Shown here in pieces: positions 1 to 64,000 of a stretch of DNA of 64,000 nucleotides; the first letter of the stretch is position 1, and each line of letters starts with the position of its first letter. The position numbers were made by a program, and so were the translations under genes. Source of the stretch: Nitrospira lenta (GTDB lineage Bacteria; Nitrospirota; Nitrospiria; Nitrospirales; Nitrospiraceae); assembly GCF_900403705.1 (NCBI RefSeq), contig NZ_OUNR01000020.1:1-64000 (forward strand), given 5' to 3'. The notes beneath the pieces are model-generated. The model saw only the letters and a list, made by a program, of their open reading frames with translations. It was not told where the DNA came from and ran no database searches.

Positions 1-674
1 CCGTCTCACCGACCTTTACTGTTGATCGAGACGGAACCTATACGGCCCAGCTGATCGTCAATGACGGCACGGTGAGCAGCACCCCCGATACCGTCAACAT
101 CACAAGCGACAATGTCGCCCCGGTGTCCAATGCCGGCCCCGACCAACTTGGCAAACAACCCGCATCCGTCATCGCTTTAGATGGTCTCGGTAGTTCCGAT
201 GCCAATGGTGACCCGCTCACCTACAGTTGGTCGCTCACCAAACCGGTAGGCAGTGCGGCAACTCTCGTCAATCCGACCACCGCATCACCGACCTTTACGG
301 TTGATCGAGAGGGTAATTACGTTGCACAACTCATTGTGAATGACGGCACCGTGAATAGTTCTCCCGACAGCGTAATTGTGACCGTTACCAATGTGGCGCC
401 TATTGCCAACGCCGGCCCCGACCAAAGCGGCCAAACAGTAGCAGCGCTGATCCACCTCAGTGGTAGCGCCAGCACTGATGGCAACGGAGATCTGCTCACC
501 TATAGCTGGACATTGATAACTAGGCCTCCAGGCAGCGTGGCAACTCTGGCCAATCCAACCACTGTCTCGCCGGCATTCACCGCAGATCTTAGCGGTTCCT
601 ACACCGTCGAACTCGTCGTGAGCGACGGCCAAGTAAGCAGTTCACCAGACACCGTGACCATCATTGTTAATTAA
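1..674 (+). CDS. PKD-repeat surface protein, 3' end only (5' truncated by window)
   Basis: The reading frame is open from base 3 to the stop at 672-674, so the true start lies left of the window and the internal GTG at 72 is not it. The visible part is about two and a half tandem units of roughly 93 residues. Each unit has the PKD-type pattern: an N-A-G-P-D-Q motif, then LTYSWSL-like strands, then a Y.A.L.V.DG turn ending in S.PDTV. The repeats are also similar at DNA level. PKD repeats usually form extracellular rods in large adhesins or in proteins with catalytic ends. The end of the chain carries no anchor or sorting domain. Specific function unknown. Confidence 0.8.
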   Translation, partial: VSPTFTVDRDGTYTAQLIVNDGTVSSTPDTVNITSDNVAPVSNAGPDQLGKQPASVIALDGLGSSDANGDPLTYSWSLTKPVGSAATLVNPTTASPTFTVDREGNYVAQLIVNDGTVNSSPDSVIVTVTNVAPIANAGPDQSGQTVAALIHLSGSASTDGNGDLLTYSWTLITRPPGSVATLANPTTVSPAFTADLSGSYTVELVVSDGQVSSSPDTVTIIVN

Positions 675-680
675 CTAGTA

Positions 681-725
681 GGGCTGAGGGCATTGTGAAG
701 TACTCCCACAATGTTCCCTCAGCCC
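681..725 (+). terminator. Long hairpin after the PKD protein
   Basis: A 10-bp perfect outer stem (681-690 with 716-725) continues into a 7-bp inner stem (691-697 with 707-713), with a two-base bulge and a 9-nt loop. It lies 7 bases after the stop codon. There is no T-run, so this is a strong mRNA 3' hairpin rather than a textbook intrinsic terminator. Confidence 0.6.
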
Positions 726-881
726 ATACTCACTCCTCCCCTCCCCCTTCGTAGGGCAGACAAACTCAGGGTTGTTTCGGTATGATGCGCGAATAATTTC
801 AACCGAGAGCAAACCGGCCATCAGCCGGTACTTGCGAAGAGTGCAGTCAGATTTTACTGCCATAACTTTGAAGAGATCGTC

Positions 882-2090
882 GTGCGGATATTTGCGTTGA
901 CGCGCAACACAGAGACAGCCCTTGCGAATCAGTGGACTCTCGCCCTGATACTTCTGCTTGCAGTTGGAGTTGCGGCCTGCGGCGACGTCTCTAATGCTCC
1001 GACCCCAGCACCAGGACCAGGCGCTTTGACGATTACCGCGACGGCTCTGCCGCATGGGACGGCAAATCTACCCTATGCCGAAACAGTAGGACCATCGGGA
1101 GGCATTTCGCCATACAGCTTGTCAGTGACTCCCGCGCTTCCGGCCAATCTCTCGCTAAATCAAACCACGGGTATTATTACAGGAACGCCCGTCGCTCAAA
1201 GTAGCGGGACCTATACCTTCACGTTGCAAGATGCCTCGGTACCTCCACAGTCAGTACAAAAAGCCCTTGCACTGACAATCAACCAGGCGGCAGCCATCCT
1301 ATCGATTACCACTCCATCGCTCCCCAGCGGGAATGTCGGTCGAGCCTATAGCCAGACTGTCCAAGTTGCCGGCGGGGCTGGTGCGCTGACATGGAGCATC
1401 CTTCCCGGTGGCGTACTGCCACAGAACGTAAATCTGAATCCGTCGACCGGTGTAATTTCTGGCACGCCGACGGCGCCAGGCACATCGACTTTCACCGTAC
1501 GGGTCACCGATACGACAGGGCAAGCTGACCAGCAGGCCTACTCGATTCTTATCAACCCAGCAACTCCGCCGAATATCACGACCATCTTGCTTCCTGGTGG
1601 AACAGTCGGACAAGCCTATAACGAAACACTACAAGCGACAGGCGGAACAGGAACCTTAGCTTGGAGCCGCAGTGCTGGATCACTTCCCGTCAATCTCACC
1701 TTGAGTTCGAGCGGAGTCATTTCAGGCACTCCGACCAACACGGGCACGGCAACCTTCACCGTGCGAGTGACGGATGCACTATCACAGTCAGATACCCAAC
1801 AGTTTTCAATCTCCGTCACCACCGCACTGACGATTACAACCACCTCCATAGCGAGCTGCCGAGTTAATCGCAATTGCAATCGGTCATTGGCTGAATCCGG
1901 AGGCACAACTCCCTACACATGGAGCCTCAATGCTGGCTCAGAGGGGCTTCCGGCTGGTTTGTCATTGAGCCAGGACGGCGTGATCAGCGGAACCGCTACG
2001 GTTATTGGATCAACATCACCGACGTTCAGAGTGCAGGACTCAGCCGGCCGATCCGTCACCAAGCAACTAACGGTCACAATTACGTCCTAA
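882..2090 (+). CDS. Lipoprotein with four putative Ig (He_PIG) repeats
   Basis: GTG start preceded by AAGAG. The N terminus has a hydrophobic segment ending in the lipobox VAAC (Cys about residue 33), so it should be a lipoprotein. The mature part is four units of about 85-90 residues. Each has the He_PIG hallmarks: an LP.G.VG..Y...V strand, an LP.NL.L...TG.I.GTP turn and a TFTV.VTD strand. The fourth unit is divergent and has two Cys close together (SCRVNRNC). Such Ig-like repeats are common in cell-surface and secreted proteins and give no specific function. It stands alone between the PKD protein and dnaE. Confidence 0.75.
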   Translation: MRIFALTRNTETALANQWTLALILLLAVGVAACGDVSNAPTPAPGPGALTITATALPHGTANLPYAETVGPSGGISPYSLSVTPALPANLSLNQTTGIITGTPVAQSSGTYTFTLQDASVPPQSVQKALALTINQAAAILSITTPSLPSGNVGRAYSQTVQVAGGAGALTWSILPGGVLPQNVNLNPSTGVISGTPTAPGTSTFTVRVTDTTGQADQQAYSILINPATPPNITTILLPGGTVGQAYNETLQATGGTGTLAWSRSAGSLPVNLTLSSSGVISGTPTNTGTATFTVRVTDALSQSDTQQFSISVTTALTITTTSIASCRVNRNCNRSLAESGGTTPYTWSLNAGSEGLPAGLSLSQDGVISGTATVIGSTSPTFRVQDSAGRSVTKQLTVTITS

Positions 2091-2137
2091 TTGACGTCGG
2101 TTTGACTTCCCCTTCCCTGCCCTCCTAGAATCCGACC

Positions 2138-5100
2138 ATGGCTTCGTCCTTCGTTCATCTCCATCTGCACACCCAGTTCAGCCTCCTCGACGGCGCGAAT
2201 CAGATCGAGCCGCTCGTGCAGCAGATCAAGTCATTTGGTCAGCCGGCCGTGGCCATGACCGACCATGGCAACATGTTCGGCGCGATCGAGTTCTATCGCA
2301 AAGCCAAGGATGCAGGGGTCAAACCCATCATCGGATGCGAAGCCTATATGGCGCTCGGCAGCCGCCATGCGAAGAAGGACAGTGGGCTTGCCCATAACGA
2401 TTACTACCATCTGATTCTCCTGGCTCGAAATCTGACCGGCTATCAGAACCTCATCAAGCTTTCTAGTAAAGCATACCTTGAAGGGTTCTACTATAAGCCT
2501 CGGATGGACAAGGAACTTCTCAAGGAACATCATGAGGGGTTGATTGCCTTGTCAGGCTGCCTCAGCGGCGAAATTCCTTACCTCATCGGCCAAAAAGACA
2601 TGGACGGCGCCATAGCCGTCGCAGGGGAATTTCAGGAGATCTTCGGGAAAGAACATTTCTACCTCGAAGTGCAGGCCAACGGTCTCGATCACCAGCGCAT
2701 CGCCAATGCCGGCCTGATCGAAATACACAAGAAACTCAACATCCCAATGGCAGGCACCAACGACTGCCACTACCTCAAAAAAGAAGACTCCCATCCGCAC
2801 GAGCTGATGCTCTGCCTCCAAACCGGCAAGACGCGCAGCGACCCGAACCGGATGAAGTTCGACACCGATCAGCTCTACGTCAAATCGACGGAAGAAATCA
2901 CGCCGGCCTTTGCCGAATTTCCCGGTGCCGTCACGAACACCTGCCGCATCGCGGACAATTGCGACCTGGAGCTCGTCCTTAACAAGACGCACCTGCCGCA
3001 ATACAAAGTCCCGGAAGGCTATACCCGCGAATCCTACGTCGAGCAGCTGGCCATCGAAGGACTCACGGCCCGGCTGAAAGAACGGCCCAGCACGATCCTG
3101 CCGGCCGCCTATGAGTTGCGACTGCGCGAAGAGCTGATGGTTATTTGCTCCATGGGCTTTGCCGGCTATTTCCTGATCGTCTGGGACATTATCCGCTTTG
3201 CTCGCTCACGCAATATTCCAGTCGGACCGGGACGCGGTTCGGCGGCGGGCAGTCTCGTCGCTTATGCACTGCGCATCACGGACCTTGATCCGCTCGTCTA
3301 CAGCCTGCTCTTCGAGCGGTTCCTGAATCCAGAACGTGTGTCCCTCCCCGATATCGACATGGACTTCTGCATGGATCGCCGCGGCGAGGTGATCAACTAT
3401 GTCGTAGATAAATACGGCAAAGACCACGTCGCCCAGATCATTACGTTCGGCACGCTCGGCGCGAAAGCCGCGATCCGCGATGTCGGTCGCGTGCTCGAAA
3501 TCCCCTATGCCGAAGCCGACAAGGTCGCCAAGCTGATACCCAACCAGCTCAACATGACCCTGCAACAGGCGCTGGAGCAAGAGCCCAAGCTGATGGAGTT
3601 GGTCAACACCGACGCCCGCATCGCCGAGCTCATGAAAGTCGCGCAATCGTTGGAAGGCCTGGCGCGGCACGCCTCGACCCACGCGGCTGGCGTCGTCATC
3701 TCCGAAGGCCCGCTGACCGACCATGTGCCCCTCTACAAGGGGGCCAACGACGAAATCGTGACGCAATACACGATGGGCGATGTCGAAAAGATCGGCCTGG
3801 TCAAATTCGACTTCCTCGGGCTCAAGACCCTGACCATGATCCACCGGGCGGAGATTCTTATCAACGAAACGCATCCCGATCAGCCTCCGCTCGCGGTGGA
3901 ACAGCTCCCCTTCGACGATGTGAAAACCTTTGAACTCCTTTCGTCCGGCAAAACCACCGGGATCTTTCAGCTGGAAAGTTCCGGCATGCGCGACCTGCTC
4001 ACCGGCTTCAGACCGGACCGATTTGAAGACATCATCGCCATCATCGCCCTTTACCGCCCCGGTCCGATGGACCTGATTCCAGACTTCATCAAGCGCAAGC
4101 AAGGCAAAATTCCGATCACCTACGAGACGCCCGAACTTGAGCCGATCCTGAAGGACACCTATGGGGTCATCGTCTATCAGGAACAGGTCATGGCGATCGC
4201 CAACAAGATCGCTGGCTTCTCACTAGGACAAGCCGACATTCTCCGCCGCGCGATGGGCAAGAAAAAGCCGGAGGAAATGGAGAAGCTGCGCGTCAAATTC
4301 CTGGAAGGCGCGAAGAACAACAAGATCGCCGAGAAGAAGGCGGACAAGCTCTACGAGCTGATTCAAAAGTTTGCCGGCTACGGATTCAATAAGTCGCACG
4401 CGGCGGCCTATGCCGTCGTCTGCTATCACACGGGCTACCTCAAGGCGCACTACCCGACTGAATTCATGGCCGCGCTCATGACCACGGACATGGGTAATCA
4501 GGATAAGATCGTCGGCTACTTCACCGAATGCCGCGATCTCGGCATCAAGGTGCTGGGGCCCGACATCAACGAGAGCGGCAAGAACTTTACGGTCATCGAC
4601 CGCGCTATCCGATTCGGCATGGCAGCGATCAAGAACGTGGGCGAGGGAGCGGTCGAATCCGTCCTGGCCATTCGCGCAGAGAACGGCCCGTTCAAATCCT
4701 TTTACGACTTCTGCCGGCGTGTCGACCTGCATAAAGTGAATAAGCGCATGCTGGAAGGCCTGATCAAGACCGGCGCCTTTGATTCCTCCGCCGCGAAACG
4801 GGCGCAGCTGATGGCCGTGATGGACCAAGCCGTCGAAGACGGCGCAGCCGCCCAGCGCGAGCGCGACCTGGGACAAACCAGTATCTTCGGCGATGAGCAT
4901 AGCGGGCCCGACACCTCAGCCACGCTGGCGACGCCTCCACTCCCGCCGATTGCTGAGTGGGATCAAGCACTGCGATTAAAATATGAGCGGGAGCTGACCG
5001 GGTTTTACATCACCGCCCATCCACTCACCCGATACGAAGCGACACTCAAAGCCCTCTCGACAGCCACGACCGTCGGCTTGTCGGACGTGTCCGACGGGAA

Positions 5101-5599
5101 AGAAGTCAGAATCTGCGGCATCATCGCCTCGGTCAAATCGATGATTACGAAAAAAGGCGATCGGATGGCCTATCTGAACGTCGAAGATCTTCACGGGACG
5201 GTCGAAGTCATTGCCTTCCCCGATCTCTTTAAAACAGCCGGCGAGCTGATTGCGCCGGAGCGGCTGGTGCGCATCACCGGCACCATCGATCGCGGGGACA
5301 AAGGCACCAAGCTGCGCGGCGTGAAGATCGAGCCGCTCGCCGAGGTGCAGACGCAGTCAATCAAGCGCGTACAGATCAGATTGTCGAATCGATCGGAGAC
5401 CACCGATCAACTACCGAAACTGCGCGACATTTTCACGCGCTATCCGGGCAACACCACCGTGTCGCTGACGTTGTCTATGGAAAATGCCCTGGAAGCCGAT
5501 ACGGTCCCTCTGCCGAACCATACGATTTCACCCAGCGAATATTTCGTAGCAGACGTCGAAGAAGTGCTAGGCAAAGGGGCCCTCTCTTTGCTATCTTAG
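2138..5599 (+). CDS. dnaE: DNA polymerase III alpha subunit DnaE
   Basis: Replicative DNA polymerase, 1153 residues, the usual DnaE size. The PHP domain opens with HLHLHTQFSLLDG at residues 7-19. The palm has the catalytic acidic motif PDIDMDF near residue 402 and the third carboxylate in KFDFLGLKTL near 556. A KSHAAAYA motif typical of C-family polymerases follows near 750. The last 170 residues hold the OB-fold region (EVRICGIIASVKSMITKKG) and a tau-binding tail. ATG start without a strong ribosome site. accA begins 54 bp downstream, so the two may be cotranscribed, a common dnaE-accA arrangement. Confidence 0.97.
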   Translation: MASSFVHLHLHTQFSLLDGANQIEPLVQQIKSFGQPAVAMTDHGNMFGAIEFYRKAKDAGVKPIIGCEAYMALGSRHAKKDSGLAHNDYYHLILLARNLTGYQNLIKLSSKAYLEGFYYKPRMDKELLKEHHEGLIALSGCLSGEIPYLIGQKDMDGAIAVAGEFQEIFGKEHFYLEVQANGLDHQRIANAGLIEIHKKLNIPMAGTNDCHYLKKEDSHPHELMLCLQTGKTRSDPNRMKFDTDQLYVKSTEEITPAFAEFPGAVTNTCRIADNCDLELVLNKTHLPQYKVPEGYTRESYVEQLAIEGLTARLKERPSTILPAAYELRLREELMVICSMGFAGYFLIVWDIIRFARSRNIPVGPGRGSAAGSLVAYALRITDLDPLVYSLLFERFLNPERVSLPDIDMDFCMDRRGEVINYVVDKYGKDHVAQIITFGTLGAKAAIRDVGRVLEIPYAEADKVAKLIPNQLNMTLQQALEQEPKLMELVNTDARIAELMKVAQSLEGLARHASTHAAGVVISEGPLTDHVPLYKGANDEIVTQYTMGDVEKIGLVKFDFLGLKTLTMIHRAEILINETHPDQPPLAVEQLPFDDVKTFELLSSGKTTGIFQLESSGMRDLLTGFRPDRFEDIIAIIALYRPGPMDLIPDFIKRKQGKIPITYETPELEPILKDTYGVIVYQEQVMAIANKIAGFSLGQADILRRAMGKKKPEEMEKLRVKFLEGAKNNKIAEKKADKLYELIQKFAGYGFNKSHAAAYAVVCYHTGYLKAHYPTEFMAALMTTDMGNQDKIVGYFTECRDLGIKVLGPDINESGKNFTVIDRAIRFGMAAIKNVGEGAVESVLAIRAENGPFKSFYDFCRRVDLHKVNKRMLEGLIKTGAFDSSAAKRAQLMAVMDQAVEDGAAAQRERDLGQTSIFGDEHSGPDTSATLATPPLPPIAEWDQALRLKYERELTGFYITAHPLTRYEATLKALSTATTVGLSDVSDGKEVRICGIIASVKSMITKKGDRMAYLNVEDLHGTVEVIAFPDLFKTAGELIAPERLVRITGTIDRGDKGTKLRGVKIEPLAEVQTQSIKRVQIRLSNRSETTDQLPKLRDIFTRYPGNTTVSLTLSMENALEADTVPLPNHTISPSEYFVADVEEVLGKGALSLLS

Positions 5600-5653
5600 T
5601 GTACGTAATTGGGGGTATGCCTCCATAGGATTCACCCTGGAATACCGAGCTCC

Positions 5654-6619
5654 ATGCGCGACTATCTCGAATTTGAAAAGCCTGTTCGCGAGATCGAAGA
5701 AAAGATCGAAAAGTTAGCGGCGGCCAATTCAGGCAAGGCCTCCACGCAGGAAGAAATCAGGAAGTTGCGCGGAAAACTTGCGCAAGTCGAGCATCAGCTC
5801 TATAGCACATTGACCCCCTGGCAGCGGACCCAACTCGCCCGCCACCCTCAGCGCCCCAGCACACTCGATTACATCAGCGAGCTCAGCCGCGGATTTTTGG
5901 AACTCCATGGGGATCGCTCATTCGGAGACGACCGAGCCATTGTCGGGGGATTTGCCAAGTTCAACGACCGGACGGTCATGATCATCGGCCACCAGAAGGG
6001 CAAGACACTGAAGGAACGCATGCAGCGAAACTTCGGCATGCCCAATCCTGAAGGCTATCGGAAAGCGTTGCGTCTGATGCGATTGGCAGAAAAGTTCGGC
6101 CATCCCATCCTGACCTTCATCGATACCCCGGGAGCTTACCCTGGGATCGGCGCAGAAGAGCGCGGACAGGCGGAAGCGATCGCCAGAAATCTTTTGGTGA
6201 TGTCACGCCTGAAAGTCCCGATTCTGTCCGTCGTGATCGGCGAAGGCGGAAGCGGCGGCGCACTGGCGCTCGGAGTCTCAGACCGCGTTCTCATGCTGGA
6301 ACATTCGGTCTATTCGGTGATTTCTCCGGAAGGATGCGCGGCTATTCTCTGGGACAACCCCGCTAAGGTTCCGGATGCGGCCATGGCCCTTAAGATCACG
6401 GCCCAGGATCTGATGGGTCTCGGCGTGATCGATGAAATTATTCCAGAGCCCTTAGGCGGAGCGCACCGCGAACCCAAGGCCGTCTGCGACCGGGTAGCCA
6501 AAGCCCTCACCAATCAACTGTTCCAACTGCTCGATCTCCCGCACAACGAACTCCTGAACCAGCGCGATCTCAAATTCCGCAAGATGGGCGCCGTTGAAGG
6601 ACTAGTCGCGCAGGCGTAA
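5654..6619 (+). CDS. accA: Acetyl-CoA carboxylase carboxyltransferase subunit alpha
   Basis: Alpha half of the carboxyltransferase that makes malonyl-CoA for fatty acid synthesis; it needs AccD, which is not in the window. The start is set at the ATG giving MRDYLEFEKPVREIEEKI, the usual AccA beginning. An in-frame TTG at 5609 would add 15 unrelated residues. Visible family motifs include the N-terminal coiled coil (residues 10-45), LHGDRSFGDD near 90, GHQKGKTLKER near 115, and the oxyanion-hole region IGEGGSGGALALGVSD near 195-210. 321 residues, normal length. Confidence 0.96.
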   Translation: MRDYLEFEKPVREIEEKIEKLAAANSGKASTQEEIRKLRGKLAQVEHQLYSTLTPWQRTQLARHPQRPSTLDYISELSRGFLELHGDRSFGDDRAIVGGFAKFNDRTVMIIGHQKGKTLKERMQRNFGMPNPEGYRKALRLMRLAEKFGHPILTFIDTPGAYPGIGAEERGQAEAIARNLLVMSRLKVPILSVVIGEGGSGGALALGVSDRVLMLEHSVYSVISPEGCAAILWDNPAKVPDAAMALKITAQDLMGLGVIDEIIPEPLGGAHREPKAVCDRVAKALTNQLFQLLDLPHNELLNQRDLKFRKMGAVEGLVAQA

Positions 6620-6633
6620 CCCGCAACAATGCT

Positions 6634-7197
6634 CTATTCCAGCAAGCCCGTGCTTTTTAATCGCTGGTGAATTGCCGCCTGCATGGCTGAGGCCACTTCC
6701 GTTCGGCAGGCATCCAAACTCGAATCTTGCAGATAGCGATCCACCGTCCGCGGCAGTTTTTTCCACCAGGCCTTCGCTGAGATCCGCGCCTGATCCGCTT
6801 CAACACCACCCCCAACAAGCAGCTTTCGAATCTCCTGTTCAAAGAATGCGACGTGGGTTTCCTCGTCGTCCACGATGGACTGCATGTCCGGACGCAATCC
6901 AACCAGCAGCTTCGCAAACTCCAGCCCCAGCGCTTCGTATCCGAACAACAGCACGGCCAATGACGGCCACTGGTGCGGCACCGTCGGCAACACCTCACGC
7001 CCCCAGGACTGATAGCCCACCAGCGTTTCAAAATGTTTTAAATGCTCTTCCTCATCGGCTTCGTGCTGCTTGAGAAAGGCCAAAACATTCGCCGGCACAT
7101 CGCGCAACTGCGCCGCCCGCACAGCCCACAGAGCCATGGCCTCGGCTTTCAAGAAACGTTCGAGAATCGGCCGCTCGCTACTAGGAGGAATGGTCAT
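6634..7197 (-). CDS. Ferritin-like di-iron domain protein
   Basis: The start at 7197 gives MTIPPSSERP and 187 residues; the upstream extension looks non-coding. The chain is mostly helical and shows a ferritin-like metal ligand set: Glu19, Glu49-x-x-His52 (in EADEEEHLKHFE), Glu88 and Glu112-x-x-His115 (in DEETHVAFFE). This is two E..ExxH half-sites, as in ferritin/rubrerythrin-like helical bundles. The substrate is unknown; demethoxyubiquinone-hydroxylase-like or iron storage/redox roles are both possible. Convergent with accA, 14 bp away. Confidence 0.7.
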   Translation of the reverse strand: MTIPPSSERPILERFLKAEAMALWAVRAAQLRDVPANVLAFLKQHEADEEEHLKHFETLVGYQSWGREVLPTVPHQWPSLAVLLFGYEALGLEFAKLLVGLRPDMQSIVDDEETHVAFFEQEIRKLLVGGGVEADQARISAKAWWKKLPRTVDRYLQDSSLDACRTEVASAMQAAIHQRLKSTGLLE

Positions 7198-7320
7198 CGA
7201 CACACTGGCAGCAAGAATGAGGTTGAACGATCTGACGCAATACCGAACCGGTTGCACAGAGACACGACACTGAGTAGGATGCCCACGCGCTCACCTCTGC
7301 CTTGTCGAAAGGACACCCAC

Positions 7321-7710
7321 ATGCCGTCAGACACTCCACATTTCGCACCCATGATTCTTTCCTTCGCACTGCTCGCGGGATGCGCATCCATGGGAAATCC
7401 CCCTGACGATCTGATGAAGCATGTCCCGCTGATCGAAATCGGAAAACCGGAACCAGCCGACAAAAATTACATCCTCTACATTCCAGGAGGCAAGACCATC
7501 CCTGTTCAGCTGGCGGTGAAAGGCCCCCTCGTCGTCAATCCTGGAGAAGCCACCACTCGCATCCAACTAACCCAGAGCCTCTACATTTATAAGGAATGGT
7601 CCAGCCTCGACGGAAGGAACTGGACCCATCAAGCCTTTCAAGGGCGAGTCTCGATTGGCCTGGCCCCACAGGGAGGCATCGTCGAAGTTTTCGTGAGCCG
7701 ACCGGATTAA
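7321..7710 (+). CDS. Small lipoprotein, unknown function
   Basis: 129 residues. The start at 7321 is chosen because it gives a short signal sequence ending in the lipobox LAGC (Cys about residue 21). An in-frame extension to 7042 runs antisense through the ferritin-like gene and is rejected. The mature part contains a beta-rich stretch with no domain I recognise. Its stop overlaps the stop of the convergent flavoprotein gene by 4 bp. Confidence 0.65.
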   Translation: MPSDTPHFAPMILSFALLAGCASMGNPPDDLMKHVPLIEIGKPEPADKNYILYIPGGKTIPVQLAVKGPLVVNPGEATTRIQLTQSLYIYKEWSSLDGRNWTHQAFQGRVSIGLAPQGGIVEVFVSRPD

Positions 7711-8927
7711 CGCGGCTTCAACCATTCCACCGCCCCTGCTCCGGCTGCGCGGCCACTGGCAAAACAGGCCGTCAAGAGATACCCGCCCGTTGGGGCTTCC
7801 CAATCCAGCATCTCTCCGGCGCAAAACACCCCCGGCACCTCACGCAACATCAACCTGGCATCCACCGCTTCAAAAATGACTCCGCCGGCCGAGCTGATCG
7901 ACTCCGCCAGCGGTCTGGTCGCAATCAGCTTCAACGACAGCGACTTGATCGCGGCGGCTAGCTTGGCCGGATCGGCAAAGTCCTCTTTTGACACGACTTC
8001 GCGCAACAGCCCGACCTTCACTCCGGCCATACCCACCCGCCGCTCCAAATGCGTCGCCATGGTTTTTTTCCCGCGCGGCTTGGCAAGATCGTTCGTCAAA
8101 CCGTTGAGGTCACGGTCCGGCGCCAAATCCAGCCGCAAGGCTGCGAATCCCTTGGTGGCAATTTCATCGCGCAACAGTGCGGACATCGAGTAGATCACGC
8201 CGCCTTCCACTCCGGTCGTCGTCACGACGAATTCGCCCTGCTGCCACTTCTCGCCGCCCGCCGGAGTCTGAATTTTCAACGCCACAGACTTGACCGGGTG
8301 GCCCGCAAACTTGTTTTTGAAAATCTCCGTCCAAGCAATGTCGAACCCGCAGTTGGCCGGTCGTAACGGACTCACCGAGACGCCGCGCTGAACGAGCCAC
8401 GGCACCCAGGCCGCATCTGAACCGAGTTGCGGCCAACTCCCGCCGCCCAGCGCGAGAATGACCGCATCGGCACGAACGATCTGATTGCCTTCGGGGGATT
8501 CGAATTGCAACGCGCCCTGCGCATCCCATCCGCGCCAGCAATGCCGCACATGAAACCGAACGCCAGCCTGACGCAGCCGCCGCAGCCAAGCCCGCAGCAA
8601 CGGCGCCGACTTCATATCTTTCGGAAACACCCGGCCGGACGATCCCACAAATGTCTCAATCCCTAGTCCCTTGACCCAGGTGCGCAGCGCCTCAGGTCCA
8701 AAGCTCGCCAGGAGTGGCGCAATCTGAGTCCGCCGTATCCCATACCGCGACAACATTTTCTCGACCGGCTCGGAGTGCGTGAGATTCAGCCCACCCTTCC
8801 CGGCCAGCAAGAATTTCCGCCCGACCGACGGCATCGCGTCATACAGGTCCACTTGGGCTCCCGCTGCGCTCGCACTTTCCGCGGCCATCAGGCCAGCCGG
8901 ACCGCCTCCGACAATCGCAATCTTCAT
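7707..8927 (-). CDS. HI0933-like FAD-dependent flavoprotein
   Basis: NAD(P)/FAD-dependent oxidoreductase of the BaiN/HI0933 superfamily. The N terminus MKIAIVGGGPAGLMAAE is a dinucleotide-binding Rossmann fold, followed by GRKFLLAGKGGLNLTHSEP, a hallmark of this family. A second FAD-contact motif lies at the C terminus (VFCAGEMLDWEAPTGGYLLTACFASG). The ATG at 8927 is preferred to the GTG at 8936, giving 406 residues, a normal size. The physiological substrate of this subgroup (TIGR03862-like) is not established. Confidence 0.88.
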   Translation of the reverse strand: MKIAIVGGGPAGLMAAESASAAGAQVDLYDAMPSVGRKFLLAGKGGLNLTHSEPVEKMLSRYGIRRTQIAPLLASFGPEALRTWVKGLGIETFVGSSGRVFPKDMKSAPLLRAWLRRLRQAGVRFHVRHCWRGWDAQGALQFESPEGNQIVRADAVILALGGGSWPQLGSDAAWVPWLVQRGVSVSPLRPANCGFDIAWTEIFKNKFAGHPVKSVALKIQTPAGGEKWQQGEFVVTTTGVEGGVIYSMSALLRDEIATKGFAALRLDLAPDRDLNGLTNDLAKPRGKKTMATHLERRVGMAGVKVGLLREVVSKEDFADPAKLAAAIKSLSLKLIATRPLAESISSAGGVIFEAVDARLMLREVPGVFCAGEMLDWEAPTGGYLLTACFASGRAAGAGAVEWLKPR

Positions 8928-8967
8928 CGGGCCCACCGCGATCCGTTTCCATAAATCTTCCGCATCG

Positions 8968-9348
8968 TCATGTCGCGCGTCGCTTTCCTGTGGTTGATTG
9001 TTTCAAAACTAGCTGGAGCACTACCGCCTGATTGAATCGTTCGTCCCGGGCAGAATACACCAGCGTGACAGGGCCTTCCTTCGCTTGCTGTCTGACGGTA
9101 TCAAGCAACGGCTGCTGTTCCCGTAATTCCGTCCGATACCGCTCGCAAAATTCTTCCCACTTGGCCGGATCATGATTGAACCACTGCCGCAAAGCCGTGG
9201 ACGGGGCAATGTCTCGCATCCACAGATCAATACGCGCCGCGACTTTCGAGACACCCCGCGGCCAGAGTCGATCCACCAGAATCCGATATCCATCGCCCTC
9301 AGCAACCGGCGCATAGATGCGCTTGATTCTGACCAGGGTCGAGGCCAT
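8968..9348 (-). CDS. DUF488 (YeaO-like) family protein
   Basis: 126 residues with the DUF488 signature: IKRIYAP near the start, RILVDRLWPRGVSK at 23-36, then LRQWFNHDPAKWEEF and VTLVYSARDERFNQAVVL. It is a cytoplasmic protein of unknown biochemical role. The start ATG overlaps the stop of the upstream aldo/keto reductase gene (TAATG), so the two are translationally coupled. Confidence 0.9.
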   Translation of the reverse strand: MASTLVRIKRIYAPVAEGDGYRILVDRLWPRGVSKVAARIDLWMRDIAPSTALRQWFNHDPAKWEEFCERYRTELREQQPLLDTVRQQAKEGPVTLVYSARDERFNQAVVLQLVLKQSTTGKRRAT

Positions 9349-10187
9349 TACAATCCAATCGTTTCAATCCGCTGCAACTCTTCCGGCGTCAAGGTGAAGT
9401 GATCCGCCGCCAGGTCTTCCTTCATGTGTTCTGGATTCGTGGTTCCCGTCAGCGGCAACATCCCGATCTGCATGGCGAATCGAAAGACAATTTGCGCGAG
9501 CCCAGCCCCGTACTTTACCGCCATTGCGCGCACATCAGGCTCTGTAAAGACCTCACGATTCGCCGTGAGAAGCGAGAAGCCCTGATAAATGATCCGATGT
9601 TCTCGACACAGATCCCGCACCTCTTTGTCCCAACCGAAGGCGGCATAGCAGCGATTCTGTACGACCATCGGCTTGTGCCTGGCCTTGGCACAGAGCAACG
9701 CGAGCTGTTCAGCCGATACATTGCTAATACCGATCATTTTGGCCTTGCCGGAATCGTAGAACGACTCGATTGCCGCCCAGACCTCCCAATCTGCCGCGCC
9801 CAATCCCCTCCTGGAATAGGGCCCGTGCAGGACATAGGAATCGAGATAGTCGGTGTGGAGATGCGACAAAGAACTCTGAAAGGACTGACTGACCTGGGTC
9901 GTAAGATCGGCCGTCGCCTCATAGGGCGTCCGGTGGTCTTGCCCGTCAACCGAGGTAAACTTGGTCTGAAGAAACAGCGCGTCCCGCTTGACCCCTTGCG
10001 TGGCCAAATTGAGTAACGCATCCCCGACCATGGCTTCTTGATAATGAATCAACTGGTTGGCTGTATCGATTGCCGTAAAGCCTGCCGCCACGGCGAGTTG
10101 CACCAACTGGCTCGTGGCCTCTTTCTTCCAGGCCGTGCCGTACATAAATGAGGGAATCGAGATACCGTTATATGCTGTCAACGTCAT
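9348..10187 (-). CDS. Aldo/keto reductase
   Basis: TIM-barrel NADPH-dependent carbonyl reductase. The ATG at 10187 is chosen because AGGAGG lies 7 bases upstream; it gives 279 residues starting MTLTAYNGISIPSFMYGTA. The catalytic tetrad is visible: Asp in AIDTANQ, Tyr in LIHYQEAMVG, Lys in LFLQTKFTS and His in YVLHGPYSR. The C-terminal part has LTGTTNPEHMKEDL, the cofactor-binding segment. Substrate unknown. Cotranscribed with the DUF488 gene. Confidence 0.92.
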   Translation of the reverse strand: MTLTAYNGISIPSFMYGTAWKKEATSQLVQLAVAAGFTAIDTANQLIHYQEAMVGDALLNLATQGVKRDALFLQTKFTSVDGQDHRTPYEATADLTTQVSQSFQSSLSHLHTDYLDSYVLHGPYSRRGLGAADWEVWAAIESFYDSGKAKMIGISNVSAEQLALLCAKARHKPMVVQNRCYAAFGWDKEVRDLCREHRIIYQGFSLLTANREVFTEPDVRAMAVKYGAGLAQIVFRFAMQIGMLPLTGTTNPEHMKEDLAADHFTLTPEELQRIETIGL

Positions 10188-10289
10188 GACATCGCCTCCT
10201 GGGCGCATGCTGACGGAAACCACCCCTCCCTGTCCAGCGGGATCGAGTCCATATCGCAGCCATGCGCCAGACCATCCGGCCGCCGCTTC

Positions 10290-10326
10290 CCATGGGGAGG
10301 CATCTCCCCATGGACTCTGCTATACT
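10290..10326 (+). promoter_or_regulatory. Perfect dyad next to a -10 box
   Basis: CCATGGGGAG, a 4-base gap (gcat) and CTCCCCATGG form a perfect 10+10 palindrome at 10290-10313. Seven bases later is TATACT (10321-10326), a good -10 element. The dyad covers the place where the -35 box would be, a typical operator geometry. The ATG at 10334 would fall about where transcription should begin, so a leaderless message is possible. No protein is implicated directly. Confidence 0.45.
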
Positions 10327-10333
10327 TCACAGC

Positions 10334-10687
10334 ATGTATCGCTGGATTCTGCCTCAGATGCTCATGATCGGCCGGCTCGCGCTCCTGATCTGCTTGTGGA
10401 CCACAAGCGACCGAGTGATTGATCTGGTATTTGAGGAGCCGGACGTGGCGGTCGCCACCGAGGCGTCCGCAGACGAGCCGGATAATGCCGCAGAACACCT
10501 GCTCATGCCATCCGAGCGAACGGTTCACTCACCCTCCGGTACCCTCACCTCGGCCACGGCCACTGACCTAGATACGTGGTCTATAGCCATCTCGGCAGTA
10601 GACCACGCGGCTCCGAGAGCGGCACCGCCGCTGCACACACCTCCTAAAAACACACCCGCTTCCTTTTCCGTACCTCTTCGCATCTAG
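10334..10687 (+). CDS. Small membrane-anchored hypothetical protein
   Basis: 117 residues from the ATG at 10334. The first 30 residues contain one hydrophobic segment (LMIGRLALLICLW). The rest is acidic, then Pro/Ala/Ser/Thr rich, with no recognised domain. Support for coding is modest: a -10 box and palindrome sit just upstream and the reading frame is clean, but no ribosome site is clear. It is followed after 76 bp by the BamA-like gene on the same strand. Confidence 0.4.
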   Translation: MYRWILPQMLMIGRLALLICLWTTSDRVIDLVFEEPDVAVATEASADEPDNAAEHLLMPSERTVHSPSGTLTSATATDLDTWSIAISAVDHAAPRAAPPLHTPPKNTPASFSVPLRI

Positions 10688-10763
10688 ACCCATCCGGCGT
10701 CTCCACGCTCGCGCTCGTCTCGTTGATCGACGGGCGCTTTCTTCCTAACCACGGAGGCCTGTG

Positions 10764-12071
10764 ATGCGGCATGCGTATGCCTTTTTAGGTTCCTCACCTA
10801 TTCGCGTTCGGTTTTGGCTCGCGTTGAGCCTCATATGGACACTGAACTACCTGACCGTATTCAACGTGGCCCTCGCTGCCCAAGACACGGCAAACGACGA
10901 CATCGTCTCGATCACTACGGTCCAGATCGAAGGACTCGTCCATACGGAACAAGCCACCATTCTTCGGCTGCTGCCTCGGCCCTTACCAGCCGAATTCACC
11001 CGCGCTGAGATCGAAGAATTTGAGCGGCGTGTGCGCAACCTGAGCCTCTTCGATCACGTGCAGGTTACGCGCGACGGCCGCTCGCTGACGGTTGCCGCCC
11101 AGGAAAAGATCACTCTGGCGCCGATCCTGAATTTTACGAGCGGCAGCAGCACAAAGGATCTGAACGCCACCATCGGCCTGGTGGAATACAACCTGTTCGG
11201 CACCGGCACGCAACTCGGCGGGCAGTTCAATTACAGCCAACGCGGACCGAACGTCGATCTATGGATCTCACAACATGGCTTTGAGCCGGATCGGTGGGCC
11301 AAAGAGATCAAAGGCTCGTATAACGTGAACGGCATCCGGTTTGCCGACTCCACGACAACCTGGACGCGGAACCGGTTCGGGGGCGAGTTGGAACTGAAGG
11401 GACCATACCTGTATGGCTCGCCATTGCGGTATGAAGTGGTCCTGAAAGCGTACCGCGAGCAGATCGAGGACCTGAACGGTGCCCGCCGCCCGCCCAACGG
11501 ATACTATGTCGGCGTGATTCCTGAACTGACATGGGACAAATACCACTGGCACGATCTGGTGCCGAGCGGGTATCGCATCGCGCTCGAACTGCGACCCGGC
11601 TTCATGTTCGGCGCCAATCAGCAGCGCCATGAAGCCAAATTGCGCTACCTCCAGGGCATCCCCATGGGGGCCACCACCGTATTCATGATCAACAGCGTAG
11701 CGGAGGCCGTAAACAACAGCGGAAACCCCAATCATAGCCTCTTGCTCGGGAGCATCGCGGGCGTGCGGGGACTGTCCGACAATCTGTATCGCAATCGCGC
11801 ACAGGCCTACGCCAATCTGGAAATCCGGCACGCCATTTCAGTCGCACCACGCTGGGCCGTACAAGGCGTCCTGTTCTCTGACTTCGGCACATTTCAATCA
11901 TTCAACGAGGACGGCACACTTCACGACTGGCGGAGAGCAATCAATGTGGGAACCGGTATACGCGTCGTCCCCACGTTTCTCTCCAATACCCTCTTGCGGG
12001 TTGACGTGGGCCATCTTTTCTCACCAAATCACAACACGCTGGTGCAGATCGGCATCACTCAGTATTTCTAG
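10764..12071 (+). CDS. BamA/TamA-like outer-membrane barrel protein (Omp85 family)
   Basis: 435 residues. GGAGG ends 6 bases before the ATG at 10764, which is preferred to the adjacent GTG at 10761. An N-terminal hydrophobic signal (to about residue 38) is followed by a single POTRA-like module (about 45-115: VQIEGLVHTEQATILRLL, then VRNLSLFDHVQV). The rest is beta-barrel strands. GVRGL followed by RNRAQAYANLEIRH matches the conserved VRG loop-6 region of Omp85 proteins. With one POTRA it is shorter than BamA (five) or TamA (three), so it is more likely an accessory Omp85 member or small translocator. Confidence 0.75.
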   Translation: MRHAYAFLGSSPIRVRFWLALSLIWTLNYLTVFNVALAAQDTANDDIVSITTVQIEGLVHTEQATILRLLPRPLPAEFTRAEIEEFERRVRNLSLFDHVQVTRDGRSLTVAAQEKITLAPILNFTSGSSTKDLNATIGLVEYNLFGTGTQLGGQFNYSQRGPNVDLWISQHGFEPDRWAKEIKGSYNVNGIRFADSTTTWTRNRFGGELELKGPYLYGSPLRYEVVLKAYREQIEDLNGARRPPNGYYVGVIPELTWDKYHWHDLVPSGYRIALELRPGFMFGANQQRHEAKLRYLQGIPMGATTVFMINSVAEAVNNSGNPNHSLLLGSIAGVRGLSDNLYRNRAQAYANLEIRHAISVAPRWAVQGVLFSDFGTFQSFNEDGTLHDWRRAINVGTGIRVVPTFLSNTLLRVDVGHLFSPNHNTLVQIGITQYF

Positions 12072-12174
12072 TCGGGGCATGAAATGGTACGGCGAAGCGT
12101 CCATGACTGTTGTTCCAAACCGCCGGCAGAGCTGCTAGAGTGCGGCGCACGCGAACAATACAGAGCAAACGACT

Positions 12175-12489
12175 ATGGACAGCGACGAAACACTTCCCCT
12201 TGTCGAACTGAGAGTCACCCAGGGCTACAGCCAGGCCAACCCCTGGGTGATCCAGGCGATCTCCGGATTCTTATCGGCCTATTTTATGGAATACCCAGGC
12301 TTTCGGGTTCTGAGACACGCCGATGAAGCTGCGTCGGGTATGCACGTGTGGACCTGTGAAATTCCCACTTCCCTGAAAGTGCCTCGCCTGCTCAAACGGC
12401 TGCAAGCCGACATCCCGCCATCTACGGTGACTCCACCAAGCGAAACAGCCCCGTCACCAGCGCAATACATCATCGATACCGCCATCTGA
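12175..12489 (+). CDS. Hypothetical protein, 104 aa
   Basis: Clean reading frame from ATG, rich in ordinary cytoplasmic-protein composition: LVELRVTQGYSQANPWVIQ, then a middle segment with HVWTCEIP and a Pro/Ser-rich tail. No signal peptide, no known motif. The intergenic position on the same strand as its neighbours and the lack of a competing gene support it, but the family is not recognised. Confidence 0.5.
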   Translation: MDSDETLPLVELRVTQGYSQANPWVIQAISGFLSAYFMEYPGFRVLRHADEAASGMHVWTCEIPTSLKVPRLLKRLQADIPPSTVTPPSETAPSPAQYIIDTAI

Positions 12490-12694
12490 TTTTCGCAAGC
12501 CCTTCTCCCTGCAGCGACAAACCCGCATCACTGCCAACCCGCCGATAGGCCTTACCCTGTAGTTGCCCAGCCTATTGGGATTGTGTAAAAGTTATCTACA
12601 TCTTCTGACATCACCATCGCTGGTCGGCACCTGGAGTTCAGAAATCCGGTCGCCCTTAGGGTGATGCCGTTAACAACACAAGCCTGGAGCGTTC

Positions 12695-13039
12695 ATGGCA
12701 CTGTCGATGCGCAGCAAGGTACTTCTTCTGAGTTTGAGTTTATGGTCCCTGAGGAGCGGCGTAGCTCTCGCGACTTCGTTTTGTGCCGTCTACCCATGGG
12801 GGCAAGAATGTACCTTTACCAATTATGACGCCTGTGTTGCCGCGGCCGGCAGCGACGGCGGATGCATCTTCAATCCTCAACAGGAAACGCCGCCTTCCGA
12901 TAACAAAGCTTTTTGCCTCGTGACGGATTCTTACTCAAAATGTGTATTCGATGATGCGCCGCCTTGCCGCCTGGCGGCCAACATAGAAAACATCCAAGGC
13001 TCGACCAATGCCGAATGCCGGGAAAATCCAAATCATTAA
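12695..13039 (+). CDS. Secreted Cys-rich protein, DUF3551-like
   Basis: 114 residues with a signal peptide (about 1-26, ending in ALA). The mature part begins FCAVYPWGQECTF, followed by YDACVAAAGSDGGCIFNP, which matches the pattern of DUF3551 proteins: a short exported domain with spaced Cys likely to form disulfides. Eight further Cys positions are scattered to the C terminus. GGAG lies 6 bases before the ATG. Function unknown. Confidence 0.7.
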   Translation: MALSMRSKVLLLSLSLWSLRSGVALATSFCAVYPWGQECTFTNYDACVAAAGSDGGCIFNPQQETPPSDNKAFCLVTDSYSKCVFDDAPPCRLAANIENIQGSTNAECRENPNH

Positions 13040-13121
13040 TCACCCCTATCGCTGAGACGCATGACACCTCCAGGCAGCCATCAGAGCCGAAGGTCATGGC
13101 AGAAGGGAACACAACGACATA

Positions 13122-13772
13122 ATGGTCAGATATCTACTCATCGCAATGACGATTGGACTCTTGGGCGCGGGAGGTTGTGCATCGTCGGGGCTTACCGTGG
13201 CAACCAGTTCAGACCCCGTCACAGATTTCTCCGTATTTCGGACGGTGGCGTACTCAGGGATTTCCGATAGAGGGCGGGAAGTCGGCCCGTCAGACTCTTC
13301 ACCGATCCGACTGCGCATCAAGAACATGGTTCATGACCAATTAGTTGCCAAGGGAATCCAAGAGGTTGAACTGAAAGAGCACCCCCAGCTCCTCTTGCAT
13401 CTATTTTATGGCGTCAAAGACTTAATCCGCGTGCAACAGCACTACACCGACGCGTATTCCTACGGTGAGCCTGGTGTCTATGGGAGACTGGGCTCCTATG
13501 ACTATCCCGACGAGGCCTACGGGCTCTATGGCCTCCAAGGGCGAACCTATACGTATCATGACGGTACCTGGGTGCCTGTCCCGCTAAGTTACGAGACAAC
13601 GCATGAGGACTATGAAGGGACGTTGATTATTGACTTGGCTGAAGCGCCCACTCACAAGCTGGTATGGCGGGCGGTGATTCGAGGAATATTGAAAGATAGC
13701 TTGGAGCAGAACATGGAACGGGAAGGTCAGGGAATTGCCACCGCCTTCAAGGACTATCCGCCCCAGCGCTGA
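13122..13772 (+). CDS. DUF4136-type lipoprotein
   Basis: 216 residues. The signal sequence ends in a lipobox-like GAGGC (Cys 19). Mature features match DUF4136 proteins: a V..SSDPVTDFSVFRTVAY strand near the N terminus, an inner Tyr/Gly-rich insert (YGEPGVYGRLGSYDYPDEA), and EGTLIIDLAEAPTHKLVWRAV near the C terminus, the family's most conserved segment. Probably periplasm-facing and outer-membrane anchored. No operon partner: the next gene is on the other strand. Confidence 0.8.
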   Translation: MVRYLLIAMTIGLLGAGGCASSGLTVATSSDPVTDFSVFRTVAYSGISDRGREVGPSDSSPIRLRIKNMVHDQLVAKGIQEVELKEHPQLLLHLFYGVKDLIRVQQHYTDAYSYGEPGVYGRLGSYDYPDEAYGLYGLQGRTYTYHDGTWVPVPLSYETTHEDYEGTLIIDLAEAPTHKLVWRAVIRGILKDSLEQNMEREGQGIATAFKDYPPQR

Positions 13773-13811
13773 TAGGGGCAACTCGCCGAGCCCTGCGACA
13801 GCGTTGCTAGA

Positions 13812-13940
13812 TTACCGGCGAGGCTGGAACCACTCCAACACGCGCTCACAGGCGGCTTCGAGCGGGCGGTCGGCCATGACGGCAATGCCGGCCACAGCAA
13901 GAAGAGTCATCACCAAACTAGTTTCGTCAAAGTCAGTCAT
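13812..13940 (-). CDS. Small protein, 42 aa
   Basis: A short minus-strand frame beginning MTDFDETSLVMTLLAVAG and ending in WFQPRR. It is preceded by AGGAGG 8 bases before the ATG, one of the best ribosome sites in the window. The middle (LVMTLLAVAGIAVMA) is moderately hydrophobic and could be a single membrane helix. Two hairpins lie upstream of it, between it and the helicase gene. Unknown function; the strong ribosome site is the main argument that it is real. Confidence 0.55.
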   Translation of the reverse strand: MTDFDETSLVMTLLAVAGIAVMADRPLEAACERVLEWFQPRR

Positions 13941-13993
13941 GGGGAGCGCCTCCTGTTGAGACGTACCCTATCTCACTTGTCGGCAACACGGTA

Positions 13994-14054
13994 GTCCCCG
14001 AAAGAGGGGACCAGTTAAACCCAACGACAATCCACTCCCCCTCCTTTCGAGGGG
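13994..14054 (-). terminator. Two hairpins downstream of the DEAD-box helicase gene
   Basis: GTCCCC/GGGGAC (13994-13999 with 14006-14011, loop 6) and CCCCTC/GAGGGG (14038-14043 with 14049-14054, loop 5). They lie 19-79 bases after the helicase stop on the minus strand. Neither has a clear T-run, so termination efficiency is uncertain. Confidence 0.4.
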
Positions 14055-14072
14055 TGAGCGGTCGTCTCGTAT

Positions 14073-15839
14073 TTAATCGCGGAAGAGTCTCACGGCCACC
14101 TTCTGACCCTTGATCCTCGTGCGGCCCAATGCTTCGATCACGTCGCGCGCCATGGATTCAGGAACTTCCACGAGCGAAAAGCGTTCTTCGATTTCGACGC
14201 CGCCGATCTGAGCGGATCCCAGCTTGGCTTCATTCGCAATCGCACCCACCAAATCCCCCGGCCTGATACCTGCGGCACGGCCAGCGCCGATGTAGATCCG
14301 TGCGGAGTTCGGCGTGCGACCGCCGGTCGGGCGCGCACTTGGACGACCCTGTCCCTCCCTGGGGCGAACCCCGCGCGACATCTCTCCTCCGGACATCGGC
14401 GACGGACGCCGCATCCCCGGACGAGCATAGTCCGGACGGGAATAGTCCGGCACTCGGGCTTGCACGGAAGGAATCTCCTGCTCTTCCGCATCGCCGCCTT
14501 GCGCCTGATGCGCCAGCTTCACCGCTGCCGCCGCGACATCGACCAATTCAAAATCTTTGGCCAGCACCGTGACGACCGAACGGAAATGTTCCACATCACC
14601 AGCGGCCAGCAGCTCTCGAATCGACGTCAGCGTCCGTTCGATCCGCTTGGTCCGCAGATCGGCCACGCTCGGCACTTGGGCGACAACAATTTTCGCCTTG
14701 GTCAACTGTTCGATATTCCGCAGCAACCGGTGCTCGCGCGGTTCGACGATGGTAATCGCCTCCCCTTCGCGGCCGGCCCGGCCGGTGCGGCCGATCCGAT
14801 GCACGTACACTTCGGGGGAAGACGGCAAGTCGTAATTCACCACATGCGAGACGCTCGGAATATCCAAGCCGCGCGCCGCGACGTCCGTGGCCACCAGAAT
14901 TTGCGTTTGCCCGGACTTAAACGCGGTCATGACGCGGTCCCGCTGCGGCTGGCTCATGCCGCCATGAATCGCTTCCGCGCGATAATCCCGTCCCGCCAAA
15001 CCGGCCGTCAGTTCATCGACCTCCAACCGGGTCCGGCAGAAGACCAGCGCCGATTTCGGAGCCGCCAGATCCAGCACCCGTATCAAGGCCGCCACTTTGT
15101 AGGGACGATTCACCACATACGCTGTTTGCAGCACACGCGGCGCCGCTCCGGCCTTAACCAATTCTTTGGCAATCTTGATCTCGACCGGATTTTTCAGATG
15201 ACGATGGGCGATCGACGCAATGCGCGGCGGCATCGTGGCGGAAAACAGCGCCGTCTGCCGCTCCGGGGGCGTCTGGGTCAGAATTGCCTCCAGATCGTCG
15301 GCAAAACCCATATCCAACATTTCATCCGCTTCGTCCAGCACCACCATCTGCACATGCTTCAGCTGCAGCGTGTTCCGTCGAATATGGTCGAGCGCCCGCC
15401 CAGGCGTGGCCACCACGACATCCACTCCGCGCTTCAGCGCATAGAGTTGCGGCCCGATCGCCTGGCCGCCGTACACCGCCAACACCGAAATCCGCAGCTC
15501 CTTGCCGTACCGCTGCATCGCTTCGCCGACCTGAATCGCCAGCTCGCGCGTCGGCACCAGAATCAGGGCCGCCGGGCGCTGCTTCGCGCCATGCGCCAGC
15601 CGCTGCAACATCGGCAAGGCAAACGAGGCGGTCTTCCCGGTTCCGGTGGCCGCCTGCCCCAACAGATCGCGGCCGGCCAATAACGGAGGAATGGACTCCC
15701 GTTGAATCGGCGTGGGCTCTTCATACCCCAGCGTATCCAGTGTCGCCAGCAACGAGCCTTCAAGGCCGAGCGCGGCGAAGCCGGGAGAAAACCCATGAAC
15801 GGAGGGGGCAGTGGACGGCTCAGTGTGATCGGATTTCAT
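14073..15839 (-). CDS. deaD: DEAD-box RNA helicase with DbpA-type RNA-binding tail (DeaD/CsdA-like)
   Basis: 588 residues from the ATG at 15839 (MKSDHTEPSTAP); the longer frame upstream is rejected because it runs into a repeat element. Motifs in order: GYEEPTPIQ (Q motif), ATGTGKT (I), PTRELA (Ia), TPGR (Ib), VLDEADEML (II), SAT (III), VATDVAARGLDIP (V) and HRIGRTGRAG (VI). The last 75 residues (RIYIGAGRAAGIRPGDLVGA...) form the DbpA RNA-recognition fold found in DeaD/CsdA and DbpA. Roles are likely ribosome assembly or cold-related RNA unwinding. A Pro/Gly/Arg-rich linker precedes the tail. Confidence 0.93.
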   Translation of the reverse strand: MKSDHTEPSTAPSVHGFSPGFAALGLEGSLLATLDTLGYEEPTPIQRESIPPLLAGRDLLGQAATGTGKTASFALPMLQRLAHGAKQRPAALILVPTRELAIQVGEAMQRYGKELRISVLAVYGGQAIGPQLYALKRGVDVVVATPGRALDHIRRNTLQLKHVQMVVLDEADEMLDMGFADDLEAILTQTPPERQTALFSATMPPRIASIAHRHLKNPVEIKIAKELVKAGAAPRVLQTAYVVNRPYKVAALIRVLDLAAPKSALVFCRTRLEVDELTAGLAGRDYRAEAIHGGMSQPQRDRVMTAFKSGQTQILVATDVAARGLDIPSVSHVVNYDLPSSPEVYVHRIGRTGRAGREGEAITIVEPREHRLLRNIEQLTKAKIVVAQVPSVADLRTKRIERTLTSIRELLAAGDVEHFRSVVTVLAKDFELVDVAAAAVKLAHQAQGGDAEEQEIPSVQARVPDYSRPDYARPGMRRPSPMSGGEMSRGVRPREGQGRPSARPTGGRTPNSARIYIGAGRAAGIRPGDLVGAIANEAKLGSAQIGGVEIEERFSLVEVPESMARDVIEALGRTRIKGQKVAVRLFRD

Positions 15840-15870
15840 ATAGCCTAGGCGGCACCTTTCTGGTGTGAGC

Positions 15871-15990
15871 AGGATGCTGAACAAGTCCGCCAGCGGCGTT
15901 CTCGCTTCACTCAGAGGCTCGACGTACCGACCGGTACGCCTCGCCACTTCGTTGGCTGCGGCCTGGCTGGACAGCCTTGTTGAGCATCCT
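15871..15990. repeat. Inverted-repeat element, copy 1
   Basis: 120 bp bounded by AGGATGCTGAACAAG and its near-complement CTTGTTGAGCATCCT, with an inner palindrome GTACCGACCGGTAC. The reverse complement aligns along its whole length with the element at 61417-61546. It sits in the leader of the helicase gene, between the pyrophosphatase stop and the helicase start. It has no coding capacity. The form fits a MITE or REP-like mobile palindrome. Confidence 0.8.
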
Positions 15991-16066
15991 GAAATTGCGC
16001 TGAACTCAGCTCCATGCTGAAGCTCGTCGCTCTATGTCTGGCAGCGGCCGAGTTGTCCGCTGCCTG

Positions 16067-16750
16067 TTAGACCGACATGTGCTTGGGCCACAACGACTCA
16101 AGCTCAGGAAACTTTTTACGATAATCGGCGTGACTGGCGTGAATGACTTTCATCGCTTCTTCGCGCCCATACACGCTGGTAATCTCGACTTTGTGTTGCA
16201 CCGAACCCGGCGCCATCTTGTAGGTCAAGAAGTAATGTTGCAACCGGTCGATCAAGGCGATCGGACAATCGCCGATATCTTTGAAATCGCCGTAGGCCGC
16301 ATCATCCTTCATCACCGCGATAATCTTGTCGTCGGCTTCGCCGCCGTCGGCCATGCTGAATCCCCCGATGGGAATCGCCGTGAGTAAGATATCGCTATGG
16401 GCGATCGTCTTCTCCGTCAGGACGCAAATGTCCAACGGATCGCCGTCGCCGACCATATTCTTCCGCTTTGCCCGCTTGCCGAACAGCCCGGCCACTTTTT
16501 CGCCGCAATAGGTTTGCGGAATAAGTCCGTAATACACCGGACAGAAGTTAGAAAACCGCTGCGGACGATCTACCTTCAAAAATCCGCTGTCCTTATCGAC
16601 TTCGTATTTCACGGTGTCGGTCGGCACAATCTCGATATAGGTCGTCACCACGTCCGGCGCCTGCTCCCCGATCGACACGCCGTGCCACGGATGCGCCTTG
16701 AACATCAAACCCATCAATCGCTGAATTGGATCCATCCCCGAACGCCCCAT
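16067..16750 (-). CDS. ppa: Inorganic pyrophosphatase, family I
   Basis: Hydrolyses pyrophosphate from biosynthetic reactions; cytoplasmic. 227 residues. Family I signatures: KYEVDKDSGFLKVDRP near residue 48-63, YYGLIPQTYCGEK near 73-85, and the metal-binding DGDPLDICVLTE near 101-112. An AGGAGGAG ribosome site lies just before the ATG. The protein is somewhat longer than the 175-residue E. coli type and closer to the ~220-residue bacterial group with an extended N terminus. Confidence 0.93.
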   Translation of the reverse strand: MGRSGMDPIQRLMGLMFKAHPWHGVSIGEQAPDVVTTYIEIVPTDTVKYEVDKDSGFLKVDRPQRFSNFCPVYYGLIPQTYCGEKVAGLFGKRAKRKNMVGDGDPLDICVLTEKTIAHSDILLTAIPIGGFSMADGGEADDKIIAVMKDDAAYGDFKDIGDCPIALIDRLQHYFLTYKMAPGSVQHKVEITSVYGREEAMKVIHASHADYRKKFPELESLWPKHMSV

Positions 16751-17043
16751 CGACTCCTCCTGAGCTGAATGCTAATACCCACGCGCCGGCATAGGCCGAA
16801 CGCAGTTGCCTCAACTGAGTACACGATGCTGAATGAGAGACCGTGAAACGGATCGCGCGGCCGGCCGGTTCCGCACTCATCGACAGCCGCAGGCACGAAC
16901 CGGCCCGGCAGCTGACTCGCTCCACGCCGCAGACCGAAGCCTGCGCGCCCGAGCGGCAGCATACGTAGGCCGCCTACCAGCAACAAGATGCGGAACGGTC
17001 TCTTTCGCAGAGGACAACGAACAACGGACAGGAGGATAAACGG

Positions 17044-17244
17044 CTAGTCGTCTTCAGGCAGTTGAATCGGTCCGGCCCATTCCCCTTTGGCCAGCGCCAC
17101 TTCCTGATACCCGCCATCAGGCCACTGAAACTGTCCGACCTGGTCCACTTCCACGATAAACGGGTCGGCCTCATGCGCCGCTCCCCGAAACCAATACCAT
17201 CCAGCCACTCTCGGCTTGTCGAGAGTCCACTGATAGCCCGCCAT
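17044..17244 (-). CDS. Small protein, 66 aa (hidden in a longer antisense frame)
   Basis: The start is set at the ATG giving MAGYQWTLDKPRVAGWYWFR, 66 residues. GGATCGAGGAG is just upstream. The aromatic-rich pattern P..AGWYWFRG..HEADPFIVEVD..GQFQWPDGG looks like a compact beta fold and resembles DUF551-like small proteins. The frame continues upstream antisense to hrpB, but that part is not protein-like. It is divergent from hrpB with 69 bp between starts. Function unknown. Confidence 0.65.
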   Translation of the reverse strand: MAGYQWTLDKPRVAGWYWFRGAAHEADPFIVEVDQVGQFQWPDGGYQEVALAKGEWAGPIQLPEDD

Positions 17245-17313
17245 CTCCTCGATCCTCTCGTGCTTCCCCACGCGGTCTGCTACAGTCTGCTCCACGTGAG
17301 GTTGCACCCTATC

Positions 17314-19839
17314 ATGTCTCGGCTCCCAATAGAAGATGTCCTTTCGGACCTCCGCCACGCGCTCATTCGGTCCCCCAACGGGCTGCTGACCGCCCCACCT
17401 GGGGCCGGAAAGACCACTCGCGTGCCGCTGGCCCTGCTGGACGCCCCCTGGCTCCAGGGCAAGAAGCTCCTCATGCTGGAGCCGAGACGCCTGGCCGCTC
17501 GGGCCGCCGCTCATCGTATGGCGGCCACGCTCAACGAGGGTGTCGGCGACAGGGTCGGCTATCGCATGCGCCTCGATACGAAGATCGGGCCCACAACCCG
17601 CATCGAGGTGGTGACCGAAGGCATTCTGACCCGCTTGCTCCAACAGGATCCCTCGCTCAACAGTTATGGCGCCGTCCTCTTCGACGAGTTTCATGAGCGC
17701 AGCCTTCAGGCTGACACCGGCCTGGCGCTCTGCCTCGAATCACAGCGGCTCTTCCGTCCCGATCTGCGCCTGCTCATTATGTCGGCCACATTGGATTGCG
17801 GACCAGTCAGCCAACTCCTGGGCGGTGCACCGGTCATCACCTGCGAAGGCCGGATGTTTCCAGTCGAGACCAGATATCTCGACGATCCCCTCACCGGTCA
17901 TCTCGATAGCGCGGTCACGAAGGTGATCCGCCGCGCGCTGGCGCGGGATCAGGGGAGTTTGCTGGTCTTCCTGCCGGGCATGGCCGAAATCCGGCGCGTC
18001 GAACGTCAGCTGCTCGATGCGAATCTGGAATCGACCGTGCATATCGCGCCGCTTCATGGCGATCTTCCTCAGGATGCGCAAGATGCCGCCATCGCCCCGG
18101 CGCTTCCAGGCACGAGGAAAATCGTGCTGGCCACCTCGATCGCCGAAACCAGCTTGACGATCGACGGGGTGCGGATCGTCATTGATGCAGGCCTGTTGCG
18201 CGTACCGCGCTTCGACCCACGATCCGGGCTCACGCGATTGGACACGATTCGCGTCACCCAGGACTCCGCCGACCAACGGCGCGGGCGGGCCGGACGAGTG
18301 GAACCGGGCGTTTGCTACCGGCTCTGGACAGAGCGAGAACAGGCCTCGCTGGCGGCCCGGCGACCTCCGGAAATCCTGGATGCCGATCTGACCTCGCTCG
18401 TCCTAGAGCTGGCTCTTTGGGGAACCACCGACCCGGCTGAACTCTCATGGCTCACCACGCCGCCTTCAGGATCGGTCACACAGGCAGCGGATCTGCTGAT
18501 CCGGCTGGGCGCGTTGGATCCAACGGGACATATCACGGCTCATGGCACCCGGATGGCCGAGCTGGCGCTGCATCCCCGCCTCTCCCACATGTTGCTGCAA
18601 GCCGGGCCGCTGAACCTCACCGACCTGGCTTGCGATCTTGCCGCCCTGCTAGGCGAGCGCGATCTGCTCCGAGGACCGGCAGGTCGGCAGCAGGCCGACA
18701 TACGCACCAGACTCGATATTGTGCACGGACAACACAACCATGCCGCAGGCGCGACCGTCGATCGCGGGGTTCATCGTCGCATCACCGGCACGGCAGAGAT
18801 GTGGCGGCAACAGCTTTCTCGCCGCTCAACCACAGCCTCCCCACGGACCGGCCGGAATCAACAGGGCGTCGGAACCCTGCTCGCCCTCGCCTATCCTGAT
18901 CGGATCGCGCAACGGCAAGCCGGCACCGACGCGCGCTATGTGCTGGCCAACGGGCGCGGAGCCCTCTTCGCTGCCCCCGATCATCTCGGATCGGAACCCT
19001 ATCTCGCCATTGCGGAACTGGATGGTGGCGCGCAATGGGCCAAGATCGAGCTGGCCGCGCCTATTTCGCAGGCGGAAATCGAGAGCCTCTACGCAGACCA
19101 GATTGTCGAAACCGAAGCGGTCAGCTGGGATGAGAAGACGCAAGCCGTCCAGGCGCTGCGCCAGCGACGCTTAGGCGGCCTGATTCTCTCGCAGCAGAAC
19201 CTGTCCAAACCGGATCCCGCGCTGATCGCAACCGCCTTGCTCCAAGGGGTGCGCCAGGCTGGATTGCATGCACTGGCCTGGACGCCGGAACTGCGCCAGT
19301 GGCAAGCGCGCGTACAGTTCCTCAGACGGACTGACGGCCCCGATTCACCATGGCCCGATCTGTCCGATGAGCACTTGTTGCAGCAGCTGGACCAATGGCT
19401 CGGCCCGTATCTGCACAGCATCACGACGCTGGATCGCGTGAAGCGGATGCCGCTCGATCAGCCGCTCCACGCGCTGCTAAATTGGGATCTTCAACGGCAA
19501 CTCGACCGCCTCGCACCGACGCACCTGACGGTTCCGAGCGGCTCGAATATTCGAGTGGACTATGAGAGTGCCGAGGTGCCCGTGCTGGCCGTGCGCTTGC
19601 AAGAACTCTTCGGCTGTCAGGACACTCCCCGCGTGGCAGGAGGGAAAATTCCCGTCATGCTCCATCTCCTTTCACCGGCGAAGCGCCCGGTCCAGGTCAC
19701 GAAAGATCTGGCCAGTTTCTGGGCCAACGCCTATCAAGACGTCCGCAAAGAACTTCGCGGCCGCTATCCGAAACATCCCTGGCCCGACAACCCCCTCACC
19801 GCCCCGCCGACGGCAAAGGCCAAGCGGCGCGCGCACTGA
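17314..19839 (+). CDS. hrpB: ATP-dependent helicase HrpB
   Basis: DEAH-family helicase of the HrpB type, 841 residues, the family's usual length. The start is set at MSRLPIEDVLSDLRHAL; the 84-residue upstream extension overlaps the divergent 66-aa gene. Motifs: TAPPGAGKTTRVP (I, residues 26-38), EPRRLAARAAA (Ia), LFDEFHERS (II, DEFH), MSATLD (III), ATSIAETSLTIDGV (V), QRRGRAGRVEPGVCYRLW (VI). Helicase-associated and HrpB C-terminal domains follow. The cellular role of HrpB is not settled. Confidence 0.94.
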   Translation: MSRLPIEDVLSDLRHALIRSPNGLLTAPPGAGKTTRVPLALLDAPWLQGKKLLMLEPRRLAARAAAHRMAATLNEGVGDRVGYRMRLDTKIGPTTRIEVVTEGILTRLLQQDPSLNSYGAVLFDEFHERSLQADTGLALCLESQRLFRPDLRLLIMSATLDCGPVSQLLGGAPVITCEGRMFPVETRYLDDPLTGHLDSAVTKVIRRALARDQGSLLVFLPGMAEIRRVERQLLDANLESTVHIAPLHGDLPQDAQDAAIAPALPGTRKIVLATSIAETSLTIDGVRIVIDAGLLRVPRFDPRSGLTRLDTIRVTQDSADQRRGRAGRVEPGVCYRLWTEREQASLAARRPPEILDADLTSLVLELALWGTTDPAELSWLTTPPSGSVTQAADLLIRLGALDPTGHITAHGTRMAELALHPRLSHMLLQAGPLNLTDLACDLAALLGERDLLRGPAGRQQADIRTRLDIVHGQHNHAAGATVDRGVHRRITGTAEMWRQQLSRRSTTASPRTGRNQQGVGTLLALAYPDRIAQRQAGTDARYVLANGRGALFAAPDHLGSEPYLAIAELDGGAQWAKIELAAPISQAEIESLYADQIVETEAVSWDEKTQAVQALRQRRLGGLILSQQNLSKPDPALIATALLQGVRQAGLHALAWTPELRQWQARVQFLRRTDGPDSPWPDLSDEHLLQQLDQWLGPYLHSITTLDRVKRMPLDQPLHALLNWDLQRQLDRLAPTHLTVPSGSNIRVDYESAEVPVLAVRLQELFGCQDTPRVAGGKIPVMLHLLSPAKRPVQVTKDLASFWANAYQDVRKELRGRYPKHPWPDNPLTAPPTAKAKRRAH

Positions 19840-19894
19840 ATCCCATCATTGGTAGGGTAGACCCTTCAGCCGGACTCCTCGTATAGTGACGGTC

Positions 19895-20539
19895 ATGCGC
19901 AGAAGGCTCATGGTGCTCTTCATGGCCGTCCTCCCACTCGTCTCGACCTCGCTCAGGGCGGAGTCCGGTGCCCCGCTGCCGCCGCCGACCTTCGATATCC
20001 CATTCGATGACATTGATCCGGTCGTGGCACAGGCGGAACTCACGCAGCACATCACCGTCTTCCTGAACAGGCTGCAGACGTCTCGGGGGTCAAGCCCGGA
20101 GGTGATTCGCGACCAGGTGACCGGAGACGTTGAACGGGATGAACGGGATACTCTCGTCGTAGGAAAACACTTCGCGGACCACGGCGTGTTGGAAGGCTAC
20201 GAGTTCCAGGAAGGATCGTTGGTCGCCGGGCACTATCTCGTGCTCCAGCGCCCGGTCAACGGATTGAACGAATTCATCGACTATTACGCAGCGCTGAAAC
20301 GATCCCTGAGCGAACACTATGGGCAACCTCGAGAGGATCGAATTGTCTGGACGAACGATCTCTACCAGCCGCTTCCCGACTATTGGGGAATTGCCGTGCA
20401 GATGGGCCACCTCCGTTACGCCGCCAGATGGGATACGCCTGCCGGCATGATCACCGTCGAACTCACCGGCAACCACCACAGTCGGCTTGCCATCGACTAT
20501 CGGAGCCACGCTGTTCTCGAACCGTCTCGAAATACCTAG
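19895..20539 (+). CDS. Exported hypothetical protein
   Basis: About 214 residues; the ATG at 19895 or the GTG at 19886 could start it. The N terminus is a signal peptide (RRRLMVLFMAVLPLVSTSLRAES, cleavage likely after RA). The mature chain begins with a Pro-rich stretch. It contains a charged central segment and a YYAALKRSLSEHYGQP motif, and ends in beta-rich sequence with VELTGNHHSRLAIDYRS. No family recognised. Predicted periplasmic. Confidence 0.65.
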   Translation: MRRRLMVLFMAVLPLVSTSLRAESGAPLPPPTFDIPFDDIDPVVAQAELTQHITVFLNRLQTSRGSSPEVIRDQVTGDVERDERDTLVVGKHFADHGVLEGYEFQEGSLVAGHYLVLQRPVNGLNEFIDYYAALKRSLSEHYGQPREDRIVWTNDLYQPLPDYWGIAVQMGHLRYAARWDTPAGMITVELTGNHHSRLAIDYRSHAVLEPSRNT

Positions 20540-20648
20540 CGCATCGCCGCTATGCCCTCCCTCAACCAGCCACAGGCCTCGATGCCTTGAGGCGGCCGCC
20601 AAACCCAGCTACACTGCTGAAAAGACCAGTGTCGCTACAACCTAACCC

Positions 20649-21455
20649 ATGAATCGAAAACCCGTGAAACCAAACACACCACCGCATACGCTGCCGTCTC
20701 AGGCGCCCCTCGAAACCGCGCTATCGGATGATCCCAAGCGAGTCACGCTCGACCGCCTCTTCTCAAAACTGGGGTTGGCCAGCCGGAGCGTCGCGCAGGA
20801 ATGGATTCATGCCGGCCGGGTCCGCATCAACGATCGCGTCGTACGGACCACGGACGCCTGGGTCGCCTGGCCGGGCGACAGCGTCTCGCTCGACGAACAA
20901 CCGCTTCAGCCAAGCACGCAACGGTTCGTGCTGTTTCACAAACCTAAAAGCGTGGTGACGACGCGCCAGGATGAGAAAGGGCGAACGACTATCTTCGATG
21001 TGCTTCCCGAGGAATTGCAGACGCTCCACGCAGTGGGACGGCTGGATCAAGCCACCAGCGGGCTTCTCTTGCTCACCAACGACACAGCGCTCTCCAGCTA
21101 TCTCACCGACCCGACGAACAAGGTGCCCCGCCGGTACCTCGTCACCGTACGCGGCGAAGTCACGGAAGAGACCCGCCAGGACAGCGTCGCGGGTCTGACG
21201 GATGAAGGGGATCTATTGCATTGCGAGAGTGTCACGATTCAGAAACGATCCGGGCGGGAATCCCATCTCGACGTGACGCTGACGGAAGGGAAGAATCGGG
21301 AGATCCGGCGGCTCTTCAAAGCGCTGGGCCATGAAGTAATCCGGCTGCGGCGCATTCAATACGGACCCTTCACGATCGACGACCTGCCGCCCGGCGCCTG
21401 GCGTGAAATTCCGATCGCAGAAGCAAGAACGGCTCTGTCCCTCTCATCCTCATGA
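20649..21455 (+). CDS. rRNA pseudouridine synthase, RsuA/RluB/RluE family
   Basis: Converts specific uridines in rRNA to pseudouridine. 268 residues: an N-terminal S4 RNA-binding domain (about 28-75, LDRLFSKLGLASRSVAQEWI) and a catalytic domain with the signature GRLDQATSGLLLLTND around residues 131-146, where Asp133 is the predicted nucleophile. NREIRRLFKALGHEVIRLRRI completes the family pattern. A charged, Pro-rich N-terminal tail of 25 residues is extra. The specific rRNA site cannot be told from sequence alone. Confidence 0.92.
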   Translation: MNRKPVKPNTPPHTLPSQAPLETALSDDPKRVTLDRLFSKLGLASRSVAQEWIHAGRVRINDRVVRTTDAWVAWPGDSVSLDEQPLQPSTQRFVLFHKPKSVVTTRQDEKGRTTIFDVLPEELQTLHAVGRLDQATSGLLLLTNDTALSSYLTDPTNKVPRRYLVTVRGEVTEETRQDSVAGLTDEGDLLHCESVTIQKRSGRESHLDVTLTEGKNREIRRLFKALGHEVIRLRRIQYGPFTIDDLPPGAWREIPIAEARTALSLSSS

Positions 21456-21480
21456 GACAGGAGCACCGACAATTTCAGTC

Positions 21481-21607
21481 CCTCCCCTTTGTAAGGGGAG
21501 GCCAGGAGGGGTAGAAGATCTCGAGCAGGGACGCCGTGTCAATGGACTTGCTCACACGGCAGCCGGAAGATTCGACCTCCCCTACCCCCTCCTTAGCAAG
21601 GGGGGGA
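21481..21607. repeat. Paired GC-rich palindromic repeats
   Basis: Left arm 21481-21511 (beginning CCTCCCCTTTGTAAGGGGAG) and right arm 21577-21607 are inverted copies of one unit, about 65 bp apart. Each arm folds alone: 9-bp stem CCTCCCCTT/AAGGGGAGG with loop TGT on the left, and a similar imperfect stem on the right. The unit looks like the dispersed CCCCTT-TGT-AAGGGG palindromes common in bacterial chromosomes. It lies between the pseudouridine synthase gene and a convergent gene, and may also help end transcription. Confidence 0.65.
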
Positions 21608-21662
21608 AAAGATGGAATCGCCTCCGCATGAAACTCGGATACACCAACTGTTCAGCAACCGG

Positions 21663-22070
21663 CTAGTATCCGCGCCCCGTGCTGCCGCCGCGCCCCATCC
21701 GGTCGAGGGGAAGCGCCTCGTATCTGGTCTTCAGGTCGGGATGCGCGCTGAGAAAGTTCTTCACGCCGGCTTCATCGGCAAAGACATCCTTGCTCCGCCC
21801 GCGATAGTCTTCAATCGTCAACCCGTGCTTCGATAAGAGCGCGCCGAGTTTCGTATTGATATCGGCGCCCATTTCTTTCATTTGTTCAGGCGACGGACGC
21901 TGCCCTGGGCCGAACTGTTCCCCGCCCTTGAAATAATTCGTCATCATCTCGCCGATCTCAATACGCGCCTTCACAAACTTTTCGATATCGGCCGGCTCTG
22001 CCGCCAAACTATGCCCTGTAAACAACACAACGCCTAGAACCATCCCCAGCATGCACGATGTCTTTGTCAT
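21663..22070 (-). CDS. Exported hypothetical protein, 135 aa
   Basis: A signal peptide (about 1-24, ending SLAAE) is followed by a small mostly helical domain: VKARIEIGEMMTNYFKGG, then PSPEQMKEMGADINTKLGALL and a C-terminal Gly/Arg tail. Predicted periplasmic. The start ATG is clear, but I do not recognise the family. Confidence 0.65.
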   Translation of the reverse strand: MTKTSCMLGMVLGVVLFTGHSLAAEPADIEKFVKARIEIGEMMTNYFKGGEQFGPGQRPSPEQMKEMGADINTKLGALLSKHGLTIEDYRGRSKDVFADEAGVKNFLSAHPDLKTRYEALPLDRMGRGGSTGRGY

Positions 22071-22168
22071 TCCCCTATCCTTTCAGCAAGTGGCGTAATA
22101 GTGACCAGCTACGCGACACAGAACCTCTATCATCAGACAGCGCGGCGAACGATGCGGACAGTCCCTCG

Positions 22169-22447
22169 CTAGTTTGGAATGTCTCTCATCCCGTCGTACG
22201 ACATGCGGGACTGAAAAGAGACTTTTACCGTGTCGCCGTCCTTCACCACCGTATCCTCAGTGCCGACCTTCTTATTCACCGAGATCAACGCTTCCCGGCT
22301 GTCGATGAATCGTAGGAGCGGTCCAAGGCTCTCGACGTTCGCCTCGATCAGCTTCCTCACCGTCGTCGGCTCCGCCGACTCGATAGAGAATTCGTTCTCT
22401 CCGACAGCATCCTGAATGACTCGGCCAAATACCAACACGGTGACCAT
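22169..22447 (-). CDS. MoaD/ThiS-like ubiquitin-fold protein
   Basis: 92 residues. The order fits a MoaD/ThiS beta-grasp fold: VTVLVFGRVIQDAVG at the start, a helix with TTVRKLIEANVESLGPLL, then ALISVNKKVGTEDTVVKDGDTVKVSF, which matches the conserved NG..V..D..L.DGDEV.. region of the family. The C terminus ends MRDIPN and lacks the Gly-Gly tail needed for adenylation and sulfur transfer. It may therefore be a non-thiolated relative. Located downstream of the dehydrogenase-cytochrome pair on the same strand. Confidence 0.65.
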   Translation of the reverse strand: MVTVLVFGRVIQDAVGENEFSIESAEPTTVRKLIEANVESLGPLLRFIDSREALISVNKKVGTEDTVVKDGDTVKVSFQSRMSYDGMRDIPN

Positions 22448-22548
22448 AATTCCTCGTCCTTTGCCTGACGTCCGCTACGCCTATGATATAGCACAAACCT
22501 GCCGGCGACTTTTCGAAATGCACTCCCGTGCCCACCGCACAGGCTCAC

Positions 22549-22782
22549 TCACCGGGCGTGACAGCGAAAGCAATCCTGCCGCCTGGGATGACGATCCGGC
22601 AGCGGCTTCGCGGCGCCGGCTTGATGGCAGACGATGCAGTCCTTTTCAGCCGTCACGGCCTGATGCTCCGCATTCTTGGGAACGACCGGATTCCGGTCTT
22701 TCGGCGCCGGCAGCAGCGACACCCCCACGACAACCGCGACGGCAAAGAGGACAAACCACCAATCCGCTTTTCGCAACTTCAT
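22549..22782 (-). CDS. Membrane-anchored dihaem c-type mini-cytochrome
   Basis: 77 residues. The single N-terminal membrane helix (residues about 9-24) carries no cleavage site, so the protein is probably anchored with its haems in the periplasm. Two haem-binding motifs are visible, CIVCH (49-53) and CFRCH (71-75), with extra His residues at 40 and 65 as possible distal ligands. Its start overlaps the stop of the upstream FAD/Fe-S dehydrogenase (ATGA), which argues that it is that enzyme's electron acceptor; this last point is inference. Confidence 0.8.
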   Translation of the reverse strand: MKLRKADWWFVLFAVAVVVGVSLLPAPKDRNPVVPKNAEHQAVTAEKDCIVCHQAGAAKPLPDRHPRRQDCFRCHAR

Positions 22783-25625
22783 GAAAGAGAGGTTCCTTTG
22801 TTCGACTCCGCTGCCTCGTAGGCTTCGTTTAGTAACTGCGCCACATGTTTCACCTCAACCCGCTCCCGCAAGCCATTCTTGAGTTGAATCATGCAGGCGG
22901 GGCAACTGGTCGCGACGACATCGGCCCCGGCCTGTTCGACTGCCCGCGTCTTGCGCGCCAGAATTTTCTGCGAGGTGTCGTAGTCCTTCACGATGAACGT
23001 GCCGGCTCCGCCGGCACAGCGATCCGCATCAGGCATCTCGGCATAGTTCAGGCCCGGCAACGACGCCAGAATCTTGCGCGGCTCTTTGGTCACTCCGGCG
23101 GCCCGCAAATGACAAGAGGAATGGTACGTGACGCACTTAGTGCGCGGCGCGGCCTGCGCCATCGGCGGCTGCTGCGGCGATCGCGCCACGAACTCGGCGA
23201 TATGGACGACCTTCTTCGCCAGGTTTTCCGCCTGCCGCTTTTCGTCGCCGTCGGGAAACAACGCGGGATAGTCTTTGAGCATCAGCGTGCAGGACGCGCA
23301 GCCGGTCACGACCGTCTCGTAGGCCGCCAAGGATTGCAGATTGAACTGCGCGCCCTCTCGCGCCAAATCCTGATGCCCGTAGGTTTGGATCGGCGTGCCG
23401 GAACAACGTTGCGGCGGTAAGGCCGGCTCAACGCCGTGCTTCCGCAACACCCCGATGACCGCATCTCCCACTCCGTCATCAAAATAGTTCGCGGCGCAGC
23501 CATGGAAATAGGCCACTCCACCAGAAGCAGGCTGATCACCCGGCTGCGGGATCAACGAGGCGTGACGCTCCCGCAATGGCCGGGGTGCAATCCGTGGCAA
23601 CAGCAACTCTTGTGGCAACCGGGCCGTCGGCGCAAGGGCCTTGAGCACCAACGCGGCGCTCCACTCCATGACACGCCGGATAGCCGGCCGATCCCACAGG
23701 CCTTGCGTGCGGCCCAGGAATTTCAGGAACGGCTCGAACGACTTCCCACGTGCCTGCCAGCGAAAAATCCATCCGGTGAGGCGATTGGGATGCTCCGCCC
23801 GCTTTTTCAGGATGAGATCGGATACATCGACGCCCGCCGGGCACGCCGTCCGGCAGGATTTACAATTCACGCAGGCCTCGACCACCCGTTTGGAGTTGAG
23901 ATAGCTGTAGTCCTTTGAGGTCACGATCTCGAACCAGCCGCGCGAGCTCATGTCTTCTGACTGAAAGACATCGTAGACGGGACAGACGGCGTTGCACTTC
24001 GCACAGGTCGCACAGGATTTCGAGAGCCTGGTGTAATCGATGTGCTCCGTGAACGGCACATCGCTGACCTTGATCCCGGGATTGAGCACATTGCCGGGAT
24101 CAAACGCCCGCTTCACCTTCACAAACAGGCCGTAGAGTTCCTCGCCGAACATCTTCCTGACATACTCGGCGCGAATGCGCCCATCGCCGTGTTCTCCGCA
24201 AATGGACCCGCCGAAACGGTCCAACACCGTCGAATGAATGTCGCCATAGGCCTGCACCATCTTGTCGAAATCCTGGCGATCGTTCACATCGAGCAGCGGC
24301 ACGATATGCGCATTGCCGTTCCCGATGTGACCGAAGATCGCCACCGGCACCTTCTGTCCGGCAAAGTACTCTTCGAGATAATGAATCAGCTCGCTGATCC
24401 GCTCCGCCCTCACCACCACATCATCGACAAAATTGATCGGCTTCTTGCGCGGATCGAATCGATAGAGGGTGGGATACAGCGCTTTGCGCGCCTTCCACAA
24501 TTGCTCACGCTGCTCAGGATCAAAGGCGAGCGTGAGATCGGCCGCGAGCCGGAACGGCCGGCAGGCAGCGGCCATCTGCTCCGCCCGTTCATGCAGATCT
24601 ACTGCGAGCGAGTCGGCATCAAGTTCAGCCAGCAAAGTGGCCGCCGCATCGGCGGGAATCCCATGTTTGGCGCGACCGATCAAGTCGAGCGTATTGGCGT
24701 CCATGACTTCGAGCGCACTCGGCTGCAAGGCCAGCAGCAGCGGCACAGCCGCGCCGACATCCTCAAGATGCCGGAAATGAATCAAGGCCGTCAGCGTCGC
24801 TTTCGGTTTCTCGACCAGCCGGAGCGTGGCTTCGCTCATGACCCCCAGCGTGCCTTCACTCCCCACAAAGAGCTTGGGCAGATCGAACTGCCCCTGAGCC
24901 AGTCCATCGACCAAACCAAACAAGTTGTATCCGGAGCTGTTCTTGCTGACCGTCGGACGCTTGCCGTTGATCAGATCAGCATGGGATTGCGCCAGAACCA
25001 GCACATCCCGCAAGGCCGGAATCGTCGAGAGCAGCCGCTCCAGCGTTGGATCGTTCAACGCATAGGCCTTCGCCTCCAACCAGCTTCCCGACTCCAAACA
25101 CAGCCGGAGACGATGCACGTTGTCCTTCACCGACCCATAGCGCAACGTATGCGGACCGGAGGAATTATTCGCCAGCATCCCGCCGAGCTTGCACATCTCA
25201 CCGCTGGACGGATCGGGTCCAAACAAGAGCCCCTGCCGGGCCAGCTGTTTATTCAATTCCGCCAGGACAATTCCCGGCTGCACCCGCGCCCAGCGCTCTT
25301 CGCAATTGACTTCAAGAATCCGGTTCAGCCGCGAGACATCGAGAATGATGCCGCTTCCAATGGCCGACCCGGTCAGATTGGTCCCGGCGGCACGCGGCGT
25401 GAGCGCGATCCCGCGAGACACGGCATAGCGAATCGTCTTCGCGATGTCGTCTTCGGATTCCACCAGCACGACGGCTTGAGGCTCCAGGCGATAGATACTG
25501 GCATCCACCGCGTAGGCCGTCTTGGTCGGGAAATCGTCTTTGACTTTGTCGGAGCCGAGCTGGGCTCGGAGATCAGCCGCGATCGCGCGCGAGCGGTCTG
25601 GAAGAATGAGGGTTGGCGCAGTCAT
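22779..25625 (-). CDS. FAD-binding / 4Fe-4S dehydrogenase (GlcD-GlcF-type fusion)
   Basis: 948 residues. Order: FAD-binding type 4 domain (about 35-245; PRAAGTNLTGSAIG binds FAD), FAD-oxidase C domain (to about 510), two 4Fe-4S clusters (CATCAKCNAVCPVYD and CVNCKSCRTACPAGVD, about 540-600), and two CCG domains toward the end (YFHGCAANYFDDGVGDAVI, ATSCPACMIQLKNG). This is the layout of D-lactate or glycolate dehydrogenases in which flavin and Fe-S subunits are fused. The oxidised substrate is unproven; a 2-hydroxyacid is likely. Translationally coupled to the mini-cytochrome gene. Confidence 0.9.
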   Translation of the reverse strand: MTAPTLILPDRSRAIAADLRAQLGSDKVKDDFPTKTAYAVDASIYRLEPQAVVLVESEDDIAKTIRYAVSRGIALTPRAAGTNLTGSAIGSGIILDVSRLNRILEVNCEERWARVQPGIVLAELNKQLARQGLLFGPDPSSGEMCKLGGMLANNSSGPHTLRYGSVKDNVHRLRLCLESGSWLEAKAYALNDPTLERLLSTIPALRDVLVLAQSHADLINGKRPTVSKNSSGYNLFGLVDGLAQGQFDLPKLFVGSEGTLGVMSEATLRLVEKPKATLTALIHFRHLEDVGAAVPLLLALQPSALEVMDANTLDLIGRAKHGIPADAAATLLAELDADSLAVDLHERAEQMAAACRPFRLAADLTLAFDPEQREQLWKARKALYPTLYRFDPRKKPINFVDDVVVRAERISELIHYLEEYFAGQKVPVAIFGHIGNGNAHIVPLLDVNDRQDFDKMVQAYGDIHSTVLDRFGGSICGEHGDGRIRAEYVRKMFGEELYGLFVKVKRAFDPGNVLNPGIKVSDVPFTEHIDYTRLSKSCATCAKCNAVCPVYDVFQSEDMSSRGWFEIVTSKDYSYLNSKRVVEACVNCKSCRTACPAGVDVSDLILKKRAEHPNRLTGWIFRWQARGKSFEPFLKFLGRTQGLWDRPAIRRVMEWSAALVLKALAPTARLPQELLLPRIAPRPLRERHASLIPQPGDQPASGGVAYFHGCAANYFDDGVGDAVIGVLRKHGVEPALPPQRCSGTPIQTYGHQDLAREGAQFNLQSLAAYETVVTGCASCTLMLKDYPALFPDGDEKRQAENLAKKVVHIAEFVARSPQQPPMAQAAPRTKCVTYHSSCHLRAAGVTKEPRKILASLPGLNYAEMPDADRCAGGAGTFIVKDYDTSQKILARKTRAVEQAGADVVATSCPACMIQLKNGLRERVEVKHVAQLLNEAYEAAESNKGTSLS

Positions 25626-25723
25626 AGTTCAAGCGTGGGGCATTCTAGACGGCCCGCCGCAGGAGAACAAGAGCGCACTCACCACCGATGCCCTCACAGG
25701 CAATTCAATTTCCGACAACTGCG

Positions 25724-25752
25724 TTGACCCCATTCCAATCCAGCGGTACAGT
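25724..25752 (+). promoter_or_regulatory. Sigma70-type promoter of lipoprotein copy A
   Basis: TTGACC, a 17-bp spacer and TACAGT, then a GAAGGAGAG ribosome site before the ATG at 25774. The same boxes with the same spacer occur at copy B (27223-27251), which supports function. Confidence 0.6.
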
Positions 25753-25773
25753 TCGGCTACCGAAGGAGAGATT

Positions 25774-26403
25774 ATGCTGAAACGCGCTTTGATTCTGTTG
25801 ATTCTCGCTCTGAGCCAAGCCGGATGTAGCATTGAAGAGGGCGGCGGGGCCTACAATCCCGTTCCCCTGACCGATGAAGTTCGGAAGGAGCTGGAAGGAC
25901 TCAAACGTGAATTTCTCACGATTGAGGAACTCACGGTCGGTAGTGGCTCCGTCGCTGCCTGGAGTCGAAAAGTCGAAGCCGATATTGAAGTTCGTTACAC
26001 TGACGGTACCGTCGTTTACCATGGACCCATCTGGATGTACACCGGCTTGGAAGGAGATGTCTTCGTCCACAATGCTAGTTCTCGTGCCGGAGGGCTCTCC
26101 TTCGGTCAAGAAGGTATTAGACTGGGTCTTAACGGGATGGCTGTCGGAGGCAAGCGACGCATCACTATTGAGCCTAAACTTGTCAGGGGTGGATTATTGG
26201 TCCAAGGACCCCAGAGAAAGAATGGTATTGGTGTTCGTCAAGAAAAGCTGATCGTTGAAGCTACCCTCACTGCCTCGTGCATTCCCGTTCTTCTCCGAAT
26301 CCCCGGTCCAGGTTCCGGATACTTTATCGAGCGAGAAATCCGTTGCCGTGATGCCGACTTGCCGAAGCGCGACCCCAACGATCCCATTTGGCGTTTCTAC
26401 TAA
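25774..26403 (+). CDS. FKBP-like lipoprotein, copy A
   Basis: 209 residues; signal sequence MLKRALILLILALSQAGC with lipobox (Cys 18). The mature part looks like an FKBP-type peptidyl-prolyl isomerase fold: a G-S-V-A-A-W strand, ADIEVRYTDGTVVY, and GLNGMAVGGKRRITIEPKL, which matches the family's G..GM..GGKRR..IP core. The C terminus has conserved Cys residues. Isomerase activity is not assured, because several active-site aromatics are not obvious. It is paralogous to copy B at 27273; many changes between copies are synonymous, which supports this strand as coding. Confidence 0.75.
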   Translation: MLKRALILLILALSQAGCSIEEGGGAYNPVPLTDEVRKELEGLKREFLTIEELTVGSGSVAAWSRKVEADIEVRYTDGTVVYHGPIWMYTGLEGDVFVHNASSRAGGLSFGQEGIRLGLNGMAVGGKRRITIEPKLVRGGLLVQGPQRKNGIGVRQEKLIVEATLTASCIPVLLRIPGPGSGYFIEREIRCRDADLPKRDPNDPIWRFY

Positions 26404-26424
26404 ACCCCAGGAAAGAGATGGGGT
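26404..26424 (+). terminator. Short hairpin after copy A
   Basis: ACCCCA/TGGGGT with a 9-base loop, beginning at the stop codon's last bases and shared with copy B. No T-run, so a weak terminator or mRNA 3' structure. Confidence 0.4.
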
Positions 26425-26428
26425 CGTT

Positions 26429-26521
26429 GCTTGACTTTGCACTACCACGCTCCTCCCCTCCCACCACATGGCCCGCCAACTGCGCTTGGAATATCCCCGC
26501 GCCCTCTACCACCTGACCTAG
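26429..26521 (+). mobile_element. Relic of a REP-associated (RAYT/Y1) transposase, copy A
   Basis: The frame at 26468 reads MARQLRLEYPRALYHLT and then a stop. This is the start of RAYT/IS200-like transposases (typically MARPLRIEYPGALYH.T.RG), cut after 17 codons. It is preceded by GCTTGACTTTGC (26429-26440), which recurs at 28599-28610. Only the first codons survive; no HUH or catalytic Tyr motif is left. Confidence 0.6.
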
Positions 26522-26708
26522 ACCAGATAAAACTGTCAGCAACCATTGCACGAGTTCCTTCTTCAGCCGGCCTCGCTCTCGCAATGTCGCCCCATGCATC
26601 CCTCTTCGCTCATACCGCGATCGCACACATTAGTTCCTGGCACCGTTCCCATCTTCCTGAACAGCGAATCGGTCTGCGTTAAGCCCGCCGTCACACCGGC
26701 GAGCGGCG

Positions 26709-27224
26709 TCATCGTGCCGGATTCGAGGAGCGCCACTTCGAAGGCGTCCGGAAACTGGTCAGGGGACTGGCTCCGACCACGTCGGTGCCTGTCCCCGGTT
26801 CTGTCGATGATGCCACGGCTCCGAGATCCAGCGCCGAGGGCACCCGGCGGATACCGGGATCAATCGAACCGGCCATGAGGCGCGTGCCGTCGACGGCAGA
26901 GCTGACGTGGTCCAATCCCATGACATGCCCCAGTTCGTGCATGAGCACGGTCATGAGATCGATGTGACCGGCAGCGGCACGGCCCTCCAGCGCCGTGAAC
27001 TGCCAGAGATTCGCGCCGACCGCAAACTCTTCGTTCGTCAACGGGGTCGAATCGATGAACCACCCATACCCGGCGGCATCGGTATCGAGCGTGATCGTGG
27101 TCCCCGACGTGAGTGCCAGGTAGCCATCAGCCAGATCGGCAGTGGTAATGGTGGCCTTACTGAGCAAGGCAAGTTGATTGGACGTCAGCCCAAGGAAGCC
27201 GTTACCGAATGCATCGACTTGATT
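26709..27224 (-). pseudogene. Decapitated matrixin-type zinc metalloprotease
   Basis: The visible part encodes LTSNQLALL, DLADGYLALTSGTTITLDTDAAGYGWF and the zinc motif HELGHVMGLDH (about 26907-26939), followed by a short tail. This is the pattern of matrixin-like catalytic domains at the ends of large surface proteins. Homology ends near 27224, exactly at the -35 box of the copy B promoter on the other strand. The N-terminal part, including any signal sequence, is missing. The frame stays open further but there it is antisense to copy B and not protease-like. Treated as a truncated relic. Confidence 0.65.
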
Positions 27225-27251
27225 GACCAAGTTCCGATCAGTCGGTACAGT
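27223..27251 (+). promoter_or_regulatory. Sigma70-type promoter of lipoprotein copy B
   Basis: TTGACC, a 17-bp spacer and TACAGT, same geometry as copy A, 21 bases before the ATG at 27273. Confidence 0.6.
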
Positions 27252-27272
27252 TTGGCTACCGAAGGAGAGATG

Positions 27273-27923
27273 ATGCTGAAACGCACGTTGGTTATTTTGA
27301 TTCTGACTCTGGCCCAAGCTGGGTGCAGCATTGAAGAGGGGGGAGGGGCCTACGAGCTGATTCCCATGACTGAGGACGGGCGGCAATTGCATGAACGAGA
27401 CAAGCGAGAGTTTATTAAAATTGAGGACCTCAAGGTCGAGAGTGGTCCCCTCGCCGCCTGGGGCCGAAAGATCAGCGCTGACATTGAAGTCCATTATACC
27501 GATGGAACGGTCGCCTATCGTGGTCCCATCCACGACTATATTGGTTTCCACGGAAGCACTTTCATTCACAATGCCGACAACGAGCCCGGAGCCCTTGTTG
27601 GACAAACCGGTATCTGGCTGGGAATCAATGGCATGGCTGTGGGAGGTAAGCGACGCATCGAGATCGAACCCAAATTGGTCTGTGGTGACACCAACTCCCG
27701 GACTTCCTGCTTCTTGATCAAAAACGATATCCACGGCCAGGGTGGCAGGGGAGTCCGTAATGAGAAGCTGATCGTTGAAGCTACCCTCACTGCCTCGTGC
27801 ATTCCCGTTCTTCTCCGAATCCCCGGTCCAGGTTCCGGATACTTTATCGAGCGAGAAATCCGTTGCCGAGATACCGACTTGCCCAAGCGCGACCCCAGCG
27901 ATCCCATTTGGCGTTTCTACTAA
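27273..27923 (+). CDS. FKBP-like lipoprotein, copy B
   Basis: 216 residues; signal sequence with lipobox AQAGC. Same domain plan as copy A: a signal, ADIEVHYTDGTVAYRGP, GINGMAVGGKRRIEIEPKLVCG, an extra loop (CGDTNSRTSCFLIK) and the C-terminal Cys-bearing region. The 104 nt at 27765-27868 are identical to 26245-26348 in copy A, while the rest is much more divergent. This points to recent gene conversion or a recent recombination join. The ATG at 27270 is an alternative start directly adjacent. Confidence 0.75.
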   Translation: MLKRTLVILILTLAQAGCSIEEGGGAYELIPMTEDGRQLHERDKREFIKIEDLKVESGPLAAWGRKISADIEVHYTDGTVAYRGPIHDYIGFHGSTFIHNADNEPGALVGQTGIWLGINGMAVGGKRRIEIEPKLVCGDTNSRTSCFLIKNDIHGQGGRGVRNEKLIVEATLTASCIPVLLRIPGPGSGYFIEREIRCRDTDLPKRDPSDPIWRFY

Positions 27924-27944
27924 ACCCCAGGAAAGAGTTGGGGT
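27924..27944 (+). terminator. Short hairpin after copy B
   Basis: Same ACCCCA/TGGGGT stem as after copy A. Sequence similarity between the copies ends within about 10 bases of it, so this marks the right edge of the duplicated cassette. Confidence 0.4.
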
Positions 27945-28035
27945 CGTTGTGAGATGGCCCCAAGTGCCGCACTCGAAGCTGCCGCCCTTCGGCGAGCGTG
28001 CAGAACAGGCCGGAAGGATCAGACCAATGGCATGC

Positions 28036-28290
28036 CTACCGCTTATAGATCTCTCGCCGATGTCCGACGCGCAAAATCACAACCTGGCCTCCTTCCAGAT
28101 CGAAGACGACACGATAATCACCGATGCGAAATCAGTAGGAGCCCAATTCTGATTGCTTGAGGGTCTCGGCGTACTTGAGAGGATCGGATTCGTAACGGAG
28201 GAGAGTTTTGCCGATGCGCTGCTTTACTTTCGACTCAAGCGCATCGATATCCCGAATCGCCCGGTGTGAATAAACTAACCGATATTTCAC
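28036..28290 (-). pseudogene. RelE/ParE-type toxin with an internal stop codon
   Basis: GTG start overlapping the antitoxin stop. The translation begins MKYRLVYSHRAIRDIDALE, typical of RelE/ParE toxins, and continues to ELGSY, where codon 53 is TGA (28132-28134). After it the frame stays open for 31 residues with the expected FRIGDYRVVFD and VVILRVGHRREIYKR core of the family. The expected residue at the stop is Arg in the GSYR.R.GDYR motif, and CGA to TGA is one transition. The full catalytic part is therefore cut off, unless the stop is read through. Confidence 0.8.
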
Positions 28291-28490
28291 CGGCCAAAGA
28301 CCTCGTGGTGGGCCTTTACTTTCCCTGACTTGAAATCTCGCCGTGCCTCCCGAATGCTCTGAAGGTACTCAGGAGAGGTCGCGGCAATGAGATCTTCTAA
28401 GAACACTCGCCTGACGGACTTTCTCATACCTTTGACCGCTCTGATGATCGTCTCCTGACTGACTTCCATTTTGACGACAGTCGGCATCAT
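28287..28490 (-). CDS. Type II antitoxin, RelB-like
   Basis: 67 residues, or 66 from the next ATG, with AAGGAAGG just upstream. The C-terminal half (SPEYLQSIREARRDFKSGKVKAHHEVF) has the toxin-wrapping style of RelB/Phd antitoxins that pair with RelE. The stop overlaps the toxin's GTG start, giving the usual antitoxin-first operon. Because the toxin is broken, this antitoxin may be an orphan able to neutralise related toxins elsewhere; that is inference. Confidence 0.75.
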   Translation of the reverse strand: MMPTVVKMEVSQETIIRAVKGMRKSVRRVFLEDLIAATSPEYLQSIREARRDFKSGKVKAHHEVFGR

Positions 28491-28598
28491 TCACCTTCCT
28501 TCGTTCGGCCCAACAGATACCCGGATCGCATAACCCATTCCAATACTCCATATTACCTGCGTGGCCCTCGATGGGGTCAAGCAATCCAGGGGATGGCC

Positions 28599-28682
28599 GC
28601 TTGACTTTGCCCCTCTCTCGCCCTACCCTCCGCGAAAATGACGCGCCAGATCCATCTGGAACGCTGCGCGATACACGAATCA
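28599..28682 (+). mobile_element. Possible second RAYT-type relic, copy B
   Basis: GCTTGACTTTGC at 28599-28610, identical to 26429-26440, is followed after a similar distance by an ATG whose frame begins MTRQIHLERCAIHES. That resembles the RAYT start only loosely. The frame ends after 26 codons. Best seen as a decayed remnant with low certainty. Confidence 0.3.
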
Positions 28683-28714
28683 GCCCCTGCCGATAGTCGG
28701 TCCACCGTCATACG

Positions 28715-29689
28715 ATGACCCAACCCAAGACCATCTACATCACGCGCCTACTCCCCGAACCAGTAATGACAGCCCTGCGCGAGCGCTATGCACTCGTGTC
28801 CGAACCGCTGGAAAACCAGATTCCTACCGGCGACGATCAGCGGCGAGGCTTCGCGCAAGCCGAGGCCGTCATCTGTACGCTGGCCGATCCGATCACCGAC
28901 GACCTCCTCGCCGCCGCTCCGCGCCTGAAGATCGTCGCCAACTATGCCGTGGGGTACAACAACATCGACGTGGCAGCGGCTACGCGGCGTGGAATTGTCG
29001 TGACGAATACGCCGGATGTTCTGACGGATGCCACAGCCGATTTAACCTGGGCATTACTGCTGGCAGTGGCTAGGCGTATGGTAGAAGGCGATCAGTGGGC
29101 CCGCTCCGGACAATGGCCCGGTTGGGCGCCGACTCAAATGCTGGGGACGGATGTCACGGGGAAAACGCTGGGCATCATCGGAATGGGTCGGATCGGCCAG
29201 GCCGTCGCGCTACGCGCGCAAGGGTTTCGTATGCCGGTGCTGTACGCCAGTCGTCGGCCCTGCTCCCCTCCGCCCGGTGTATCGACTTGGGTTCACCGGC
29301 CAATAGAGGACGTGCTTGAACAAGCCGACTTTCTCTCGTTGCATGTGCCTCTGTCGGATACGACGCGCCATCTCATTGGATCGCGCGAGCTGGCCATGAT
29401 GAAACCCACCGCCTTTCTGATCAATACATCCCGCGGCCCGGTCATCGACGAAGCCGCGCTGTTCGCCGCCTTACGAGAAGGCACGATTGCCGGAGCCGGT
29501 TTGGATGTGTATGAACGAGAACCCCTGATCACGGACGGGCTAGAGGCACTACCCAATGTCGTGCTGCTCCCGCATTTGGGATCAGCCACGCAACAGGTGC
29601 GCATCAAGATGGGAATGCTCTGTGTGGAGAATATTGCGGCGGTACTTGCGGGCCGGCCCCCGGTAAATCCGGTCAACCGGCAGGGTTAG
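28715..29689 (+). CDS. D-2-hydroxyacid dehydrogenase (glyoxylate/hydroxypyruvate reductase-like)
   Basis: NAD(P)-dependent reductase, 324 residues. The Rossmann motif GIIGMGRIGQAVALRAQGF is near residue 152-170. Catalytic residues are seen as Arg in NTSRGPVIDEAAL, Glu in DVYEREPL and His in LPHLGSAT. Substrate-domain features (NYAVGYNNIDVAAATRRGI and TNTPDVLTDATADL) suit D-glycerate dehydrogenase/glyoxylate reductase. Substrate choice cannot be fixed from sequence alone. It stands alone, convergent with the TPR gene (4-bp stop overlap). Confidence 0.9.
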   Translation: MTQPKTIYITRLLPEPVMTALRERYALVSEPLENQIPTGDDQRRGFAQAEAVICTLADPITDDLLAAAPRLKIVANYAVGYNNIDVAAATRRGIVVTNTPDVLTDATADLTWALLLAVARRMVEGDQWARSGQWPGWAPTQMLGTDVTGKTLGIIGMGRIGQAVALRAQGFRMPVLYASRRPCSPPPGVSTWVHRPIEDVLEQADFLSLHVPLSDTTRHLIGSRELAMMKPTAFLINTSRGPVIDEAALFAALREGTIAGAGLDVYEREPLITDGLEALPNVVLLPHLGSATQQVRIKMGMLCVENIAAVLAGRPPVNPVNRQG

Positions 29690-31686
29690 CTGGCGAGGCG
29701 AAATTCTTTGTGCGCGACGTGCGCCTTTCCTCGAAGCGCTTCCAGCCGTTGCGGTACATCATGAAACGACGGAATCATCTCGTAGGTGCTGACGGCCTGG
29801 TCCCATTGCGACTCGGCTTCATACAACATCCCCAACTCGTAACGGACCGCCTGTCCCTTTGCACCTTGGCAGCGAGGATCCGGCAGGACGGTCTCTAAGC
29901 TGCGAATCGCCGGTTCATATTCATGCTGGCCCTTGAGGCACAATGCGGTCATCAGACAGGAATCCAGGTAGAACGAATCGGCTGACTTGGACACGTGAAA
30001 CTCATCCATCGCGTCTTCGTACAGCCCCATGTTCTTGTAGGCGATCCCCAACGTGAAGTGCGCCTCATAATCGGGGGCCAGCTCCGCAGGCACCGCCGAT
30101 GGTATCTCAGCCATCAGGCTCGACGGCATCGCCATTGGCTCAATGGAAACGGGTTCAACGGTCTGAGGTATTTCCTGGGGCACATTCGTCAGCCAGGCAC
30201 CGGGGCGTGACGACTCATTCTCCACCGGCAAGTTTATCGATGCGGGTGGTCCTTCATCAGCCACCAGCTCACTCACACTCACAGGCAGAGGAGCATCCGG
30301 AACCGGCTCGTTGACAGGAACCTGCCAAGCCTCAGTCGCCTCAACCAGCGGCGCTACGATCGGTGAATCGTCCCGGACAGATCCGGCCAAGCTGAAATCC
30401 GATGCCTCGACGGCCGGTTGCCATGAAATCGGCTCTGGATCAGGCGCGGCCGATTCCGTAACGGGCACTACAACTGATTCGGCAGAAACCGCAGGCTCAG
30501 CCTGAATCTCACCGCCCATAAGCACGGTCAGGCGCGCAACCAAGTCCGAGTCCGGGGCCAGGATCTTCACCTTCTCAAAGAGTTCTTCGTGCAAACTTTC
30601 CATCCCCGCTTCGGGATGGAGCAACAACAACTCTACAGCCTTTGCATACTGCTCGGCTGCCGCGGCTGGATTGCCTTTTTCTTCGAAGAGCTCGGCCGAC
30701 AACTCGATGAGGGGAACCGAATTCGGTTCCGCAGTCAGAAACTCCGAGACCAGCGCTTCAGCCAATGGATAATCCTGGGCGCGAAGCGCGGCTCCGGCTA
30801 GAAAACGATACTCTCCTAACGCCACCTGCACATCGCCGCGCTGCAAATGGAGCCGTGCGAGTAATTGACACACTTGAGGATTGCCCGGCTCTCTCGTTAA
30901 CAGCTGGTTGAGGATCGCCTCCGCCCCGGCATACTGCTTTTCATCCATCCGGCGCGTCGCTTCAGCGAGCAGATCCAACGGCTCCGACAACCGGCTCGCC
31001 ATCGTGGCGGGCCCGCCGGACGCCGCAGGTTTCCCGGGAGCCGCGCCGCCCTTTTTCGCCCCCTCGACAAACTGGGCGGCTTCATTGTTCTTCGGATCGA
31101 TCCGCAATACGGCGAGATAGGCATCCTTCGCCTCGTCATACCGGCCCTGCGCTGATCGCTCCCGCCCGAGTTGCAGATAGACCTTGGTCGCTTCGTCCTG
31201 AAGATTTTCTTGGAGACACAGCTCCGCAACGCGCTGCTGCGCATCGAGGTTCGCCGGGTCCTGGCTGACGATCTTCTTATAGACCTCCAGCGCCTCTTTG
31301 CCTTTTCGCTCCTTGAGGTAGTACTTCCCCAGCGTGAGATAGTCTTGAACCGCGCTGCTCAACAATCCACGTTCCGCGTTGAGATCGCCGAGATGACGGT
31401 AGACTTCGTACCGGGTGGGGTCGACTTTCAGAACCTTCTTATACGTCGCAATCGCCTTGAGCGTCGCACCCTCCGATCGGAAGCCGGCCGCCGCTTGCAG
31501 GAACGCCGCGATCGCATCGGACACCGCGTTGCGCTTGAGATGAAGATCCCCGATTGAGTTGTGGATGCTGCCGTCGTTCGGCGCGTCTCCGGCCAGTTTC
31601 CGCCACTCCGTAATAGCCGCATCGTATTGACCTTTGGCGGCCAACAACTGGGCGTTCTGCAGTACTTTTGTCCGATCAACGGCCAA
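29686..31686 (-). CDS. TPR-repeat protein
   Basis: 666 residues from a TTG with GAGG 6 bases upstream. TPR helices fill about residues 5-210 and 235-375 (AITEWRKLAGDAPNDGSIHN, AIATYKKVLKVDPTRYEVYRH, EVYKKIVSQDPANLDAQQR) and again about 545-650. Between them is a Pro/Glu/Val-rich, probably disordered segment (380-540). No signal peptide or membrane helix, so a cytoplasmic scaffold. Partners unknown. The last two TPRs contain FYLDSCLMTALCLKGQ, a common assembly-type repeat. Confidence 0.85.
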   Translation of the reverse strand: MAVDRTKVLQNAQLLAAKGQYDAAITEWRKLAGDAPNDGSIHNSIGDLHLKRNAVSDAIAAFLQAAAGFRSEGATLKAIATYKKVLKVDPTRYEVYRHLGDLNAERGLLSSAVQDYLTLGKYYLKERKGKEALEVYKKIVSQDPANLDAQQRVAELCLQENLQDEATKVYLQLGRERSAQGRYDEAKDAYLAVLRIDPKNNEAAQFVEGAKKGGAAPGKPAASGGPATMASRLSEPLDLLAEATRRMDEKQYAGAEAILNQLLTREPGNPQVCQLLARLHLQRGDVQVALGEYRFLAGAALRAQDYPLAEALVSEFLTAEPNSVPLIELSAELFEEKGNPAAAAEQYAKAVELLLLHPEAGMESLHEELFEKVKILAPDSDLVARLTVLMGGEIQAEPAVSAESVVVPVTESAAPDPEPISWQPAVEASDFSLAGSVRDDSPIVAPLVEATEAWQVPVNEPVPDAPLPVSVSELVADEGPPASINLPVENESSRPGAWLTNVPQEIPQTVEPVSIEPMAMPSSLMAEIPSAVPAELAPDYEAHFTLGIAYKNMGLYEDAMDEFHVSKSADSFYLDSCLMTALCLKGQHEYEPAIRSLETVLPDPRCQGAKGQAVRYELGMLYEAESQWDQAVSTYEMIPSFHDVPQRLEALRGKAHVAHKEFRLAS

Positions 31687-31762
31687 GACAGACCTCGATG
31701 AAGAAGAATAGGTAAACGCTAACAGCGTCCCTAGGTTTTGTCCAGAAAATGCAGAAACAAAA

Positions 31763-31795
31763 GGGGCGTGTTTTCCCTGAAGAAAAACACGCCCC
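31763..31795 (-). terminator. Intrinsic terminator of the cold-shock gene
   Basis: A perfect 12-bp stem GGGGCGTGTTTT/AAAACACGCCCC with a 9-base loop. On the minus strand it is followed by TTTTGTTTC. It lies 27 bases after the cold-shock stop codon. The best intrinsic terminator in the window. Confidence 0.85.
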
Positions 31796-31822
31796 CCATA
31801 CGATGACGCTTGAGACCGATGT

Positions 31823-32038
31823 CTAGGCTGAAAGCTCCGCCTTCAACACGTTGGCGGCCTGCGGTCCTTTCGCTCCTTGCACGATGTCAAACTCAACCGG
31901 TTCGCCTTCTTTCAAGGTCTTGAATCCATCGCCTTGAAGCGCGGAATAGTGCACAAAGACATCGTCGCCACTATCCAACCGAATAAACCCGAATCCCTTC
32001 CGGTCGTTGAACCACTTCACGGTCCCTTTGGTCTTCAC
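31823..32038 (-). CDS. Cold-shock protein (CspA family)
   Basis: 71 residues, a single cold-shock domain with both RNA-binding motifs: KGFGFIRL (RNP1-like) and DVFVHYSAL (RNP2). Starts with GTG after AAGGAGG. Binds single-stranded nucleic acid and acts as RNA chaperone. A long leader (about 170 nt from the predicted promoter) is typical of CspA-type messages and could carry post-transcriptional control. Confidence 0.95.
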
Positions 32039-32212
32039 AAGATCCTCCTTTTCTCAATGACTACGTGTAGTTACGCAGTCGGTCAAACACGCCGTACAGA
32101 GGCACAGATGATTGCGATGAGCAGAAAGAGAGAAGTGAAGGGATCGACTGACGGGCGTCTGCAGAAAAAAATAATTCACGCACAGAACCCATCGGTGAAA
32201 TGAAAAAGCGAA

Positions 32213-32244
32213 GTGGAAGTACCATAGCACTTCCACCTTGTCAA
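32213..32244 (-). promoter_or_regulatory. Promoter and overlapping palindrome upstream of the cold-shock gene
   Basis: On the minus strand TTGACA (32239-32244) is followed after 17 bp by TACTTC (32216-32221); the -35 is perfect, the -10 poor. A perfect 8+8 palindrome GTGGAAGT/ACTTCCAC (32213-32220 with 32229-32236) lies across the spacer and -10. It could be an operator or a hairpin at the start of the leader. Confidence 0.45.
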
Positions 32245-32278
32245 GGGACGCATTCGGCCCCGGCCATATCCCGCGCGG

Positions 32279-32307
32279 TTTACAAGGTCACACGACTGCC
32301 CTATAGT
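32279..32307 (+). promoter_or_regulatory. Sigma70-type promoter of lptF
   Basis: TTTACA (32279-32284), 17-bp spacer, TATAGT (32302-32307): five of six consensus bases in each box. The GTG start of lptF follows 29 bases later. Confidence 0.65.
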
Positions 32308-32336
32308 GCCGCAACGCGCTCACGGCCCTTACACCT

Positions 32337-33428
32337 GTGATTCTACGAACACTACTCGACCGATATATTTTCACAGAACTACTCGCCCCGTTCGGGCTGA
32401 GCCTGGGTGCGCTGTGCTTCGTGATGCTCACGCGGGAGCTGTTGCGTCTTGTCGAGCTGCTGGTGTCAAAAGGAGTCGGCCTCTGGTCGGTGTTGAAAGT
32501 CTTCGCCACGCTGCTGCCGTCATTTCTGGTTCTGACACTGCCCATCGCGGGCATCATCGCCTCGATCACAGCCTTCGGACGTCTCTCCTATGACAAGGAG
32601 CTCGTCGCCATGCGGGCTGCGGGACTCAGCCTTTACCGGTTAACCCAGCCGGTTCTGTTGTTTGCCCTCTCGGTGTTTACACTGACCCTCGTCCTCTCTC
32701 AGTGGGGACAGCCCTGGAGCTCAGTCAACCTGAAGAAAGTCGCGCTGAACCTCCTCCGCGATCAACTGGTCTTGGCCCTGGAACGGGGCACGTTCAATGA
32801 ACCCATCCCCAAATTGGTGATCTATATTCCGGACAGCGGCTCCGGACAGGCCGCGTCCGGCATCTTCGTATCGGACGAGCGCAGCCCTGATGAACCTCGG
32901 ATTATCGTGGCCGATGACTTTCAGGTCCTCATGGATCCGGAGCATGAGCAGGTCGCGCTTCGGCTCGTGAACGGCGTCATTCATAGCCGGCCGGATATCG
33001 TCGATCAATATCAACAGGTCTCGTTTACCAGTTACGACCTGAAGATGAGCCTCAACCAAAGCGGCTATGCTGCGACGGAGGAGCGCCCGACCTACGCCTC
33101 GATTCACGCGCAGCTTGTGGCCAGCCAATGGAAGGACACGCAGGCCCTGCGGCGCCTGATGGAGTACTACAAAGACTTGGCCTTTCCGACCGCCTCGCTG
33201 GTGTTCTGCCTGCTGGGCGTCCCGGTCGGTATTGTCTCCAAGCGGTCCGGGCGGATGGGCGGCTTCGCCGTCGGCGTGCTGATCGTCGTCGCCTACTATA
33301 TTTTGAATATCGCCTGCGAATTCCTCGTCACCACACTCTGGATTTCTCCCTTTGCCGGCGCCTGGATGCCGAACGGATTGTTCGCGCTCCTCACCGTCTG
33401 GCTGTTCTGGAAGATGAGTTACGAATAA
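32337..33428 (+). CDS. lptF: LPS export permease LptF
   Basis: 363 residues, YjgP/YjgQ family. With LptG it forms the inner-membrane channel of the LptB2FG transporter that extracts LPS for export. Two membrane helices at the start (about 13-33, 55-75), a third near 100, a large periplasmic beta domain (120-260), and three helices at the end. Starts MILRTLLDRYIFTELLAPF, typical for LptF. lptG follows after 5 bp. lptB, which provides the ATPase, is not in the window. Confidence 0.92.
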   Translation: MILRTLLDRYIFTELLAPFGLSLGALCFVMLTRELLRLVELLVSKGVGLWSVLKVFATLLPSFLVLTLPIAGIIASITAFGRLSYDKELVAMRAAGLSLYRLTQPVLLFALSVFTLTLVLSQWGQPWSSVNLKKVALNLLRDQLVLALERGTFNEPIPKLVIYIPDSGSGQAASGIFVSDERSPDEPRIIVADDFQVLMDPEHEQVALRLVNGVIHSRPDIVDQYQQVSFTSYDLKMSLNQSGYAATEERPTYASIHAQLVASQWKDTQALRRLMEYYKDLAFPTASLVFCLLGVPVGIVSKRSGRMGGFAVGVLIVVAYYILNIACEFLVTTLWISPFAGAWMPNGLFALLTVWLFWKMSYE

Positions 33429-33433
33429 GCGCC

Positions 33434-34525
33434 ATGACGATCCTCTTTCGCTACATTCTTCGCGAGTACGCCAAGATCTTCCTGATGTGTTTTTCAGGAC
33501 TGATGACCATCTATCTGGTGATCGACTTTTTCGAAAAAGTCCGCCGCTTTCTCAAATTCGACGCCAACATGTTCGACGTGCTCACCTATTTTGTATTGAA
33601 GACGCCGGCGATTTCGTTTCAGATCACCCCGCTGGCAATTCTCATGGCGACGCTCCTGACCCTGGGGCTCCTCGCGCGCAATAATGAAATCACCGCCATG
33701 CGAAGCTGCGGGATCAGTTTGACCTGGATCGCCTCCCCTTTCCTCATCTTCGCTGCGGGCATTTCCTTGATCCTGTTGAGCTTCAGCTCAACGGTCATTC
33801 CGCTGGCCTTGGAAAAAGCCGAAGAGATCAGACTCATCCGCATCGAAAAGAAGCCGGCCCCCATGGCCGTGAAAGCGCCTCGCCCCTGGATCCGCATGGG
33901 GTCGGATAGTCTCATGCACGTCGCAGAAGTCGAGATCGGCGGAACGGTTCTCCATCGCGTGCATCTCTACCACTTTCACAACGGGTTTCGATTGGACCGT
34001 ATGACCGAAGCCGCGACCGCAACCTATACCCCTGACGGATGGATGCTCCAGAACGGAAACCAGCGGCGATTCCAAGCAGACGGATCGGTGGCGCTCGTCC
34101 AATTCGCGCAGCAACCGGTTGAGTTGTCGCTGATCCCCGACGACTTTTCCACCTGGCTGGCCGGAGACTCCGAAACGATGACCATCAGAGATATGCGTGG
34201 ATACATGAGTCGCTTTAAGAACGAAGGGAGTTCGTTTGCCCGTCTGCTGACCGACTATTACGGCCGTCTCGCGTTTCCCTTCGTCGCGGTCATCATGGTG
34301 ATCGTCGGCATTGCCCTCAGTCTCCGCCGAAGCGGCGTCCGCGGCGGCACGATGGCGGTAGGGATCGGCCAGGCCTTTGTGGTGGGATTCTGTTATTGGA
34401 CCACGCACTCCATCGCGATCGCCTTAGGACGGGGCGGGTTACTGGCCCCCATGCTGGCCGGCTGGATCGCCAATCTGCTCTTTGCGAGCTTTGGCCTCTA
34501 TCTTCTACTCAAAGTGCGCTACTGA
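33434..34525 (+). CDS. lptG: LPS export permease LptG
   Basis: 363 residues. The ATG at 33434 is chosen because it directly follows lptF and gives TILFRYILREYAKIFLMCFS, the usual LptG start. The in-frame extension to 33128 overlaps lptF and is rejected. Same topology as LptF: membrane helices at about 10-30, 60-85 and 100-120, a periplasmic beta domain, then three helices ending in LLFASFGLYLLLKVRY. Partner of LptF in LPS export. Confidence 0.92.
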   Translation: MTILFRYILREYAKIFLMCFSGLMTIYLVIDFFEKVRRFLKFDANMFDVLTYFVLKTPAISFQITPLAILMATLLTLGLLARNNEITAMRSCGISLTWIASPFLIFAAGISLILLSFSSTVIPLALEKAEEIRLIRIEKKPAPMAVKAPRPWIRMGSDSLMHVAEVEIGGTVLHRVHLYHFHNGFRLDRMTEAATATYTPDGWMLQNGNQRRFQADGSVALVQFAQQPVELSLIPDDFSTWLAGDSETMTIRDMRGYMSRFKNEGSSFARLLTDYYGRLAFPFVAVIMVIVGIALSLRRSGVRGGTMAVGIGQAFVVGFCYWTTHSIAIALGRGGLLAPMLAGWIANLLFASFGLYLLLKVRY

Positions 34526-34594
34526 CATCGGTTGACTGCATGCAGACCTTCCGGTAAGTAGTGGGCACGCATCTGCAAATGAGGAGTGTGACGC

Positions 34595-35851
34595 GTGGCT
34601 AGTCGGGTAGTCATTACAGGTCTCGGAGTGGTGTCGCCGATCGGCATCGGTGTCAGCACCTTCTGGAAGTCGGCCATGGCCGGGCAGTCTGGCATTTCAG
34701 CGATTACCTCCTTCGACCCATTCCCCATGGACGGCTACCGCTCGAAGGTCGCCGGACAAATCCGAAACTTCTCCGCCGAACAACATATCGGTTCCTCGCA
34801 CGGCGACCGTGTCGATCGGTACGCGCAGTTTGCCCTTGCGGCGAGCCGTGAAGCGCTGGCTGATTCGGGAATGGATATGGAGAAAGAGTCGCCCCATCGC
34901 GTCGGCGTCATTGTCGGAGCCGGTATGGGCGGCATGGTGATGGGCGAACGGGAAATTACCCAACTCTATCTGCATCAGAAGCCACACCGCGTCCATCCCA
35001 ACTTTATCCCAGTCATCACGCTAAACTCAGCATCGGGAATTGTGGCCATGGCCACCGGCGCCAAAGGACCGAATTTCACGATTTCCACCGCCTGCTCATC
35101 TAGCGCCCACGCACTCGGCCAGGCCTGGCACACCATTCGAACCGGACAAGCCGATGCCGTCATCGTGGTCGGCGCCGATGCGAGCATTACGCCGCTTGTC
35201 TTTGCGGGATTTTGTTCGCTCCGCGCGCTCTCCAGCAAATTCAACGAGCAACCGGAACGGGCATCTCGCCCGTTCGACCGGGACCGGGACGGATTTGTGA
35301 TGGGGGAAGGCGCGGGATCCTTGATCGTGGAGTCTCTCGCCCATGCCAAGAAGCGCAAGGCTCGAATCTATGCGGAGCTCGCGGGCTATGCGGCGACAAG
35401 CGAAGCCTATCACATGGTCATTCCCCGCGAAGACGGCGAGGAAGTCGCCACCACGATGAAGCTAGCGTTGAACGCCGCTGATATCAGCCCCTCGGAAGTG
35501 GACTACATCAACGCCCACGCCACCTCGACCAACATCGGCGATGCCGTCGAGTCCAAAGCAATCCGAGCACTGTTTAAGAATCGTGCGGATAAAATCGCTA
35601 TCAGCGCCACCAAATCGCTGGTTGGCCATACCCTGGGAGCCGCCGGTGCCATCGGCGCCATCGCTACCACCCTGGCTATTCATACGGGACACATCCATCC
35701 CACCGCCAATTATGATAACCCTGATCCCGATTGCCGGCTGGGCGGCCTCAGCCGTGACCCACAAGAGAAGAAAATTCGAGCCGCGCTCCTGAACGCCTTC
35801 GGGTTCGGCAGCAACAATGCTGCGGTCGTCTTGAAACGATTCCGTGCCTAA
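34595..35851 (+). CDS. fabF: Beta-ketoacyl-ACP synthase II (FabF-like)
   Basis: Elongates acyl-ACP by condensation with malonyl-ACP. 418 residues starting with GTG after GAGGAG. The active-site Cys167 is in FTISTACSSSAHALGQ, with His in NAHATSTNIGD and in KSLVGHTLGAAGA. The thiolase-fold hallmark RPFDRDRDGFVMGEGAG is present. The gene lies between lptG and a dedicated acyl carrier protein gene, so it may serve lipid A acyl chains rather than general fatty acid synthesis; that link is inference. Confidence 0.92.
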   Translation: MASRVVITGLGVVSPIGIGVSTFWKSAMAGQSGISAITSFDPFPMDGYRSKVAGQIRNFSAEQHIGSSHGDRVDRYAQFALAASREALADSGMDMEKESPHRVGVIVGAGMGGMVMGEREITQLYLHQKPHRVHPNFIPVITLNSASGIVAMATGAKGPNFTISTACSSSAHALGQAWHTIRTGQADAVIVVGADASITPLVFAGFCSLRALSSKFNEQPERASRPFDRDRDGFVMGEGAGSLIVESLAHAKKRKARIYAELAGYAATSEAYHMVIPREDGEEVATTMKLALNAADISPSEVDYINAHATSTNIGDAVESKAIRALFKNRADKIAISATKSLVGHTLGAAGAIGAIATTLAIHTGHIHPTANYDNPDPDCRLGGLSRDPQEKKIRAALLNAFGFGSNNAAVVLKRFRA

Positions 35852-35880
35852 GCGACTCCCGACCAAGAGGAATGACACCA

Positions 35881-36191
35881 TGGCCGACCAAGTAATCGTC
35901 GATAAAATTATCCAGGCTCTCGCGGAATATTTGAAACGGGATGCCGGCACCATCAAGGCCGCGCACCACCTTCGCGATGACCTCGGCCTAGACTCAATGG
36001 CGGTCATTGAATTGTTGTATAAGATCGAAGAAACCTTTGATCTTCAAATTCCAGACCAGGACCTGGTCGGCTTGGCCACCGTCGGATCAGTTGCCTCCTA
36101 CGTCGAAGGGCGTCTGGCCCCGGCAAAACCGGCAGCAAAGAAGACCGCAAAACCGGCTACCGTCAAATCGACCAAAAAGCGGAAGGCCTAG
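35881..36191 (+). CDS. Acyl carrier protein with a Lys/Ala-rich tail
   Basis: 103 residues from ATG after GAGG. The phosphopantetheine site is [19 protein letters not shown] (Ser about 39), with the DSM variant instead of the usual DSL. The core ends near residue 78, and the last 25 residues ([19 protein letters not shown]) form a positively charged tail that ordinary ACPs lack. lpxD starts 2 bases after its stop, so the pair is translationally linked. It probably supplies acyl groups for lipid A. Confidence 0.85.
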
Positions 36192-36193
36192 CC

Positions 36194-37291
36194 ATGCGTG
36201 CGTCCTCCCCCTCCATACCGCTGACCCTCGATCAAATACATCAGCTAGTCGGAGGGGAACTTCACGGAGACGGAGCAACTCCCATCAGGGCAGTAGACAG
36301 TCTCTCGGATGCCACAGCCGAAGCCATCGCCTTCGTCACCAGCGACAAGGACTTGAAAATACCGGATGGCATCACGGCCGGCGCGTTGCTCACGCATCGC
36401 CACCTGCCCGAGCTGCCAATTCCCCACATCGTCGTAACGAATCCCAAACTCGCCTGGGCTCGCGTCGCTCAACGATTGGCTCCCCCCTATCTCCCACGCG
36501 GAATCGCAGCGGACCTTGCCAGAGGCAGCCAGGTCGAGATCGGACCCGACGTATCGATATGGTCGTCCGTCACCTTAGGGGATCACGTCACCATCGGTGC
36601 ACGAGTGACACTCTATCCCGGTGTGTTTGTGGGCTCCGACTCCACGATCGGCGACGATTCAATCCTCTATCCCAATGTCGTGATCCGCGAAGGATGCACC
36701 ATCGGCGCCCGCGTCATCATTCATAGCGGAACTGTGGTGGGCTCAGATGGCTTCGGGTATGCCCAAGATCATGGACGGCACGTAAAAATTCCACAGCTCG
36801 GCGGCGTAATGATCGAAGATGATGTGGAAATCGGCGCGAACGTGACGATCGACCGCGCAACCACGCCGAAGAGACACACGCGCATTAAGACCGGAACGAA
36901 GGTAGACAATCTCGTTCAGATCGCGCACAACGTCACCATCGGCGCGCATTCCATCGTCGTCGCGCAGGTCGGTATTGCCGGAAGCACGACCATCGGACAG
37001 CACGTGATGATCGGGGGACAGGCCGGATTGGCAGATCACATTACAATCGGAGATCAGGTCATGATTGCCGCCCGAGCCGGAGTCAATCGGAGCCTTGAGC
37101 CCAATCAAATCGTCTCAGGGGCACCGGTTATGCCGCACGAAACCTGGATGAAAGCACAGGCCGTCATTCCCAGACTTCCGGAACTACGGCAACTGGTAAG
37201 GAGTCTGGAACAACGTGTAGCGACACTGGAAAACCAGCTTGTCCAGACGTCCCGCCCCGCAAAGAAATCCTCTACACGCACCCGCAAATAG
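36194..37291 (+). CDS. lpxD: UDP-3-O-(3-hydroxyacyl)glucosamine N-acyltransferase LpxD
   Basis: Third step of lipid A synthesis, transferring a 3-hydroxyacyl group from ACP. 365 residues. An N-terminal uridine-binding domain (about 1-100) is followed by left-handed beta-helix hexapeptide repeats (100-315), with the conserved [22 protein letters not shown] segment. A C-terminal helix with a heptad pattern follows. A Lys/Arg/Ser-rich tail ends the chain ([13 protein letters not shown]). Last gene of the lptF-lpxD run. Confidence 0.95.
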
Positions 37292-37312
37292 CCGCATCTG
37301 ATTCGTACTGGA

Positions 37313-37837
37313 CTAGACGCGGCCACGCCAGAAAAACAACCGCGCCCAATAGAATCCTGCCCACGGCAAGAGAATAGCCGGAACCATTGAGACCTGTCCA
37401 ATCGAAATCGCCAGCCAGGATCCGCCGAGCATGACCCCTGTACCCAGCATGTACGCCATCGGGATCAACGAACGCCCCGGATGCTCCAAAGCCGCTGGTT
37501 CAGGAGCTTTCGCCCCCTTCTTGCTCTGCTTGGCCGTGGCCACTCGTATGCGGGCCGCCAAGACCTCTGGGAACGATTGTAAAAGATACCAGTGGTAACG
37601 AGACTGGGCAAACCCCAGCGCCGTACCCAACGCGATTAACCCCGTACTCTGAAGGAATGTCCCCCAGGTGTACTGATCTGTGGCAAAGAGTTGATATCCC
37701 AGTCCCGCGACTCCCCCCAGCATACTGACCAAGCCGACCAGCCCGGAAGGAATCAGTATGTAGGTCTTGATGTAATCATGCGCGTGTTTTGTCACCTGCT
37801 CCGGCCGTTGTACGGTAATCAGCTTGGGCACAATCAC
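37313..37837 (-). CDS. Hypothetical membrane protein, 174 aa
   Basis: About four hydrophobic helices: 27-48 (YILIPSGLVGLVSMLGGVAG), 62-82, 124-145 and 148-166. A short Lys-rich cytoplasmic loop (QSKKGAKAPE) lies between the middle helices. No family recognised. Convergent with lpxD, 21 bp apart. Confidence 0.6.
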   Translation of the reverse strand: MIVPKLITVQRPEQVTKHAHDYIKTYILIPSGLVGLVSMLGGVAGLGYQLFATDQYTWGTFLQSTGLIALGTALGFAQSRYHWYLLQSFPEVLAARIRVATAKQSKKGAKAPEPAALEHPGRSLIPMAYMLGTGVMLGGSWLAISIGQVSMVPAILLPWAGFYWARLFFWRGRV

Positions 37838-38403
37838 CTCATTCGATTAGACACACATCCGAGACTAGCAATAATATTCCTGCAACTCCTCCGCGACCTC
37901 CGCAATCCAAAAAATTCGCAACGGCACCTGGATCGATCATCTGAATGACAAGGTCTCATTCTTCACGATAGGCCTGTCGTTCATCTTCTAACATTCGCGA
38001 TCACCAGGATCAACGTTCCCTTTTCGCGCCTGAACCGCGAAACCTCCCTGCCGACATAGCGCCCAACGCAGGTCGATCTATTTTCCCTTGCACGGTAACA
38101 AAATTCGCCCTTCAACACGGCATCTTGCAGCCTATCGTGGCATTCAGCAGACGACCCTCAAAACGCGACAGTCTTATGTCCACAAAATCTGTGCATGACC
38201 TGTGGGTATCCATGTGGATGATGGCCCAACCAGCATCACAGGTGCCATCGACACCTCTACGCCTATTTTTTAGGCACTGTTTCATCACTTATATCAAATG
38301 GATATGCGTCGTCCGCTCATAGCAAGACCTCACCACTAGCCATAGAGCTAGTGCATAAAATCAATGCGTTATAAGGGCAGCGCGCGAGGGTGCGGAGATG
38401 AAA
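37838..38403. other. 566-bp intergenic stretch
   Basis: Between the membrane protein gene and the end of the HD-GYP gene. I see no credible gene on either strand; short frames here have no protein-like pattern. The only structure is the hairpin at 38334-38353. Confidence 0.5.
38334..38353 (-). terminator. Hairpin after the chemosensory operon
   Basis: CACTAGC/GCTAGTG, 7-bp stem with 6-base loop, 51 bases downstream of the HD-GYP stop. No T-run on the minus strand. Confidence 0.35.
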
Positions 38404-40491
38404 TTAGGCAGGAAGAATTTCTTCGATAGTCGCTCGCTCAAGACGCCCGAGATTCACCCATTGTTCAGCCATGGGAACCAGCGTCTTCAGGCGCAGTTCC
38501 AGCGCTTCAAGGCGAATGGGTAACGACGTCACCTTTCGGTACGCGGTGACCGTCAAAAACGACTTCAACCCTTGGAGAAACATCATAATGGTCATCGCCT
38601 GAACCACCTTCGCCTGATCATGTAAGAATTCGACATGGCCAAGAATGGGATCGAGCTGTGACGCCGTAACAAAGCTGGCGGCCTGCGCCCGAAGAGAGGC
38701 GAGCGCTTCCGTCATTTGCGGGACATGCGAATGAACGGCCTGGAGAAACTCACTATCCTGCCGATCCAAGTCGCGAAGGATCCGCTCAATTGTAGACACA
38801 TCGACCGGCTGTTCCCCCTCGCCTACCGCTTCAGCATGATGGATCACGGCTTCGAGCATGTCCCGCGCTGGCTGCATCGATCTCGATCGAGCTTTCTGCA
38901 ACTCACGCAACGCACTTAACAATGGGAGTGAGGGGAGCGAGGACCATTCAGGCTCCGAGTCATTGGAATGGAGACTAGCCGTGGCCATCTCAGCAGATTC
39001 GACAGCATTCACCTCCTCATCTACGACAGACACTTCCTCGTCAGTACCTGTCTGTTCATCTCCCGCTATGCTCTGAGAGGGAATGGCTGCCAACTGTCGG
39101 ACCGCGGCGATGACTCGTCCCAACCCTTGGTGCAAATGGCGCAACGACTCGGTCGCAACGGCCGTCTCTGCTCCGCCGACATCACGAAGCGTAGGCAGCA
39201 GATTCGTCGCCATTGACTCAATCTCATCAAGATGCACCGTGGCGGCAGACCTCGCCAAATTTGTGATCCCGTTGAGGACAATCCCATAAACATGCGAACG
39301 AACCGGCCCCTCTTTGCCAGCACTGAGCCGGGCGAGCGCCGATTGAATTTGTGCCAGCCATTCGTGCGCCTCCAACGCAAACAAGCCCACGACTTCTTTG
39401 TCGAATCCGACATCCTCTGGACTCAGCGTCTCCGCACCGGACTCGTGACTCAGGATCGCCTCAGATTTCGCCCCGTCCGCGGCACCTGGATGGCGCGCAT
39501 GTTCAACAACGCCTTGAATGGCAGTCGCAATGGCATCAAGGCTCTCCAGAAGCGATGTAAACTGATCCGACGCCGCGCCCATCGGGACCTCAGCGTTTGG
39601 AATCTCCGGCGCAAACGTGAGCCGACCGACCACGGGAGCCTTGAGCGCTTCGATAATACTCACCAGCGGGGTCAGACTGAGATCAATATGCCGGTTCTCC
39701 GCATTACCCGCGTCTCCAGATTCATCGACCTCTACGATCGGCCGGAGCGGGTACCGCACATTGACACTCACGACTGTTCCAGTTTCTCCCGTAGTCAGCT
39801 GAACGGTCGTCCCAAGGGGATACACCGACAGCTGCTCGACCAACGCCTTGGTGATCTCCCGTGGAAAGGTCGCCCGCTCCGCCACCAGCAACTCCTTAAT
39901 CGCTTCATGCGGAAAGAGCCGGGGTCGATACGGCCGCTCGCTGATCAACGCGTCAAACACGTCGGAGACGCCGATGATCAATGCCATCTCGCTGATTTGC
40001 CGGCCTTTCAACCGATTCGGATAGCCCAACCCATTGGTGCGTTCATGCGCTTGACGAATCAATTCCGCTAACCACGCATAGCCAGCCCCCGACCGCTTGA
40101 TCGCCTCATACCCTAGTTCCGGATGTTGCTCGATCAACGTTCGTTCGTCCGCCGACAGGCGCCCGGCTTTCGTGACCAGCGATTGAGGCACCGCAAACAA
40201 TCCAATGTCGTGAAGCAAGCCTGCCAGCGCCAGCCGCTCCAATTCACGCCCATAATATCCCAGCCCCATCCCCACCTTCGTCGACACCACGGCCACATTC
40301 AGGAGATTCGTCAAGAGCGGCGATCCCGACGGACTGGAGAGCGCCATGACAATTAATTCATCGCTGCGCTTCAACGACGCAACCAGCGCCATGGCTATGG
40401 CTTCGAGCCGATCGAGTTCAATGGTTCGTTGACTTTGTATGGCCGAGGCGACCAGTGTCAGCTCGGCTTCGGCATCCCTATACCATGTCAT
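38404..40491 (-). CDS. Divergent HD-GYP protein fused to a degenerate Hpt-like module
   Basis: 695 residues from MTWYRD. HD-GYP region about 40-215: GLLHDIGLFAVP (His94, Asp95), HPELGYEAI (His123), QAHERTNGLGYP and VSDVFDALISERPYR. Several canonical positions differ: HHE is AHE, the DG.GYP Asp is Asn, and the usual upstream His is absent, so cyclic-di-GMP hydrolysis is uncertain. A PilZ-like or linker segment follows. From about 360 on it is paralogous to the whole 312-aa protein at 41440 (FALEAHEWLAQI; C terminus WVNLGRLERATIEEILP), but without the His. Last gene of the cluster. Confidence 0.8.
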   Translation of the reverse strand: MTWYRDAEAELTLVASAIQSQRTIELDRLEAIAMALVASLKRSDELIVMALSSPSGSPLLTNLLNVAVVSTKVGMGLGYYGRELERLALAGLLHDIGLFAVPQSLVTKAGRLSADERTLIEQHPELGYEAIKRSGAGYAWLAELIRQAHERTNGLGYPNRLKGRQISEMALIIGVSDVFDALISERPYRPRLFPHEAIKELLVAERATFPREITKALVEQLSVYPLGTTVQLTTGETGTVVSVNVRYPLRPIVEVDESGDAGNAENRHIDLSLTPLVSIIEALKAPVVGRLTFAPEIPNAEVPMGAASDQFTSLLESLDAIATAIQGVVEHARHPGAADGAKSEAILSHESGAETLSPEDVGFDKEVVGLFALEAHEWLAQIQSALARLSAGKEGPVRSHVYGIVLNGITNLARSAATVHLDEIESMATNLLPTLRDVGGAETAVATESLRHLHQGLGRVIAAVRQLAAIPSQSIAGDEQTGTDEEVSVVDEEVNAVESAEMATASLHSNDSEPEWSSLPSLPLLSALRELQKARSRSMQPARDMLEAVIHHAEAVGEGEQPVDVSTIERILRDLDRQDSEFLQAVHSHVPQMTEALASLRAQAASFVTASQLDPILGHVEFLHDQAKVVQAMTIMMFLQGLKSFLTVTAYRKVTSLPIRLEALELRLKTLVPMAEQWVNLGRLERATIEEILPA

Positions 40492-40533
40492 GGACACTCG
40501 TACTCTCCTTCTTCCCAACCGTATCCGGTCAGC

Positions 40534-41388
40534 CTAATGCGACGCTGCAACGCGTAGCACCAGCGGCCGATCGATGTGATCAACGTTTCCGTGCGCTCCG
40601 CTCAACAAGCAGAGATCGCAGAGCGCATTAATCAAGCGGCAGACACCGCCTGTGTGCCGATAAATCGCTTCCACCGCCTCCACCGTAAACAGCCTTCGCG
40701 CACACCCTGCCGCAGCTAATCGGCCTTGAATATAGGTCTGCGTTTCGACAACGTCAAACCGCTCCAGGTGATACCGTACCGCGATCCGTTGCATCAGCTG
40801 TGGGATGCCCGCTATCCGTTCTCGAAGTTCCGGCTGGCCAAGCAGCACAAGCGTCAACAGAAACCGATTGTTCATCTGATAATTCATCAGGAGCCTGACT
40901 TCGTCAAAGATCCGATCCTCAAGGATTGTTTGGGCCTCATCGATGACCAGCACCGTATCGAGCCCTTGACTGGCATTCGACAGCAAATGCTCATTCAAAC
41001 GCCTCAGCTGCATCGCCTTTGAACCACCGACCGGCAATCCGAATTGATACAGAATTTCTCCAAGAAATTGCTTTTCAGGAAGAGAGGGATTCGCCAGCAA
41101 GGCCACATCATACTTTGCCCTCGCCAGATTGAGAATCAGCGCACGGCTCAGAAGAGTCTTCCCGCTTCCGATCTCGCCGGTCAGCATGACCGCGCCCTTC
41201 CGAGCCTGAATCCCATACAGAATCCGTTGCCGCGCCTCCTCATGTTTGACCGAGGGGACATAAAAACGCGGATCGGGAACATTCTCAAATGGCTGGGTCT
41301 GCAATCCCCAATGCTGTTCGTACGTGAAAGGCACGGGCTCAGCAATTAACACATTCGTCTCCATTCCATCTTCACTGTACGAACACAT
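40534..41388 (-). CDS. ExeA/MshM-like AAA ATPase
   Basis: 284 residues (260-276 if a later ATG is used). Walker A GEIGSGKT near 70, Walker B VLVIDEAQTI near 147, then sensor-like LVLLGQPELRERI. The N-terminal YEQHWGLQTQPFENVPDPRFY matches the start of ExeA/general-secretion ATPases. These bind peptidoglycan or assembly factors for secretion and type IV pili; here the peptidoglycan-binding tail is absent. In this cluster it may link the chemosensory output to a pilus or secretion machine, which is inference. Confidence 0.85.
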   Translation of the reverse strand: MCSYSEDGMETNVLIAEPVPFTYEQHWGLQTQPFENVPDPRFYVPSVKHEEARQRILYGIQARKGAVMLTGEIGSGKTLLSRALILNLARAKYDVALLANPSLPEKQFLGEILYQFGLPVGGSKAMQLRRLNEHLLSNASQGLDTVLVIDEAQTILEDRIFDEVRLLMNYQMNNRFLLTLVLLGQPELRERIAGIPQLMQRIAVRYHLERFDVVETQTYIQGRLAAAGCARRLFTVEAVEAIYRHTGGVCRLINALCDLCLLSGAHGNVDHIDRPLVLRVAASH

Positions 41389-41439
41389 CGTGTCAGGGAT
41401 ACTCAGACAATGGTGTAACAGAAAGAGACTGGACCATCA

Positions 41440-42378
41440 CTACGCAACAGGCAACAAGGCTTCGATGGCTTCTCGCTCTCGCCGGCCAGCCTCTACCCAC
41501 TCGTGAATGATCCCGGGCATCTTACGCAGTCGATCCTCCACTCGCTTGAACTGAGCAGCCGGAGGCCTCACCCGCCGCTCCGTTACCAGTAGAAGAAAGC
41601 TCTGTAGTCCTGTGAAAAACGTCATAGCCTCGCCCGCGTTCACCTGTTGGGACACCGACCAAAGCTCAGCAACCTGGTTTGTCATTGCGCGCCACTCGGG
41701 GAAGGCCTCGTCCCATTCATCTCCAGACGTCCGCGCCATCGTTTCAATGCCGTCAGATACGAGCGGGCCAATCCGCTGCACTAGTTGCGCAAACGCTTGC
41801 TCAACTTCTGCGCCTCGCTCAAGAACCTCGCGCAACGACGCGGCATCACAATGCGTCACGCCATGTTTTGTCATCCCGTCAATCTGCGCAAGAATGGTCT
41901 TCGTGACATGGCATGGCATAGCCATACTGCCGGCCAAGCGACCGATCAGATCGGTGAGAGCAATCTGGAACTCTTGCGCCGGTACGGTAACGGGCCCTAC
42001 GTTGTCAGTGGCAGACTCCGCATCAAAGGCCACACCGGTCGCCCGGGTCAGCGCATCGTGAATCTGGCCCAATTGTTTGCAGAGCGCCAGAAATGCGGAG
42101 GCTGACAGAGGTACAGAGGGATTCTGTACGGCCTCAATCAAAGGCAGGCCGGCGAAGCTGGCCTGCTCCACTTCGTGCAGATTGATCGTCGCCGCGGACC
42201 CGCCAAGATTCGTGAGTCCGGCTTTGATCGCGTGCGCCAACTTGAGATGGCGATCAGCCGGAGGGCCTTGCTGCAATTCATCGAGCGCCACGTGGATCTG
42301 TTGCAGCCACTCCTGCGCTTCCTGGGCAAACAGCGCAATCAACTCTTTTTGAAACTCATCGTCTGTATCGACTGCCAT
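41440..42378 (-). CDS. Hpt-like (FimL-style) signalling protein
   Basis: 312 residues. The N-terminal 110 residues have the order of a histidine-phosphotransfer domain: FQKELIALFAQEAQEWLQQI, then LAHAIKAGLTNLGGSAATIN, where His49 sits at the phospho-His place but the surrounding K-G-S pattern is altered. The remaining 200 residues are helical with no known domain, and repeat at the end of the HD-GYP protein. Pil-Chp systems contain similar non-catalytic Hpt proteins. It might buffer or relay phosphate, or act only as a scaffold. Confidence 0.65.
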   Translation of the reverse strand: MAVDTDDEFQKELIALFAQEAQEWLQQIHVALDELQQGPPADRHLKLAHAIKAGLTNLGGSAATINLHEVEQASFAGLPLIEAVQNPSVPLSASAFLALCKQLGQIHDALTRATGVAFDAESATDNVGPVTVPAQEFQIALTDLIGRLAGSMAMPCHVTKTILAQIDGMTKHGVTHCDAASLREVLERGAEVEQAFAQLVQRIGPLVSDGIETMARTSGDEWDEAFPEWRAMTNQVAELWSVSQQVNAGEAMTFFTGLQSFLLLVTERRVRPPAAQFKRVEDRLRKMPGIIHEWVEAGRREREAIEALLPVA

Positions 42379-42431
42379 GCCGCTTCATTCCTTCGCATGC
42401 GCACACATCCAGGCCCGGGACATCGCTCTAT

Positions 42432-43814
42432 TTACACCCGTCCCTTGCCACTGCCGAGCTGAGATGCCAGTCCGGCTATTTCTCCAAGCTTGCGCGCCAT
42501 CTCTTCAAACCGCTTCATCGATTGTTCAGCGGACTGTTCAGACTCCGAGACGCGCCGAGCCAACACGGCGTTCCGATCCCGCTCGGTCTCCAAGAGCTTC
42601 TCGAACTCTTGAGCCGCTGCCACCATCTTTTCCAACTCATGAATACGGCTCTCCTTGGCGCGCCCGATCTGAGTCGCCTCAGCCAGTTGCTGTTCCAGCT
42701 CGCCGACCTGCTGCAGGCCGCGTTCAGCCTCGGCTAGACGTTCGATCAACTCTCCGGCACATGCCCGTTCCGCCGTCAGTGCGGCTTCTGTTTGCGTCAC
42801 CTGTCGGTCCAAGTCGGCCGCGCGATGCTCTTCGCTGAGCAGCCGCGCTTCCAGATCTCTCGCCCGGGCCGCCGCGGCCTCCAAGACGGTCAATTGTTCA
42901 ACCAATTTTGTCGTAGCCGCCCGTTCGGTCATCAGCGTGGATTCCAATTGAGGCACCACGCTCACCGCTTGTTGGAGATCGGCAATCTGCCGATGAAAGG
43001 CTTGAAGGGAATCCTGCTCAGACTTCAGCGCAGACTCGAGAGCCGATGACTTCGCCTGTGCATCCGCAAGCAAATCTTCACCGCTGGCAAGCTGCGCCTT
43101 GAGCGACGCAATCTGCTGCCGCTCTTGAGCCAGCTCAGCTTCAATGGCTTGTGCCCGGCTCGACTGACTACTGGCTTCTTCAACACGCTGCCGCTCGACC
43201 GCAAGTTGATCCTCGTATTCCTTGACCTGTGCCGCCAGGGCCTCCAGCTCCTCAACTCGCTTCCTGAACCCTTCACCCTTGCCCCGCTCAGTTTGAAGCT
43301 GAATCTCAAGCTCGCCGACCTGCGCGACCGCCTGCTTATAGGTCGCGAGCTGCTCGTCCGTGATGCGCGGGCCGCTCCATATTTCAACGGGCGCGACTGG
43401 CTTGGAAGCCGTCACGGCAGGAGAAGGAGCCACGACCGCAGAGTCCTGACGCTTGGCAAGTAATTCCAGAACCCGATCCTTGAGTGACGTTCCTTGAAAC
43501 GGCTTTTTGAGAACCCCATCGGCATGGCAAGACTCAGCCTGTTTCGTGACTTCGTCATTCACAATTCCTGAAATCAGCAATACTGGAGTTGTGGCCAGCG
43601 ACGCATGTCCCCGCACAAAGGCGCAGACTTCATATCCGCTCTTATCCGGCATGATCACGTCCGACACAACGACGTCCGGTCGTTCCTTTGCCAAATACGC
43701 CAGCGCCTCTTCTCCATTCGCGGCTAAGGTGACGCCAAGTCCAGCCTCCGTCAATAAGCGCTCCGCAACTTTTCTGACCGCAATGCTGTCATCTGCTACA
43801 AGAATCTTCGGCAT
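42432..43814 (-). CDS. Receiver-coiled-coil protein (FrzS-like layout)
   Basis: 460 residues from MPKILVADDS; GGGAG lies 5 bases before this ATG, so the upstream in-frame codons are dropped. The N-terminal receiver domain has Asp52 (VVVSDVIMPDKSG) as phospho-acceptor and a conserved Lys in VLKKPFQG. After a Pro/Ala linker, residues about 150-455 form a near-continuous coiled coil (QLQTERGKGEGFRKRVEELE onward). The same order occurs in FrzS, a polar motility protein, which suggests a positional or motility-linked output. No DNA-binding domain. Confidence 0.85.
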   Translation of the reverse strand: MPKILVADDSIAVRKVAERLLTEAGLGVTLAANGEEALAYLAKERPDVVVSDVIMPDKSGYEVCAFVRGHASLATTPVLLISGIVNDEVTKQAESCHADGVLKKPFQGTSLKDRVLELLAKRQDSAVVAPSPAVTASKPVAPVEIWSGPRITDEQLATYKQAVAQVGELEIQLQTERGKGEGFRKRVEELEALAAQVKEYEDQLAVERQRVEEASSQSSRAQAIEAELAQERQQIASLKAQLASGEDLLADAQAKSSALESALKSEQDSLQAFHRQIADLQQAVSVVPQLESTLMTERAATTKLVEQLTVLEAAAARARDLEARLLSEEHRAADLDRQVTQTEAALTAERACAGELIERLAEAERGLQQVGELEQQLAEATQIGRAKESRIHELEKMVAAAQEFEKLLETERDRNAVLARRVSESEQSAEQSMKRFEEMARKLGEIAGLASQLGSGKGRV

Positions 43815-43844
43815 ACTGACTCCCTTCACCTCTGTTCATAAATA

Positions 43845-44294
43845 TCAACCTTGGACAGCCCCTAAGCGCGCGGCTGAAATAATGGGAACGTCTTCAAACT
43901 CATCGGTGAAACATCCGACCGTATGAATATCTTTGTCGCGATAGGCCTGAATCTTTGCGGCATCGAGAGAATGCAACACCGGCATTTCCTCATCAATGCA
44001 TATCGCCATCGCACCGCCGGCCTGTTTGGCCATCAAGCAGAGGCGCTGCTCGCCCTTCACCCGAACCTTCAGCATCCCGGCGAGATCACAAACAGGAAAC
44101 ACCTCCTGGTCTCGGCGAATAACCGCCGAGATGAAGGGGGTACGGCTGGGAATTGGAATACTGCCAACCCAGGCTGATACCCCGATGATTTCTTCAGTTT
44201 TCACCGCAAGCCGACGGCCCCCTACTGAAAAGACCAGCAGACGGCACAGCTGGGAAGTGGCCTTGCGCTGCCGGCCAACCGCTCCCCTTAACAT
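43845..44294 (-). CDS. CheW-like coupling protein (divergent)
   Basis: 149 residues. The CheW SH3-like fold is seen in LLVFSVGGRRLAVKTEEIIGVSAW, IPIPSRTPFISAVIRRDQEVFPVCDL and ICIDEEMPVLHS. The start overlaps the stop of the next CheW gene (ATGTTAA). It is more divergent than the CheW near the MCP, so it may bind a different receptor or another signalling protein. Confidence 0.8.
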   Translation of the reverse strand: MLRGAVGRQRKATSQLCRLLVFSVGGRRLAVKTEEIIGVSAWVGSIPIPSRTPFISAVIRRDQEVFPVCDLAGMLKVRVKGEQRLCLMAKQAGGAMAICIDEEMPVLHSLDAAKIQAYRDKDIHTVGCFTDEFEDVPIISAARLGAVQG

Positions 44295-44821
44295 ACGATA
44301 CCCTTTTCCATTCTGTCGGACGTGTCCGATAGGCGCAGCGGCAACCGATGGCTCTGGTTCAGCAACCCGCTAGCCCCCTCTGTGGCGCCGCTCAGCAGCC
44401 ACTTCGAATGAAGCCCTACCGCTACTCCTTCGCCATAGAGGATAAGGCCCACGTACCAACTCCGCTCTTCACTGCGAAATTGACCTGGCAACGGCAACAC
44501 ACGCGTCCGTTCGACTTCGTGCAGACCATATACTCGATCCACCCGAATGCAGGCATGAATCCCGGCTTGGGCCACCAAGACCGTGCGTGTCTCCGCCCCA
44601 TTGTCAACGTGCGCAAGCCCGAGCCGCCCCCTAAGATCCAGCGAGGGATACTCCTGACCATGAACCGTAAGGATGTCGCTGGAGCCGCACTCTTCCATCG
44701 TCAACAAGCCTTGCACCAATTCAGCGAACAGGGCAAATTGCTGGCCGGCTATTCCTACAATCAAAAAACGCTCGATCGGCACATGAACAGCCGATGCAAC
44801 CCCATGGCCTCGCAAACTCAT
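44288..44821 (-). CDS. CheW-like coupling protein with extra tail
   Basis: 177 residues. CheW-like core RFLIVGIAGQQFALFAELVQGLLTM, YPSLDLRGRLGL and VLVAQAGIHACIRVDRVYGLHEVERT. After about residue 140 a tail of unknown fold follows (HRLPLRLSDTSDRMEKG). Lies 58 bp after cheA. Together with 43845-44294 it forms a pair of non-identical CheW genes. Confidence 0.75.
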   Translation of the reverse strand: MSLRGHGVASAVHVPIERFLIVGIAGQQFALFAELVQGLLTMEECGSSDILTVHGQEYPSLDLRGRLGLAHVDNGAETRTVLVAQAGIHACIRVDRVYGLHEVERTRVLPLPGQFRSEERSWYVGLILYGEGVAVGLHSKWLLSGATEGASGLLNQSHRLPLRLSDTSDRMEKGIVC

Positions 44822-44879
44822 ACCTGCGCCTCATCGATCATGGCCCCTCGGTTCCGCATGCCGCCCCATACCGACCACA

Positions 44880-47800
44880 TTACTTCCGGGCACCTGATAC
44901 CTGTCCAACCCATCGTTCCACTTCTTGCAGCAATGCGCGCTCTTCCACCGGCTTGGCAATATACGAACTGGCCCCGATACTGAGCGCCATCTGACGATGC
45001 TTGTCCCCCGCCCGCGTGGTCATTACGACAACTGGGGTCTGCTGCGTTTGCGGCCTGCTCCGCAAAGCTTGGATGACTTCCAGTCCGTTCAACTTCGGCA
45101 TTTCCAGGTCGGTAAAAATCAGCTTATAGGTCTGCGCCGACGCCTTTCGCAATCCATCTTCGCCATCCACCGCGGTGTCGACTTGATACCCTGCATTTTC
45201 CAGCATGCGACCGACAAATTTCCGAATGCTCAACGAGTCGTCGATCAAGAGAATTGACGCCCTTGCAGCCCCTTGCGCATCCATACCATGGTCCGAATCC
45301 TGATGAGACATCACAGCCGTGTCCGGGGCCGCCAACATCGCAGTGGACTCACGAGACTCCCGCGCGAACAGGCGTCCCGTATCCACCACGAGCACTACAT
45401 GTCCCTCAGGATCGATGGTAGCCCCGCCAAAACAGGACCGCTCCATCGAGCGTAATGTACCCAATGATTTAATCACGATTTCTTGACGCCCCAACAACTC
45501 GTCGACCGCTAATCCGATCGGCCCAGAGACCGTGCGTACCACAACCACCGGCATGGAGATATCGACCGTCCCGCTTTCGCGCCTGAGCAGATGGCGCAGC
45601 GAATAGAGATCAATCGCCTCTTCGCCCATCTGCAAAATCGCCCGCTCCCCCATGTGCTGCAACGAGCTCACCGTCGGCATCGTCACCTCGCGCACATTGG
45701 GCAATGGAATCGCGTACCGTTCTGATCCCACTCGCACCATCAAGGCCGTGGCAATAAGCAGGGTCAGCGGCAAATCCAACGTAAACTTGGTGCCCACGCC
45801 GGGAAGCGACTCCACATCGATATGACCGTTCATGCCCTCAATCACGCGCTTGACGACATCGAGCCCGACACCTCTTCCGGCCTGATCCCCCACCTTCTCC
45901 GCCGTCGAAAATCCGGGGGCAAAAATATACTTTAAGACTTCGGCATCCGGCATTGTCTGAATCTGCTCTGGCCGAGCCAGCCCGAGATTGACGACCTTTG
46001 TCCGGATCCGTTTGAGATCGAGACCTGCCCCGTCATCTTCCACTTCGATGATGATCGAGTTGCCTCGATGCGCGGCGTGCAAGTAGACCGTGCCGACCGC
46101 GGGTTTCCCTTTTGCCACTCGAGCCCCGGCGGGTTCAATGCCGTGATACACGGCATTCCGCACAAGATGGACCAACGGATCCACCAGCCGTTCCACGACC
46201 CCAGTATCCACTTCCGTATGCTCACCGGAGGTCACCAACGACACTTCCTTCCCCGAGGCCCTGGCAATCTCCCGGATGGCTCGGCGGAACCGTGTAAACG
46301 GAGTCCCGATCGGAACCATGCGGGCCCGCGCGATTTCATCCCGCATACCCAGGGTCAGCTGCTGCAAGTGGCTCATATCATCGTGCGACCGGCGAATAGA
46401 TCCGCTGAGCTGCGACATCGATTCAGTAATATCGGCCGTCACCTCGCTGATACGTCTCGCCAAAATATTGAAATCATCATACTTATCGAACTCCAGGCTG
46501 CCGAAATCACGCAGCCCAGACGCACCGACGGTTGCCGCCTCCGTGGAAGTCACAGGGGCGGACGGAAAGGTGAAGGTGTGTTTCTCTTCAAACGATTGCA
46601 CGGCATCGACCAACCTAGACTTGCAAGCCAAGACTTGTTGCGACAGTTGCTCCAACACACGGAGGCGCTGTTCCAAGCGACCTCGCCCAATGACCAATTC
46701 ACCGACCAGATTGAGCAATCGTTCCAATCGCTCTCGGCTGACTCGAATGACTTCTCGCTCTTCTGTGGGCCGGCCGTCGGCGGACTTGGATTGCGCCGCT
46801 TCGTCCGTGGATCCAGCCGTCGATTGCGGAGGAAGGAGCGGAACTTCGGCCGCGCCGACCGCATCCACACTTGAGACACCGCCACCATGCAGCAATTTCA
46901 GGTCGGCAAGTGCGGCGGCAAATCGTTGCTGAGTCGTCACCAGGGCCGCGGAGTCACGCCGCATGAGCACACGCACAACATCGACGGATCGGAGCAATAA
47001 GTCTGTCTGACCTGGCTGTACAGCCAAGTGCCCGTCACGCACAGCCCCCATAAAATCTTCAATGTGGTGAACCAAATCGCCGATAGCTTGAAACCCGACG
47101 GTATACGCAGACCCCTTGAGCGTATGAGCCGTTCGGAATAATTGATTGATCAACTCGTTGTCATGAATATTCTTGTCTAGCCGCAGGAGATTGGCCTCAA
47201 GCGTCTCCAAATACTCCTGGGCTTCCGGGGCAAAATACGACAGCACCTCGGGATCCAATTGCGGAATCAAATACTCCGCCGATAACACAGGGCTCGCTGC
47301 CACATCGTCATTGACTGCTGGTGCAACCGAAGGTTGGCTCTCTGTATGGACAACAGGAGTTGATGACACGGCGGCCACGATGGCTCCACCATCCCGTATC
47401 TGCTTCAGGAAACCAATCACTGCAGGCACATCATGCTGCAATTGCGGCACAGAGGACGAATCTCGCCGCAGGGCAAGCCGAATAATGCCGACCGCCCGAG
47501 TCAGTCCCTCGAAAAGGGCATCGCTCAGCTCAACCCGGCGCTCACGAACCTTGCCCATACAGTCTTCCATGGGATAGGCAATATCACCAATGACGGTAAA
47601 GCCGACCGTATAGCCTGAACCCTTCAGCGTATGGGCCGTTCTAAAAAGCCGGTGGATCGCATCGTCGTCGTTCGGGTGGGCCTGCAAGCTCCGAATCAAA
47701 CTATCAATCGTGTCCAGATACTCCAACGCCTCGGGGACGAAGTACGACAGCACGTCCGCATCCACATTTGGCACCAGATAATCCGGGCTCAATTGCGCGC

Positions 47801-48251
47801 CATCTACGGCACCCAAGGTGCCGTTGTCGTTGATAGCGGCCGTCTGACCGGTGGATTCAGCGGGGAGAAACCCATTGGACACGGCGAGGCAACGATCGAT
47901 CGTCACCTGATCTTCCCCTCCACCTTGTCCGATCACATCGAGCTGAAGCTGGACACCCTGCACAATTTCACGCATCGCCCCGACGGCGCGAGGCCAATCC
48001 GCCTCTGAAATCATGTGCCCCTGTTCGCACAACGACTCCAACCGTTCGCTCAACTGTGCGATGCCGGCAAATCCATAGAGCGCCGCAGCCCCTCGAATCC
48101 GGTGGGCCACAATAAACTGCTCGTGCAACTGTTGAGGACTTGGAACGGCCCCATCGGCTGGATGCACAGCGCGTTTGAGCTCGGCCATGCCATCGACAGC
48201 TTCAGCCACAAAAATGGCCAGCAGACTGTCTGGATCGAATTCTGCACTCAT
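44880..48251 (-). CDS. cheA: Hybrid CheA histidine kinase with three Hpt domains and a receiver (ChpA-like)
   Basis: 1123 residues. Hpt domains centre on His50 (AHRIRGAAALYG), His207 (AHTLKGSGYTVGF) and His376 (AHTLKGSAYTVGF). A dimerisation domain begins near 500. The catalytic domain has an N box LVRNAVYHGIE (697-706), G1 DDGAGLD (739-745) and G2 GRGVGLDVV (792-800). A CheW-like domain follows (830-960) and a C-terminal receiver with Asp1048 (FTDLEMPKLNG) ends the chain. Multi-Hpt CheA with a receiver is typical of the type IV pilus chemosensory class (ChpA). It phosphorylates its own Hpts and then the receivers encoded nearby. Confidence 0.95.
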   Translation of the reverse strand: MSAEFDPDSLLAIFVAEAVDGMAELKRAVHPADGAVPSPQQLHEQFIVAHRIRGAAALYGFAGIAQLSERLESLCEQGHMISEADWPRAVGAMREIVQGVQLQLDVIGQGGGEDQVTIDRCLAVSNGFLPAESTGQTAAINDNGTLGAVDGAQLSPDYLVPNVDADVLSYFVPEALEYLDTIDSLIRSLQAHPNDDDAIHRLFRTAHTLKGSGYTVGFTVIGDIAYPMEDCMGKVRERRVELSDALFEGLTRAVGIIRLALRRDSSSVPQLQHDVPAVIGFLKQIRDGGAIVAAVSSTPVVHTESQPSVAPAVNDDVAASPVLSAEYLIPQLDPEVLSYFAPEAQEYLETLEANLLRLDKNIHDNELINQLFRTAHTLKGSAYTVGFQAIGDLVHHIEDFMGAVRDGHLAVQPGQTDLLLRSVDVVRVLMRRDSAALVTTQQRFAAALADLKLLHGGGVSSVDAVGAAEVPLLPPQSTAGSTDEAAQSKSADGRPTEEREVIRVSRERLERLLNLVGELVIGRGRLEQRLRVLEQLSQQVLACKSRLVDAVQSFEEKHTFTFPSAPVTSTEAATVGASGLRDFGSLEFDKYDDFNILARRISEVTADITESMSQLSGSIRRSHDDMSHLQQLTLGMRDEIARARMVPIGTPFTRFRRAIREIARASGKEVSLVTSGEHTEVDTGVVERLVDPLVHLVRNAVYHGIEPAGARVAKGKPAVGTVYLHAAHRGNSIIIEVEDDGAGLDLKRIRTKVVNLGLARPEQIQTMPDAEVLKYIFAPGFSTAEKVGDQAGRGVGLDVVKRVIEGMNGHIDVESLPGVGTKFTLDLPLTLLIATALMVRVGSERYAIPLPNVREVTMPTVSSLQHMGERAILQMGEEAIDLYSLRHLLRRESGTVDISMPVVVVRTVSGPIGLAVDELLGRQEIVIKSLGTLRSMERSCFGGATIDPEGHVVLVVDTGRLFARESRESTAMLAAPDTAVMSHQDSDHGMDAQGAARASILLIDDSLSIRKFVGRMLENAGYQVDTAVDGEDGLRKASAQTYKLIFTDLEMPKLNGLEVIQALRSRPQTQQTPVVVMTTRAGDKHRQMALSIGASSYIAKPVEERALLQEVERWVGQVSGARK

Positions 48252-48301
48252 CCTGGTCCCTTCTCACCCGGAGGATGACTGGCATCCTCCGGACACGCTC
48301 A

Positions 48302-50188
48302 TCACACCAGTTTGAATTGCGACACAGAAGCCGTCAGCGTTTCAGCGAGCTTCGCCATATCTTCTACGGTGACACGGGCGGAATCCGTAGCTTTCTGCGT
48401 GGCCACCGCGCCGCCGGTGAAGTCCTTAATCGAGCGTCCCACCTTATCGGTCGAAGCCGTCTGCTCAACCGCAGACGATGCGATGCTCTGCGCCAGCTCA
48501 GATGAGCGCTGGGCGATTGTAGAAATTTCTTTGAACACATCACCCGTGCGTAACGCTGACGCCGAGCCCGCTTCCACCGCCTGGGTTTCATGTTCCATCG
48601 CGACCACCGCGTCCTGCGTTTCACTTTGAATCACTTTCACGAGGTCCGCGATTTCTCGCGTCGCCTGCGTGGAGCTTTCCGCGAGTTTTCTCACCTGATC
48701 GGCGACGACCGCGAAACGGGCGCCCGCCTCTCCGGCACCGGCGGCCTCGATGGCCGCGTTCAACGCCAGCAAGTTGGTCTGATTGGCAATATCTCGAATC
48801 GTCGACACGATCTGTGAAATTTCCAAAGACCGATCACCAAGCGCTTTTACCTGCTTCGACATGCGTTGCACCGCCGCGCGGATACTCTGCATATCTTGCA
48901 CGGTTTCTTGGACCGCCACACGACCGCGCTCGGTCGCTTGCAACACTTGGCGAGCGGATTCAGAAGACGCACCGGCTGTTTCAGCCACCTCGCGCATCGA
49001 TGCCGCTAACTGTTCGACCGCGCCCAGCGTCTTGACGGACTCATCGGCTTGATGCTTGGCCGTGCCAGACATCTGACCGGCGTTGTCTCTCAGTGTCCCA
49101 GCCGACTTGTTGACGCGTTCTGCCGCTTCACGGACTTGCCGCATCAGCTGGGCGAACCGCTGAATCATGAGGTTGAATCCGTCGGCCAAGTTTCCGAACA
49201 TATCCGCGGTGACCTCGCCGCGCTTCGTCAAGTCTCCTTTACCGACATCAGACACCAAGACGAGAAATTGCATTAAGCGCTTTTGCATCACGTCCCGCTC
49301 TTCCTCGGTGGACACAAGGGCCGTAATACGATCCAACATCGAGTTGAACGCTTTCGCCATGTGACCCACCTCGTCATCGCTCTCGAGCTTCGCGCGAGCC
49401 TGAAGGTTGCCCGCCGCGGCTTGCTCGGCGACATCGGCCACATGCACAATGTTCCGCGCAATATACCGAGCCAAATAGTAGCCGATGGCGCCTCCGAAAA
49501 TGAGCGCGAAGAGCCCTCCGAACAGCACCCAATTCGTACTCCGCGTCGCTTCGGCCTGCCCGCTCTCGTTCAACTCTTTGGCCAATTCCCGAATCGTGGT
49601 CAATAATTCTCGGACACGCAACGTGGCGGTGTTGTACTTATTCGCGACTTCGACTGAGAGCGCCAAGTTACCCAAATCTCGCATGCTCTGCTTCTGCTCT
49701 TCGGAGAGCGACGGCGAATAACTATCCGCGAACGCGCTGACGGCACCGTCCGTCGACACAAAATATTCGGCCAGCGCAGTTTTCAACGCAGCAATATCCC
49801 TGGCCTCGTTTCGCCCCGTTCCTGATTCGCGCGATTCCAATCCCTGGTACGCCTGCAGGGGTTCCAATGTCTGTTTCTTGAGGCCCGCCAGCGGAGCAAT
49901 GGCATCGTCAAAGTCGCTTTTCCGCGACTGGCGACCGGCATTCAGCAGCGCGTCGTGGTACAGACCGAGGTTCGTACTGCTGACGCCGGTGTTGGACAGC
50001 GCGACCGTTGACCCGTCATAAATATTCTGCAACTCAGTTTTCAGCCGGCTCAATCCGATAAGACCCACGAGGCCGACCATGATCATGATGACGCCGACGG
50101 CGGAAAATCCGAGAATCAGCTTCGGCAGTGTTTTAAGATTATTGAACCACGTCTGAATCGTCCACGCTGACTTGCTGTGCCTCGCCAT
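48302..50188 (-). CDS. Methyl-accepting chemotaxis protein
   Basis: 628 residues from [12 protein letters not shown], with GGAGGAGG upstream. Two membrane helices (about 23-45 and 220-242) enclose a periplasmic sensor of four-helix-bundle style (residues 46-215). HAMP-like segments follow ([21 protein letters not shown]), and the cytoplasmic signalling domain contains the hairpin tip [25 protein letters not shown]. The canonical tip E.AR is changed to E.AG. Ligand unknown. Cotranscribed with cheA, 50 bp upstream. Confidence 0.93.
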
Positions 50189-50293
50189 AACATCCTCCTC
50201 CAAACCCATAGGATAATCGGTTTCTATCGTCGCCGCGCCGTTGCCCTGAGCGGCCGTCAGCCAACTCAGCGGACAGCGTCACGTGTCGGCCAT

Positions 50294-50791
50294 CTAGTTC
50301 AACACCCCTTCCACGCAAGCCAAGAGTTTCTGCACATCCATCATGCCGCTCATGCGCTCTTCAATCTTGGCCAGCCCGGAAAGGAATGGCCGTGACTCCG
50401 ACAGTCCTCGCGACGTGGCGGTCAACAGATCGTCGGGATGGATCGTGCGGATCTCCGGCACCGCGTCGATCAGAATGCCGACCTGCTGCTGACCATGACG
50501 CACGACCACCACAAACGGCAGTGACGCGGCCGACGACATCCCGAGCGACGGACGTAAGTCCGCCAGTGGCATAACCGTTCCGCGAAGATTCGCTACTCCC
50601 ACTAAGATCGACGGCATCCCAGGAACCGGCGTCACGGTTTCCAGCTCAAAGACTTCCCGAACGTGACGAAGATCGATTGCAAACAGTTCTCCTCCGAGAG
50701 TCACGAGGCAGATACGCGACGGAACGGGTGGTTTGGCCCCTGCGGCCAGGACAACCCCGACGGATTGGGATGGACTGAGAGCTAGTTCCAT
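50294..50791 (-). CDS. CheW coupling protein
   Basis: 165 residues with the full CheW fold: CLVTLGGELFAIDLRHVREVFELE, VTPVPGMPSILVGVANLRGTVMPLADL and VGILIDAVPEIRTI. This is the most canonical of the three CheW proteins and probably joins the MCP to CheA. A Pro-rich N-terminal extension of about 25 residues is unusual. Confidence 0.92.
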   Translation of the reverse strand: MELALSPSQSVGVVLAAGAKPPVPSRICLVTLGGELFAIDLRHVREVFELETVTPVPGMPSILVGVANLRGTVMPLADLRPSLGMSSAASLPFVVVVRHGQQQVGILIDAVPEIRTIHPDDLLTATSRGLSESRPFLSGLAKIEERMSGMMDVQKLLACVEGVLN

Positions 50792-50831
50792 GATCTCCCT
50801 TCAACCACCAGGTTCGATCTCTGATAGAAGC

Positions 50832-51194
50832 CTAGTTCAACGCGCGCTTCACGGCCGCCAAGAGATCTTCGGCTTTAAACGGCTTGACCACATACCCATT
50901 CGCGCCCTGCTGTTGTCCCCAAAACTTGTCGCTTTCCTGCCCCTTGGAGGTGCAGAGCACGACGGGAATGTTTTTAAAACGCTCATCGCCTTTCAGATCG
51001 CGGCAGGCCTGAAATCCGTTCCGTCCCGGCATAACCACATCCATCACAATGAGATCGGGCTTTTCGGAGACGATCTTCTCTTCCAGCTTGTCCGTATTCG
51101 GGAATGACACCACGGTGTGGCTGGCCGCCTTGAGATACCCTTCGATCATCTGCAACTCAGCGTATGAATCATCGACGACTACGATCTTGCTCAT
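50832..51194 (-). CDS. PilH/CheY-like response regulator
   Basis: 120 residues, a stand-alone receiver domain. Acidic pocket Asp8-Asp9, phospho-acceptor Asp52 in LIVMDVVMPGRNGFQACRDLK, and the switch Lys in GYVVKPFKAEDLL. The WGQQQGANGYVVKPF segment resembles PilH-type regulators of twitching motility. Preceded by GGAGG. Second gene of the operon. Confidence 0.92.
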   Translation of the reverse strand: MSKIVVVDDSYAELQMIEGYLKAASHTVVSFPNTDKLEEKIVSEKPDLIVMDVVMPGRNGFQACRDLKGDERFKNIPVVLCTSKGQESDKFWGQQQGANGYVVKPFKAEDLLAAVKRALN

Positions 51195-51233
51195 AATGCT
51201 CGTCCTCCAGCTCGCATAGTTGAATCGCGCCCC

Positions 51234-51968
51234 TTATCGCATCGGCACAACGACGCTGATTGCGCCGGCCAAGTCTCCCTCTTTCCATCCCTCTTTTTTC
51301 GTTCCGGTAATATCCCGTTCCCCTTTCGGTCCCCCATGGCAGGTCAGGCACGTCGGACCGGCATATTCAGGATCCATCACACGCATGACCGGCTTTCCCC
51401 CGACCATCGTCGCTTTGGCATATTGCTGTCCCTTCGGATGGCGTGAATCGGCGAACATGCGCAACACTTCCGATTCGAAATCATCCGGCTTGTTGCCAGG
51501 GAAGCGATAATCCGTTCCCGTCAGCTTCAAGCGAATGCCGGTCTTCTTGTAGAATTTCTCTCCGGACTTGCGCGCAAAGACAGCCGGAATGAATCCTTTG
51601 AAGGCGACACCCTGTTTATTGATGACCGGCTGTCCCTCCAACACCACCTCACGCTCCGCTTCGAGCAACGCCAGGAGCACACCGTTTTGCGGAGCTCCAT
51701 TGGGACGGCTCAGATCGACACGTGTCTTCGCTTTGAATTTCTCAATGACCTGATGCGCCATGAATTCGTCGGTAAATCCTTTATTGCCTTTGCTGGGATC
51801 GTTAATCAGCGCCTGATGTTCCGAGACCACCGCGCGGCCTGATTTCAGCAATGCAATCAACAGCTCTGCCGTCTCGCTCTCATCGCCTGCGCGAGCAAAC
51901 GATGCCCCTCCCATCACCATCGCACAGACGACCGCACTAACAATGAGTGATGTGAACCGTGCTTTCAT
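51234..51968 (-). CDS. Secreted haem protein with Tll0287/DUF3365 domain
   Basis: 244 residues with a signal peptide (to about residue 27, ARA). One c-type haem motif CLTCH (207-211) lies near the C terminus in CLTCHGGPKGERDITG, followed by EGDLAGAISVVVPM, the end of the DUF3365 pattern. Such domains often serve as the sensor part of histidine kinases or MCPs; here it is a separate protein leading the chemosensory operon. GGAGGAGG precedes the ATG. Confidence 0.88.
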   Translation of the reverse strand: MKARFTSLIVSAVVCAMVMGGASFARAGDESETAELLIALLKSGRAVVSEHQALINDPSKGNKGFTDEFMAHQVIEKFKAKTRVDLSRPNGAPQNGVLLALLEAEREVVLEGQPVINKQGVAFKGFIPAVFARKSGEKFYKKTGIRLKLTGTDYRFPGNKPDDFESEVLRMFADSRHPKGQQYAKATMVGGKPVMRVMDPEYAGPTCLTCHGGPKGERDITGTKKEGWKEGDLAGAISVVVPMR

Positions 51969-52369
51969 AGGATCCCCTCCTCCTTCAAGGCTGGCGCGTC
52001 TGGTGATTCACGCCCAAGTGTAGTCGCTTGCTCTCCATTCGCAAGAAATCGATGAAAATCGACACCTTCTTCAGCCACTGCGAGTGCGCACAGGTCGAAC
52101 GACACGGATGTGTGAGGACGGCAACTGAGAACAACAACAAAGGAATGGCAACTACTGTGCCGGGATGAGCGAGAGACGATCGAAAAACCCGCGTGAGAGA
52201 AGAATGTGGTCAAATGCTGCCATATCTGCACGAATTGTGAGTGACGCAGGCAGAAGGATACCCTCGCCGCACATTGCTGAAACCCGTGCACGGTTGTGCA
52301 TTACATGACAATTCTTGCTACGGCATGAGCAGGAAGACCGCAGATAGACAGAGCAACAAGGAGTGGATG
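51969..52369. other. 401-bp intergenic stretch
   Basis: Between the haem protein gene and cobQ. No credible gene. It holds the sigma54-like promoter and a 5' leader of about 170 bases for the chemosensory operon. Confidence 0.5.
52148..52161 (-). promoter_or_regulatory. Sigma54-like promoter upstream of the chemosensory operon
   Basis: On the minus strand GGCACAGTAGTTGC has GG and GC separated by exactly 10 bases, as in the -24/-12 class (TGGCAC-N5-TTGC). It faces the haem-protein gene 180 bases away. A sigma54 activator is not encoded in the window. Single match, so it could be chance. Confidence 0.4.
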
Positions 52370-53908
52370 TTAGAGGCGGGGTAAGACTGCCTTAATAAAC
52401 GGCGTGACCTTGAGATGCAGCTGCAGGTGGTCCGCCCACGCATCGAGCTGACTGCCGAGCGACTGAGAGATATCCCGCGAGACTGCATCCGCCAAAGGCA
52501 CGAGCGACTTTCGACCACGGATTCGGTTAATCCATGCCCGCCTGAACTCTGGAAGGTCGAATACGCCGTGAACGTAGGTTCCCCAAATCAAGCCGGTTCC
52601 GTTCACCGCTCCATCGAAACGTTCCACTTCTCTACCCTCCAGCTGCCCACCCCCAAGACTGAGCGGACGCACACGAAAACAGGGGCGCCGATCCCGTCCT
52701 GTCGTCTGCCCCATATGGATAAAGTACCCTCGAACAGTCAGACATCTTTCCGGTTCTAGTTGAAGAAACTCGGCCTCAACCAATTGTGTGATCTTGGTCT
52801 TTGCAAGTGTCGTGGCTACATCCAATAACCCTAGTCCCTCAACCTCGCCTCCTGCTTCCACCCCAGCAGGATCCGCAATGCTCCGTCCCAGCATCTGATA
52901 CCCGCCACAAATGCCAATCACCTCGGCTCCCTCACTCGCATGACGACTCATCGCCTCTGCCATCCCGGATTGACGGACATACGCGAGATCTTCAATCGTG
53001 TTCTTACTCCCTGGAATCACAATCACATCTGCGCCATCGAGATCTGCCGGCACTGTCGCATAGCGAACGACCACATCAGGCTCTGCCATCAGTGGATTGA
53101 AATCGGTAAAGTTGCTCATACGCGGCAGCAAAACCACCGCAATATTGACTCGATCCTTGGCGAACACCGCATGGCGATGGCGCTCGACGTCAACGGCATC
53201 CTCCTGATCCAGCATCAGGCCCCGCAGCATAGGGACGACCCCGAGAACGGGAAGACCGGTCCGTTGTTCGATAAATTTCACGCCATCGTCAAATAGCGTC
53301 GCATCGCCGCGGAACTTGTTGATGATGATGCCGATCACCCGCGCGCGCTCATGGGGCGCCAACAAGTCCAGCGTGCCAATCACTTGTGCAAATACGCCGC
53401 CGCGATCGATGTCCGCCACCAGAACAACTCGCGCATCCGCCAGTTCAACGGCCGACCAATTCGCCAGATCACGATCGCGCAAATTCATTTCAGCCGCGCT
53501 TCCGGCGCCCTCAAGGACGATTACCTCATATCGACCAGCTAGTCGCTCGTAACTCTCTCGCACACGCTCGGCCAGTTCCGCTCGCCGCTCAAAATAGGTT
53601 CGAGCTTCAGCCTTGCCCCACACCTGCCCCTGCACGACAATCTGCGCACTGCGATCCGATTCCGGCTTCATCAGAATCGGGTTCATGTCTGCGTCAGGTT
53701 CAAGCCCGCAGGCCTGCGCTTGCAACGCCTGAGCACGACCGATTTCTTTCCCGTCCGGCGTCACGAACGAATTATTTGACATGTTCTGCGCTTTGAATGG
53801 AGCTACCTTGATGCCGGCTCGGTGAAAGAGCCGGCATAACCCGGCCGTGATCAGACTCTTTCCGACATCCGATCCCGTTCCAAGCACCGCAAGTGCGCGG
53901 GCTTTCAT
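52370..53908 (-). CDS. cobQ: Cobyric acid synthase CobQ
   Basis: Glutamine-dependent amidation of corrin carboxylates b, d, e and g. 512 residues from the ATG that overlaps the cbiZ stop (ATGA). N-terminal ATP-binding half: GTGSDVGKSLITAGLCRLF (P-loop, residues 8-26), KAQNMSNNSFVT. C-terminal class I glutaminase half: VIGICGGYQMLGRSI with the nucleophile Cys, and a late His near the C terminus. Last gene of the cobalamin run. Confidence 0.95.
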   Translation of the reverse strand: MKARALAVLGTGSDVGKSLITAGLCRLFHRAGIKVAPFKAQNMSNNSFVTPDGKEIGRAQALQAQACGLEPDADMNPILMKPESDRSAQIVVQGQVWGKAEARTYFERRAELAERVRESYERLAGRYEVIVLEGAGSAAEMNLRDRDLANWSAVELADARVVLVADIDRGGVFAQVIGTLDLLAPHERARVIGIIINKFRGDATLFDDGVKFIEQRTGLPVLGVVPMLRGLMLDQEDAVDVERHRHAVFAKDRVNIAVVLLPRMSNFTDFNPLMAEPDVVVRYATVPADLDGADVIVIPGSKNTIEDLAYVRQSGMAEAMSRHASEGAEVIGICGGYQMLGRSIADPAGVEAGGEVEGLGLLDVATTLAKTKITQLVEAEFLQLEPERCLTVRGYFIHMGQTTGRDRRPCFRVRPLSLGGGQLEGREVERFDGAVNGTGLIWGTYVHGVFDLPEFRRAWINRIRGRKSLVPLADAVSRDISQSLGSQLDAWADHLQLHLKVTPFIKAVLPRL

Positions 53909-54633
53909 GCGTGCCGCTTCTGCCATTGCTTCGCCTTCGCTAAACCGCGAGCCACACACTGAGTCACGGCTTGTCCAATCAGTGCGCCAATCATAGTATG
54001 AGTCCCACTATAGGCCTGCCACGGCCCCTGCCCCCTTAACCGACAGGCAATCACCACCGCGTCGGTCCCGGTCCCGGTCGCGCCTGGCAGGCCGGTCCAA
54101 CTCGGGACCGCATGATCTCTCAAGACACCGGTCTTGCTCTCCGTTACAACTTGCACCGCGCCGACCATCGCCGCACTCGACAGGCAGACATTCGTCACAA
54201 CGATGAGATTGATCGTTCCCAGTCCGGCTGCCTGGCCTCGACGAATGTCGGTCTCCGGACGCTCTCCCGCCTTTACCGCATTCGTCACACCGACAGTGGC
54301 AAAGCACTCAACCCAGAGAGACCCAGACGACACTCTGGCCGTGACCAACTGCTTCATCGGGACGGCGGTCATAAGTCCAACCGTTTTCTGCTGCACGCCC
54401 AGCCTGACAGCCAACCGTCGAAGCGCCCGGACGGGGTCGTCGTGAGCTCGAGGATGCGTATTCGAGACCGGATTCGACTCCACCTGGTGATTCAGGATAG
54501 ACGACGCAGCGGTGAATCCGCCGCCTTGCGGAGCTGAAGACAGCACTCGCCTCTTGCCCCCAAGATCAATGACCAGCGTCTGCTCCGTCACTCGATACCG
54601 GGTCTGCATGCGTGAGGCCTGTCCTTGCGTCAT
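53905..54633 (-). CDS. cbiZ: Adenosylcobinamide amidohydrolase CbiZ
   Basis: Removes the aminopropanol side chain from adenosylcobinamide (or pseudocobalamin) to give adenosylcobyric acid, a salvage step. 242 residues. The conserved segment GTINLIVVTNVCLSSAAMVG, then TESKTGVLRD and TGTGTDAVVIACRL, is characteristic of CbiZ. Start and stop overlap both neighbours by 4 bases (ATGA at each end). Its presence together with a de novo style set suggests the host can remodel imported cobamides. Confidence 0.9.
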   Translation of the reverse strand: MTQGQASRMQTRYRVTEQTLVIDLGGKRRVLSSAPQGGGFTAASSILNHQVESNPVSNTHPRAHDDPVRALRRLAVRLGVQQKTVGLMTAVPMKQLVTARVSSGSLWVECFATVGVTNAVKAGERPETDIRRGQAAGLGTINLIVVTNVCLSSAAMVGAVQVVTESKTGVLRDHAVPSWTGLPGATGTGTDAVVIACRLRGQGPWQAYSGTHTMIGALIGQAVTQCVARGLAKAKQWQKRHA

Positions 54634-55742
54634 GACCGGCTCTCACTCAACATTCCGGAGAGGGCTTTCAACAGTCGATCGTTATCCTGTCGAGACCTGA
54701 CTGCGATCCTGATCGAGCGACGATTCGCACCTGGAACAGACGAACAATCTCGAATGAGTAATCCCTCCCGCCTCAACTGCTCAGTCAGCTTTTTCCCATG
54801 CCATCCGCGCGGCAATTCCATAAAGAGGAAATTTGCGTGTGCCGGAAACAGGGTGCATCCCAGCAATCCGGCAAGTTCTTTAGCCATTCGAGTCCGCTCT
54901 TTTTCGACAAACCGGAGACTCTTCCTGGCATGCGCCGTATCGCGCAACGCAGCCAATGCCGCCGCCTGTCCCATGGCGTTGACGGACCAGGGCGGTAACT
55001 CGCGACGCAATTGCTGGATCACGGCAGGAGCCGTGACCGCATACCCGACACGCAATCCAGGCAATCCATAGAATTTCGTCAGGCTCCGCAACACCACCAC
55101 CCTGGACCAGGCTGACGCCAGCGGAAGAATAGACCGTTCCGGACAATAGTCGGCAAACGTTTCATCGATTATCAACCACACACCCCGTCGCTGCGCGGCG
55201 CGCGCCAGCTTCATCACATCATCAGCCCCGCAAGCCTGCCCCGTCGGACTATTGGGATTGCACAGCAAGATCCCATCAGGCGTCCGAGACCCCTTGGCCG
55301 GCCGTTCCAACAACCGACACAGACGATCGATGGGCAAGGCATACTGTTCATCTCGATCGGCATACATTGCTGTGACACGCCCGCCGGTTCGCGCCATCGA
55401 CGCGGCATACTCGGAGAATGTCGGTTGGACCAGCACTAGATGATTGATTTTGAGCGCCCGCGGAAGCGCATAGATCAATTCTATCGAGCCGTTCCCCATC
55501 AGAATCCGTGCGGGCTCGATGCGCCACCGGCTGGCCAGCGCTTGACGAAGCTCCCAGCACTCTGGGTCGGGATAATGCGGAACGAGATGCCGTGCCCCGG
55601 TGATGGCGCGCCAGACTTTCGGAGAAGGCCCCAGTGGATTGATACTCGCGCTGAAATCGACAAGCTCGGTGACATCCCGCCCGAGTTCGCGCGACGCCGC
55701 ATGCACATCGCCGCCATGAACAGGTTTCTTTATTGGAGCCAC
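54630..55742 (-). CDS. cobD: Threonine-phosphate decarboxylase CobD
   Basis: PLP enzyme that makes (R)-1-amino-2-propanol phosphate for the nucleotide loop. 370 residues starting with GTG. Motifs: GNGSIELIYALPRAL near residue 83, LLCNPNSPTGQ near 158, IIDETFADY near 191 and SLTKFYGLPGLRVGY near 217, with Lys220 as the PLP-binding residue. HisC-like fold, C-terminal GANRRSIRIAVRS. The first 13 bases overlap cbiB. Confidence 0.93.
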   Translation of the reverse strand: MAPIKKPVHGGDVHAASRELGRDVTELVDFSASINPLGPSPKVWRAITGARHLVPHYPDPECWELRQALASRWRIEPARILMGNGSIELIYALPRALKINHLVLVQPTFSEYAASMARTGGRVTAMYADRDEQYALPIDRLCRLLERPAKGSRTPDGILLCNPNSPTGQACGADDVMKLARAAQRRGVWLIIDETFADYCPERSILPLASAWSRVVVLRSLTKFYGLPGLRVGYAVTAPAVIQQLRRELPPWSVNAMGQAAALAALRDTAHARKSLRFVEKERTRMAKELAGLLGCTLFPAHANFLFMELPRGWHGKKLTEQLRREGLLIRDCSSVPGANRRSIRIAVRSRQDNDRLLKALSGMLSESRS

Positions 55743-56686
55743 AACACTCCCGCCCCAATCAATACGCCCAACAGACTCGCCACCCCCATCAATTGAGCCG
55801 CAAGGGTGATGTCCCCTACAACCAAGGCTCGGTACCCGTCACCAAGGGTCGGACGTTCATTCGCGATCCCTTCGTAATAGTTGGTCCCGCCCAGTTGCAC
55901 GCCAAGCGCACCGGCCATCGCCGCCTCTGGCCGCCCGCTATTCGGACTGGGGTGGTTGCCGCCATCGCGTCGCAACACCTGCCAACCACAAATCATACGA
56001 TCCAGCTTGAGCGTAACCAGACCTGTAGCCAGGAGCAGCAGCACCGCGGCTAACCGAGCGGGAATCCAATTGGCCAGATCGTCAAGCCGGGCCGAAGCCC
56101 AGCCAAAATCGACGTGCCGTTCATCCCGATGGCCAACCATGGAATCCAGCGTATTCACCGCCTTGTAGGCCAAGGCTAACGGCGGACCGCCGAGCATAAG
56201 ATAGAACAGCGGCGCGATCACGCCATCTGCCGTGCTCTCCGCCACCGTCTCGACAGTCGCACGAACGACTTCTGATTCAGATAGCGCGTGCGTATCTCGG
56301 CCGACAATCATCGCCACAGCCTGACGCGCGCCGACCAGATCTCCCCGCAGCAACGGCTTCGCCACGGCCTGCACATGATCCCACAGATCACGTCCGGCAA
56401 GCGTGCTTGAGGCCAGACCGATCGTTACAACGAGTCCGAACCACTCAGCCACCTCGCCAGCTTCAGCCACTATCCAATGCCCCAAGAGATAGGCCGCCGT
56501 CGGCAGCCCCAACGCAAGAACGACTCCTGCCAGGCGCAATGCAAGAGGACTCTGACACATCGCTCTCACATGATCGTCACACCAGGCAATGACCTGCCCC
56601 ATCGCACGAACCGGATGAGGCAGCCAGCGGGGATCGCCTATGATCCAATCCAGGCCTGCCGCAAGCACTAATTCACTCGCAGTCAT
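55730..56686 (-). CDS. cbiB: Adenosylcobinamide-phosphate synthase CbiB
   Basis: Inner-membrane enzyme that joins the aminopropanol phosphate to adenosylcobyric acid. 318 residues from MTASELVLAAGLDWIIGDPRWLPHPVRAMG; the ATG overlaps the cobS stop. The longer frame upstream lies antisense in cobS. Hallmarks: GDP.W.PHPVR at residues 17-26, VVRATVETVAESTADGVIAPLFY near 165 and MVGHRDERH near 203. About five membrane segments. Known as CbiB in Salmonella, CobD in Pseudomonas. Confidence 0.93.
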   Translation of the reverse strand: MTASELVLAAGLDWIIGDPRWLPHPVRAMGQVIAWCDDHVRAMCQSPLALRLAGVVLALGLPTAAYLLGHWIVAEAGEVAEWFGLVVTIGLASSTLAGRDLWDHVQAVAKPLLRGDLVGARQAVAMIVGRDTHALSESEVVRATVETVAESTADGVIAPLFYLMLGGPPLALAYKAVNTLDSMVGHRDERHVDFGWASARLDDLANWIPARLAAVLLLLATGLVTLKLDRMICGWQVLRRDGGNHPSPNSGRPEAAMAGALGVQLGGTNYYEGIANERPTLGDGYRALVVGDITLAAQLMGVASLLGVLIGAGVLWLQ

Positions 56687-57447
56687 GGAAGTAACAACAG
56701 CGATGGAATAAGCAGGAGGAATAGGATTTCGATCACTTCGTTCGTCGCGCCCAACGTATCGCCGGTAATCCCGCCGAACCACGCGCGAAACCCAGCCCAC
56801 AGCGCACACACCACCATAGCTCCTGCCAACAGAATAACCAGCGTGCCCAACAACCCGAACCCCCATCCCAGCCCCGCGGCGAGAATCGCCGTTGAGACCA
56901 CGACATGGTGCCAGGAGAGATGCGTCAGGAACGAAGCGGCCAATCCCCCTTCAGCCCGGGCATAGGGAGACGCCCACGCCACGGTCACCATCGCCCAGCG
57001 GCCGATGGCCGGCAGACAGAGGAGCGCAGGAACGCGTATCGCCTGAGGCAATGCCATGAGCCCCGCATAACGCAGCAGCAATGAGAGAACGAGGCCCGTC
57101 GCGCCGATGGCGCCGATACGCGGATCGCGCATGATGGGGAGCCGCTCAGCCGGCGTCTTCCCCCCTGCCAACCCGTCCAACGTGTCAGCGAGTCCATCCT
57201 GATGCAACCCGCGCGTGAGCACCACCACCAGAACGATCAATATGACGTTCACCACCGTCGGGATGAATAACTTCGACAACCCCATGTCCGCGAGAACCAA
57301 CCCACCACCGATCAGAAAGCCAACCACCGGGTACCAAGCCATTGACCTCGCCAACTCGACCGCGGTCGGTTCGTGCAACGCACGGCTCAAGGGGATCCCG
57401 GTCAGGAAATGCCAGGCGAATATGAATGGACGAACGAGCGTCCCCAT
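56683..57447 (-). CDS. cobS: Adenosylcobinamide-GDP ribazoletransferase CobS
   Basis: Membrane enzyme that joins alpha-ribazole (phosphate) to adenosylcobinamide-GDP, the last assembly step. 254 residues, about six helices. Family motifs: FAWHFLTGIPL near residue 10, LHQDGLADTLDGLAGG near 80-95 and RDPRIGAIGATGL near 106. The start ATG is 5 bases after the cobT stop. Confidence 0.94.
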   Translation of the reverse strand: MGTLVRPFIFAWHFLTGIPLSRALHEPTAVELARSMAWYPVVGFLIGGGLVLADMGLSKLFIPTVVNVILIVLVVVLTRGLHQDGLADTLDGLAGGKTPAERLPIMRDPRIGAIGATGLVLSLLLRYAGLMALPQAIRVPALLCLPAIGRWAMVTVAWASPYARAEGGLAASFLTHLSWHHVVVSTAILAAGLGWGFGLLGTLVILLAGAMVVCALWAGFRAWFGGITGDTLGATNEVIEILFLLLIPSLLLLP

Positions 57448-57452
57448 GGAGC

Positions 57453-58511
57453 TTAGGCTTTCTCCGACACGCCGGCTTCACCGAAGGTGGCCATTTCGGT
57501 ATAGATCTTGAGCGCTGCACAGACCAGGCTCATACCCAAACAGGCACCGGTGCCTTCACCGAGACGCAGATCGAGATCCAACAACGGCCTCACGCCCAGA
57601 TGATCGAAGATCGCCGCATGCCCCCGTTCGACGGAACGATGCGACGCGATGAGATATTCGCGGCAACGCGGCTGGAGACCGACGGCAATCAATGCCGCCG
57701 CTCCGGCAATGAACCCATCCAGCACCACCGGTACGCGCGCGGCCGCGGCCCCGAGGATCAAGCCGACCAGCCCGCCGATATCCAACCCGCCCACTTTCGC
57801 AAGGACATCGAGCGCATCACTGCGATCGGGGCGATGCAGATCGAGCGCCTGCTGGATCACCGCCACCTTCCGCGCATGCCCCGCGTCATCGATGCCGGTC
57901 CCGCGCCCGGTCACGTCAGAAACCGGCCGTCCCGTCATCACCGCCGTGATCGCCGCGCTCGGCGTCGTGTTTCCGATTCCCATATCGCCGGTCCCGATGA
58001 GGCCAATGCCTTCCTGTGCCGCCTGCGTCGCGAGCTCGACGCCGATCAAGACGGACTGCTCCGCTTCCGCGCGAGTCATCGCCGGTTCGACGAGTAAATT
58101 GCGCGTCCCCCGCATCACTTTTTTCGAGATCAGATCCGGCAGCGTTCCGAAATCATGATCGACGCCGATGTCCACCACGCGCACGCCCACGCCGGCATGA
58201 CGGGCCAACACATTGACTCCCGCTCCGCCGCGCAGAAAGTTCAACACCATCTGCGGCGTGACTTCTCTGGGATAGGCGCTCACACCTTCCTTGGTCACGC
58301 CATGATCCGCCGCAAAGGTAAAGACGACACCGCGAGGGATCGCCGGTTTCAGCTCCCCGGTCATCATCACATAGCGCGCCGCGACTTCCTCCAATCGCCC
58401 CAAGCTGCCCTGAGGTTTAGTCAGGCAATCCAATCGTGCTTGGGCTTTGGCCAACAACTTAGGGTCCGGCGATTGAATCCGATCACACGCAGCTTGTACG
58501 GACATTCCCAT
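57453..58511 (-). CDS. cobT: Nicotinate-nucleotide:DMB phosphoribosyltransferase CobT
   Basis: Activates 5,6-dimethylbenzimidazole as alpha-ribazole phosphate. 352 residues; GAGGGGG lies 7 bases before the second ATG (58505), so the true start may be two codons in. Motifs: KPQGSLGRLEE near 32, FAADHGVTKEGVSAYP, GEMGIGNTTPSAA-type (GDMGIGNTTPSAAI), and RLGEGTGACLG containing the catalytic Glu. Acts with BluB, encoded three genes upstream. Confidence 0.94.
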   Translation of the reverse strand: MGMSVQAACDRIQSPDPKLLAKAQARLDCLTKPQGSLGRLEEVAARYVMMTGELKPAIPRGVVFTFAADHGVTKEGVSAYPREVTPQMVLNFLRGGAGVNVLARHAGVGVRVVDIGVDHDFGTLPDLISKKVMRGTRNLLVEPAMTRAEAEQSVLIGVELATQAAQEGIGLIGTGDMGIGNTTPSAAITAVMTGRPVSDVTGRGTGIDDAGHARKVAVIQQALDLHRPDRSDALDVLAKVGGLDIGGLVGLILGAAAARVPVVLDGFIAGAAALIAVGLQPRCREYLIASHRSVERGHAAIFDHLGVRPLLDLDLRLGEGTGACLGMSLVCAALKIYTEMATFGEAGVSEKA

Positions 58512-58520
58512 TCCCCCTCT

Positions 58521-59081
58521 TCATTTCAATCGAAGCGGAATCCCACTCACGACCAGGTGCGCCTCATCGGCGCCGGCAGCGAGCACTTGATTCACCCGTC
58601 CGGCCAGATCTCGAAAGGCCCGAGCCGTCGGTTCCGCCGGCACAAGCCCCAGCCCCAACTCGTTGCTCACGATCACGATTTTCGCCTTCGTCTTCCGCAT
58701 CGCCTCCAGCAAGCCGGCCACGCGCTTCAGCACCAGTGGCTCTTTCATCCCGGAGCCCCGCAGATTGCTGAGCCAGAGCGTCACACAATCCAGGACAATC
58801 GTCCGATACCGGCTCCCGGCGCGGGTAAACCAGGCTGCGAGGTCGAGGGGAACTTCCGCCGTCTCCCAATCCGCTGCGCGAGTAGCCTGATGCCGTGCGA
58901 TCCTTGCGGCCATCTCAGCATCGAGACCTTGCCCGGTCGCGACAAAGGCTCTCGGCCCCTTCGATCCGGCAAGCTGCAGAGCGGTCTCGCTCTTCCCCGA
59001 TGCCGACCCACCGAGCACGAAGATGATCCGACTGGCGGATGTCGTCGCAGACTTACGGCTTTTCAGCTTTTGAGGTGGCAT
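58521..59081 (-). CDS. cobU: Adenosylcobinamide kinase/GTP guanylyltransferase CobU
   Basis: Phosphorylates adenosylcobinamide and transfers GMP from GTP. 186 residues from MPPQKLKSRKS; the start lies inside the 3' end of the pduO gene (29-bp overlap), and the extension upstream is antisense-like. P-loop GGSASGKSETALQLA near 23-37. The guanylyl-accepting His is expected in RIARHQATRAADWETAEVP near 56-70. LDCVTLWLSNL is the expected Walker-B region. Confidence 0.93.
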   Translation of the reverse strand: MPPQKLKSRKSATTSASRIIFVLGGSASGKSETALQLAGSKGPRAFVATGQGLDAEMAARIARHQATRAADWETAEVPLDLAAWFTRAGSRYRTIVLDCVTLWLSNLRGSGMKEPLVLKRVAGLLEAMRKTKAKIVIVSNELGLGLVPAEPTARAFRDLAGRVNQVLAAGADEAHLVVSGIPLRLK

Positions 59082-59655
59082 CCCGCTCCCACAAGAATTC
59101 CGGCTCACCCTGCGTCTTGGCCACCCAACGGGCCAAGACAAACAAGGCATCGCTCAACCGATTCACATACTTGACGATCGACGGATCGATCGGTTCGACT
59201 TTTGACAGCGCCACACACAGCCGTTCGGCGCGCCGGCAGACCGTTCGGGCTTGATGCAAAAAGCTGGAGACTTTCCCGCCGCCCGGCAGAATAAATTCTT
59301 TGAGCGGCTTCAGATCTTTCTGACAACGATCGATCAACTTCTCTAACCGCGTCACATTCTTCGCCGTCACCTGCGGCATATTCTTAAACGTCTGTCCCGG
59401 CGCCGTGGCCAAGATGCTCCCGACATCGAACAATTTATTCTGCACCCAGCGCAATTCTTCTTCGAGAATGGCTGCCGCCGAATACTCATCGAGCATGTCG
59501 GCATTCATGGCGCGCACGACGCCGATTGAGGCATTCAGCTCATCGACCGTCCCATAGGCCTCAACCCGCAGGCTGTCTTTCCAGACCTGCTGCCCTCCCG
59601 CAAGGCGAGTTTTTCCCGCGTCGCCTGTCCTGGTATAGACCTTGGTAATGCGCAT
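59053..59655 (-). CDS. pduO: Cob(I)alamin adenosyltransferase, PduO type
   Basis: Adds the 5'-deoxyadenosyl group to cob(I)alamin. 200 residues from MRITKVYTRTGDAGKTRLAGG. The N-terminal TRTGD.G.T motif binds ATP, and RAERLCVALSKVEPIDPSIVKYVNRLSD near 135-165 completes the PduO/EutT-like pattern. The start overlaps the bluB stop (TGATG). A second adenosyltransferase of the unrelated CobA type is encoded at 61544. Confidence 0.94.
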   Translation of the reverse strand: MRITKVYTRTGDAGKTRLAGGQQVWKDSLRVEAYGTVDELNASIGVVRAMNADMLDEYSAAAILEEELRWVQNKLFDVGSILATAPGQTFKNMPQVTAKNVTRLEKLIDRCQKDLKPLKEFILPGGGKVSSFLHQARTVCRRAERLCVALSKVEPIDPSIVKYVNRLSDALFVLARWVAKTQGEPEFLWERDATSKAEKP

Positions 59656-60422
59656 CACCGTCTCCCCTCAGATCCGGCCGCGGTATTGCCCCACGACTCG
59701 TAGTGAATGAGTTCTTCCACCGGAATCCTCGCGCGCCACCCGGCGGACTCCAAGTCCGGCTTCGTCGCAAAATCCGACACGTACCCGAGACAGAGATAGG
59801 CCAGCACTGTGACCGGCTTGGGCACCCCAAGCACCCGCTTCAAGGCGCCATGATCCAGAATGCTGACCCATCCGACCCCGATGCCCTCCGCGCGCGCGGC
59901 CAGCCAAAGATTTTGAATGGCGCAGCAGGTGCTATACAAATCCGTGTCACGCACCGTCGAACGACCCAGCACATGCGGACCTCCCCGCTGGCGGCTGCAT
60001 GTCACGCCGATATTGATCGGCGCTTCCTCGATCCCCTCCAGCTTGAGGCTCCGGTAGAGCGCGGCCCGCTCTCCGCGATAGCGCGCCGCCGCTTCGGCAT
60101 TGGCCTGCCGAAATAGCTCTTTCACCGCTCCCTTGGTCGCACGATCGCGAACCACCACAAAATCCCAGGGCTGCATGAATCCCACCGACCCGGCATGGTG
60201 GGCCGCCGTCAGCACGCGCGTCAAGATCCGGTCAGGAATCGGCGTCGGGAGAAAATTTCGGCGGACATCGCGCCGCTCGAAGATCGCCCGATAGACCGCC
60301 TCCCGCTCCGGCACGCTAAACTCATGGCACGGCTCAGGGCTTTCTTGCGTCACGCTCGCCCGTGGAGCGACTCCATCGCGGCCGGATCGTAGGCCCCTTC
60401 GAACACCCGTTTCCCGAGCCAT
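59655..60422 (-). CDS. bluB: 5,6-dimethylbenzimidazole synthase BluB
   Basis: Oxygen-dependent flavoenzyme-like reaction that breaks FMN to make the cobalamin lower ligand. 255 residues; AAGGAGG precedes the ATG. Nitroreductase-like fold: FERRDVRRNFLP near 49-60, AGSVGFMQPWDFVVVRD, GVGWVSILDH and YLCLGYV. The N-terminal 30 residues are an extra Arg-rich tail. Oxygen dependence suits an aerobic or microaerophilic host. Confidence 0.93.
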   Translation of the reverse strand: MARETGVRRGLRSGRDGVAPRASVTQESPEPCHEFSVPEREAVYRAIFERRDVRRNFLPTPIPDRILTRVLTAAHHAGSVGFMQPWDFVVVRDRATKGAVKELFRQANAEAAARYRGERAALYRSLKLEGIEEAPINIGVTCSRQRGGPHVLGRSTVRDTDLYSTCCAIQNLWLAARAEGIGVGWVSILDHGALKRVLGVPKPVTVLAYLCLGYVSDFATKPDLESAGWRARIPVEELIHYESWGNTAAGSEGRR

Positions 60423-60521
60423 ACGCCTCCTTCACAACACATCCATCCAACCAACCAGCCGCCTGTCTCAGTGGATGATCGAATGAACGCGCCCGCTCGA
60501 TCACCCTACGGTCCAGCTCAG

Positions 60522-61109
60522 CTAACTCGACGTCCTGAATCGCTCGGTCCGTGCCGCGACCGCACCGGCCACGCTCAATAATGTATGAATCCCACCGGCA
60601 ATACCGACATAGAACAACACTGCCGAGAAGCCTCCTGGGAAATACGTCACGAGGCGCATGGCAAACTGGGTCAGATTCGTCTGCTCAAAACGGCCGGAGA
60701 AAAAGTAAAAGCCGCCGCTTGAAATCAATTCACACAGAGCCGCGCCGAACACGAGACTCACCGCCAGCGGGAGCAACGTCACGACATTCTCCTGGTGGCG
60801 TGCGGCATACCAGCGGCCGGCTCCCCACAACACACCATAGGCCGGCAACAAGAAACCATAGGCAGGACTGACACAGAAATTATCCACGCCTCCCCACGTC
60901 ACCGCCGCAACATCGAGCAAGGCCGCTTCAGCCAGCAACGCCGGAAATACCCAGCGGGATGAGAGATAGCAGCCGGCAAGAAACAAGACTGCCCAGGACG
61001 CGCTCGGCAAATGTTCGAGCGTGCCGAAATGATGGCCGCGCGTGGCGGCCATCAGCGTGGCCAGAGCAATACCGATAACGATCTGCGCCCGAGGAGAACT
61101 TATACACAT
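60522..61109 (-). CDS. BtuM-like membrane protein, candidate cobalamin transporter
   Basis: 195 residues from MCISSPRAQIVIG with AGGAGG upstream. About five to six membrane helices. The loop near residue 79 reads DNFCVSPAYGFLLPAYG, where a single Cys is followed by an aromatic, Pro and Tyr-rich stretch. BtuM, a solitary ECF-type transporter known to import and decyanate cobalamin, has its invariant cobalt-binding Cys near residue 80. The position and B12 context make a BtuM-like role likely, but family membership rests on pattern only. Confidence 0.55.
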   Translation of the reverse strand: MCISSPRAQIVIGIALATLMAATRGHHFGTLEHLPSASWAVLFLAGCYLSSRWVFPALLAEAALLDVAAVTWGGVDNFCVSPAYGFLLPAYGVLWGAGRWYAARHQENVVTLLPLAVSLVFGAALCELISSGGFYFFSGRFEQTNLTQFAMRLVTYFPGGFSAVLFYVGIAGGIHTLLSVAGAVAARTERFRTSS

Positions 61110-61174
61110 CGCATGATCCCTCCTAGCCAGTTGTTGAATATCCGAATACTGAATATGTTCATCGCGTACGCAGA

Positions 61175-61390
61175 TCACGTGGCAGGCTGAGTGCTCTGCG
61201 ATAGCGGAGGCCCCAGTTCACCGGCGGCAACCTTCCCCAAACAGCCGGGACAGAGGCAGTCTTTATAATGGGCGGCAATCCAGTCCATCTGCGACTCGGT
61301 GATGCCAACCTTCCCGCACCAACACTGATAGCCGCCGCACGAGAACGCCACACCGCAAGCTTCGCATGTCTTAGTCACCGGTCCTCTCAT
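61175..61390 (-). CDS. Cys-rich CWC family protein
   Basis: 71 residues from the ATG at 61390. Cysteines in pairs: CEACG (9-13), FSCGG, CWCG (23-26) and CLCPGC near 45, matching the Cys-rich CWC family, which probably binds zinc or another metal. The longer frame upstream enters the repeat element and is rejected. Placed within the B12 run but not known to act in it. Confidence 0.75.
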   Translation of the reverse strand: MRGPVTKTCEACGVAFSCGGYQCWCGKVGITESQMDWIAAHYKDCLCPGCLGKVAAGELGPPLSQSTQPAT

Positions 61391-61416
61391 AGGCGAGAAA
61401 CACTCCCCTCTTTGTA

Positions 61417-61546
61417 TAGCAGGCTGCTCAAAAAGACCGTCCAGCAAGGCCGCAGCAAGTGAAGGGCCGAGGCGTACCCTCCGGGGTACGTTGAGGGTCT
61501 GAACGCTGCGAGAACGGCGCTGGCGGGATTTTTCAGCAGCCTGCTA
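61417..61546. repeat. Inverted-repeat element, copy 2
   Basis: About 130 bp with ends TAGCAGGCTGCTCA and its near-complement, and an inner GTACCCTCCGGGGTAC palindrome. It aligns along its length with the reverse complement of 15871-15990. Its right end overlaps the last bases of the cobA-type gene, including the stop codon. Between two B12-cluster genes, so it might affect their relative transcription. Confidence 0.8.
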
Positions 61547-62143
61547 AAACTCCACCCCCGGCTGCGCCTTAATCCCTTTCCGAAACGGATGCTTGATCTG
61601 CTTCATCTCGGTGACGAGATCGGCTTCTTCGATTAAGACGTCTTTCGCCCCACGGCCCGTCAGCACCACATGCTGCATCGGAGGGCGGGCGCGCAGTACG
61701 GCAACCACCTCCGCCGCGTCGACGTAGTCCTGCTGCAGCGCGATATTGAACTCGTCGAGAATCACCATCGCATAGGACGGATCGCGCAGGAACCCACAGA
61801 CGGTCTGCCACGCTTCTTGAGCGAATGTCGTATCTCGTTCGCGATCCTGCGTCTCCCAGGTATAGCCTTCGCCCATTCGGAGAAACGTGACGCGATCGCC
61901 GAACGATTTCAACGCCCGCTCTTCCGCCGTATCGATCGCCCCTTTAATGAACTGAACGACCGCCACCTTCATTCCGTGACCGATGCATCGGAGAGCCATC
62001 CCCAGCGCAGCCGTTGTTTTGCCCTTCCCGGCGCCGGTATAGATTATCAACAGCCCTTTCTCTTCTTGCGCTGCCTCGATCCGCCGATCGACCGAGGCTT
62101 TGAGCCGTTCCATCTTTGCCTTGTGTTCCACTTGATCTGTCAT
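61544..62143 (-). CDS. cobO: Cob(I)yrinate a,c-diamide adenosyltransferase, CobA/CobO/BtuR type
   Basis: Adenosylates corrinoids early in the pathway. 199 residues. P-loop YTGAGKGKTTAALGMALR near 35-52, GEGYTWETQDRERD near 92-105, VILDEFNIALQQDYV near 125 and VLTGRGAKDVLIEEADLVTEM near 160. The C-terminal GIKAQPGVEF matches the family end. The start overlaps the cbiA stop by 4 bases. Its stop lies in the repeat element. Not homologous to the PduO-type enzyme encoded nearby. Confidence 0.94.
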   Translation of the reverse strand: MTDQVEHKAKMERLKASVDRRIEAAQEEKGLLIIYTGAGKGKTTAALGMALRCIGHGMKVAVVQFIKGAIDTAEERALKSFGDRVTFLRMGEGYTWETQDRERDTTFAQEAWQTVCGFLRDPSYAMVILDEFNIALQQDYVDAAEVVAVLRARPPMQHVVLTGRGAKDVLIEEADLVTEMKQIKHPFRKGIKAQPGVEF

Positions 62144-63537
62144 TGTGCCTCCCCTTGACGCCTAGCGGTTCGCCGGGCTTCATTCACGAGCGTTGCGGCG
62201 ATCTCCGGTCGGCTGGAAAAGTGCAGATGGGTATAGAGCGCCAGCACATTGTCCAGCATGAGCCCGTCCTGCCCCTGTGAGCCGCCTCGCGTATCACTCA
62301 GCGAACAAGCAAAGTCGAGCGGCCCGCGCGGCACCAGCGTCGAGTAATGAAACTCGTGCCCCCTTGCGATGATGCCGGAGTCACCAAGAACGCACGGCTG
62401 GGATAATGCCACCGTTCGATATCCCAACATCATGCCGGCCTTCCCCATCACCGCTTCAGCGGGAAACAACCCGACCATCTCATGTGATCGCCCCTCAAAG
62501 TCACGAATCGCCTGCGTGAGGTACATCATGCCGCCGCATTCCGCATAGATCGTTCCGCCCTGTTTGGCAAAATCTCTGATCGCCCTTCGCATGGAGCTAT
62601 TCCCCGCCAACGCCGCTCCGTGCAGTTCCGGATACCCCCCGCCGAGATACAACATGCCCACATCATCGGGAATTGTTTCGTCCGTGAGTGGAGAAAATGG
62701 AACCAGCTCGGCTCCCTCCGCTTCCAGCAATTCAAGATTCTCAGGGTAGTAAAAGCAAAAGGCTAGGTCCTGCGCAACGCCGATGCGAACTCTCACCTTC
62801 CCTCGACTTTGCAAGCAGGAAGACGGGGAGGTCGCCTCTTCCATCCCACCGCACGAGCCGGCCAGGGATTCAATCCGATCCAGATCGACCGTGTCGGCCG
62901 CAGCCTTCGCTAGTCGGGCATAGAGTTCGCCGGTCCCCTGCTCCATCGCGGTCACCAGTCCGAGATGGCGATCGGTGATCGTCACCGCCTGATCCGGTCG
63001 CAAATAACCCACCGCCGCCACGTTCGTGTACCGCCCGACCGCTTCCTTGAGCAACTGGTAGTGCCCCTCGCTGCTGACCCGATTGAACAGGACACCCACG
63101 ACCTTCAACGCCGGATCGAACTGCGCATACCCCGACACCATCGCCGCAGCGGAACGGGCCATCGCACTGCCGTCGATGACCAGAAGAACCGGCGCATTTA
63201 ACTGCTTGGCAAGTTCCGCCGTGCTGCCGATCTCGTTCACCGGCGAACTGCCGTCGAATAGTCCCATCATCCCTTCGATGATCGAGATGTCCGCATCCGC
63301 AGCAGCCTTCGCAAAAATTGCGCGATTGAGGTCCGCCCCCAACATCCACCCGTCCAGATTCCGAGAGACACGCCCAGTGGCCGCCGTGTGATGGCCGGGA
63401 TCGATAAAATCCGGACCTGCCTTGAACGGCTGTATCCGGCGGCCCCGCTGTCGCAGAGCCGCCAGGATGGCCAATGTCACCGTCGTCTTGCCGACCCCGC
63501 TGGACGTGCCTGCAATGACCAGTCGAGAATAGTTCAA
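62140..63537 (-). CDS. cbiA: Cobyrinate a,c-diamide synthase CbiA/CobB
   Basis: Amidates the a and c carboxylates of the corrin ring. 465 residues from a TTG with AAGGG 7 bases upstream. P-loop AGTSSGVGKTTVTLAI near residue 9-24, FIDPGHHTAATGR near 46, IEGMMGLFDG near 92. Glutaminase domain with nucleophile Cys in YAECGGMMYL near 340 and a catalytic His in the C-terminal region. Present whether the ring is made aerobically or anaerobically; the ring-building genes are not here. Confidence 0.94.
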   Translation of the reverse strand: MNYSRLVIAGTSSGVGKTTVTLAILAALRQRGRRIQPFKAGPDFIDPGHHTAATGRVSRNLDGWMLGADLNRAIFAKAAADADISIIEGMMGLFDGSSPVNEIGSTAELAKQLNAPVLLVIDGSAMARSAAAMVSGYAQFDPALKVVGVLFNRVSSEGHYQLLKEAVGRYTNVAAVGYLRPDQAVTITDRHLGLVTAMEQGTGELYARLAKAAADTVDLDRIESLAGSCGGMEEATSPSSCLQSRGKVRVRIGVAQDLAFCFYYPENLELLEAEGAELVPFSPLTDETIPDDVGMLYLGGGYPELHGAALAGNSSMRRAIRDFAKQGGTIYAECGGMMYLTQAIRDFEGRSHEMVGLFPAEAVMGKAGMMLGYRTVALSQPCVLGDSGIIARGHEFHYSTLVPRGPLDFACSLSDTRGGSQGQDGLMLDNVLALYTHLHFSSRPEIAATLVNEARRTARRQGEAQ

Positions 63538-63546
63538 CTGATGCCC

Positions 63547-64000
63547 TTATTTCGCATCGTAGTTCACTCGCACGCCCGCGAAAATTGATCGAATGGGAGT
63601 GCCGTAGTAGAGCACTTCCTCATACTTCTCGTTGAAAATATTGTCGGCGCGCACATAGGCTTGCACCTGCTTCATGACATCGTAGGTCGCGGAAAGATTC
63701 CATACATCAAACGCCCGCATTTTTTCCGTACTATTGACATCATTGAACCGCGATCCGACATATCGTCCTTCAAGATTGATCCTGAGCGGGTCAATTGGCT
63801 GGTAACTGACAATCAGGCTCCATTGGTCAACCGGCATGCGCGGGGATCGATTACCCGGATACTGTTGAAGATTCCGACTGATGGTATTGGTGTATTGCGC
63901 CTGCACATCCAAACTCTTGATCAACGGAACATCCCGAATGACGGCATACTTCACGCTGGCTTCCCATCCTTTCGTTCCCACAAGACCGGCATTCTCAGCG
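63547..64000 (-). CDS. TonB-dependent receptor, C-terminal end (partial; BtuB candidate)
   Basis: The frame is open to the window edge, so the protein continues beyond 64000. The visible 150 residues are beta-barrel strands ending in VRADNIFNEKYEEVLYYG and FAGVRVNYDAK, the standard TonB-receptor C terminus. It is 9 bases before cbiA, so transport of cobalamin or a precursor is the natural guess (BtuB-like), but the substrate is not shown by this part. Confidence 0.75.
   Translation of the reverse strand, partial: AENAGLVGTKGWEASVKYAVIRDVPLIKSLDVQAQYTNTISRNLQQYPGNRSPRMPVDQWSLIVSYQPIDPLRINLEGRYVGSRFNDVNSTEKMRAFDVWNLSATYDVMKQVQAYVRADNIFNEKYEEVLYYGTPIRSIFAGVRVNYDAK

Follow-up and report, generated by a model that had tools for sequence, protein, structure and literature searches.

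A chemotaxis-like operon of the nitrite-oxidising Nitrospira lenta (NZ_OUNR01000020.1) ends with two sister pseudo-Hpt genes. One of them codes for a stand-alone protein, HptS. The other one codes for HptF, in which a homologous protein is fused to a divergent HD-GYP domain. Are they enzymes, phosphotransfer proteins or something else? The evidence presented here suggests that both are probably docking adaptors, not enzymes.

Genes of the locus

The features found in the window, which is the whole stretch of 64,000 nt that we have analyzed, are shown in Table 1. The two open reading frames lie on the minus strand, at the positions given in the first-pass annotation. The HptF frame is open as far as 40518. 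Translation most likely starts with the ATG at 40491, since a stop codon is found just before this position in the nearest relative. The AAA ATPase encoded between both genes has a Walker A (GEIGSGKT) and a Walker B (VLVIDE) motif.

Table 1. Features of the chemosensory operon and of its two pseudo-Hpt genes.
Feature	Position	Strand	Remarks
HptF, HD-GYP + pseudo-Hpt fusion protein	38404..40491	(-)	695 aa from ATG; Pfam HD_5 E 3e-26
HptF degenerate HD-GYP domain	39817..40359	(-)	residues ~45-225
HptF junction helix (SDQFTSLLESLDAIATAIQGVV)	39499..39564	(-)	residues ~310-331
HptF N domain, pseudo-Hpt, CheA P1 fold	39085..39420	(-)	residues ~358-469
HptF C domain, helical, no known family	38416..38925	(-)	residues ~523-692
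AAA ATPase, related to XrtA/PEP-CTERM ATPase family	40534..41388	(-)	214 bits, below family cut-off
HptS, stand-alone pseudo-Hpt	41440..42378	(-)	312 aa; CheA P1-fold N domain + helical C domain
HptS Thr56 codon	42211..42213	(-)	equivalent of CheA P1 phospho-His in profile alignments
HptS His49 codon	42232..42234	(-)	phospho-His of first-pass annotation; not conserved, not equivalent position
Response regulator, receiver + long coiled coil	42432..43829	(-)	
CheW-like protein	43845..44294	(-)	
CheW-like protein, second	44288..44821	(-)	
CheA kinase, three Hpt domains + CheW domain + receiver	44880..48251	(-)	
Methyl-accepting receptor (4HB_MCP, HAMP, MCPsignal)	48302..50209	(-)	
CheW	50294..50791	(-)	
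CheY-like receiver	50862..51194	(-)	32% to receiver of coiled-coil regulator (similarity search)

HptS and HptF form a single family

HptS and the C-terminal half of HptF had been described as sharing both an N-terminal and a C-terminal part. This is confirmed by tblastn and by profile comparison, they are full-length homologues. Within the window's own genome, tblastn gives 32% identity for the N part (E 2e-11) and 25% for the C part (E 1e-6), and the two profiles match over 304 columns (probability 100, E 3e-46). The C-terminal regions are thus significantly similar, and neither of them matches a described family of known function.

The N domain is a CheA-P1-like four-helix bundle with sequence homology to Hpt. 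Pfam Hpt matches 28 of 34 family members (best 1.1e-9), while the window's own copy, at 0.015, is under the cut-off. The HptS N domain matches the CheA P1 profile at 3e-5, and residues 8-116 of the HptS model superpose on CheA P1 (1tqg) with Z 13.9 and 2.4 Å. The C domain is less clear. Its profile comparison with the N domain gives a probability of 39 over 96 columns, and no PDB sequence match was found for the C-terminal 163 aa of HptF. In HptS this domain is seen only within the whole-protein model, whose Foldseek and VIA matches outside the N domain are to helical bundles of a generic kind, and we do not claim a new fold.

A scan of genome contigs gave relatives of which the best 80 of 120 are all Nitrospira-like; one of these is labelled Omnitrophota and another one Nitrosospira, and more distant relatives outside Nitrospirota are possible.

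The phospho-acceptor position

According to the first-pass annotation, the stand-alone protein keeps its phospho-histidine (His49) and the fused copy has lost it. Profile alignments with solved CheA P1 domains and with the Hpt2 and Hpt3 domains of the co-encoded CheA place the site elsewhere: The CheA phospho-histidine pairs with HptS Thr56, seven residues from His49, a position without histidine in both copies. The segments which pair are LTNLGGSAAT in HptS and AHTLKGSAYT in CheA, not the histidine of AHAIKAG.

Residue 56 is threonine in 69 of 86 HptS, in 36 of 42 HptF and in all six single-copy relatives; histidine is found in none. About one tenth of the copies have Ala, Met, Phe, Ile or Asn. 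The place of the helper lysine is taken by glycine (Gly59) or alanine. Judging from these sequences, both HptS and HptF are pseudo-Hpt proteins, with neither phospho-acceptor nor helper lysine. The phospho-Hpt partner which was supposed to match the dead copy is missing, as HptS, HptF and single-copy relatives all lack the acceptor. The three Hpt domains of the co-encoded CheA, in contrast, keep their phospho-histidine (68/69, 62/64 and 68/68 orthologues) and the coiled-coil response regulator keeps its phospho-aspartate in 99/99. The most conserved parts of the pseudo-Hpt proteins are helix A and the half of helix B with the pseudo-site (0.6-0.7 bits).

The frequent threonine might suggest that these proteins are phosphorylated on Thr56, like the threonine-type "Xpt" domains listed for ChpA, a protein described as having Xpt domains of the histidine, threonine and serine types (PMC12632253). 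We consider this unlikely, since the residue is replaced in the copies mentioned above and the helper lysine is absent. It is hardly credible that in this subclade HptS works as a phospho-Hpt by means of His49, with HptF as its dead partner: H49, K52 and G54 do resemble HxxKxG in the window's protein and its near relatives, but the register is wrong, and in the orthologue census only 14 of 86 distinct HptS have this histidine (72 have another residue, serine in the close relative G022), so that His49 is ruled out as a phospho-site. An HxxK-like string which has not been aligned is no proof of a phospho-site.

The HD-GYP half

Two deviations had been pointed out in this half, AHE for HHE and Asn for the Asp of DG.GYP, and both are real. 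Its best PDB match, by sequence (E 5e-18) as well as by model, is PmGH (4mcw), an active enzyme with a tri-iron centre. The best Foldseek matches of the fused-protein model are also HD-GYP structures, although this model, with a mean pLDDT of 68.5 and values below 50 in part of the HD-GYP domain, is too weak for judging the ligand pocket. Residues were compared with those of PmGH in motif-anchored alignment columns from 81 orthologues. The window's HptF has Asn, Ala and Leu where PmGH has H189, H276 and K225, and it keeps HD, H250, H277, D305, GYP and R314. The same three residues are each lost in 81/81 orthologues, while H221, D222, H250, H277, D305, Y285 and R314 are retained in all of them. 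K317 is changed to Arg, and at least 80 of the 81 have a basic residue at this position. The invariant positions include five of the eight metal ligands of PmGH, and most substrate-contact residues are kept.

Changing H189, H276 or K225 of PmGH to alanine, one at a time, abolishes its activity in each case (PMC4159591). The HD-GYP half, which lacks these essential residues, is predicted to be inactive on c-di-GMP. Binding of c-di-GMP is uncertain, because K225, near the PmGH active site, is lost and the metal centre is disturbed. The HD-GYP part has a dN/dS of 0.07-0.09, similar to CheA, which indicates purifying selection.

Dead domains often serve as scaffolds. It is possible, if less probable than not, that the HD-GYP half does not bind nucleotides and is just a module for dimerisation or protein binding, as the loss of K225 and the disturbed metal site would suggest. 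Against this, Y285, R314 and the basic residue at K317 are conserved, and the dN/dS is as low as that of the CheA kinase. The five invariant metal ligands could also mean that some hydrolase activity is retained, maybe on another cyclic dinucleotide. This is quite improbable, more so than phosphorylation of Thr56, as three residues which are each needed in PmGH are always lost together.

The junction helix was considered as a relic of the fusion. We have dropped this idea: The same helix is found at the C terminus of unfused HD-GYP orthologues, such as the L201 protein. A split HD-GYP/HptF gene in one genome (G002, L057) is an assembly artefact, with NN at 10162-10163 inside the gene.

Assembly of the operon

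The stages of assembly are still visible in living relatives. The operon was built up stepwise: a single pseudo-Hpt gene came first, a pair formed by the ATPase and an HD-GYP protein was then gained, and duplication and fusion of the pseudo-Hpt gene followed. In a fourth stage HptF was lost at least twice. The ATPase has also been lost repeatedly, so neither of them is indispensable. In the f2 family, the ATPase + HD-GYP pair adjoins exopolysaccharide (EPS) genes. PilT is found in 27 of 28 genomes with the operon, and also in 4 of 11 without it. Flagellin was not detected in nine of the operon-bearing genomes.

Proposed function and comparison with known systems

The first-pass annotation proposed a c-di-GMP or scaffold output matched to a phospho-Hpt partner. 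Such an output is plausible, and it still holds that a single family includes both a free form and a fusion with a divergent HD-GYP domain which is predicted to be inactive; the partner must be abandoned. We give about even chances to a reading in which HptS and HptF are FimL-like scaffolds for response-regulator docking, HptF possibly sensing c-di-GMP through its dead HD-GYP domain. They would be CheA-P1-like scaffolds of a Nitrospiraceae chemosensory array, unable to be phosphorylated and working in the manner of FimL from Pseudomonas. Their conserved P1 face would hold a response regulator near the CheA which phosphorylates it, the likeliest docking partner being the CheY/coiled-coil protein encoded just upstream. 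The HD-GYP domain of HptF is not expected to hydrolyse c-di-GMP and may bind it; HptF would then couple chemosensory output to the c-di-GMP state. Together with the neighbouring ATPase, we infer that this link could reach exopolysaccharide and/or type IV pilus behaviour. A bolder version, which we hold only tentatively, is that the dead HD-GYP domain is a c-di-GMP receptor that directly gates the pseudo-Hpt holding the regulator: One protein would integrate a second messenger with receptor-kinase output and control both exopolysaccharide and pilus behaviour in Nitrospira.

FimL, from the Pil-Chp system of Pseudomonas aeruginosa, is also a stand-alone Hpt-like protein without phospho-acceptor, found beside a multi-Hpt CheA. 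We know of no fusion of FimL to HD-GYP. In FimL, both acceptor positions are occupied by Gln, and the protein recruits the response regulator PilG (PMC3019171; PMC10519157). Its homology is with the first 563 aa of ChpA, and it has two Hpt-like domains, whereas HptS has a clear one and a helical domain; HptS, in contrast with FimL, is encoded inside the chemosensory operon. Pfam and NCBIfam scans reported no FimL family. Similarity to CheA P1 (Thermotoga 1tqg/2ld6 and Hpt3 of the co-encoded CheA) is found in fold and in significant profile scores, but CheA P1 has the phospho-histidine and the helper lysine which HptS and HptF lack.

The suggested receptor role is that of DvhD from Desulfovibrio vulgaris, a dead HD-GYP protein which binds c-di-GMP (PMC13090378). 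DvhD sits in the membrane, carries dCache and PAS domains and has lost other residues, with SQ in place of HD. HptF, on the other hand, keeps HD, has lost H189, H276 and K225, and has a pseudo-Hpt as partner. In the papers searched on Nitrospira chemosensory and HD-GYP proteins, and on HD-GYP proteins with Hpt domains, we have found no account of this operon or fusion. Hpt and HD-GYP, classical signalling folds which have both lost their chemistry, would be joined here as a conserved adaptor, a testable candidate for the control of surface growth and flocculation in the main nitrite oxidisers and in comammox bacteria.

The neighbouring ATPase is related to the XrtA/PEP-CTERM ATPases (TIGR03015), although its score of 214 bits is below the curated cut-off of 324.5 bits. 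It is found inside the chemosensory operon in the window, in contrast with the f2 pair and its EPS neighbours.

A pseudo-Hpt family found alone and fused

The stand-alone pseudo-Hpt protein HptS (312 aa) and the C-terminal half of the 695 aa HD-GYP fusion protein (HptF) belong to one family, as proposed in the first-pass annotation, which was made from sequence only. Homology spans the full length of both. The two halves match in tblastn with E 2e-11 and 1e-6, and a profile-profile comparison is clearly significant (E 3e-46, 304 columns). The N domain is of the CheA-P1/Hpt kind: It matches the profile of Thermotoga CheA P1 (E 3e-5), and Pfam Hpt is detected in 28 of 34 aligned members. The predicted HptS model is confident (mean pLDDT 89.8, pTM 0.58), its residues 8–116 superpose on CheA P1 with 2.4 A and Z 13.9. 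Helical bundles get high Z by chance, so more weight belongs to the sequence profile as evidence of kinship. No database family matched the helical C domain. Its alignment with the N domain is weak (probability 39) and its helix order similar; it may be an eroded second Hpt bundle, comparable to that of FimL, an Hpt-like protein of Pseudomonas aeruginosa.

The same annotation set AHAIKAGLTNLGG against YGIVLNGITNLAR, taking the AHAIK His (His49 of HptS) as a phospho-acceptor lost in the fused copy. The family is real, and wider than could then be known, but this key contrast is due to a misregistered motif. We have used a solved CheA P1 and the Hpt2 and Hpt3 domains of the CheA encoded in the same operon as register references. 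In this profile alignment, the CheA phospho-His (AHTLKGSAYTVGF) pairs with HptS Thr56 (LTNLGGSAATINL). This position is Thr in 69 of 86 distinct HptS, 36 of 42 HptF and all 6 single-copy relatives; His is never found there in these three sets. The helper Lys position is mostly Gly in HptS and mostly Ala in HptF. His49 was rejected as acceptor: Only 14 of the 86 HptS have it (Gln 43, Gly 13).

The CheA Hpt domains retain their His (68/69 for Hpt1, 62/64 and 68/68 for the others), and the coiled-coil regulator its Asp (99/99), so phosphate can go from CheA to the receivers, with HptS and HptF beside that route. In most orthologues, Hpt1 has Arg or Cys where the helper Lys would be; Hpt2 and Hpt3 differ. 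Helix A and the pseudo-site half of helix B are the most conserved parts of HptS and HptF (0.6–0.7 bits; other segments 1.0–2.6, except a short HptF junction, 246–267, with 0.8), which suggests a retained docking face.

The HD-GYP half

The degeneracy described earlier (Asn for the Asp of DG.GYP, AHE for HHE) is borne out by a census of 81 genus sequences, numbered as in the active phosphodiesterase PmGH (4mcw). The DG.GYP Asp is Asn in 74 and Asp in 2. In all 81, H189 is Asn, H276 is Ala or Val and K225 is Leu, Ile or Val; E185 is lost as well. H221, D222, H250, H277, D305, D308, Y285 and R314 are invariant. In PmGH, H189A, H276A and K225A each abolish activity; changes in G284, Y285, P286, R314 and K317, implicated in c-di-GMP recognition, cause no large loss (PMC4159591). 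Loss of H189, H276 and K225 predicts a catalytically dead HD-GYP half across the genus; judged by residues, both chemistries are gone from the fusion. The dN/dS of the HD-GYP half (0.07–0.09, window against five near relatives) is as low as that of CheA, which indicates strong selection. The conserved YR in RPYRPRL seems, from the alignment, to correspond to the canonical-site Tyr-Arg pair of DvhD, a dead HD-GYP acting as c-di-GMP receptor (PMC13090378).

The operon and the origin of the ATPase and HD-GYP pair

The window covers bases 1–64000 of contig C20; the genome measures 3.76 Mb. The relatives, taken as the best 80 of 120, are Nitrospira, with N. moscoviensis among them. On the minus strand, in transcriptional order, the operon encodes a CheY-like receiver, CheW, an MCP receptor, CheA (with a receiver as well as three Hpt domains), two further CheW, a long coiled-coil response regulator, HptS, an AAA ATPase and the HD-GYP fusion. 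Neither CheB nor CheR turned up among the examined genes. A Tll0287-like gene (Pfam E 1e-24) lies at the upstream end, a position kept in many relatives; it is possibly a sensory input.

Features and their coordinates
Feature	Location	Strand
HD-GYP fusion, including HptF	window 38404–40491	-
HptS	window 41440–42378	-
CheA, with Hpt1	window 44880–48251	-
Tll0287-like gene	window 51234–51968	
Paralogous HD-GYP, 333 aa (outside window, same contig)	L072:5264–6265; C20 about 103263–104264	
Two-gene unit of f2 with the EPS genes downstream of it	L082:7790–14180	
NN inside G002 fusion gene	L057:10162–10163	
ATPase gene losses (broken, fragmentary or absent)	L054:7906–8363; L067:6154–6281; L138; L143	

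The ATPase resembles the XrtA/PEP-CTERM-associated ATPase. In the sister family f2, close relatives of ATPase (57% identity) and HD-GYP (46%) form a two-gene unit outside the chemosensory operon, directly upstream of Wza-like, Wzc-like and O-antigen polymerase/ligase-like EPS genes (assigned by eye from sequence). The window's genome has a paralogous HD-GYP (43%) at the matching place, adjoining Wza-, Wzc- and O-antigen-ligase-like genes. It has EHE for HHE and HDLGM for HDIGK; the equivalents of H189, H276 and K225 in the paralogues are Asn, Glu and Met (partly read by eye). Degeneracy of this HD-GYP subfamily seems to extend to the exopolysaccharide locus. We infer that the chemosensory operon received an EPS-associated pair, by copying or by relocation.

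Proposed mechanism and output

The receptor array and CheA would phosphorylate the coiled-coil regulator, as is established for systems of this type. HptS and HptF would hold a regulator by their P1 face, taking no phosphate, as in FimL (PMC3019171, PMC10519157). HptF would couple this holding to the ATPase and to a dead HD-GYP which may report c-di-GMP, the putative ligand. FimL-like pseudo-Hpt proteins and receptor-type dead HD-GYP are already known kinds; the interest lies in their conserved combination.

Among the sampled genomes, 28 carry HptS or the single-copy relative, and 27 of these have PilT; the one that does not is 67% complete. PilT also occurs in 4 of the 11 genomes lacking both. 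Flagellin was undetected in 9 of the 28 carriers, among them all six from f2. The output is more likely to be non-flagellar (pili or EPS), judging from a correlation inside one order which ignores kinship.

Assembly of the operon

The steps of assembly are still visible, which adds to the interest of the combination. We have ordered them on the tree of the co-encoded CheA. f2 and early branches of the family (L198–L200, L202) have a single pseudo-Hpt gene only. At locus L201, the ATPase and an unfused HD-GYP accompany the single pseudo-Hpt gene. Members of the clade above it (99% SH-aLRT) carry HptS and, unless it was lost, the fusion. HptS and HptF lie on opposite sides of a branch of the protein tree (support 91, 99); the exception is a single HptS row of uncertain placement, at the midpoint root. 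This fits one duplication and one fusion. On these trees, HptF is subsequently lost at least twice, in the L087 lineage and in a large Nitrospira clade.

The fusion is intact at 44 examined loci and broken by an assembly gap at 2 more, while 53 have HptS and HD-GYP without HptF (some genomes were counted by two routes). Several genera of the family carry it; it is not peculiar to the window. Its apparent split into two genes in genome G002 is probably an assembly artefact. The ATPase gene is broken or fragmentary in several genomes and absent in others: It has been lost repeatedly, HptS and HD-GYP remain.
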